Shown piece after piece: positions 1 through 32,279 of a stretch of DNA of 32,279 nt. The DNA comes from Pirellula sp. (lineage in GTDB: Bacteria; Planctomycetota; Planctomycetia; Pirellulales; Pirellulaceae), in NCBI GenBank assembly GCA_025459355.1, contig JALOQS010000011.1, forward strand, positions 1 to 32,279, given 5' to 3'. The translations under genes and the position numbers were made by a program. The notes beneath the pieces are model-generated. The model made no database searches. It saw only the letters and a program-made list of their open reading frames with translations, and was not told where the DNA came from. How positions within the stretch are numbered: the stretch's first letter is position 1; the number at the start of each line of letters is the position of its first letter.

Positions 1-375
1 CTCAGGATCAGCCACCAACTGTTTGACATCGATTTCCGAAGGCTCCGCCAGCTGTTCTTCGATTCGGCGACCAGGAAAAACGCGAAGCCAACGAATAGCG
101 ACTTCTTGGTCGGATAGATTCGCTAGGACATCGGGGCGACTTCTAAGGATGACGTGAACGTGATTGGAAAGAATCGCGTAGTTAAGAACATCGATAGAGA
201 AGACAGAGGCGAGCGCTTCGAATCGTCGTCGGATCCATTCACGTCGATAGGAGTAATCAATGCCCGAGACATCGTCGTCTCCGGCAAGGAAGGCTCTCCG
301 GACGCAACGCTGCACACAGTGAACTATAGCGATCTCGTCATGCCTAAACTGTTCGGAACGTTTGGGTCGCACCAT
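1..375 (-). CDS. IS200-like / REP-associated tyrosine transposase (RAYT), 3' end off window
   Basis: The minus-strand reading frame is open from an ATG at 375 to the window edge (125 codons, no stop), so the C-terminus is missing. The translation begins MVRPKRSEQFRHDEIAIVHC and contains NHVHVILR near residue 72, the His-X-His of the HUH (Y1) transposase fold, where family members usually have NHxH. The N-terminus and the RREWIRRRFEALASVF stretch match the RAYT-type proteins common in Pirellulaceae genomes. The catalytic tyrosine would lie beyond the edge. RAYTs are single-strand nucleases linked to dispersal of REP palindromes. A hairpin sits 100 bp upstream of this gene. Whether the gene is intact cannot be judged from the fragment. 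Confidence 0.85.
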   Translation of the reverse strand, partial: MVRPKRSEQFRHDEIAIVHCVQRCVRRAFLAGDDDVSGIDYSYRREWIRRRFEALASVFSIDVLNYAILSNHVHVILRSRPDVLANLSDQEVAIRWLRVFPGRRIEEQLAEPSEIDVKQLVADPE

Positions 376-476
376 GATTTTGCTCCTTTAGAAAACGGGT
401 TTTGGGAACATGATACCGAACAAAAAAAGGACTGTCAACAAACAGTGGATGGCACCATATGGGGCGGGGCTGGGGG

Positions 477-502
477 GCTAACGCGTTTTGATGTGCGTTA
501 GC
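477..502. repeat. REP-like hairpin beside the RAYT gene
   Basis: A perfect 8-bp inverted repeat, GCTAACGC (477-484) and GCGTTAGC (495-502), encloses a 10-nt loop. It lies between the RAYT start (375) and the stop of the SIMPL gene (530). A G-rich run precedes it on the plus strand and there is no T-tract on either side, so it does not look like an intrinsic terminator. RAYT genes are typically bordered by such palindromes; assignment as a REP is inference. Confidence 0.5.
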
Positions 503-529
503 AACTCCTCCAGACGGCATCTTGATCGG

Positions 530-1555
530 TTACTTTACGATGTCGTAAACGACTACTGCTGAAACCGTTTTCTTGAGATCACTCGGTTTGGTGCCAAGCA
601 CCTCGTCTTCGCCCGGTGCCATGAACGATGTGTCGGGTGCTTGATCCTCGTACAGGAAATTTCTTGACATATATCGATACGGCTCCATCATGTCGATTTG
701 GTTGCCTGTAAAGCTTACTCCAACGATATCCCCTTTCTTAACTCCGGTTGACTCGGAAATTCTGTTGGCACGTGCTACAGCCTTTTCAAACGCTTGCTTA
801 CTGAGTTTGTCCGTGATCTGATCGCTTACCACGCCGACTATGAAAATCTTAGAACCGAAGTCCTGATTGGATCGACTGTAAGATGAATAACCGCCCTGCG
901 ATTGCGATTGGAATAGTTCCAGGCTCTCCTTTTCTTCATCGCTTAACTCCACGCCGCCACCAGCCTTCAGCAAGTCGCGCTTCTTGACCTCCCCTTCCAG
1001 TCGACTCTTCAACAAGGTGATGACATCAGAGTCGATGTTTTCTGGCAAATCCCAATCAACCCTTAATTGGCACTCGCTCGTGAACGCCGTTGGAAGCGTT
1101 CCCAAGTCAGCGGCATCGCTATCCCCACCTTTGCCACCCATTTGACGTTGCATCTGTCGTTGCATCTGAAGGACCATTTGCATTTCGGCCGACGAACTCC
1201 CATTCGCGCTGGAGCCGGCAATTTCCTCGGTTAGTTTCGCATCAGAAAACTGAAGTGTCGCTACATTCGCTTTCATCTCTTCGAACGCTTTCTTCAATTC
1301 ATTCTTTTTGATTGCCAATTCTTCGATCGACTTCTTGGCATCTTTGGCTTTAGCAGATACCTGCATCACCAATCGCAACGTTTTAGGCTTGATCGATTCG
1401 CTGGCGACGCCCGTTGCCGAGATGCCTCGCGTGATTGCCCCCATATCGAATTGACCGAACGTGTAATCACAGGCAACACCAGACATGAACGTCGCAAGTG
1501 CGATCGATCGAAATTGTTTCAGAAATCTGACCAAAGAGTTTGCGTAAAGAAGCAT
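530..1555 (-). CDS. Exported SIMPL-domain (DUF541-like) protein
   Basis: A 341-aa protein if translation starts at the ATG at 1555, which begins MLLYANSLVRFLKQF and places a basic then hydrophobic signal-like segment (RSIALATFMSGVACD) at the N-terminus. A longer frame back to a GTG at 1618 exists but puts extra residues before this signal and has no clear ribosome site. The pattern GISATGVASESIKPKTLRL near the start, the helical KKNELKKAFEEMKANV stretch, and the late AFEKAVARANRISE region are typical of SIMPL proteins, whose molecular role is poorly defined. A Met/Gln/Arg-rich low-complexity insert (MQMVLQMQRQMQRQMGG) interrupts the domain near residue 130. It ends 28 nt from the hairpin at 477-502 and is transcribed divergently from the MoxR cluster. 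Confidence 0.7.
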   Translation of the reverse strand: MLLYANSLVRFLKQFRSIALATFMSGVACDYTFGQFDMGAITRGISATGVASESIKPKTLRLVMQVSAKAKDAKKSIEELAIKKNELKKAFEEMKANVATLQFSDAKLTEEIAGSSANGSSSAEMQMVLQMQRQMQRQMGGKGGDSDAADLGTLPTAFTSECQLRVDWDLPENIDSDVITLLKSRLEGEVKKRDLLKAGGGVELSDEEKESLELFQSQSQGGYSSYSRSNQDFGSKIFIVGVVSDQITDKLSKQAFEKAVARANRISESTGVKKGDIVGVSFTGNQIDMMEPYRYMSRNFLYEDQAPDTSFMAPGEDEVLGTKPSDLKKTVSAVVVYDIVK

Positions 1556-2033
1556 CGTTGGAATCCAAAGGGCTAAATGGAACAGGAAACAGAATTGTGA
1601 CGAATCCAAAGCCGCCACATTAAAGTGCGATCTTTACGAGCGTTGGGTTTTGTCGTCGCAAACACTTTGTAGTCGCGAACACTGTGGTTCCGCCCCAGTC
1701 GCCCATCAATCAACACGCGGATATGGTACCAAATCCTCAATCGTTTCGCACGAATTATCGCCATTTTTAGAAATCGCGATTTTTTAAATTTTACTGAGGC
1801 AATTTCTGTGATTTGGCTATTGAGAATAGGTTCGCCAGACGCCGTACGATTCACAACGGACACGAAAGGGGGCTCGTGTTCGACCGACGGGGCTTGATAC
1901 AGCGTCCTGCATTGGAAACGTGTAGGTGAATCGTTTCGGAGAAAAATGGTTGATTATTGTGACGCGACCAGATAATCTTCCGTATTACGTGACTCTTTGA
2001 TTTGTCATCTCTTCGCGTTGAAAGTACTTCAAG
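1556..2033. other. Gene-free divergent intergenic region
   Basis: This 478-bp stretch separates the SIMPL gene (-) from the first MoxR cluster (+). Short open frames exist on the minus strand (for example 1573-1863) but their translations resemble no known family. The only structure noticed is a palindrome at 1771-1782 with an AT-rich flank. It probably holds the promoters of both transcription units. Confidence 0.5.
1771..1782. promoter_or_regulatory. Perfect 12-bp palindrome, possible operator
   Basis: AAATCGCGATTT is a perfect 12-bp palindrome followed by an A/T-only run (TTTTAAATTTTA). It is placed midway between two divergently transcribed units. This layout suits a dimeric regulator site, but a single 12-bp palindrome is weak evidence. 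Confidence 0.2.
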
Positions 2034-3047
2034 ATGTCGAACGCCGCCTTGGCTAATCCCGCAGATGCGCCTCAAGCCATCGAGAATTTCCAGCAATCGG
2101 TCGGACGTATCCGAGCCGCACTCAAACAGGTTATCGTTGGACAAGAAGCCGTTATTGAACAGCTGCTTATCTGTGCACTCACTGGATCGCATGCTTTGCT
2201 AGTCGGCGCTCCGGGGCTTGCTAAGACATTGATGGTCAAGAGCCTAGCTAGTATCTTCGATTGGAAGTTTTCACGCGTTCAGTTCACGCCTGATTTAATG
2301 CCTAGCGACATCACAGGGTACGAGCTGTTGATGCGAGACAATACAACCGGCAACACGGAAATGAAGTTTCGCTTTGGTCCGATCTTCGCCAATCTAGTCT
2401 TAGCTGACGAAATCAATCGCGCTGCACCTAAGACTCAATCCGCGCTCCTGGAGGCTATGGCGGAGAGACATGTGACCGTGGGTGGGGTTACCTACCAATT
2501 GGATGACCCTTTTCTCGTTATTGCGACACAGAATCCTATCGAGCAAGAAGGGACTTATCCGCTGCCAGAGGCTCAATTGGATCGATTCATGATGGAAATT
2601 CGAATCGGGTATCCAACTCCCGAAGTCGAACGTGACATCGTTCAACGCACTACCTCCAGTGAACTGCCTGTGCCTGATAAACAATTTACTCCTGAGTTGT
2701 TTAATCAACTGAAGCATTTGGTTCGATCGGTGCCTGTTCCCGATCCTATTGCTGACTACGCCGTCGCATTGTGCGCAGCGTCTCGCCCTGGAGGAAATGG
2801 AACGACGCACAAGTCGTGTGAGCAGTATGTAACCTTTGGCGCTGGACCTCGTGGTTCGCAGAATTTGGTGATGGCTTCGAAAGCGAGAGCCTTGATGTAT
2901 GGTCGGCCTGTCCCGACGCGCGAGGATATTGTTGCGGTCGCTAAACCCATTTTGAGGCACCGTATCATTGTGAATCATCGAGCGATGGGGGACGGGATTT
3001 CAACAGACGATTTGATCGATAAGCTACTCAAAGAGGTTGCAAAGTAA
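2034..3047 (+). CDS. MoxR-family AAA+ ATPase (cluster 1)
   Basis: A 337-aa MoxR-type AAA+ protein, normal length for the family. Walker A is GAPGLAKT near residues 57-65. Walker B is LVLADEINRA near residue 122, followed by the MoxR pattern PKTQSALLEAMAERHVTVGG. Sensor-1 is ATQNPIEQEGTYPLPEAQLD. The C-terminal helical lid contains FGAGPRGSQNLVMASKARAL. MoxR ATPases act as ATP-driven chaperones that assemble or activate VWA-domain partners, and here three VWA-type genes follow on the same strand. The ATG at 2034 is chosen because the protein then begins just before conserved sequence; no good Shine-Dalgarno is visible. It is the first gene of a probable four-gene operon. Confidence 0.95.
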   Translation: MSNAALANPADAPQAIENFQQSVGRIRAALKQVIVGQEAVIEQLLICALTGSHALLVGAPGLAKTLMVKSLASIFDWKFSRVQFTPDLMPSDITGYELLMRDNTTGNTEMKFRFGPIFANLVLADEINRAAPKTQSALLEAMAERHVTVGGVTYQLDDPFLVIATQNPIEQEGTYPLPEAQLDRFMMEIRIGYPTPEVERDIVQRTTSSELPVPDKQFTPELFNQLKHLVRSVPVPDPIADYAVALCAASRPGGNGTTHKSCEQYVTFGAGPRGSQNLVMASKARALMYGRPVPTREDIVAVAKPILRHRIIVNHRAMGDGISTDDLIDKLLKEVAK

Positions 3048-3071
3048 TTCGAGTGTTTCCGTAATTCGAGT
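3044..3071 (+). repeat. Short direct repeat spanning the moxR stop
   Basis: GTAATTCGAGT occurs at 3044-3054 and again at 3061-3071. The first copy includes the TAA stop of the MoxR gene. It looks like a small local duplication in the 35-nt spacer before the DUF58 gene. Confidence 0.6.
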
Positions 3072-3082
3072 ATCTCAAAGTT

Positions 3083-4000
3083 ATGCAATCTCACGCTGCT
3101 GGTGACTCCTCAAAGTTTCTAAACCTCCGCTCGCTGTCTGGGCTGGAGGGGCTTCGTTTCTCTGCAAAGCGTCGCATCGAAGGCGCTTACAGCGGCCGGC
3201 ATATTGCGAGAAAGCAGGGGGGAGCGGGCGAGTTCGCTGACTATCGTGAATACTCTCCAGGCGATGATCTAAGGCGTTTGGATTGGCGGATTCTTGCGAG
3301 AACCGGCAAAACGTTCTTAAAGCTACATCAGGACGAAACAAATCTTGCATGCACCATGCTGATCGATTCCTCTGGTTCGATGGGGTTTGCGGGCTATCAA
3401 CAAAAGGGAGATGACTCTAAGCTTGCTTGGTGCCAGTTTTTCACGACCGCGTTATCGCATCTGATTCTCACGGGGCGCGACCATGTCGGTTTAGCGGTTT
3501 CCGAGCAGAAAGAATGCCCGTACTTCCCGCCTAGTTGTCTGCCTCAACAACGTGGGCTGATTCACGAGTCGATTGCGAATATGGTCCCCCGCGGTTCCAC
3601 AAATCTTGCCCATTCACTCGACTCTCTTTTTATGCAAGTGAGAAGACGCGGAGTCTTGATGGTTCTTTCCGACTTTCTCGATGCGGATTTGGATCCAATG
3701 TTATCGTCTCTAAGAAAGTTCCGGACTCGTGGTTGGGAGGTGATCGCGATGCATATTGTCCATCCCGATGAATTGTCGTTGCCAAAGGGGAGAGCCTTTC
3801 GATTTTTGGGTATGGAGGGGGAATTGCCCGTGGCGGCCCAAGTTAACGAACTTCGCGAGGCTTACGAAGGACGATTTGAAAGGCATCAAGCGTCGGTACG
3901 AACGGGACTATTGAGTGTCGGATGCGATTTTCACTCAATCTTGACCAGCACTCATTACATGGATGTGCTCAAGCAGTTTCTAATCAAGCGTTCAGGATGA
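3083..4000 (+). CDS. DUF58 domain protein with VWA-like fold (cluster 1)
   Basis: A 305-aa protein with the DUF58 hallmark DYREYSPGDDLRRLDWR near residues 53-69. A VWA-like MIDAS motif follows (DSSGS, residues about 94-98, in the context CTMLIDSSGSMGF). A later strand, VLMVLSDFLDADLD, carries the second acidic site. It has no membrane segment, so it is probably cytoplasmic or peripheral. DUF58 genes almost always follow moxR, and the product is thought to be a MoxR client or adaptor. The ATG lies 35 nt after the moxR stop and 7 nt separate its stop from the next gene, so co-translation is likely. Confidence 0.93.
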   Translation: MQSHAAGDSSKFLNLRSLSGLEGLRFSAKRRIEGAYSGRHIARKQGGAGEFADYREYSPGDDLRRLDWRILARTGKTFLKLHQDETNLACTMLIDSSGSMGFAGYQQKGDDSKLAWCQFFTTALSHLILTGRDHVGLAVSEQKECPYFPPSCLPQQRGLIHESIANMVPRGSTNLAHSLDSLFMQVRRRGVLMVLSDFLDADLDPMLSSLRKFRTRGWEVIAMHIVHPDELSLPKGRAFRFLGMEGELPVAAQVNELREAYEGRFERHQASVRTGLLSVGCDFHSILTSTHYMDVLKQFLIKRSG

Positions 4001-4007
4001 AAGTGAA

Positions 4008-6104
4008 ATGAATCCACTCAATCCATGGGCCATTGCGATCGGTGTTCTAGCCATTGGCATTCCCACCGCTCTGCACTTTTTGACCAAGCCCAAGCCGACG
4101 GCCATCCCGATTTCCACGATTTCGTTTCTATATGAACTGATTCAGCAGCGACGATCGAGGAGCAAGTTGCGAGATATACTGATCTTGCTTCTTAGGTCTA
4201 TTGCGATTGCTCTTATCGCGTTAGCCATCGCACGTCCTCGTTTGTCAGCGCCACCCATCATCTCCCCCAATCCGGATACTAAGACCGCTCGCGTGGTTAT
4301 CGTTGACCAAAGTCAAAGTATGGCCGCCGGGCAAGGCACCTCGACACCGTGGGAACGTGCACAATCTGCGTCGTTGCGGTATCTCTCGTACTCTGACGAT
4401 ATGCAAGCGGGAGTCATATTCGCGGGAGCCAAAGCGCGAAGCGTCTACGAACGTTTGAGCAACAATTTTGAATCGCTATCAGAAGCGATAAAAAAAGCAA
4501 AGCCTAAACCCGAGAATGTGAATGTCGCCGATGCCATCGAACGGGCTGGCCAATTGTTAGAGAATGTTCCCGAGGGTGCGACAAGAGAAGTTGTGATCGT
4601 TAGTGACTTCCAGCGAAACGATTGGGGAGCATTAAGTTTGGAGGCTCTACCTACGGACACCAAGATCGTCGTCGAACAAGCGTCGCTAAACGAAAAGGAT
4701 AATATTGCGATCGTCTCAGCAAAGCCTGAAAATCGCGTTACCGTTAAGCAGCCCGGCACCATTCAAGTCGAGATCGCTAACTACACATCGCAAGAGCGAA
4801 ACGTCAAGTGCCGCATTATTCTCGAGAAATCGACCTTTTCCGCACAATCGCTCGTTCCCGCTCAAGGGACCAGCGTCGTGAATATCAACGCCAGTTTCGA
4901 CGAGCCAGGTTGGCGCACGGGCTACGTTACTCTCGATGGCAATTTGGATGTGCAGCCATTAGACGATTCGTTCCCGATCGCTTTCGAAGTTTCCTCTGCT
5001 CCCAAAGTCCTAATCGTGACTCGTCAGTCGATAGAAAAGCGAGACACGTCGAGTTACTTCCTGCAGCAGGCGCTAAGCGCGTCGCTCGATCAAGCGAACA
5101 TTAATGTCGTTCGCTCCGACAAAGTTTTGGATACCGATTGGAACGATGCTGATCTGATTGTCCTTAGTCATCCAGGTCAGCTCCCCAAATCGCACACGGA
5201 AAAGCTGGCTGCCTCGATTCGTCGTGGACGTGGGTTGTTGCTACTCATGAGTGAACTTGCCGATGGTGCTAATCATGTTAGTTTGGCCGAGATGTGGGGA
5301 CAGTCTTATCAATCGCCCGTGCAATGGACCAATGAATCCCGGGGTGAAACGCGTCGAGGGTTGTTTGTGGCCAAGGTGCAGACTCGCCAATTGCCATTTC
5401 AGGTGTTCGGCGACTCGATTTACGGAGGATTGGCCAATGTAAAGCTGGCGGGGGGGCTCCCGACGGTCGCCACTAGAGAAGGATTAAAGGGGGCGGTTGC
5501 TGCCGAGCTGAGTGATGGTTCCGCATGGCTCACCGTAACCGATTGTGAAGCAGGAAAAGTCGCCGTCATGAATTGCGATTTACAGAAATCCAACCTTGTT
5601 CAAGAAGGCATCTTCGTTCCGATCATTGCGGAGATAAGCAAGATGCTGCTCGAAAGAGATCGAGTGGAGCTAAGTCTTTGCGGGCTGCCTATTGTAAGAA
5701 CGATGCCTATTGCAGCGTCCGCGAGCGAACCGTTCCAAGTGCGAGCCATTGACTCATTGTCGCCACCCATCCAGGATCAGGGTAAATTCGAATTTTCGAC
5801 AACCAAACGCAGTGTCGTATGGACATGGCCCGAGTCGATCGGTCCAGGGCTTTATGAGGTTTTACAAAATGATGCGCCTGTGTTCTCGGTCGCCACGACG
5901 GTACCCGCGTCAGAAGCGGATTTGACTTTGCTGGATGAGGCTGGCATAAAGCTGCAGTTGGAGGGATCGAAACAGCGGATTGGAATACGCAACACCAAGC
6001 AGTCGCTCGACGAACAAATCGATACGTGGTGGACGTGGCTGGCTTTGGCGTGCACGGGGATTATGTTGCTCGAAGTGTTAACTCTTTTATGGTTTCGAAC
6101 GTGA
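4008..6104 (+). CDS. BatA N-terminal/VWA-type membrane protein (cluster 1)
   Basis: A 698-aa protein. The N-terminus has the aerotolerance-regulator (BatA-N) pattern: a membrane segment (residues about 7-22), TKPKPTAIPISTISFLYEL, an RRSRSKLRDILILLLRS linker, and a second membrane segment ending in ARPRL. A VWA-like domain starts at VVIVDQSQSM (Asp about 101), keeping DxSxS. A beta-rich middle and an Rossmann-like segment (LIVLSHPGQLP) follow. The C-terminus has one more membrane helix (WWTWLALACTGIMLLEVLTL). It should sit in the inner membrane with most of its mass outside the cytoplasm or at the membrane face. It is 7 nt downstream of the DUF58 gene and overlaps the next gene. It is longer than classic BatA (about 330 aa). 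Confidence 0.85.
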   Translation: MNPLNPWAIAIGVLAIGIPTALHFLTKPKPTAIPISTISFLYELIQQRRSRSKLRDILILLLRSIAIALIALAIARPRLSAPPIISPNPDTKTARVVIVDQSQSMAAGQGTSTPWERAQSASLRYLSYSDDMQAGVIFAGAKARSVYERLSNNFESLSEAIKKAKPKPENVNVADAIERAGQLLENVPEGATREVVIVSDFQRNDWGALSLEALPTDTKIVVEQASLNEKDNIAIVSAKPENRVTVKQPGTIQVEIANYTSQERNVKCRIILEKSTFSAQSLVPAQGTSVVNINASFDEPGWRTGYVTLDGNLDVQPLDDSFPIAFEVSSAPKVLIVTRQSIEKRDTSSYFLQQALSASLDQANINVVRSDKVLDTDWNDADLIVLSHPGQLPKSHTEKLAASIRRGRGLLLLMSELADGANHVSLAEMWGQSYQSPVQWTNESRGETRRGLFVAKVQTRQLPFQVFGDSIYGGLANVKLAGGLPTVATREGLKGAVAAELSDGSAWLTVTDCEAGKVAVMNCDLQKSNLVQEGIFVPIIAEISKMLLERDRVELSLCGLPIVRTMPIAASASEPFQVRAIDSLSPPIQDQGKFEFSTTKRSVVWTWPESIGPGLYEVLQNDAPVFSVATTVPASEADLTLLDEAGIKLQLEGSKQRIGIRNTKQSLDEQIDTWWTWLALACTGIMLLEVLTLLWFRT

Positions 6105-8455
6105 GGCCAATTGTGAATCTCGCCACGTGGACAATACAGCCGATTCTTCCCATGGGAGCGTGGTGGCTATTGGTTACGATTTCGATCGTCGTCGTAGTCG
6201 GTTATCTTTGGCGCAGTCGCTGGGACGTTTTGCCTCGCGAGCGTTTCGGAATCTTGTTGCTATTAACGCTGTCGCTAGCATGTCCTTTGATCGTGCTTCT
6301 AAATCCTATCTCTGTAGAGACGATTCCGCGTCCGGATGGCAAGCCGCAGGTGCACGTATTGTTGGATGCCTCGGCGAGTATGCGAACAGACGATGCAAAA
6401 GTCGGAACTTCATCCACAAGATGGGATTCTGCATTAAGTGTTGCTAAAAAACTCGCCGAGTCACATCCTTCTCTCGACATTCAAGTGCATGCGTTTTCCG
6501 ATTCGGGCAATACGGACGGCATTTCAAGTATCTCGCCGCTTGATGAAAAACACCCCGGGCCTTTGGGGCGAAAGTCCGATTTGCGTAACGCTTTGGGTTC
6601 GATTCTCAAGCAAACCAGCGCGGGAGGGCAAGCGATATTCCTGCTTTCAGACGGAGCGCACAACGCGGGGGCGGAGCGATTATTGCTAGAGTCAGCGGAC
6701 GTTGCTTCGAGCCTCGACGTCCCCATCTACACGACGACCTTTGGGACAGAGAGTGGCGTAAAGAATGTTGTTTTGACCGCGAGAAGCCCACGACTAGTCA
6801 TGTTTCCCGGTCGGAGTGTCGTAGTTCGCTTGTCGATCGATCAGCGAGGCTTTAAGCAGGAGAGAGTCGAGGTGGTTGCAAAGGAGGGGGACACGATTAT
6901 CGCTTCGCAGTCATTGCGATTGCCGACATCCGGTCCGGAAGAAATTCGATTTGAAATCGCCCCTGTTGAAAAGGATTCGACTCGTACAGCGCCCGAATTC
7001 AGACAACGAGCGATTCGCTTCGAGGTGGCATCGTTACCAGATGAAGCGACCGATGCTGATAACCATGTCACCGTCTTGATGCAACCTTTGGAGAAGCCGA
7101 TCGAGACATTGGTGTTAGAGGGCAAACCATATTGGGACAACAAGTTTTTGGTTCGGAATTTTTCTTCTGATCCAGTACTCAAGGTGACAGCGATCAATCG
7201 GGTTAACGACGATCGATTTGTTGAACAGAAGTATGAGGCTAAAGAGGGTGGCGCGGATTCCTTAAGCGGAACATGGAGGACGATTGAATCGAAAGAGCTG
7301 CCCTTAGATAATTTGGAAAAACTGAAACAATATCGCGTCATCGTTCTTGGTCGTGAGTCAGGTGTGTTTCTCTCGCCTGAAGCGATCGAGAATGTTCGGC
7401 AGTGGCTATCGAAAGAGGGAGGCTGTTTGGTTTGCAGTCGAGGGGCGCCCAGTAGCACGATGGCCCAGCGGCTCGCTGACATCATGCCGGTCCGTTGGAC
7501 GAAAGGGACCGAGTCACGCTTTCGAGGCAAACTCAGCGACTACGGCTCGGACCAAATTGTTTTGGATTCCTCAAACTTGGAAGCCGATCCTCTAGAAGGA
7601 ATGCCTAGCCTGGAAACCAATACCGTTTCAACATTGAGGCCTGGTTTACCTCAGATCTTGATGGAAAGCCGAGATGCGGAGGGGGGGACTGCAGGAGTTG
7701 TTCCGGTCATCACCTATCAGCCATACGGGATGGGACAAACAATCGTTGTTGAAGGGTCTGGCATGTGGCGATGGGCTTTTTTGCCCCCACAAAACGCCGA
7801 TCGAGACACCGTTTATCCATCGCTTTGGCAAGGGTTGATTCAGTGGATTGTGGCGAGACAAGATTTGTTGCCAGGCCAACAAGTTGCATTGCGGCCGGAT
7901 CGATCCATGTTCCTCGGCGGGGAGGAGATCACCGGGACTATGATCGTAAGAGAGGCATCGATAACGCCACCTTTACTCGAACTGTATCGAGAGGGAGAGA
8001 AGATCAAACAGGTGCAGCCCGTCGCATCTGGGACAGATCCGGGAGTTTATCGTTTCGATTTTGGTGTCCAAGAAAGCGGCTTCTTTGAGATAAGAACGAC
8101 GAGAGGCGGATCTGGATCGACTGAGGCTCAGGCTGCGGACCAACCAGCATCAGATGCGAACAATACGGAAATGTATGCGAGTACGATTTGCGAAGTTAGG
8201 GATTTTTGGCTAGAGACCCTCGATGTCGACGCTCGTCCCGATCTCATGTATCAGTTAGCAGTAAAGAGTGGTGGTCGAGTGGTTCAGCCCGATGATGCGA
8301 GATCTGTATTGGATGAGTACTACAAGAAACTGCAAGCTTCTCGACCCGAGCAATTCAAGAGAACTCCGCTTTGGGACCGACCATGGGTGTTGCTTACGAT
8401 TCTCGGCATTTGGTTATCGAGCTGGTGGATTCGCAGAGCCTGCGGGCTGATCTAG
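6089..8455 (+). CDS. VWA / glutamine-amidotransferase-like membrane protein (cluster 1)
   Basis: A 788-aa protein from the ATG at 6089. An in-frame GTG at 6101 directly overlaps the previous stop (GTGA) and is an equally plausible start; a frame back to 6026 overlaps too deeply. Two N-terminal membrane helices (MGAWWLLVTISIVVVVGYLW, then GILLLLTLSLACPLIVLL) precede a VWA domain with DASAS (about residue 93) and LLSDGAHN (about 186). After an Ig-like stretch, a GATase1-like segment runs through YRVIVLGRESGVFLSPEAI and EGGCLVCSRGAP (about 412-460). A final helix (PWVLLTILGIWLSSWW) anchors the C-terminus. Similar proteins are annotated as glutamine amidotransferase-like, but enzymatic activity is doubtful. 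It is the last gene before a strong terminator. Confidence 0.82.
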   Translation: MVSNVRPIVNLATWTIQPILPMGAWWLLVTISIVVVVGYLWRSRWDVLPRERFGILLLLTLSLACPLIVLLNPISVETIPRPDGKPQVHVLLDASASMRTDDAKVGTSSTRWDSALSVAKKLAESHPSLDIQVHAFSDSGNTDGISSISPLDEKHPGPLGRKSDLRNALGSILKQTSAGGQAIFLLSDGAHNAGAERLLLESADVASSLDVPIYTTTFGTESGVKNVVLTARSPRLVMFPGRSVVVRLSIDQRGFKQERVEVVAKEGDTIIASQSLRLPTSGPEEIRFEIAPVEKDSTRTAPEFRQRAIRFEVASLPDEATDADNHVTVLMQPLEKPIETLVLEGKPYWDNKFLVRNFSSDPVLKVTAINRVNDDRFVEQKYEAKEGGADSLSGTWRTIESKELPLDNLEKLKQYRVIVLGRESGVFLSPEAIENVRQWLSKEGGCLVCSRGAPSSTMAQRLADIMPVRWTKGTESRFRGKLSDYGSDQIVLDSSNLEADPLEGMPSLETNTVSTLRPGLPQILMESRDAEGGTAGVVPVITYQPYGMGQTIVVEGSGMWRWAFLPPQNADRDTVYPSLWQGLIQWIVARQDLLPGQQVALRPDRSMFLGGEEITGTMIVREASITPPLLELYREGEKIKQVQPVASGTDPGVYRFDFGVQESGFFEIRTTRGGSGSTEAQAADQPASDANNTEMYASTICEVRDFWLETLDVDARPDLMYQLAVKSGGRVVQPDDARSVLDEYYKKLQASRPEQFKRTPLWDRPWVLLTILGIWLSSWWIRRACGLI

Positions 8456-8477
8456 ACTGTGCTATTCCTTTAAAACA

Positions 8478-8520
8478 AAAGCTCGGGTACCCTGTGCGGA
8501 CTACCCGAGCTTTGTTTTGT
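8478..8520. terminator. Strong bidirectional intrinsic terminator
   Basis: A perfect 12-bp stem (AAAGCTCGGGTA at 8478-8489, TACCCGAGCTTT at 8502-8513) has a 12-nt loop. It is followed by GTTTTGT on the plus strand and, on the minus strand, by TTGTTTTA. It sits between the convergent ends of cluster 1 (stop 8455) and the YHS-like gene (stop 8564), so it can serve both. Confidence 0.9.
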
Positions 8521-8563
8521 GAGACAAGTTTATGCCCTAGCGATGATAGCTAGAGAAAGAGAA

Positions 8564-9019
8564 CTAGCCCTTCTTTTCAGCTTTCTTGTACTTGGCTTTT
8601 TCGTAAGCCTTTTCGCCAAAGAGTCCTTCGAGCTTCTCATCGTCGCTCATCTTCTCTGCTTTACCTTTGCAGTTTCCGCAGCAAAAAGAAACGCTGGCTC
8701 CCTTGAACTCAACAGTTTGGTCGGCCTTTGCAGGACCGCCTGTAAAGGGGCAAGCCCCCTGTTCAACTTGCTTGGTCGCAATCAATTGATGATTGGCCTT
8801 GGTAGCAAACTTCTTTTTGTCGCCATCGAACGTACCTTTGCAGTTCGAGCAGCAAAAATAAACATTGCCCTCTTTCCATTCGCTTGTTTTGTCAGCCTTT
8901 GCGGGTGACTTGAGGTTCATCAAGCACTTAATGTCCTTGAGATCGACGGTGTCTGCGGCAAAGGTTACGCCAGCGAAAGCCAACGCAAATGACGCGACGC
9001 CAAGAAATAGATTCTTCAT
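8564..9019 (-). CDS. Secreted two-domain YHS/TRASH-like cysteine protein
   Basis: A 151-aa protein with a clear signal peptide (MKNLFLGVASFALAFAGVTFAA). It then carries two copies of a domain containing FCCxNCKG: FCCSNCKGTF and FCCGNCKGK, each preceded by a Cys (KCLM and ACPF). This resembles YHS/TRASH metal-binding modules, so it probably binds a transition metal outside the cytoplasm; the metal is unknown. The C-terminal tail is Lys/Glu-rich (KAKYKKAEKKG). The start is supported by AGGAGA seven to eight nt upstream of the ATG. It appears monocistronic and ends at the shared terminator at 8478-8520. Confidence 0.75.
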   Translation of the reverse strand: MKNLFLGVASFALAFAGVTFAADTVDLKDIKCLMNLKSPAKADKTSEWKEGNVYFCCSNCKGTFDGDKKKFATKANHQLIATKQVEQGACPFTGGPAKADQTVEFKGASVSFCCGNCKGKAEKMSDDEKLEGLFGEKAYEKAKYKKAEKKG

Positions 9020-9286
9020 GGTTTTCTCCTACTAGGAAGGAAGTTATCGGAAGGCCCACCATGGTAACAGGCAAACTGATGCATCGCAAGAATACTGCCC
9101 GGTATGCCAAAACCTTTCTCATGCCTTTCCGCCTCGCAGAAACGGCTGTTTTCTCCCCTTTTTTTCTCCTCAGGAAGCCTTCAAAACCGAGCGGCCCTGG
9201 TTGCTAGCATTGGAAAATGCAGTTCCTTTTACAGGTTCACAACCATTGCATCTTGTGGTTTAATGGCCTCGCGGGGTTCGAATTAG

Positions 9287-9314
9287 TCGCTCGACGACCG
9301 ACGTTGTCGAGCGA
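9287..9314. repeat. 9-bp perfect hairpin in the CAP gene leader
   Basis: TCGCTCGAC (9287-9295) and GTCGAGCGA (9306-9314) form a perfect stem with a 10-nt loop, followed by ATTTTG. It could be a terminator-like or attenuator-like element in the leader of the gene at 9451, or a REP-type palindrome. The U-tract is short (four T). Confidence 0.4.
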
Positions 9315-9353
9315 ATTTTGGGACCGCACACTAGATTTTGGGGACCGCGCACA
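9315..9353 (+). repeat. Two imperfect copies of an ATTTTGGGACCGC box
   Basis: ATTTTGGGACCGCACAC directly follows the hairpin, and ATTTTGGGGACCGCGCAC follows 5 nt later. The two boxes differ by two single-base insertions. Their function is unknown; they could be tandem protein-binding sites or a small duplication. Confidence 0.5.
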
Positions 9354-9450
9354 GTGGGCGACCACCCCGGGATCGAGTTGAGCAATCATGGGATTGCTGG
9401 AGTTTTTACGGAATAACTCCATTACACATTCAGTTACGAAAGGGATTGTG

Positions 9451-9999
9451 ATGCGATTTTCTTTAGCGATTGCTGTTCTACTGTTGGGAATGCAGTCGGT
9501 TACCGATGCTGGCCTCTTCCGCCGCAATGTTCGAAGCACCAGCGCGACCCAGACTCAGGCCGTCTCTAGGCCAGTCCAAGTGGCTCAGGTAGCACACACG
9601 ACATCTGCTGGACCTACCATCCAGATGGCACAACATTCCAAAGTCATCGAGCCATCGTCAGTCGAGCTATCGGCTATGCAGGACGGATCAGACGCGTTGG
9701 CTGAAGTCAATGCTGCTCGCGCCAAGCGTGGTCTTCGTCCGTTTCAGCATGATCCACAGCTGACACAAGCTGCGTTACAGTGTGCTCAGATCAGAGCATC
9801 GCGACGCATAGCGGGCCATCTCGCCAATGACTTTGCTTATTTGCCAGCTGGCTCGACGGCACGATCGGCGGGTTGTGGTGCCATGGAGCCCAGTTGGGGA
9901 TGGGGCACCTGCTGCACGTACGAAAACTATACGTACGCCGGCGCAGCTTGGGTCATGGGTGCTGATGGCAAGAGGTATATGCATCTCTTCGTCCGCTAA
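9451..9999 (+). CDS. Secreted CAP (SCP/PR1)-like protein
   Basis: The ATG at 9451 is chosen because it starts a clean signal peptide (MRFSLAIAVLLLGMQSVTDA) and AAAGGGA lies six nt upstream; an earlier in-frame ATG at 9388 would add 21 residues before the signal. The product is 182 aa. The C-terminal half has the CAP pattern: ALAEVNAARAKRGLRPFQHD, then LTQAALQCAQIRA and a His in AGHLANDF, ending in AAWVMGADGKRYMHLFVR. CAP proteins are secreted and of varied function. The domain is short, and Cys pairs (GCGAM, TCCTY) suggest disulphides. A terminator lies 38 nt after the stop. Confidence 0.72.
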   Translation: MRFSLAIAVLLLGMQSVTDAGLFRRNVRSTSATQTQAVSRPVQVAQVAHTTSAGPTIQMAQHSKVIEPSSVELSAMQDGSDALAEVNAARAKRGLRPFQHDPQLTQAALQCAQIRASRRIAGHLANDFAYLPAGSTARSAGCGAMEPSWGWGTCCTYENYTYAGAAWVMGADGKRYMHLFVR

Positions 10000-10012
10000 C
10001 ACGCAGCGGGAC

Positions 10013-10303
10013 TTAACCTACCTCGCAGTCGATCTCGCAGCCGATCTTCCCAGGGATCGGCTGCTTTTTCTCACTGCACCAACTCGACCGAACCGTTACA
10101 GCATTGACCACTTCAAAGCTACGAGTTGCAGAACGAATCGTCTCCTGAGCCACTTGTTTGAGAAAGAACGTCTCGACTTCTCCATACAGCTCAAGATGTT
10201 CATTGGTCATCCGAACATCTAGTCCACGTATCGAGGCAAAATGACTGTCCATTAACAGTCGCTTCGCCAATCCAGCTACATCCTGAAATCCTGAATCAAT
10301 CAT
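10013..10303 (-). CDS. Small BON-domain-like protein
   Basis: A 96-aa protein with a BON-like pattern: a start helix (AGLAKRLLMD), HLELYGEVETFFLKQVAQETI, then FEVVNAVTVRSSW. BON domains usually bind phospholipid or act in envelope stability, but no signal peptide is present here, so the protein is probably cytoplasmic or the function differs. The start is well supported: AAGGAG lies seven nt before the ATG. The last 30 or so codons overlap, on the opposite strand, the terminator of the CAP-like gene. Confidence 0.7.
   Translation of the reverse strand: MIDSGFQDVAGLAKRLLMDSHFASIRGLDVRMTNEHLELYGEVETFFLKQVAQETIRSATRSFEVVNAVTVRSSWCSEKKQPIPGKIGCEIDCEVG
10037..10069 (+). terminator. Intrinsic terminator of the CAP-like gene, inside the BON ORF
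   Basis: GCAGCCGATC (10037-10046) pairs perfectly with GATCGGCTGC (10055-10064) around an 8-nt loop, followed by TTTTT (10065-10069). It is in plus orientation, 38 nt after the CAP-like stop. It lies entirely within the 3' coding end of the oppositely transcribed BON gene, where it encodes part of the Pro/Lys/Ile C-terminus. Confidence 0.88.
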
Positions 10304-10362
10304 CGGACCACTCCTTAGGCGCTAAGAACGCTCGCTTCCGAATCTCCTGTGCGATAGTCCTG

Positions 10363-10390
10363 AAATTAAGATTCGCTTCAAATGTGTCAA
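10363..10390 (-). promoter_or_regulatory. Possible promoter of the BON gene
   Basis: On the minus strand a perfect TTGACA (10390-10385) is followed after 16 nt by TAATTT (10368-10363). The -35 is perfect but the -10 matches only half of the consensus. It lies about 60 nt upstream of the BON start codon at 10303. Confidence 0.25.
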
Positions 10391-10477
10391 GCGTTTGAAA
10401 TCCCCATTTAAGAAGATTGCGGGAAACACTTACGACTAGCGAATTGGAGTGACTTGGAGTGAACGTTGCGTCGCTCT

Positions 10478-10942
10478 TTAAGCCTTCGATAACGCGGCCT
10501 CAATGAGCCTCTGCATGCGCGGCGATGCACCCGCGGCGAGCATTGCTAGCACATTTCTCAGTTCCTGAGAAACCATCGGCAGATTGCTAATGGCCCAGCA
10601 AATCTTTTCTCTGGCTGACTCTTCCAGACTTTGGTCTGCCAGCCGTGCTGCAAAAGTCTTTTGCAGTTTTTGATCCACGCCAGCTATGGCATCAGCATCA
10701 TCTGCCAGCAAACGCCCTATCAAAGTTGCTGCCCAGAAGACGCGCAAGGAATCGGTGTCCAGTAAATGCTTTAAAAGCAAATCCATCTGCTCAGCCCGGG
10801 GCGGTCCGCAATTCTCTAAAGACTCGAGGGCTGCGTTGGACACCGATTCGTCTTGGTGGGTAATGGACTCCAGCAGCAGTCCAAGATTTTTCAGTGCACG
10901 CTCAGAATCGTTCATGCACGCTTCGATATCGGACTGAATCAT
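10478..10942 (-). CDS. HEAT-like helical repeat protein, unknown function
   Basis: A 154-aa, almost wholly alpha-helical protein with helical pairs reminiscent of HEAT repeats (for example ESVSNAALESLENCG, SLRVFWAATLIGRLL, SAREKICWAISNLP). It has no signal peptide or membrane segment. The ATG at 10942 is preferred, with AAGGGG about nine nt upstream; a TTG at 10948 is also possible. It lies 49 nt after the aroC stop on the same strand, so it is likely co-transcribed. HEAT-like proteins usually serve as binding scaffolds; the partner is unknown. Confidence 0.6.
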   Translation of the reverse strand: MIQSDIEACMNDSERALKNLGLLLESITHQDESVSNAALESLENCGPPRAEQMDLLLKHLLDTDSLRVFWAATLIGRLLADDADAIAGVDQKLQKTFAARLADQSLEESAREKICWAISNLPMVSQELRNVLAMLAAGASPRMQRLIEAALSKA

Positions 10943-10991
10943 GTTCAAAACCCCTTGCTTTGTTCTTGTATAGATTACGTGGAACTCGCGG

Positions 10992-12140
10992 TTAACGTTG
11001 ACGAGCCATTTGCTGAAACAGATCGTATCGTGCTTTCATTTCGACCAAGCTATCTCCGCCGAACTTGTCGACTAGAGCGGAAGCTATTTCAAAGGCAACA
11101 ACATGCTCGACAATAATGGCGGCAGCCGAAATCGCGCAGACATCGCTCCGTTCGTAACTAGCTCGATGCGAGCCTTTGTCTTCCATGCGGATCGAATCTA
11201 AGGGTTTGCGGAGCGTGCTAATTGGCTTTTTGGCGGCTCTCACAATTAATGATTGCCCGTTGGTCATCCCACCTTCTAAACCACCCGCATTATTGGACGG
11301 GCGTACGTACCCCAGGTTCGGTGTATTGACTTGTTCAGGATCAAAGTGAATGGGATCGTGAACTTGAGAACCAGGTCGTCGCGCTGCCTCAAACCCCATT
11401 CCAATCTCCACACCCTTGATGGCTTGGACTGCCATAACCGCCTGGGCAATTTTCCCATCGAGCTTGCGATCCCATTGAGCATGAGTTCCCAATCCAAACG
11501 GCAATCCGTCCACTCTCACCTCAATGATACCACCCAATGTGTCTCCCTCATCTGCTGTTCGATCGATATAGGATTCGGCTTCTTTGTCCCTGTCGGGCTC
11601 GACCGAATAAATGCTGCTGGTATCTCGCAAGGCTCTGACTTGACTAACTGGCTTTCCTAAAGAATCCCCGCGACCAATTGGCATCGCTCCTAGCTCCAAG
11701 ACATATCCGATGGTCTCGATACCGAATTGACTCAGTAGCTGCCGAGCCAAGGCTCCCGCCGCAACCCGAACCGCAGTTTCGCGAGCGCTCGATCGCTCCA
11801 ACACGCCACGAATAGACCCGAGATATTTGATCGAACCAGTTAAATCCGCGTGACCGGGGCGAGGCCGCTCGAGCTCTTTGAGTCTCTCCAGCTTGTAATC
11901 GTTGTTGACAACCTGCAGGGTCAGCGGCGATCCAAGCGTCACGCCTTGCCAAACGCCCGTAAGAAACTCAACCTTGTCTTGCTCGAGCTTTTGTCGCCCG
12001 CCACGTCCATAGCCCCCCTGCCGTAATTGCAACTCTCGGTCTATGTGATCGTTATCGATTGTCAATCCAGCAGGAAATCCATCGATAAGTGCGAGCAGGG
12101 CTTTTCCGTGAGATTCTCCGGCGGTCCAATAACGTAACAT
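10992..12140 (-). CDS. aroC: Chorismate synthase
   Basis: A 382-aa enzyme, normal length. It converts 5-enolpyruvylshikimate-3-phosphate to chorismate using reduced FMN, the last common step of aromatic biosynthesis, in the cytoplasm. The family motifs are all present: GESHGKALLALIDGFPAG at residues 8-25, GYGRGGRQKLEQD, the central GSIRGVLERSSARETAVR followed by VAAGALA, GGLEGGMTNGQ, and RSDVCAISAAAIIVEHV near the C-terminus. The ATG at 12140 matches the family start (MLRYWTAGESHG); no good ribosome site is visible. It is divergent from eboE across 187 bp, and followed 49 nt later by the HEAT-like gene. Confidence 0.98.
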   Translation of the reverse strand: MLRYWTAGESHGKALLALIDGFPAGLTIDNDHIDRELQLRQGGYGRGGRQKLEQDKVEFLTGVWQGVTLGSPLTLQVVNNDYKLERLKELERPRPGHADLTGSIKYLGSIRGVLERSSARETAVRVAAGALARQLLSQFGIETIGYVLELGAMPIGRGDSLGKPVSQVRALRDTSSIYSVEPDRDKEAESYIDRTADEGDTLGGIIEVRVDGLPFGLGTHAQWDRKLDGKIAQAVMAVQAIKGVEIGMGFEAARRPGSQVHDPIHFDPEQVNTPNLGYVRPSNNAGGLEGGMTNGQSLIVRAAKKPISTLRKPLDSIRMEDKGSHRASYERSDVCAISAAAIIVEHVVAFEIASALVDKFGGDSLVEMKARYDLFQQMARQR

Positions 12141-12327
12141 AGAATGAAGTTAAAGTGGTTAGCGAAATCTGGCGACTGAAGAGCGGCTAAGGTTCGATTC
12201 CACCACTTACCTGTTCTACCACTCACCTGGATGTATAACCTACTCAGTTTAGTATCGTTTAGCCCCAAGCCAAGCCGCATTGCAGATTCAGATAGCCTAC
12301 TCTCGCTATCTTTAGAAGGAACCATTG

Positions 12328-13590
12328 ATGGATTCGCCACAATTGACAGTAAAAAATGGGTACTGCATGAACGTTCATGCTGGCCGAACCTTTTCTGAAG
12401 TATTAGCAAATCTGGAGAACTATACCTCGCGAGTGCAGACGCTGGTGGGTGGGCCCATCGGAATTGGTTTGTGGTTCTCGGAGACTTCGGCTGTCGAAGC
12501 ACTGGAGATTGGTAATCTGGAACAGTTGCGATCCACTCTGGCTCAGCATTCTCTTTTCCCTTACACGTTAAATGGATTTCCACAGGGCGACTTTCATCAA
12601 AAGATCGTAAAACACGCGGTCTATCATCCGACTTGGTGGGAGCCATCCCGTTTGGAATACACCAGGAAATTAGTGAGAATCCTCGACGCAATTCTTCCCG
12701 AGGGGCAATCAGGCAGCATTTCTACATTGCCAATCGCGTGGGGAACGCCGCAGCCCACCAAGGAACAGCTTCAAATGGCTGCAAAAAACTTGATCTTTCT
12801 GGCACAGGAACTCGCACGACTCCAGGAGACGACGGGACGTTACATGGTGATCGCCATTGAGCCCGAGCCTGGGTGCTACCTCACTTCGACCGCTTCTTTC
12901 CTTCGGTTCTATCGCGATGAATTGCTCGCAGCCTGCTCCACGGCTACTTCGCGCGCGAATGTGTTGGACCATATCACGATCTGCCATGACGTTTGCCACG
13001 CTGCTGTCATGTTCGAAGATCAAGAGGCGGAATTGAACTCTCTGTTTAACTATGGAGTCCGGGTCGGAAAGGTGCAGGTCTCGTCAGCAATCTCCATCCC
13101 ATGGGGCAAAATGTCGAAAGAGCAGCATGCACTGGCTTTATCACAACTGAATCAATTTGCTGAAGATCGATATCTGCATCAAACGACGTTGGGTGGATTC
13201 GATGCAAATCGCCCCACAGTTGGTCAGCTGGTTCTGCAACGCCTCGTCGAGGATTTGCCCCTGGCGCTACATGATGGTCTTTCCAATTCGCAGCGTTCGG
13301 CAATTGCGACGAGCTCTTTGCCTCAACAAGACGAATGGCGAGTGCACTTTCACGTCCCGATTTTTGTGGAGCGTTTCGGTGAACTTTCCACGACGCAATC
13401 TGAAATTGAAAAGACCCTCGCGATCTTGGGCCCACTCTCGGGGACGGATCGATTTCCCACCGGACACTTCGAAATTGAAACCTACGCGTGGCCCGTATTG
13501 CCCGATGGACTCAAAGCGAACGATCTCGCCAGCGGTATCGCTCGTGAGATCGAATGGTTTACAGCCAAAGCTCTGGATCTGCATCGCTAG
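12328..13590 (+). CDS. eboE: EboE-like metabolite-traffic protein (TIM-barrel)
   Basis: A 420-aa protein resembling EboE, a xylose-isomerase-like TIM-barrel protein of the ebo clusters. Family-like features are NGYCMNVHAGRTFSEVLANL at residues 9-28, the GPIGIGLWFSETSAVE segment, FPYTLNGFPQGDFH, IAIEPEPGCYL, and TICHDVCHAAVMFED (His/Asp/His likely metal-site residues). EboE is implicated in processing or export of a metabolite precursor, but its reaction is unknown. The ATG at 12328 is chosen over a TTG at 12325 because AGAAGGA lies about six nt upstream. No eboA, B, C, D or F neighbour is visible. The 3' end overlaps nadE by 32 bp. Confidence 0.8.
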   Translation: MDSPQLTVKNGYCMNVHAGRTFSEVLANLENYTSRVQTLVGGPIGIGLWFSETSAVEALEIGNLEQLRSTLAQHSLFPYTLNGFPQGDFHQKIVKHAVYHPTWWEPSRLEYTRKLVRILDAILPEGQSGSISTLPIAWGTPQPTKEQLQMAAKNLIFLAQELARLQETTGRYMVIAIEPEPGCYLTSTASFLRFYRDELLAACSTATSRANVLDHITICHDVCHAAVMFEDQEAELNSLFNYGVRVGKVQVSSAISIPWGKMSKEQHALALSQLNQFAEDRYLHQTTLGGFDANRPTVGQLVLQRLVEDLPLALHDGLSNSQRSAIATSSLPQQDEWRVHFHVPIFVERFGELSTTQSEIEKTLAILGPLSGTDRFPTGHFEIETYAWPVLPDGLKANDLASGIAREIEWFTAKALDLHR

Positions 13591-15571
13591 GCATTCGCCA
13601 ATCTCCTCTTGGTGACAGGGAGACGGTTCCAACCTTGGGACCATCTGGCACACAACTACGTTTGTACTGCGATTGAAAGAAACGCTTAAAGAACACGGTC
13701 AACCACGACTCGATCGTGGCCGCAGAATAGTTGGTGCTGAATTTGGCGTTCGTCGCGAGCTCTAGAATCTTGACTCGCGACGCTCCACTTCGAACGAAAT
13801 GGTACAAAAAGAAATCGTGCAGCTCGTACGGACCCACCGTTTCTTCGGTTGCTTGACTGACGCTCTTATCTTTGGTCAGCGGTAACAGTTCCGGTGAAAT
13901 GGGGGTGGCTGCAATATCCAGCAGTACTTGCCTCGCTCGAACGGCATGGCTTTCACTCCCCGCATACTCATGATTAGCAACGAATTCGACCAAAAAACGC
14001 ACCAAGGTTTTTGGAACCGAACAGTTAACGTTATACATGGACATGTGATCAGCGTTGTAAGTGCTCCAACCGAGCGCTCCTTCGGAAAGATCGCCTGTCC
14101 CGATAACAAACCCACGACTCATGAGCAACAGCGTTCGCATTCTCGCTTGAACATTCTCGAAAACGAGATCGCTGCGGTTGGTTTCGGGTAATTGCTCGAG
14201 TACATGCTGAAGAGACTCAACGCTCTGCCCAGTGCAATCGATCCCAAATGGGCGATGCCCTAAATTTCGAAAGATCTCCAAACAACTGGGGCGTATATCG
14301 ATGATCTCGGATTTAATCCCCAAACAACTCATCAAATCCAAGGCATTGCTCTTCGTTTTGGATGAGGTTCCAAAACCCGGCATGGTAAGTCCAATCAATC
14401 GAGTCTTGTCGAATCGAGTGGAATCGAACATCTTGGCTGCGACCAACAGTGCCAGTGTGCTGTCCAAGCCGCCGGAAACACCAATCGTAAGTGACGTGCT
14501 TTCAGGGAGCGTGCTAATTCGCTTGGCCAACGCGGCAACTTGGATTTCGAATACCTCGGCGCATCGTTCTGCTAATTGACGCGTATCGCTGGGGACAAAA
14601 GGCCTCGGATCAACGAAACGGTTCAATTTCCTGGCGACACGCGGCAGACTAAATGCGATGCTTCGGAATCTTGGCAAATTGAAATTGGTTTGATGCATGG
14701 TCCCGGTCATGCGGCGGTCGTGCTCGATCCGTCCAAGATCGATATCCGCTGTTGCGCTGGAACATAAACCTGCTTCGACGTTGTTCGAATGAAGCTGAAG
14801 CCCCGTTCCAATTCTCTGGGACTCCGCTAGCAGACTGCCGTTCTCCGAAATCATGCAATGGGCTCCGAACACGAGGTCGGTGGTTGATTCGGTCGGGCCG
14901 ACGCTCGCATACGCGTACGCGGAATTGCATCGCCCGGATTGCGTCACCACCAATCGCTGTCGATAGTTCGCTTTACCTACCGTCTCATTGCTGGCCGATA
15001 GATTTAAACAAACATTTGCACCGGCGATGGTCTGAATGGAACTGGGGGGGATGGGAACCCACAAATCCTCACAGATTTCAATACCTATCTTGGCTAGCCC
15101 GCTGTCAAAGAGAAGATCTGGACCAAACGGAACCTCTCCAATTTGTTCGGAGAGTTGCAATGACTCCGATACACCGGTTCCCGATTGAAACCAACGCCCT
15201 TCGTAGAACTCTTGATAGGTGGGCAAATGCTGCTTAGGAACTAGACCGATAAGCGTTTGGTTCCAGATGACTGCCGCGCAATTGTATAGCTTGCTGGCAT
15301 GAACCCAAGGTGTTCCGACCACGACGAGCTGTCTGTTGCTGACCGATTTGCAAAGCTGAAATAACTCGTGCCGACAACTATCGAGCATCGACGCTTGGAG
15401 AAAAAGCTCACCACACGTGTAGCCACTCAAAGTCAACTCGCCAAACAACAAAATATCCGAATCGGTTTCGCGATGGATCGCTACCTCGATGGCTTCGCGG
15501 TTTCGCTTGGGATTGCCGATCGATGTCGGAACACAGATCGCGGAAATTCGAAGGAATCCGGTGGGGGTCAT
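13559..15571 (-). CDS. nadE: Glutamine-dependent NAD+ synthetase
   Basis: A 670-aa two-domain enzyme, normal for the glutamine-dependent type. The N-terminal nitrilase-like glutaminase domain shows the catalytic triad: Glu45 (LLFGELTLSGYT), Lys113 (VPKQHLPTYQEFYEG) and Cys167 (GIEICEDLW). The C-terminal synthetase domain has the PP-loop SGGLDST near residues 366-372, and later GTGDLSEGALGWST. It makes NAD+ from nicotinic acid adenine dinucleotide, ATP and glutamine in the cytoplasm. The ATG at 15571 gives the expected N-terminus. It converges on eboE, and the last 10 codons are shared in antisense. Confidence 0.97.
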   Translation of the reverse strand: MTPTGFLRISAICVPTSIGNPKRNREAIEVAIHRETDSDILLFGELTLSGYTCGELFLQASMLDSCRHELFQLCKSVSNRQLVVVGTPWVHASKLYNCAAVIWNQTLIGLVPKQHLPTYQEFYEGRWFQSGTGVSESLQLSEQIGEVPFGPDLLFDSGLAKIGIEICEDLWVPIPPSSIQTIAGANVCLNLSASNETVGKANYRQRLVVTQSGRCNSAYAYASVGPTESTTDLVFGAHCMISENGSLLAESQRIGTGLQLHSNNVEAGLCSSATADIDLGRIEHDRRMTGTMHQTNFNLPRFRSIAFSLPRVARKLNRFVDPRPFVPSDTRQLAERCAEVFEIQVAALAKRISTLPESTSLTIGVSGGLDSTLALLVAAKMFDSTRFDKTRLIGLTMPGFGTSSKTKSNALDLMSCLGIKSEIIDIRPSCLEIFRNLGHRPFGIDCTGQSVESLQHVLEQLPETNRSDLVFENVQARMRTLLLMSRGFVIGTGDLSEGALGWSTYNADHMSMYNVNCSVPKTLVRFLVEFVANHEYAGSESHAVRARQVLLDIAATPISPELLPLTKDKSVSQATEETVGPYELHDFFLYHFVRSGASRVKILELATNAKFSTNYSAATIESWLTVFFKRFFQSQYKRSCVPDGPKVGTVSLSPRGDWRMPSDADPELWL

Positions 15572-15610
15572 GTCGAGCCTAAGTTGATTCGGCGTGGTTG
15601 ATTACTTTGG

Positions 15611-15640
15611 AAATACCAATCGCGGAAAATACCAATCGCG
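15611..15640. repeat. 14-bp direct repeat next to a stop codon
   Basis: AAATACCAATCGCG occurs at 15611-15624 and 15627-15640, separated by two nt. The second copy ends one base before the stop codon (15642-15644, minus strand) of the SnoaL-like gene. It looks like a small tandem duplication. Confidence 0.7.
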
Positions 15641-15641
15641 A

Positions 15642-16031
15642 CTAGGCAGGGGAGCGGTGAAAATGCACGTGCTTCCATTTGCCATTCTGACGATGCCAAA
15701 TGCGAGTTTCTTCCATTGCGGTCGTCGTGGGCTTGCCATCGGTCAATTTCTGCACCAGCCTCACATATGCGATGATTCCGACATCACCAATGATTCGAAT
15801 GTGTGGGCCAATCATGGTCGCTTGGACCGGTGTGGGATTTGGGTTCGGCAGATTAAAGTAGTATCGATGAAAGTCGAGGCCGTCGACTAGGTTCCCGAGC
15901 GCCTCGGGCTCGAAACAGGTCAACGAGGGATCGCAAAGCTCTGCGTACGTGTTCCAATCTCCACCTGCGATAGCAACCAGCAATTGCTGTGTTTTGGCCA
16001 GAATTGCATCGCGATCTGATTCCAACGACAT
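15642..16031 (-). CDS. SnoaL / CaMKII association-domain-like (DUF4440) protein
   Basis: A 129-aa single-domain protein with the NTF2-like pattern of the CaMKII-AD/DUF4440 group: a helical start (RDAILAKTQQLLVAIAGGDW), CDPSLTCFEPEALG, FHRYYF, IRIIGDVGIIAYVRLVQ, and the end RIWHRQNGKWKHVHFHRS. Members form dimers or larger assemblies with a small-molecule pocket. No specific ligand can be inferred. It is a free-standing domain without a kinase. It lies 70 nt upstream of the nadE start on the same strand and may be co-transcribed. Confidence 0.85.
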   Translation of the reverse strand: MSLESDRDAILAKTQQLLVAIAGGDWNTYAELCDPSLTCFEPEALGNLVDGLDFHRYYFNLPNPNPTPVQATMIGPHIRIIGDVGIIAYVRLVQKLTDGKPTTTAMEETRIWHRQNGKWKHVHFHRSPA

Positions 16032-16250
16032 AATGATTTTCCGAAATGACTAGGAATGTTGAGCAGCCCACGGCTACCGGGTCAAAACAAGCTGTGCATC
16101 TAAAGGTACGCGTATCGTATGATCCTAACCGATTTTACGCCAGACGGTGTTGGGGCAATACAAGCCGATCAGAAATGTCTGGACACAAAACTACCGAATG
16201 CTTGTATGCCTTGGGACGGTTATGACAAAATCAAGCCACTCCGCGCGTTC

Positions 16251-16280
16251 GTTGATAACCGGACTGTTGATAATCGGTCT
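16251..16280. repeat. 15-bp tandem repeat over a stop codon
   Basis: GTTGATAACCGGACT (16251-16265) is followed directly by GTTGATAATCGGTCT (16266-16280), identical at 13 of 15 positions. The second copy overlaps the stop codon (16279-16281, minus strand) of the BatD/BatE fusion. Confidence 0.65.
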
Positions 16281-18987
16281 ATGGACCTGCTACATTCTCA
16301 TTCTTGATCCAGCCGTCGCCTATTCCCGGGAATCGGCCCAAGGTCCAGTCACGGGTTCGCTGCAAGACTTCGAATTCCGCCCCATCAAGCAACGGCCGGT
16401 CAAATGCAGGGGCGTATTCCTCACCCATCCCTTTTCGTACCGTCGTCTGGGTATTCAAAACCCCATAGCTCGTGACATAACGTTCCGGTGATCGAATTAC
16501 CGCTTCGCCTAACACGACGCTCGCGATCAGTAACCCCAACATGCTGCCAAGCAGCCATTGGTTCTTGCCTCGGATCGCGTAGCCGGCAAACAAGCCCGCG
16601 CTAAGAACAAAGAGGACGGTGCTCGCCTGAATCTTGAATGGATAAGATAACCATCGGCTCCAGAAAAAAACGTTCTCAAAGATTCCCTCACCATTATGAT
16701 TCTCAAGCTTGCCCGGAGCGGCACTAATGGCTTGCTGCAGATTGGCCTCCAGGTACGTATCTCTCGGCAAATAAGACTTGGCCAATCGATACTGACGAAT
16801 CGCATTCCCGTAAACGCCCGCTTGAAACCAAGCATTACCGCAATGAAAGTGAAGCGATCCGCTTTTCAAACCGCGGCTTTCCAACTCTTCGAAACGACTC
16901 GCGACGGCAACGAACTCGTCTTTCGTTTGTGACTTTCCCATAGCCGATAGTATGGTGTCAAAATCGTTTTGAAATTCAGACTCCAAAATTGGCGTTTGTT
17001 CCATTCCCATCGAAACCGACGAGAGAACGAACATTAACAACACGCTGCACCGTTTAGAAGAATTACGAGTTGTGGAATTCGCTAAGGCTGCGTAAAGGGT
17101 TGGCATCATCGACGACGCTTGCTCGATCATGGAGGATGTGTCGGTGTCGGACAGGCGACCGTATCGAGCCGAATCAATCGTATCGAGTATGTCTTTGACG
17201 GTCGACGATTCCTGCTTTGTCAAGGTTGTGCTCTCTAAGACCTCCAAAACATCACGCGTCGTTAATCCTCGTCCGTCGGTTGCGCGTTTTGCGCCAATCA
17301 AACCGACGATCGCTTGCCTGACAGACGCGATTGCCTCATCGGTTCGACCGCTAGCGAGTGCTAACTTTGCATTTTTGATGTGTTCAATACTCACAGATCG
17401 AGCTTGGGAAAGCCGCTCGGCTAACGTATCCTTCACTCGTCCGCGATTGATACGAACCCATGCTGCCCCGGCCAGTGCAACAATCCAACTCGCTCCGGCT
17501 ACTCCTGTCCAAACGGAAAGCGAAATCGCGTCATTGGTGAATGGGTACATGTCGCGAGTACCTTGAAAGATACCGGATCGATCCTGTTTGATCGTCGACG
17601 GTTTGGCGTTCTGGGCGCCAGCCAGCTCCCCGCTTGATAGAGCGGTTCCCTGCTCAATCTTAAGCGGCGATGATTTCGTCGTAATCGGGATAAACTGCTC
17701 TGAGTCTGGATCAAAACTGGAAAACTCGATCTCAGGAAACTCTTCAAGTCTGTTTTTCGGTCTTATTCCATAGGTGAACGTTTTGATGTTTCTTTCAACC
17801 TTTCCCGTCGGCGAGCGATCCATCACCTCAAAGTCTTTTGCGATCAATTCAAATTGACTCAAATCCGGTGCATAGACTTGTTCAAGCGAGTCTGCGGTTT
17901 GACCCGTCACTTCAAGCGTTAGCGTCATGGGATCACCGATTCGCGATTCCCTCGGGGACACATCTACCTTGGCTGTGAATTTGCCCACACCACCTAAGAA
18001 ATTACTGGGCCGGGGGCTTGGTACCTCACTTACCTGGACTTCGATTGGTTTTGTGGTGGCTGCGATTTTTTTGCCGCGATACTCTCGACCACGGGAATCA
18101 ACAACAAATGTTCCTCGTACCGTGGCTGGACCAAAGGAATACGTTCCTGGACGAACAGCAGTGAATGTCTGGCTAAGCTCATATCGGAAAAACTGCGCCT
18201 CTTCACCGTTCTCCAGTTTGCGAGTTTCCTTACCTCGTACCAAGTCGAAGAGAGCGACCCTCGGACCATCAAACAGAAACCCAGACCGCGAACTAAAGTC
18301 GTTGATGCTAAAACCATACCCCTGATCGGAAAGCAGATTCTGTAGCCATCGACCTTTATCCTCGAGGCTTCGCAAACCATCGATTTCTTCTATCCATGGG
18401 ATCGAAATGTTCGGGGGATTCCTGCGAATGGGAATCAGCGGATCCTGATTGTTGTCGGGCAACTCCCGAACCAATATCTTTAAGTTAACCTGAAATGTCT
18501 GCGTGGGATAAACCTTGTCTCGATCGCTCGATACCTCGACGATCACGTACTCTTGTGGTTCGGGTTCGAGCACATTGATTTCGCGAGACTGGCTGGAAAT
18601 CAATTTGCCTTCGAATGGGATCGTTACCGCGGGGATGGTCAATCGCCCCGATTTTCGAGGAGTAACTCGATATTGATAAAGGGTCTTTAGCTCTTTCCTG
18701 GTGGTCATGCGGCCATTTTGCACAACCATAGAGGTCGCATTCATCGACTGTTCTGTTTCAAATTGGACACTAAAGTCACCATCCAATTGACTCACATCGG
18801 GGGGCTCAGTTGACTCCACCCCTTCGACGACCGCTTGCAATGTAAAGGACTCTCCAACGAAAATCTCCTCCGTATCGATGGCGATTTGTATCGTCGGATC
18901 CTGGAGGGAAAAGCCTTGCGTCGCCGTTGCAAGAACGAACGTTATCGCGAACAAGAAACAGGAAGCGTTGGTTTGCATGCGGAACAT
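16279..18987 (-). CDS. BatD-BatE fusion protein (oxygen-tolerance family)
   Basis: A 902-aa protein. The ATG at 18987 is chosen because it is 1 nt after the upstream stop (TAA g ATG) and AAAAGGA lies eight nt upstream; the longer frame to 19020 intrudes on the previous gene. After a signal peptide (SCFLFAITFVLATATQGFS), BatD-type Ig-like domains run to about residue 470 (TIQIAIDTEEIFVGESFTLQ, VTPRKSGRLTIPAVTI). A membrane helix follows near 490-511. Around 645-660 comes CSVLLMFVLSSVSMGMEQ, which resembles a signal peptide. The remainder looks like BatE: TPR (FHCGNAWFQAGVYGNAIRQY), two membrane helices, and an SH3-like tail (GVLNTQTTVRKGMGEEYAP). It is the last gene of the second cluster. Confidence 0.82.
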   Translation of the reverse strand: MFRMQTNASCFLFAITFVLATATQGFSLQDPTIQIAIDTEEIFVGESFTLQAVVEGVESTEPPDVSQLDGDFSVQFETEQSMNATSMVVQNGRMTTRKELKTLYQYRVTPRKSGRLTIPAVTIPFEGKLISSQSREINVLEPEPQEYVIVEVSSDRDKVYPTQTFQVNLKILVRELPDNNQDPLIPIRRNPPNISIPWIEEIDGLRSLEDKGRWLQNLLSDQGYGFSINDFSSRSGFLFDGPRVALFDLVRGKETRKLENGEEAQFFRYELSQTFTAVRPGTYSFGPATVRGTFVVDSRGREYRGKKIAATTKPIEVQVSEVPSPRPSNFLGGVGKFTAKVDVSPRESRIGDPMTLTLEVTGQTADSLEQVYAPDLSQFELIAKDFEVMDRSPTGKVERNIKTFTYGIRPKNRLEEFPEIEFSSFDPDSEQFIPITTKSSPLKIEQGTALSSGELAGAQNAKPSTIKQDRSGIFQGTRDMYPFTNDAISLSVWTGVAGASWIVALAGAAWVRINRGRVKDTLAERLSQARSVSIEHIKNAKLALASGRTDEAIASVRQAIVGLIGAKRATDGRGLTTRDVLEVLESTTLTKQESSTVKDILDTIDSARYGRLSDTDTSSMIEQASSMMPTLYAALANSTTRNSSKRCSVLLMFVLSSVSMGMEQTPILESEFQNDFDTILSAMGKSQTKDEFVAVASRFEELESRGLKSGSLHFHCGNAWFQAGVYGNAIRQYRLAKSYLPRDTYLEANLQQAISAAPGKLENHNGEGIFENVFFWSRWLSYPFKIQASTVLFVLSAGLFAGYAIRGKNQWLLGSMLGLLIASVVLGEAVIRSPERYVTSYGVLNTQTTVRKGMGEEYAPAFDRPLLDGAEFEVLQRTRDWTLGRFPGIGDGWIKNENVAGP

Positions 18988-18988
18988 C

Positions 18989-21850
18989 TTACCAATCCTT
19001 TTCGACAGATGACTGACCATATGCCTTTAACCTACGTTGCCGGTCGCGATCGCGTTTCTCCGCTTCCCGCTCTCGAACTTTGCGAAGTGCCTCAGCGATT
19101 CGGTCTTGGCTAGGGGCTTTGTCCTCCTTTGCAGATTTTCGATCAGCCGCACTTTTATTCTCTTCATTAGGCTTGTTCTCTTCATTCGATTTATCAGGCT
19201 CTTTGTTTGGGTCTTTTTGATCGTTCGATTTCTCGTCTGATTCAGAATCGTTTTTCTCTTCTTGATTCTTATCTTGGTCATCGGCGTTTTTCTGATCATC
19301 GGATTGCTTCGACGATTCGTCTTTCTGATCGTCTTTCTGATCGTCTTTCTGATCGTCTTTCTGATCGTCTTTCTGATCTTGCGATTCAGAACTTTGATCC
19401 TGTTCGTTTTGCTGATCTTGATTGTTTTGCTGCTGATCTTGGCTCTTTGGCTGCTCTTTTTTGATTTCTTCGAGAATTCGTCTCGCTTCGCTTGCGTGTG
19501 CTAGAGCTTCCCGGCCGTCGTTTTTGTTAAGCATCCCAATTGCTGATCTCATTTCTTCAACCGCCTTGGGTGACAATTCCACCGCTTTGTTGAGATAGGC
19601 GTTGAGCTGTTCTTTTTGCTCGGCGGACATCGTTTCTTCAGACTGATTGGGCATGTTTTCGTTGCTGGAATCTGCTTCAGATAAAGCGACCAACATGTTC
19701 TGCGCTTTGGGTTGCAGCGTCAGGGCTCTGGCTAAAACTCGTTCTTGATCACGAATCGATTTTCTTGACACTTGCTCTGTGGTCGTGTCGTCTTGGAAAG
19801 GCTTTAAATCCTTCTCAAGTTTTCGTTGTTCAGCAATCGCACGCTGAAGCGCTTGATCTAAGGAGGCGATCGCGTTCCATATCCGGTCTAGTTCACCAAG
19901 AGCGTTTTGCTGATGCTCTAATGACTCGGACGAACGATACTTTCCGAGCGAAGTCGAACACATTTTCATGTAATCTCGCGAGGTATCGGACCAACCGAGC
20001 ATCGTGTCGATGGCTTTTTGAATCTCCTTTTTCTCTTCCTCAGTAGGTGCGGGTTGCGATGCCTGCTCCGGAGGAGACAACGCTTCCTGAATCTTCTCAT
20101 TTAAAAACGGGAACTCCTCGAGCAAACGGTCTTGCAAGAGCTTTAACTCCGCATGCTTGTCGAGTTGGTAGAGATCCTCCAGCGCTGACGACTCGGACAT
20201 GATCTCATTTTGAACTTTTTGCATGTAGTCCAAGAACCCTACGAGATCGGTCTCCCGTCTTCGTTTGTTCAGATCATATTCCTCCCACTGGTCCGTGACG
20301 ACTTTGAGCCATTGACGAACGATTTCGATGTTCTTTCTGGACGTGGTGGCATTGGGATCCAACTCCAAACTAGATCGATAGGCCGCTATCGCTTGCTTCG
20401 CTTCGTCGACCAGTTTCTCGCGATCCTCCTTTTTTTCCAAGATCGTAGAACCATCCTTCCAAATCTCTTTGGCCGCGTCTACGTGGACGCGAGCGAGATT
20501 AAAATTGGCTCTAGCTGCCAAGCCGCGATCTCGGGCCATCGCCGCTTGCAAATAAAGTTCGATGGCTTTGTTTTTGTTTCCCAAGCGATGTTCCGCGCAC
20601 GCTTGATCAAAGTACGCGATGTGTTGTTCTTGACTCTTTGCATCGCGCAGCGACTCGCCCGCTTTGCTAAAGGTATCACTGGCTTTTTCAAAATCCTGTT
20701 TCTCATAATGCCGGAGCCCTTGTTGTATGGTTGCTGAATCATCTGCCAAGGATGATGCACTGCCAAACAAAAACGAAACAATGAGGACGCCTGCCGTTGT
20801 AGCAACTAAAGTAGAACTCTTGGAATAACGCGATGATTCGACCCCCACGACGGCTAGCGTTGTGTGCGGCTTGATCAGGAGATCGATCAGCAAAAGCAAA
20901 ACGCCGAAGCCCAAAAACCATTGGAATTGTTCTCCTCGGCGGATTCGATTTTGCGTCTCCGATGTGTCGCCTCCACGCTCGGCTAGATAATTGGTGTAGA
21001 TCTCTCTCAAGTCATAGTTTTTGGTTCCGGCTGGGATGTATACGCCACTGGTCTTTAAAGCGAGTTGCTCAAGAAGACTGCTATCCAATTTGCTCCAAAC
21101 CTGCTCGCCTTCATACTCGACAAACTGCCCGGTACGATCTTTGACTGGAATGCGGGCCCCTTGAGTCGAATCACCGAGCCCCACCGAAAAGATAGTAACG
21201 CTCCGCTCCGCAGCAACCTCTGCGGCTTCGAGCGGCGCCGACTTCTGATCGTCACCGTCGGTGATAAGCAATATCGCTTGATCGCGCTGGCTGTTCGGTT
21301 TGAACACTTCTAATGCTTTGCGTATTGCATCGCCGATAGCTGTGCCACCGCGAGGTGCACTGGTCGTGTCGATGTCAGCAAGAGTTCGCCTGAATGACTC
21401 GTAATCAACAGTGAGCGGAACCTTCACCACGGCTTGGCCAGCAAACGCGATCAAGCCGACTCGTTCACCAGTCAAACTATTGACCAACGCACCGATGTCG
21501 GCTTTGGCTCGTTCCAAGCGACTGGGTGGCACGTCGTTCGCGAGCATAGACCTGGAGACATCCAATAGGACATACAAATCGCTTCCCTTTGGGACAATCG
21601 TTTCGATTTGTTCTCCGAATTGGGGACCGGCCAACGCAATCAAAAGTGCCGAGACTCCCAAGACTTGTAAAACGATTTTCGTGATTTGATTTCGCAGCGA
21701 TAGCTTCGGCATCAGTTTATCAGCCATGCTGGATGCCATAAATCGTTGACGTGCTGCTCGATTCTTTGTGATCGCGTAAACAGACAACACCACCCAACCT
21801 ACCAAAAGTGGGAGCAGCCAAATCAGCAAGCTTGCATTGCGCCAATCCAT
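18989..21850 (-). CDS. BatB-BatC fusion: VWA membrane protein with TPR and acidic tail
   Basis: A 953-aa protein. Residues 1-330 are BatB-like: two N-terminal membrane helices, VWA with DVSRS (about 98), PRGGTAIGDA and LLITDGDD, and a third helix (FLGFGVLLLLIDLLI). At about 345-368 a signal-peptide-like segment (ATTAGVLIVSFLFGSASSLA) leads into TPR-like repeats (IQQGLRHYEKQDFEKASDTF), as in BatC. A long helical region and a highly charged Asp/Gln/Lys/Glu tail follow, including five tandem DQKD units. The TPR part is probably periplasmic. It is 11 nt after the batA stop and 1 nt before the next start, so translation is probably coupled. Confidence 0.87.
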   Translation of the reverse strand: MDWRNASLLIWLLPLLVGWVVLSVYAITKNRAARQRFMASSMADKLMPKLSLRNQITKIVLQVLGVSALLIALAGPQFGEQIETIVPKGSDLYVLLDVSRSMLANDVPPSRLERAKADIGALVNSLTGERVGLIAFAGQAVVKVPLTVDYESFRRTLADIDTTSAPRGGTAIGDAIRKALEVFKPNSQRDQAILLITDGDDQKSAPLEAAEVAAERSVTIFSVGLGDSTQGARIPVKDRTGQFVEYEGEQVWSKLDSSLLEQLALKTSGVYIPAGTKNYDLREIYTNYLAERGGDTSETQNRIRRGEQFQWFLGFGVLLLLIDLLIKPHTTLAVVGVESSRYSKSSTLVATTAGVLIVSFLFGSASSLADDSATIQQGLRHYEKQDFEKASDTFSKAGESLRDAKSQEQHIAYFDQACAEHRLGNKNKAIELYLQAAMARDRGLAARANFNLARVHVDAAKEIWKDGSTILEKKEDREKLVDEAKQAIAAYRSSLELDPNATTSRKNIEIVRQWLKVVTDQWEEYDLNKRRRETDLVGFLDYMQKVQNEIMSESSALEDLYQLDKHAELKLLQDRLLEEFPFLNEKIQEALSPPEQASQPAPTEEEKKEIQKAIDTMLGWSDTSRDYMKMCSTSLGKYRSSESLEHQQNALGELDRIWNAIASLDQALQRAIAEQRKLEKDLKPFQDDTTTEQVSRKSIRDQERVLARALTLQPKAQNMLVALSEADSSNENMPNQSEETMSAEQKEQLNAYLNKAVELSPKAVEEMRSAIGMLNKNDGREALAHASEARRILEEIKKEQPKSQDQQQNNQDQQNEQDQSSESQDQKDDQKDDQKDDQKDDQKDESSKQSDDQKNADDQDKNQEEKNDSESDEKSNDQKDPNKEPDKSNEENKPNEENKSAADRKSAKEDKAPSQDRIAEALRKVREREAEKRDRDRQRRLKAYGQSSVEKDW
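19321..19380. repeat. Five 12-bp tandem repeats encoding DQKD units
   Basis: The unit CTTTCTGATCGT (plus strand) is repeated five times; the fifth ends TT in place of GT. On the minus strand it encodes in-frame Asp-Gln-Lys-Asp repeats in the acidic tail of the BatB-BatC fusion. Units of a multiple of three keep the frame whatever the copy number. Confidence 0.95.
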
Positions 21851-21861
21851 AGATCACCTAC

Positions 21862-22941
21862 TCATGTCAAACTGCGGAATCGAGTTGCATTCAAACCATG
21901 AACCATTCCCAAGAGACCCAAGCCAGTCAGCACAAACCATGGATATAGTTCGTGGTATTGGGCGTATTTCGTTTCTTCTAACTGGCTTTTCTCTAGCGAA
22001 TCAATCTTGGCATACACATCGATGAGCCCTTGAGAATCAGCTGCATTAAAGAATACGCCACCGGTTGCATCGGCAATCTCACGAAGTAGTTTTTCGTCAA
22101 CGCGAAATTGAGCCGGTACCAATATTCTGCGACCTAATTCATCTTCGCGAGGTATACGCACAATGCCATTTTTTCCTACGCCAATCGTGTAGACCTTAAT
22201 CCCAAACTCTTTGGCTATCGCAGCCGCTTCTCGTGGATCGACGACACCGGCGTTGTTGTCTCCGTCGGTGAGCAGTATGACGACTTTGCTCTTGGCCTTA
22301 GATTCCTTAAGCTGGCTGATACTCAGTGCTAACCCGTCTCCGATAGCGGTCGCTAGCTCCTCCTGCAACGATTCTTGGTTGATGACTCGCCCTCGCCTAT
22401 CTCGTACTGCTTTCGGAATTTCTAGCGATGCAACAATGTCGATCAAGGCACCATGATCGAGCGTTAGTGGACATTTGCTATCGGCAAAACCGCCGAATGC
22501 AACTAAACCAACACTGTCGTCTCTTCGTCCTCTTAAGCCACTGGTCGAAGAACCAAGTACGAATTCTTTGACGACCTCTTTGACCGCAGTTAATCGATCG
22601 ACATCCTCATCGCGAATTTGAAAATCGATCGCTTCCATCGATCCCGAGATATCAATGGCCAATTGTATGGCTATTCCATCACCACTAATTCTGGACTCAC
22701 TCTTTCCCCACTGCGGCCTCGCCATCCCGATTGTCAGCAGGACCAGACCCAATCCGCTAAGCCACGGCAATAGACGACGCAATCGCATCATGGTGGTCAT
22801 CGGACATTTCTCAAGTCCATTCAGGCTAGAGAAAATGACCCGTCCGCGATGGGAGGACTTATTGCTCCAAAGCAATATCAATACGACGATAGGAATCGCC
22901 GCGAGGAAAAACCACGACTGAAATCGAAAGGATTCAACCAC
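21862..22941 (-). CDS. batA: BatA-like VWA membrane protein
   Basis: A 359-aa protein, the usual BatA size. The start is a GTG at 22941 with a strong GGAGGG five nt upstream, overlapping the upstream stop by eight nt; an in-frame ATG at 23067 would intrude 134 nt into the previous gene. It has two N-terminal membrane helices (SWFFLAAIPIVVLILLW and LSGLGLVLLTIGMARP), VWA with DISGS (about 96) and LLTDGDNNAGVVDP, and a C-terminal helix (PWFVLTGLGLLGMVHGL). The MIDAS residues are intact, so metal-dependent partner binding is expected. It sits between the lipoprotein and the BatB-BatC fusion. Confidence 0.93.
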   Translation of the reverse strand: MVESFRFQSWFFLAAIPIVVLILLWSNKSSHRGRVIFSSLNGLEKCPMTTMMRLRRLLPWLSGLGLVLLTIGMARPQWGKSESRISGDGIAIQLAIDISGSMEAIDFQIRDEDVDRLTAVKEVVKEFVLGSSTSGLRGRRDDSVGLVAFGGFADSKCPLTLDHGALIDIVASLEIPKAVRDRRGRVINQESLQEELATAIGDGLALSISQLKESKAKSKVVILLTDGDNNAGVVDPREAAAIAKEFGIKVYTIGVGKNGIVRIPREDELGRRILVPAQFRVDEKLLREIADATGGVFFNAADSQGLIDVYAKIDSLEKSQLEETKYAQYHELYPWFVLTGLGLLGMVHGLNATRFRSLT

Positions 22942-24073
22942 GATTTCCCTCCGTAGCACTCGATGCTGGTGTCGCCTCTTCGGGATGTTCAAATCGAATC
23001 GCGATAAACTCGCGAGCCCGCTCGAGCGATTGCGTAATACTGGACTCGTCCGGTGTTTGGCCAGCATACTTAACTAAATCTGCCGCCGTTAAAAACTCTT
23101 GCAATCGATAGGCTTGCGGCCCATCGAATTGCGAACTGGCTCGCATGTCTCTCAAAAACTCTTCGGTCGTCTGCTCAGGAGCTCGCAGCCCAGTTTTACT
23201 TTCGATAAAAACCCTCACTATGCCTGTTAGCCGCAAGTAAAACTCTTTTACCATACCTCGGGTCGGCAACTGCTCCGCCACTAGTTCTGCCAAAGCCATG
23301 TTTGCAATCTGTTCTGGGCTCAGCATCGGTGCAACGACTGGTAATTCCGATCGCCTTTTGATCAACCAGTAAACCCATGCCGAAAGAAACCCAATCAAGC
23401 AAACAATGCCAAGAACCAACCAAAACCAATTCTGTTTCGGAGCTATCGGGTCGGTCATAGGATCAACCTGACTCAAATCCGAACTGACATCGCCGAACTC
23501 AGATACGACATTGATTTCGATCGGTTCCGATTGCACAACGTCACGGGTTTCTTCCCCCTGAGCTGATTTCTCGGTAAACACAATCGGTATCGATCGTATC
23601 AAATGCTTGCCACTAAACATGGGCTCCAATTGGTAACGAATCACTTGAGTCGTTTTCTCGTCGCTCGGTGCTCCCTCCGAATCGGTTGGTTTACCCGACT
23701 CGGCATTGGCTGTGGTATTGATTGTGGTGCTGGCTGTGGTGCTGCTTCGTTCGCTGAAGTCGCGGACCGCGAAATCTCCGACCGATTGTCCGAACACGGG
23801 AGGTTCGACCTTCATCGCCGAGGGGTGAACAATCTTGATCGTCAAATCCACGAGATCGGACAATCGAGGCTCTTTGGGATAAACCTCGACATCCAGGCGA
23901 ACGCCCCCTTTCTCGGTCGACTTAAGGATAGATTGATCCGCCGAGTCGGCCGACTCGGTTTTTGACTTATCTTGTTCCAACCGATCGCAGCCAACAATGG
24001 CGATCATCCAAACCATCAAAAGGAAAGGTCGAAACCGGGGTTGCATTATGTTGCTGACGATCGGAGTGATCAT
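22934..24073 (-). CDS. BatD/DUF4381-like lipoprotein with membrane helix
   Basis: A 379-aa protein. The N-terminus (RPFLLMVWMIAIVGC) ends in a lipobox with Cys29. A Ser/Thr/Asp-rich linker leads to an Ig-like BatD-type region (LDVEVYPKEPRLSDLVDLTI, GKHLIRSIPIVFTEK). A membrane helix (FWLVLGIVCLIGFLSAWVYW, about 212-233) follows. The cytoplasmic end has a DUF4381-like helical domain (MVKEFYLRLTGIVRVFIE, EQTTEEFLRDMR). The ATG at 24073 overlaps the DUF58 stop as ATGA, an established coupling arrangement. DUF4381 proteins commonly sit between DUF58 and BatA genes. Confidence 0.78.
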   Translation of the reverse strand: MITPIVSNIMQPRFRPFLLMVWMIAIVGCDRLEQDKSKTESADSADQSILKSTEKGGVRLDVEVYPKEPRLSDLVDLTIKIVHPSAMKVEPPVFGQSVGDFAVRDFSERSSTTASTTINTTANAESGKPTDSEGAPSDEKTTQVIRYQLEPMFSGKHLIRSIPIVFTEKSAQGEETRDVVQSEPIEINVVSEFGDVSSDLSQVDPMTDPIAPKQNWFWLVLGIVCLIGFLSAWVYWLIKRRSELPVVAPMLSPEQIANMALAELVAEQLPTRGMVKEFYLRLTGIVRVFIESKTGLRAPEQTTEEFLRDMRASSQFDGPQAYRLQEFLTAADLVKYAGQTPDESSITQSLERAREFIAIRFEHPEEATPASSATEGNRG

Positions 24074-24957
24074 GATCTCGACCGCTCCCGTCCGTGAAAG
24101 AACGCGTGCAGGCTTTTCGAGTAGGGTTGATCTGTTCGAATGTTCAAACGATCAACTCCAGCCTGCCGAAATGTTTGCGCGAGTGACTCGCGACGCGACT
24201 TGACTCTCGCTTGCAACCATTCGCGGACATGTCTGTTGGCTGTGTCCAATTCCAAAACTTGACCCGTTTCTGCATCTTGCAAGGTGACGAAGCCGACGTT
24301 GGGAATTTCTTCTTCACGTGGATCAGCGATGGTGACCGCGACGCAATCGTGCTTTTGATTGATGATTCGAAGGGATTTGTCAAAGGAATCGGTTAAGAAA
24401 TCACTGATGCAGAACACGACGCAACGTCTTCGCTGGACCTTGCCGAGGTACTCAAGTGCAAGAGACAGATTGGTTTGTGCGCGGACCGGCTCGACGGTCA
24501 GCAACTCTCTGACCAGCCTCAAAACACTGCCACGTCCTTTGCTTGGGGGAATGTAACGCACGATGTCTTCTGCAAAAAGAAGCAATCCGACACGGTCGTT
24601 ATTGGTCAAGGCCGTGAACATGAGGACGGCTGCGATTTCGGCCGCAATGTCAAGCTTGGACTGGCTCGTGGAACCGAACGCATTGGACGCGGAAATGTCG
24701 ACCGCGATCATGACCGTTAGTTCGCGTTCTTCGCAAAATGTTTTGACAAACGGGGACTCGGATCGCGCTGTGACGTTCCAGTCGATATTCCGAATGTCAT
24801 CTCCCGGCACATACTCGCGGACCGAATCAAACTCCATGCCACGACCTTTGAACGCGCTGGAATACTCACCAGCCATCAAGTCGTTGACCTGCCGACGAGC
24901 GATAATCTGAATGCGTCTAACGTCGCGAAGGATTTCTTCGAGGCTTCGAGTCGCCAT
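24070..24957 (-). CDS. DUF58 domain protein with VWA-like fold (cluster 2)
   Basis: A 295-aa protein with the DUF58 signature VREYVPGDDIRNIDWN near residues 46-61 and a MIDAS-like DISAS (about 88-92, MIAVDISASNAFG). A second acidic strand is VVFCISDFLTDSF. It has no membrane segment. It follows the MoxR gene by 25 nt and overlaps the lipoprotein gene by four nt. A GAGGGA about nine nt upstream supports the ATG. Compared with the first DUF58 gene it is only distantly similar outside the signature, so the clusters are old paralogues or separately acquired. Confidence 0.93.
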   Translation of the reverse strand: MATRSLEEILRDVRRIQIIARRQVNDLMAGEYSSAFKGRGMEFDSVREYVPGDDIRNIDWNVTARSESPFVKTFCEERELTVMIAVDISASNAFGSTSQSKLDIAAEIAAVLMFTALTNNDRVGLLLFAEDIVRYIPPSKGRGSVLRLVRELLTVEPVRAQTNLSLALEYLGKVQRRRCVVFCISDFLTDSFDKSLRIINQKHDCVAVTIADPREEEIPNVGFVTLQDAETGQVLELDTANRHVREWLQARVKSRRESLAQTFRQAGVDRLNIRTDQPYSKSLHAFFHGRERSRS

Positions 24958-24982
24958 AAGTCGCTTCCCTCAATCCAGATAA

Positions 24983-25972
24983 CTAAGGAACAGGGACGGT
25001 ATCGAGCACTTGTTGAACAACACTATCCGAGGTTCTTTCTTCGGCCTCAGCTTCGTAAGTCAAAAGAATGCGGTGTCTCATGACATCGAGCGCAACATCC
25101 TTGATGTCTTGAGGTGTCACATATCCACGGCCCGATAAGAATGCGTTGGCTCGTCCGGCTAAACATAAATTGATCGACGCACGAGGGGACGCGCCGCATT
25201 GGATCAAAGGCTGGAGCTCTTTCATCCGGTAATTCTGCGGCTCCCGCGTGGCGGCAACGATTTCCAGAACATAGTCTTTGATCTTGTCATCCATATAGAT
25301 CGATGACACCGTTTGCTTGATCTCGAAGAGTTTCGACGGATTCAAAACAGGCTGGATCTCGCGTTTGACGCCATCTAACGCCTGATCCACCACTTTGCGT
25401 TCATCGGCTTTGTTCGGGTAACCCACCACGACCTTGAGCATAAACCGGTCCACCTGCGCCTCGGGCAATGGATAGGTCCCCTCCTGCTCGATCGGGTTCT
25501 GAGTCGCGAGCACCAAGAACGGCTCTTCGAGTGTATAGGTTTCGTCTCCAATGGTAACCTGCCGCTCCTGCATGGCTTCTAGCAGCGCGGACTGTACCTT
25601 GGACGGTGCACGATTGATCTCATCGGCCAAGACCAAGTTCGCGAAGATCGGTCCCTTGCGTGTTCCAAAACTCCCCTCACGAGGGTTGTAAATCATGGTG
25701 CCTATCAAATCGGCAGGGAGCAAATCGGGGGTGAATTGGATTCTTTGAAACTTGCATTGGATCGCTCCCGCAAGAGCCTTGATGGCGGTCGTCTTGGCAA
25801 GCCCCGGTAGCCCCTCTAAGAGAACATGCCCCCCGGTGAAAAGGGCGATTAGCAGACGACTGAGCATAACGTCTTGCCCGACCAAGTTCTTTCGAACTTG
25901 CGAACGAATTTGCTCGATATCGTCGGCAAACCTCAACACTTGCTCTTTAATTCTCTGAACATCGACCGACAT
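24983..25972 (-). CDS. MoxR-family AAA+ ATPase (cluster 2)
   Basis: A 329-aa protein from the ATG at 25972 (MSVDVQRIKEQVLRF); an upstream in-frame start at 26035 would add residues with no family likeness. Walker A is GLPGLAKT near 52-60. Walker B LVLADEINRAPSKVQSALLE leads into MQERQVTIGDETYTLEEPFL. Sensor-1 is ATQNPIEQEGTYPLPEAQVD. The lid has CGASPRASINLCLAGRANAF. It is the first gene of the second operon. The product should remodel the membrane VWA proteins encoded downstream. Confidence 0.95.
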   Translation of the reverse strand: MSVDVQRIKEQVLRFADDIEQIRSQVRKNLVGQDVMLSRLLIALFTGGHVLLEGLPGLAKTTAIKALAGAIQCKFQRIQFTPDLLPADLIGTMIYNPREGSFGTRKGPIFANLVLADEINRAPSKVQSALLEAMQERQVTIGDETYTLEEPFLVLATQNPIEQEGTYPLPEAQVDRFMLKVVVGYPNKADERKVVDQALDGVKREIQPVLNPSKLFEIKQTVSSIYMDDKIKDYVLEIVAATREPQNYRMKELQPLIQCGASPRASINLCLAGRANAFLSGRGYVTPQDIKDVALDVMRHRILLTYEAEAEERTSDSVVQQVLDTVPVP

Positions 25973-26000
25973 AGAAATCTTCGACTCGTAGGGGGATGAT

Positions 26001-26029
26001 GTTATAAACAAACCTGATAATAGTGCCTC
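26001..26029 (-). promoter_or_regulatory. Possible promoter of the cluster 2 operon
   Basis: On the minus strand TATAAC (26006-26001) matches the -10 consensus at five of six positions, 28 nt before the MoxR start at 25972. The -35 hexamer at 17-nt spacing (GAGGCA, 26029-26024) matches only three of six. Weak evidence. Confidence 0.25.
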
Positions 26030-26227
26030 GTGCACGGGAGATCCCTGAGAATTTTAGAGCCGAAACGATCCCACACCATTCCAGAAGCTAATTCGGGATG
26101 CGATTACCACCAGAAATAGGGAGCTATTTCGACTGTCAAAATGCCAGGACCCAATCGTCCAACCCCGAGCAGCAAAAGCCATTCCGATTTCAAATTCCGT
26201 TCGATGCGGCTCGTGGGGGCAAGCATT

Positions 26228-26269
26228 GAACGGGCCTGGAGACCCGTTCTACGACCCGCTCTACGGTTG
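26228..26269. repeat. 42-bp repeat block, copy A
   Basis: Starts with the hairpin GAACGGG, loop CCTGGAGA, CCCGTTC, then ACGACCCGCTCTACGGTTG. It matches the block at 26613-26654 at 41 of 42 positions. Confidence 0.85.
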
Positions 26270-26423
26270 ATTGGCTGGATTTAGATTCAATCTACAATCG
26301 CCAAACGTCAATCTTCAATTCTTAAATCCCGCTGGCTTGCCCAGCGGATCGTCCGGCTTTTCGCTAGATACACGAGCCCCCGCGCGCCCTTTTCTTCCGG
26401 CGGCGCAGCCGCTGCCCCCCGTA

Positions 26424-26445
26424 GGACGGTTCTCCAGGACCGTCC
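26424..26445. repeat. Hairpin related to the 42-bp block, reverse orientation
   Basis: GGACGGT and ACCGTCC pair around the loop TCTCCAGG, which is the exact reverse complement of the CCTGGAGA loop of the 42-bp blocks. It appears to be a diverged, inverted family member. Confidence 0.6.
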
Positions 26446-26480
26446 CAATGCCAACTGTCAGCCACGGAAGACTAAAGTCT

Positions 26481-26503
26481 GAAACCGGGGCTAGCGCCCA
26501 TTC
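26481..26503. repeat. 23-bp repeat block, copy 1
   Basis: GAAACCGGGGCTAGCGCCC followed by ATTC, with an internal GGGC/GCCC stem around TAGC. An identical copy is at 26574-26596. Both copies follow ACTAAAGTCTG. Confidence 0.85.
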
Positions 26504-26540
26504 TACGTTTCGGGTGGGGCGGCGAAGCCAAGTGCTTGGC

Positions 26541-26568
26541 TAAGGACTAAAGACTAAGGACTAAAGTC
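26541..26568. repeat. 14-bp tandem repeat
   Basis: TAAGGACTAAAGAC (26541-26554) is followed directly by TAAGGACTAAAGTC (26555-26568), with one mismatch. It abuts the palindrome AGCCAAG-TG-CTTGGCT (26526-26541). Confidence 0.8.
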
Positions 26569-26573
26569 TGATG

Positions 26574-26596
26574 GAAACCGGGGCTAGCGCCCATTC
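26574..26596. repeat. 23-bp repeat block, copy 2
   Basis: Identical to the block at 26481-26503. It lies 16 bp upstream of the second 42-bp block. Confidence 0.85.
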
Positions 26597-26612
26597 GGCT
26601 CGCTGGGCCGTA

Positions 26613-26654
26613 GAACGGGCCTGGAGACCCGTTCTACGACCCGTTCTACGGTTG
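26613..26654. repeat. 42-bp repeat block, copy B
   Basis: Matches the block at 26228-26269 with one substitution. The stem extends to nine base pairs here (TAGAACGGG with CCCGTTCTA, counting two bases before the block). Confidence 0.85.
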
Positions 26655-26706
26655 CTAAACAGCCGAAATTTCTAAACTCACGCTTTTGGGTTGTGGCTTT
26701 GGAGTC

Positions 26707-27576
26707 TTATGCCGTGTGGATGCGATCGTACAACGTTCTTAACCCAACGGATTCGACTACTATGTTGCCTAACTTCATGGTCTGCAACAACTCCAAATGA
26801 TCGCCCATGTCCCCATCTAACTCAAACTCAACGTAATCGCCTCGCTCGACGAAACGACGCACCGTATTATGGCTCGACCAAGCCCTCATGGAAACGGTCG
26901 GGGTGCCTCGGACGCGATGAACCGGCTTCACTGACTTGATGTCAATCGTTTCGACCGCCTCACCTCGTCTCAAGATGGCGGCCCTGTCGCATATCTCCTC
27001 AATCTCACTCAACACGTGCGAACAAAACACGATCGTCGCTCCCTTGCTCTGCGCCTCTTTGACCAACACCAAAATCTCAGCACGCACATTGGGATCAAGG
27101 TTCGCCGTGGGCTCGTCCAAGATGATAAGACTGGTGGAGCAACTCAAGACGCAACTAATGGCCAGCTTCTGCCTCATGCCCGTTGACATAAAGGCCACTC
27201 GCCTCGACCAATCCAATTGCAACCGCTCCGCAATGCTCTTGGCTCGCTGGAAATCGCCGCGTGGGTGTATGCTGGAAAAAAACTCGATGCAATCAATCCC
27301 ACGCATGGTCCGAAACAATTTGGTCTCGGCCGGTAAATAACTTGTGCGTTCACGGACTTTGAGCGACTCGGTTATGCAGTCAAACCCGTCGATCGTCGCG
27401 ACACCAGACGTCGGCTTGATGTATCCCAACAAACTACGAATCAAAGTCGTTTTTCCTGCACCGTTGGGACCCAATAACCCAAAAATAGATCCCTGGGGTA
27501 CCTCTAACGAACAACCGTTCAGCGCCAAAAACTCGCCGTAACGCTTGGTCAGGTTCTTAACAGATACGATCGCCAT
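26707..27576 (-). CDS. ABC transporter ATP-binding protein (ABC-2 type), orphan
   Basis: A 289-aa nucleotide-binding subunit. Walker A is GPNGAGKTT (residues 36-44). The signature region is the MSTGMRQKLAIS variant usual for ABC-2 export ATPases. Walker B is LIILDEPTANLDP and the switch histidine is in FCSHVLSEIEEICD. The C-terminal part is the short regulatory region of this class. It would power a membrane permease, but none is adjacent: repeat-rich DNA follows on the 3' side and a kinase gene lies upstream. The ATG at 27576 fits the family start (MAIVSVKNLTKRYGEFLAL). The transported substrate cannot be inferred. Confidence 0.93.
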   Translation of the reverse strand: MAIVSVKNLTKRYGEFLALNGCSLEVPQGSIFGLLGPNGAGKTTLIRSLLGYIKPTSGVATIDGFDCITESLKVRERTSYLPAETKLFRTMRGIDCIEFFSSIHPRGDFQRAKSIAERLQLDWSRRVAFMSTGMRQKLAISCVLSCSTSLIILDEPTANLDPNVRAEILVLVKEAQSKGATIVFCSHVLSEIEEICDRAAILRRGEAVETIDIKSVKPVHRVRGTPTVSMRAWSSHNTVRRFVERGDYVEFELDGDMGDHLELLQTMKLGNIVVESVGLRTLYDRIHTA

Positions 27577-27697
27577 AGGGGAAAAAACTTGGGTGATGGA
27601 TTAGTCGTTTGTGGAGTAGGGTTTGTGCCGGTTGGTGACGGCATTGACGGGATTGACGGTGTTGAGAATTTGAAGGCACCGAAAGGAGGTGAGTGGG

Positions 27698-29569
27698 CTA
27701 CTTGCCAGTGTCGTCTTGTGTCAACTGCTTCCTAGCTCGTTCTACTAAACCCTTGGCCCACGGTTTATCATCGAACAGCTCGACCAAAGCGGCGAACCAC
27801 TTGCGTCTGATCTCCGGTGACAGATTTGTTTGGGCCCAGTCTGCTTGCTTCTCAAGTTCCTCTAAAGCCTCATTCTTCTTGGTGTCCCGCTCTTGTGCGA
27901 GCATGTTCAAGGAGCGTTTTGCTTGCGATACGAGTTGCTTGGATAACTTGCTATTCTCGGCCTCGCGTGCGAACATGGTCAAAAACGCTTGATACTTTCG
28001 AATCGCTACGCTGGCGTCGAGCGATTGGGCCTCTAGGCACTCCAAAAAGGCCTGCTGCATGGGTGTCAATTGATCCCCCGATCCGCGTCTGGCTTTTCGT
28101 TGCAGGGTCTTGATCGATTGGATGGAATCGATTTCTTCGAGAGCGGCCTCGACATCCGCTATGCGTGGATCGTTGGGGTACAACTCTTGAAACCTCAGCG
28201 CAGTCGATTCGATGGATAACCAAACCTCTTCGTCATTGCTATCGATCGCTTGGGCTATCTCACCGTACAACGTATTCGCTGAGGGGGATCGTAACAACCA
28301 AATCATCGCACCAATACAACCCAACAACGCAGCGCTGAGAATGGCGATGGGTATCCACTGCCCAAGACTGGAATGGTCGGTCGGTTCACTCGTGGTGAGG
28401 GTTACTCGCCTGCGATCCTTTTCTTCAAACTCTTTGAAGTTGGTTTTGCCCATGTGCTCGATGCCGCTGGGACGATCTACATTGAGCTCATCCATGGACT
28501 CTCGCCCTTGGCCCAACTCTGCGGCTACGGTTTTTTCATCTGGTCCCGCTCGGGATGGGAAATCGGATCGAGTCGCATCCTTTTTTATTACGGGTTTCTC
28601 ATCCTTCATGTGGGTGTGATCCGAAACGAATACCGTTTGATTCTTCTTGATTCGAGGGTCGCTTAGAATCTCCGGATCGATATCAATACTGGTTAACTCC
28701 TTGAGCCGACCAGCATCATTCCCTTCGGTGATTTGCGTTCGATGTGCCAAGCCCATCTTGAGGGACTGAAACCGATTCCCAACCACCAAACCTGTCGGCG
28801 GCCGTCGAGAAGGATCCTTGGCCAAGAGCTCTTCAATCAAATCGCTCAACTCACTCGGTACATCTCTCACCAATTCCGAGATGGGGGTTAACGTACTGTA
28901 ACGAACGTTGAACAAAACCTCGGGGACCGTCTTCCCTCCAAAAGGTGCTCGACCTGTCAACGCGGCATAACATACGCTCCCTAAAGCATACAGATCGCTG
29001 CGTACCGTTACCGGTTTGCCTTCCGCTTGTTCCGGTGACATAAAGTCGGCTGTACCTAGAATCGATCCCTCGACGGTCGCGTCGGCCGCACCAAAGAGCT
29101 TTGCAATTCCGAAGTCCGTTAACTTGACTCGCCCTTGGGTGTCGATCATCAAATTGGCGGGCTTCAAATCGCGGTGAATGATTCCGAAATCGTGCGCGTG
29201 CTTGAGCGCGGAACTGGTTTCGATCCCAATCTCGATCACACGTTGCCAATCGAGCTTCTTTTCTCGCCGCAACTGTTGCTGAAGATTCTCGCCATCGACA
29301 TACTCCATCGAATAAAACAGCATCCCCTTTTCTTCGCCGGAACCGATGAGCTGCACAATGTTCGGATGCTTGAGCTTGAGCAACGTCTGGATCTCGGCAT
29401 CAAACCTGCGTCGAAAGCGTTGATGTTGGGCCAACGCCGGGGCGATGATTTTCACAGCGACCGGATCGCCCGACTTGGTGTGTACGCCGTGATACACGGT
29501 TCCCATCCCGCCTTGTCCTAAGACCCGGACAATTTTGTAGGGACCGATGAACTCAAAATCAATCTTCAC
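27698..29569 (-). CDS. Transmembrane serine/threonine protein kinase (PknB-like)
   Basis: A 623-aa protein starting at a GTG (29569). The kinase domain covers about residues 11-265: the Gly loop GQGGMGTV (18-25), Lys40 (VAVKII), HRDLKPAN (132-139), DFG (152-154), and GTADFMSPEQAEG in the activation segment. All catalytic residues are present. After a charged linker with Ser/Thr sites, one membrane helix (IPIAILSAALLGCIGAMIWL, about 404-425) anchors it. The roughly 200-residue outer part is helical and lacks PASTA repeats. It lies 82 bp after the Ala/Thr-rich gene on the same strand, near the divergent FHA-cyclase gene. Confidence 0.96.
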   Translation of the reverse strand: MKIDFEFIGPYKIVRVLGQGGMGTVYHGVHTKSGDPVAVKIIAPALAQHQRFRRRFDAEIQTLLKLKHPNIVQLIGSGEEKGMLFYSMEYVDGENLQQQLRREKKLDWQRVIEIGIETSSALKHAHDFGIIHRDLKPANLMIDTQGRVKLTDFGIAKLFGAADATVEGSILGTADFMSPEQAEGKPVTVRSDLYALGSVCYAALTGRAPFGGKTVPEVLFNVRYSTLTPISELVRDVPSELSDLIEELLAKDPSRRPPTGLVVGNRFQSLKMGLAHRTQITEGNDAGRLKELTSIDIDPEILSDPRIKKNQTVFVSDHTHMKDEKPVIKKDATRSDFPSRAGPDEKTVAAELGQGRESMDELNVDRPSGIEHMGKTNFKEFEEKDRRRVTLTTSEPTDHSSLGQWIPIAILSAALLGCIGAMIWLLRSPSANTLYGEIAQAIDSNDEEVWLSIESTALRFQELYPNDPRIADVEAALEEIDSIQSIKTLQRKARRGSGDQLTPMQQAFLECLEAQSLDASVAIRKYQAFLTMFAREAENSKLSKQLVSQAKRSLNMLAQERDTKKNEALEELEKQADWAQTNLSPEIRRKWFAALVELFDDKPWAKGLVERARKQLTQDDTGK

Positions 29570-29651
29570 AGCTTTTCACCTTGGTAATCTTCCAGCCTAG
29601 GGCCATTCAGCCAAATCGGTTTTGCGGGCGGCTTTTAGTCGAGGATATGTT

Positions 29652-30209
29652 CTACTTTAACAGATGCTCGATCTGAGATACGGCAATGCCCAACGATTTC
29701 GCTGCCATCTTAAAGTTCATGTGGCCGGAAACTTCGGGCTGCAACTCGGCAAAGTGCTCGGCCGTTCGTTTCAACTTGGAGAATTTCTTGCGTGCTAAAT
29801 GAAGATACTTTTTGGCATCGCCTGCATCAATCGAAGGGCCCAATGCGAGCATGAAATCGTACAATTCGCGATGCACCTCGGCCAACTCTTCATCCTCCGA
29901 TGCTTCATCGGAGTGCTTGAGAAACGTTCTTACCATCCATATATGACTCAGCGTATCATCGATCCGTCGCATCAGTTCCGTGGCGATTTGTTCGGCGGTG
30001 GTTTGTTCAGTCGTGGTATCGGCCGTGGCGAGCTCTGCCGCTGACTCGGTGGCGGCTAAATCGGTGGCGGCTAGCTCTGCAGCCACTGGCTGAGCGTTGG
30101 GATCGGCGGAACCGATGGCGTTGGGATCGGGATCGGTAGCGAGTTGTTCTGAATCCATATAAGTATTGATGTTCGAGGTCATTTCGGTCCGATCATTCAG
30201 TATACTCAT
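29652..30209 (-). CDS. Ala/Thr-rich helical protein, unknown function
   Basis: A 185-aa protein I do not recognise. Residues about 20-75 are a low-complexity Ala/Thr/Glu repeat region (AAELAATDLAATESAAELAT). It is built at DNA level from near-repeats such as TCGGTGGCGGCTA (30046-30058 and 30061-30073). The remaining 100 residues are helical and charged (MRRIDDTLSHIWMVRTFLKH, AKKYLHLARKKFSKLKRTAE). It has no signal peptide. The many threonines make it a conceivable substrate of the neighbouring kinase, but that is speculation. The ATG at 30209 has a TAGGA sequence very close upstream. It is transcribed towards the kinase gene and divergent from the FHA-cyclase gene. Confidence 0.7.
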   Translation of the reverse strand: MSILNDRTEMTSNINTYMDSEQLATDPDPNAIGSADPNAQPVAAELAATDLAATESAAELATADTTTEQTTAEQIATELMRRIDDTLSHIWMVRTFLKHSDEASEDEELAEVHRELYDFMLALGPSIDAGDAKKYLHLARKKFSKLKRTAEHFAELQPEVSGHMNFKMAAKSLGIAVSQIEHLLK

Positions 30210-30261
30210 TATTCCTACTTTGTAATGTCACGGGGAAATGCCGCTTTTCTAGGATGGATCG

Positions 30262-32136
30262 ATGCCTGATTTGATTGCACAGGGACCTGCTATCACTGAC
30301 CGCTGGCGCCGGGCATTACCCAATGCCGATGTCATCGCGACCGCTTCTATCGTTCTAGGCCGATCGTCATCGGGCTGGTCTGTGCCATGGGACGACCGCA
30401 TTTCTCGAAATCATGCTCAACTCACGTGGAATGGTACCAAACTCGCCGTCCACAGGCTGATGGATTCGCGAAACCCGGTCTTCTTTAAAGGACTGCGGCG
30501 AGACGACTTCGAGGTTGGCATTGGCGAACATTTTGTGATTGGGCAAACCACATTCAGCTTGGTCGACCATCGCATTCGCATGGTCTCGGCCGGTGATGCT
30601 CCTCCCGCTATGACCGAGCTGACGTTTGCTCCCTCACAGCTTCGACAATACCGTTATCGCGATGCCGATCGTCGCATCGAGGCCTTGAGCCGACTGCCAG
30701 AAATCATCTCGGGCAGCCGATCGGATGACGAACTGTGTGTCCGGGTTGTGAGTATGTTGATGCAGGGGATTCCCCGGGCCGCATTGGTCGCGGTCGTTTC
30801 GGACCCCGCTATGCAACAGGATTCGGAGGAAGACGAATTGACCACGATCAACTCCGATGACGAATCCTCAACAGCCCAAACGGACTCCGAAATCCGCGTG
30901 TTGCACTGGGACTCGCGCAGCACGATCAGCGAACCATTCGCTCCCTCGGCGCGATTGATCCAACAAGCGCTCAAGACGCAACAAAGCGTGCTTAACATTT
31001 GGAACCGAAATCAGTATCTCGCCAAGACCTCGTTCACTCAAAGCGAAAATGTCGACTGGGCCTTTTGCACTCCGATCCTCGGGGAAGCATGTCCTGGTTG
31101 GGCGATCTATGTGGCTGGTGATTTCTCCGGCATCGAAGGAGTCGCTCCCCCTAAAAACTCAACCCTCGAAGTGGAACATGGTCTGCAAGATGAGTTGAAG
31201 TTCGCGGAACTAACGGCCACGACGATTAGCTCTCTGAGACAAACGCGGTTGCTCCTGCGACGACAAGATTCGTTGCGTCCATTCTTCGCTCCCGTTGTTC
31301 AGCGAGCACTGGCCACGGCTGATCCCGATCAAGTGCTTGCGCCACGCGAAACCGACGTCTCGGTACTATTCTGCGATTTGCGAGGTTTCTCCCGACGTAG
31401 CGAAGAGTCGAGCGATCGACTTTTGGAATTGCTGCAACGTGTTAGCGATGCGTTAGGCGTCATGACTCACCATATCCTCTCCAGCCACGGCGTGGTCGGC
31501 GATTTTCATGGCGATGCAGCCATGGGTTTCTGGGGCTGGCCGCTGGGGCAATCCGATGCGGTGCATCAAGCGGCTCATGCTGCACTAGCGATTCGTGCCG
31601 AGTTCGAGGATGCCTCCAAGCGGAAAGATCACCCGCTGTTCGGCTTCCGTGCGGGCCTGGGAATTGCAACGGGCCGAGCTGTTGCCGGGCGCATCGGTAC
31701 GGTGGATCAAGTCAAGGTGACGGTCTTTGGACCGGTCGTCAATCTCGCAGCTCGTTTGGAGAGCATGACGAAACAACTCCAAGCACCGATTCTCATAGAC
31801 GAAACGACCGCCAAGATGCTGGCTAGCGGCTGTCCCGATTCGTTTCGCATTCGCAAAGTTGCTAGAGTGCTTCCTTATGGCGTGACTACACCACTGACGG
31901 TAAGTGAGCTGTTGCCACCTGAGGGAGACGGGAGCGTGCTTTCGAACGAGCACATACGCGCCTACGAACAAGCGCTCGAGTGTTTACAAGCGGGCGATTG
32001 GGACGCTGCGTTTCGATTGTTGCATCACGTGCCAGCCGAAGATCGAGTGAAAGATTTTCTCACCGTGTTCATTGCACAGCATGGGCGCACGCCACCTGCC
32101 GACTGGCAAGGCATTATTCCTTTATCGAGCAAATAG
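30262..32136 (+). CDS. FHA domain - class III nucleotide cyclase protein
   Basis: A 624-aa soluble protein. The N-terminal FHA domain (about 28-115) shows GRS (33-35) and SRNH (48-51), the phosphothreonine-binding motifs. A GAF-like middle region (about 140-345) includes HWDSRSTISEPFAPSARLI. The C-terminal class III cyclase domain (from about 365) has the metal aspartates Asp372 (LFCDLRGFS) and Asp418 (GDAAMGFWG), Asn494 and Arg498 (NLAARLE). The adenine-selecting Lys position is Asp414, while Thr487 is kept. It should bind a phosphorylated partner and may make a cyclic nucleotide. An AGGA lies about eight nt upstream of the ATG. Confidence 0.92.
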   Translation: MPDLIAQGPAITDRWRRALPNADVIATASIVLGRSSSGWSVPWDDRISRNHAQLTWNGTKLAVHRLMDSRNPVFFKGLRRDDFEVGIGEHFVIGQTTFSLVDHRIRMVSAGDAPPAMTELTFAPSQLRQYRYRDADRRIEALSRLPEIISGSRSDDELCVRVVSMLMQGIPRAALVAVVSDPAMQQDSEEDELTTINSDDESSTAQTDSEIRVLHWDSRSTISEPFAPSARLIQQALKTQQSVLNIWNRNQYLAKTSFTQSENVDWAFCTPILGEACPGWAIYVAGDFSGIEGVAPPKNSTLEVEHGLQDELKFAELTATTISSLRQTRLLLRRQDSLRPFFAPVVQRALATADPDQVLAPRETDVSVLFCDLRGFSRRSEESSDRLLELLQRVSDALGVMTHHILSSHGVVGDFHGDAAMGFWGWPLGQSDAVHQAAHAALAIRAEFEDASKRKDHPLFGFRAGLGIATGRAVAGRIGTVDQVKVTVFGPVVNLAARLESMTKQLQAPILIDETTAKMLASGCPDSFRIRKVARVLPYGVTTPLTVSELLPPEGDGSVLSNEHIRAYEQALECLQAGDWDAAFRLLHHVPAEDRVKDFLTVFIAQHGRTPPADWQGIIPLSSK

Positions 32137-32145
32137 ATAACCGAT

Positions 32146-32279
32146 ATGAGTCGAGAAGAAAAAGCGAAACCAAGTCCGCGTTTGATGGATTGGTTCAGTG
32201 CGGGCTTTCTGTGCAGTTCGTTGGTGGTGGCGATACCGGTGCTCATTGCCTACCAAGTCACGGGCCGGGTCGGGATCGA
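32146..32279 (+). CDS. Start of a small membrane protein, cut by window edge
   Basis: The frame is open from the ATG at 32146 to the edge (44 codons). The translation starts MSREEKAKPSPRLMDWF and then has a hydrophobic stretch SSLVVAIPVLIAYQV, so a membrane protein is likely. It is nine nt after the cyclase stop, suggesting co-transcription. A Shine-Dalgarno is not obvious. Family unknown. Confidence 0.55.
   Translation, partial: MSREEKAKPSPRLMDWFSAGFLCSSLVVAIPVLIAYQVTGRVGI

Follow-up and report, generated by a model that had tools for sequence, protein, structure and literature searches.

To our knowledge, few outputs have been described for the Ser/Thr kinases of planctomycetes. For Rhodopirellula baltica, 60 such kinases are listed in PMC1183210. 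Several described systems resemble the locus analysed here. Pkn2 of Myxococcus holds a kinase, a guanylyl-cyclase-like region and a membrane segment (PMC1262709) and so brings kinase and cyclase-like parts together in one signalling protein; it differs in being a single polypeptide, the role of its cyclase-like region is called unclear, and the available part of that article makes no mention of an FHA reader. The same source describes mycobacterial clusters that combine a kinase gene and an FHA protein gene, whereas here the FHA domain is fused to a cyclase, and the match to the FhaB/FipA model NF049868 reaches 20.1 bits (cut-off 125). The name of the TOMM kinase/cyclase fusion (TIGR03903) indicates that a Ser/Thr kinase and a cyclase are joined in one protein, but in our locus the two are separate and an FHA domain would bridge them. 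The kinase of the locus was rejected as a member of that family because it matches the kinase part only (residues 34-273), at 141.5 bits, far under the cut-off of 705.75. The best PDB sequence match of our cyclase domain is Cya2 (2w01, 4.1e-13), with which it shares an acidic purine site, E-G in Cya2 according to PMC4215837 and D-T here; it differs from Cya2 in having Asp for Glu and an N-terminal FHA domain. No report of an FHA-cyclase joined to a planctomycete kinase was found in the parts of the open-access literature that were searched.

The window, by which we mean the whole stretch of 32,279 nucleotides of Pirellula sp. DNA that was analysed, is an entire contig (G000:C70) of an assembly that is 76.5% complete, and it ends 143 bases beyond the cyclase gene (Table 1). 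The genes of a 185-aa protein (P185) and of a membrane kinase (the window kinase) lie on the same strand with 82 bases between them, and the cyclase gene is divergent across 52 bases. The preliminary description had placed a kinase, a 185-aa protein and an FHA/cyclase protein here, and the open reading frames and Pfam domains agree with it. Because each of the three proteins has relatives in many genomes, they are not chance reading frames. A promoter scan of positions 29500-30400 found 2 promoter-like sites where shuffled sequence averaged 0.8, a count that we did not use as evidence. Our comparisons suggest that the cyclase is partnered not by the adjoining kinase but by another sensor kinase, KIN2, encoded at a distant place in this genome.

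Table 1. Positions of the features discussed, in window coordinates.
Feature	Position	Strand	Evidence
ABC transporter ATPase, downstream of window kinase	26707..27576	-	Pfam, neighbourhood comparison
Window kinase, membrane Ser/Thr kinase, 623 aa, GTG start	27698..29569	-	ORF list, Pfam Pkinase
Sole predicted membrane stretch of window kinase, aa 401-428	28286..28369	-	hydropathy scan
Kinase domain of window kinase, aa 11-257	28799..29539	-	Pfam
P185, 185-aa protein	29652..30209	-	ORF list, relatives
P185 residues 77-185, conserved helical bundle	29652..29981	-	relatives, structure model
P185 residues 1-76, Ala/Thr-rich, start codon uncertain	29982..30209	-	composition, structure model, relatives
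Gap between divergent starts of P185 and cyclase, 52 bases	30210..30261	.	
FHA/class III cyclase protein, 624 aa	30262..32136	+	ORF list, Pfam, alignment
FHA domain match, aa 31-85	30352..30516	+	Pfam
Class III cyclase domain match, aa 361-530	31342..31851	+	Pfam
D414 codon of cyclase	31501..31503	+	PDB-match alignments (by eye), orthologue alignments

By its domain score and catalytic residues, the 624-aa protein is a class III nucleotide cyclase. Its match to Guanylate_cyc (PF00211) scores 47.4 bits (cut-off 21.9) and its FHA match 21.5 bits (cut-off 20.7); among the 47 A1 members, PF00211 is matched at E 0.05 in all 47, FHA at E up to 0.05 in 33 and Yop-YscD_cpl in 44. The catalytic residues D372, D418, N494 and R498, which we take to be the two metal Asp and the transition-state Asn and Arg, are invariant in 90/90 aligned proteins and in 14/14 proteins of a phylum search, from which three of 20 paralogue rows (L376, L379 and L380) were left out because of an incorrect reading frame. 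Likewise invariant in the 90 are G33, R34, S48, H51 and N71 of the FHA domain, which has the residues of a phosphothreonine reader and would be expected to bind accordingly modified proteins. Judged from these features, the protein probably makes a cyclic nucleotide signal. It is the sole PF00211 match of its own assembly, in which cNMP_binding matches above the cut-off occur on 4 contigs. Orthologues are conserved in Pirellulales and are also found in one family (f21) of a second order. The region between the two domains (about aa 124-300) is predicted to be alpha/beta, with no Pfam family listed for it across the 47 members; by eye only, it looks GAF-like.

KIN2 is a Ser/Thr kinase in which a Cache-like region is flanked by two membrane segments. 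Two hydrophobic segments were found in 29/29 KIN2 proteins and a kinase domain in the 6/6 tested. The dCache_1 model is matched above its cut-off of 45 bits in one protein (L258, 57.4 bits) and below it in four (L222, L098, L136 and L259), and at E 0.01 no Cache model of Pfam matches the KIN2 of our own genome. The latter is encoded on another contig (G000:C132) and is 50% identical to the KIN2 query over query residues 5-409 (E 1e-127), the next kinase of the assembly following at E 2.7e-29; in all, the assembly holds 29 kinase matches to the query (E 1e-15).

In 17 of the 80 orthologous loci a KIN2 gene immediately precedes the cyclase gene in the same orientation; at least 2.3 kb of upstream sequence is available for 64 of the 80. 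These neighbour counts were taken from coordinates, as the ORF-cluster table hid some cyclases under antisense ORFs. Within the panel of 60 genomes the adjacency occurs in 8, from 8 families, and in family f21 of the second order it is present in 3/9 loci and absent in 6/9. In a weakly resolved tree the f21 KIN2 sequences nest among those of Pirellulales, so they may have spread laterally. No member of family f1, to which the window belongs, showed the adjacency in this panel, the two genes being about 5 kb apart in G028, and on the cyclase tree the linkage undergoes 9 changes. In a kinase tree of 28 rows, all codirectional neighbours that were placed group with KIN2, and the window kinase falls outside. 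Elsewhere in the 1.12 Mb of flanks, the tblastn query that also underlies these neighbour counts (the window kinase domain, with which very different kinases could be missed) gave 4 matches, one of them KIN2-like (L110), and in addition the window-type kinase, which adjoins the cyclase in two loci (L061 and L062).

The two genes also tend to be present or absent together. Among 51 genomes at least 90% complete, 39 have cyclase and KIN2, 10 have neither, 2 have the cyclase only and none has KIN2 only (Fisher 5.2e-9), and all of 6 independent pairs on the rpoB tree agree (p 0.031). Three genomes (G042, G046 and G059) were scored as without KIN2, their weak matches being comparable to the second, paralogous ones in other genomes; counting them as present weakens the association, with 39 genomes having both, 2 the cyclase only, 3 KIN2 only and 7 neither, a Fisher value of 3.3e-5 and a pairs value of p 0.0625. 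Among 58 genomes, the cyclase occurs without KIN2 in G009, G011 and G026, and KIN2 without the cyclase in G004 and G010; G004, G010 and G026 are less than 90% complete.

The reading to which we incline, if only slightly, is that the soluble FHA/class III cyclase has KIN2 as its evolutionary partner and relays an extracytoplasmic signal to a cyclic nucleotide. An extracytoplasmic ligand would act on KIN2, which would phosphorylate a threonine, whether its own or one in the cyclase or an adaptor. The phosphothreonine would be bound by the FHA domain of the cyclase, and the cyclase dimer would then be localised or switched. The cyclic nucleotide presumably produced would act on the cNMP-binding proteins of the genome. 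The preliminary description had proposed that a membrane Ser/Thr kinase feeds the FHA-cyclase; the linkage and co-occurrence with KIN2 favour this general idea, but not the neighbouring window kinase in that role. The kinase of first interest for the cyclase is, on these results, not its window neighbour, and one planctomycete kinase would gain a concrete, measurable output through its link, by gene order and shared presence, to an FHA-cyclase.

It is also conceivable, although we find it somewhat doubtful, that the linkage of KIN2 and cyclase is passive, an old gene order that chance has partly preserved and joint deletion has removed, while the cyclase serves several or other kinases. The co-loss of the two genes may indeed reflect deletion of linked genes and not a shared function; in the window's family the gene order is broken up, on the cyclase tree the linkage changes repeatedly, some genomes keep one gene alone, and the many kinase matches of the assembly provide many candidates. 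Yet, amid changing surroundings, KIN2 recurs next to the cyclase in 8 families and in a second order, and few other kinases lie in the cyclase flanks.

As to the product, adenylyl cyclases have Lys at the first purine-contact position, and guanylyl cyclases have Glu there and Cys, Ser, Thr, His, Ala or Gly at the second, according to PMC4215837. By eye, D414 of the FHA-cyclase aligns with the Lys of the adenylyl cyclase CyaC (1wc1) and the Glu of the guanylyl cyclase Cya2, and T487 lies at the second position. D414 is found in 90/90 aligned cyclases, and the 14 phylum-search proteins have D in 12 and E in 2, never Lys. The protein thus lacks the Lys of adenylyl cyclases; compared with guanylyl cyclases it has Asp and not Glu at 414, T487 fits, and Glu appears in two distant orthologues. 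Asp where adenylyl cyclases carry Lys would be a guanylyl-cyclase-like feature, and because of this Asp/Thr purine site cGMP appears a likelier product than cAMP, which predicts the second messenger to measure. The full proposal, a dedicated relay of Planctomycetia in which a Cache-type sensor Ser/Thr kinase acts through an FHA-gated class III enzyme on cGMP, and which is inherited and lost as a pair, seems to us doubtful. If true, it would be a bacterial pathway leading from a kinase to cGMP, with a guanylyl cyclase switched by recognition of phosphothreonine, and the enzyme would be the sole recognisable class III cyclase of the window's assembly.

FHA domains can bind without phosphorylation, and the protein might instead be an ordinary cAMP-making class III cyclase in which the FHA domain aids only dimer formation or localisation. 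The Thr at 487 would suit this, as Thr also stands there in 1wc1 in the alignment by eye, but we regard it as unlikely, given the acidic residue at 414 in every protein compared and the invariant phosphothreonine-binding residues of the FHA domain.

The window kinase has a Pfam Pkinase match (E 5.8e-56), the motif HRDLKPAN at residue 132 and one hydrophobic stretch in a hydropathy scan. It was rejected as a PknB/Stk1 PASTA kinase (NF033483, 281.3 bits against a cut-off of 450), and no PASTA domain was matched at E 1. A match at E 1e-60 occurs in 59/60 genomes, with or without the cyclase, and in 19 of these 59 its coverage is limited to the kinase domain. In the same test as was used for KIN2, its presence is not associated with that of the cyclase (Fisher 0.20); scoring kinase-domain-only matches as absent gives a weak association (Fisher 0.028) that the independent pairs do not support (median p 0.5).

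P185 had been described as Thr/Ala-rich, which holds for residues 1-76 (16 Ala, 12 Thr) and not for the rest. These residues are modelled with low confidence and look disordered, whereas the conserved helical domain (residues 77-184) is matched in 30/60 genomes, our own included. The Ala/Thr-rich half was not seen in the frames of 41 relatives (39 distinct), those of trio relatives included, which led us to reject it as a conserved substrate. At least 60 open residues precede the conserved part in 7/41 rows, with Ala plus Thr at most 26% in all 7 against 37% in P185 of the window. In G030 and G036 the matches begin at residues 40 and 34 but run through a stop codon. The start codon of P185 is uncertain, also after alignment of the DNA of the extension with the L061 intergenic stretch. 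In the PDB, Foldseek found nothing at E 0.001, its best match standing at 0.12. The best VIA-align Z, 13.1 (YicC), is one that, by the tool's own note, helical bundles attain in any case, so we claim no family for P185; Cob_adeno_trans was rejected (19.5 bits against a Pfam cut-off of 24), and the matches to PF01923 and PF00873 are both under their cut-offs.

Absence of a conserved three-gene neighbourhood among relatives had been named among the findings that would refute the module, and on this point the result is mostly unfavourable to the trio. The neighbourhood was found in 5/60 genomes, all of a single genus: our own and four (G006, G022, G024 and G026) that form one starred clade in the rpoB tree. 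We therefore rejected the trio as a conserved module, synteny and presence profiles being against it, while the weak association of the window kinase under strict scoring remains. That the window kinase phosphorylates P185 and/or the cyclase and the FHA domain reads this phosphorylation is quite unlikely, for although the genes are closely arranged, five species share the trio, the P185 gene stands upstream of the cyclase gene, at most 1 kb away, in 12/80 orthologous loci (divergent in 11), this adjacency needs 4 changes on the cyclase tree, and the strict scoring is slightly favourable, the trio is confined to so few genomes, the kinase is present regardless of the cyclase, P185 presence is unrelated to that of the cyclase (Fisher 0.33, and 0.49 in the same 51-genome test), no Ala/Thr-rich part was seen in the other trio members, and the kinase stands beside other genes elsewhere in the genus. 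The window kinase and P185 probably adjoin the cyclase by rearrangement and not as dedicated parts. The neighbours of the window-type kinase differ in other genus members, and its order with the ABC transporter ATPase gene is repeated in 6 of the 13 kinase loci fetched from them.

The preliminary description placed three genes at the end of this stretch, encoding a kinase, a Thr/Ala-rich 185-aa protein (P185) and an FHA/class III cyclase protein, and open reading frame coordinates confirm their positions; the window makes up the entire contig G000:C70, and the assembly containing it is 76.5% complete. The window kinase matches Pkinase strongly in Pfam, carries the motif HRDLKPAN at residue 132 and contains a single hydrophobic stretch (401-428). 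P185 is Thr/Ala-rich in its N-terminal part (residues 1-76) but not in its C-terminal part, which is helical and conserved in relatives. The FHA and class III cyclase domains of the cyclase protein both scored over Pfam cut-offs, and its middle region corresponds to no Pfam family among those listed for members. The structure model of this protein had a mean pLDDT of 85.8, all 50 Foldseek matches listed were cyclase structures, and its best named sequence matches came from Pirellula and other planctomycete MAGs.

Features of the window, with names by reading or by eye marked
Feature	Position	Strand
MoxR-type ATPase and DUF58-like gene pair (second name by reading)	2034-4000	+
Large protein, vWA-like by eye	18989-21850	-
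MoxR-type ATPase and DUF58-like gene pair (second name by reading)	24070-26035	-
Window kinase (623 aa)	27698-29569	-
P185 (185 aa)	29652-30209	-
FHA/class III cyclase protein (624 aa)	30262-32136	+

These genes had been proposed as a possible signalling module, to be checked by conservation of their neighbourhood. In a panel of 60 genomes (our own and 59 relatives), the trio occurred only in our own genome and in G006, G022, G024 and G026, four relatives that group in the rpoB tree as a single starred clade. The three genes lie far from one another in G032 and G036, two genomes that each consist of a single contig. Some adjacency could be hidden by fragmented assemblies. Cyclase matches at E 0.001 were obtained in 57 of the 60 genomes, and 48 were counted as having orthologues, since 12 genomes reach no better than 6e-32 and the weakest accepted match (G008) stands at 1.3e-79. 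P185 matched in 30 of the 60 and the window kinase, at E 1e-60, in 59, in 19 of which the match spans the kinase domain only, so that orthology is less sure there. Among orthologous cyclase loci (the best 80 of 216 stretches encoding a relative), P185 lies beside the cyclase in 12, a wider set than the trio, and is codirectional in one. Adjacency to the cyclase changes four times on the cyclase tree for P185 and twice for the window-type kinase. Of 13 loci of the kinase fetched from other members of the genus, 6 have an ABC ATPase gene adjoining it, and a nitroreductase-like gene (named from reading the sequence) adjoins P185 in 6 of 7 loci within the genus. Recruitment of P185 and the window kinase may have taken place within the trio clade. 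Three trio relatives (L211, L212, L213) and several other genus members carry, 3' of the cyclase and codirectional with it, a gene for a DUF218/SanA-like membrane protein (cluster c5, also named by reading); the cluster comprises 15 loci, duplicates included, and the window contig ends before this gene's place.

A different kinase, KIN2, adjoins the cyclase more widely. A kinase gene lies directly upstream on the same strand in 17 of the best 80 orthologous loci; at least 2.3 kb of upstream sequence is present in 64 of these 80, and one of the 17 (L129) has 2.2 kb. The same kinase query gave 4 matches in the rest of the flanks (1.12 Mb in total), one itself KIN2-like (L110), in addition to a window-type kinase in the flanks of L061 and L062. 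Kinases codirectional with the adjoining cyclase cluster together in the kinase tree as KIN2, a group that excludes the window kinase and those related to it. All 29 KIN2 proteins examined carry HCDLKPxN in place of HRDLKPxN and two hydrophobic segments (L104 has a third), and 28 have DFG, the exception being L098. Several contain a dCache_1-like region, over the Pfam cut-off in one (L258); our own KIN2 gave no dCache_1 match in Pfam. KIN2 adjoins the cyclase in eight panel genomes (G037, G039, G047, G048, G049, G052, G055 and G057) representing 8 families, and in G028 the two lie about 5 kb apart with two opposite-strand genes between. Outside the order, KIN2 is directly upstream in 3 of 9 loci of family f21, fetched from 8 genomes; of the remaining six loci, two hold a second copy of the cyclase. 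Our own assembly has one KIN2 (G000:C132:19402-21696), far above the other kinase matches there, and about 0.73 Mb separates KIN2 from the cyclase in G006, a complete genome. KIN2 adjacency changes 9 times on the cyclase tree, suggesting that the linkage was broken, or made, repeatedly.

Two opposite-strand genes, a DUF1501/cytochrome-type pair by reading, separate KIN2 and the cyclase at L267 (5701-10576). Comparable pairs occur 5' of the cyclase in L066, L069, L072, L090, L121, L126 and L133, as though this spot often received them. A contig labelled Candidatus Nealsonbacteria (L099) encodes a Pirellulales-type FHA-cyclase with 53% identity and is probably wrongly binned.

We then asked whether KIN2 and the cyclase occur together. 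The KIN2 search was repeated with a profile of the non-kinase part, and presence or absence was scored by eye from match tables and compared with an rpoB tree covering 58 genomes, which left out G000 (no rpoB match) and G003 (fragment only). Both genes were present in 43 genomes, the cyclase only in 3, KIN2 only in 2 and neither in 10 (Fisher 3.2e-7); in the 51 genomes at least 90% complete the counts were 39, 2, 0 and 10 (Fisher 5.2e-9). For independent pairs taken on starred branches, the direction was shared by 6 of 6 among the 51 (p 0.031); among all 58, 6 of 8 pairs agreed, none went the opposite way and 2 showed no difference. P185 showed no trend with the cyclase (Fisher 0.33 in 58 genomes, 0.49 in 51), and the window kinase as scored gave 0.21 and 0.20. 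With kinase-domain-only matches scored absent, the window kinase gave 0.086 and 0.028, and independent pairs under this strict scoring lent no support (median p 0.63 and 0.5).

Taken together, these gene-level data lead us to lean, by a little, toward KIN2 as the partner of the cyclase. KIN2 would sense something beyond the membrane and phosphorylate a threonine, which the FHA domain of the cyclase would bind, and the output would be a cyclic nucleotide, perhaps cGMP. Alternatively, the linkage is passive, the gene order being partly kept by chance and lost by joint deletion while other kinases may act, which we consider rather unlikely. Because one deletion can remove linked genes, the co-occurrence is support for KIN2 and not proof. 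When doubtful KIN2 matches in G042, G046 and G059 were scored present, the counts became 39, 2, 3 and 7 (Fisher 3.3e-5; pairs p 0.0625), which slightly lowers confidence in KIN2 as partner and slightly raises it in passive linkage. Four contigs of our own assembly have cNMP_binding matches over the cut-off, and the sole PF00211 match in this incomplete assembly is the window cyclase. Kinase-FHA gene clusters and kinase-cyclase fusions are already known kinds; the open literature searched yielded no example of a kinase linked to a class III cyclase by a separate FHA reader and retained across Pirellulales plus one further order.

The residues expected of such a cyclase were examined in 90 aligned orthologues (the window, the best 80 of 216 loci and 9 panel loci). 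FHA residues G33, R34, S48, H51 and N71 and catalytic residues D372, D418, N494 and R498 are invariant; according to PMC1262709, FHA domains bind phosphothreonine through GR, SxxH and NG. D414 is likewise found in 90 of 90, and aligns with Lys of 1wc1 and with Glu of 2w01, the latter titled guanylyl cyclase Cya2 in the structure match listing (alignments judged by eye). In 14 proteins from a phylum search (among them L244, which is G052 again), this position is Asp in 12 and Glu in 2, and the second purine position is Thr in 11 and Gly in 3. According to PMC4215837, adenylyl cyclases have Lys-Asp as the purine pair; guanylyl cyclases combine Glu at the first position with any of Cys, Ser, Thr, His, Ala or Gly at the second (Glu-Gly in Cya2). 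By these residue rules the Asp/Thr pair makes the predicted purine site of the window cyclase guanylyl-like, with Asp in place of Glu. In paralogues (17 readable of 20 fetched, L367-L386) the pair is Asp-Gly in 13, Lys-Thr in 2, Asn-Ser in 1 and Gln-Thr in 1, suggesting that an acidic residue here is shared more widely in planctomycetes, not special to the FHA-cyclase. The common Asp-Gly pair is close to the Glu-Gly reported for Cya2, and, judging from sequence, planctomycete Asp-Gly class III cyclases may be a large set of guanylyl cyclases that have gone unrecognised.

Elsewhere in the window, the two MoxR/DUF58-like pairs lie in opposite orientation, their MoxR proteins being 45% and their second genes 28% identical. 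In the vWA-like protein, perfect 12-base repeats (array 19317-19378) encode a tail rich in Gln, Asp and Lys, and this repeat-tail gene is the probable cause of the AT skew of -0.397 at 19001-20000.
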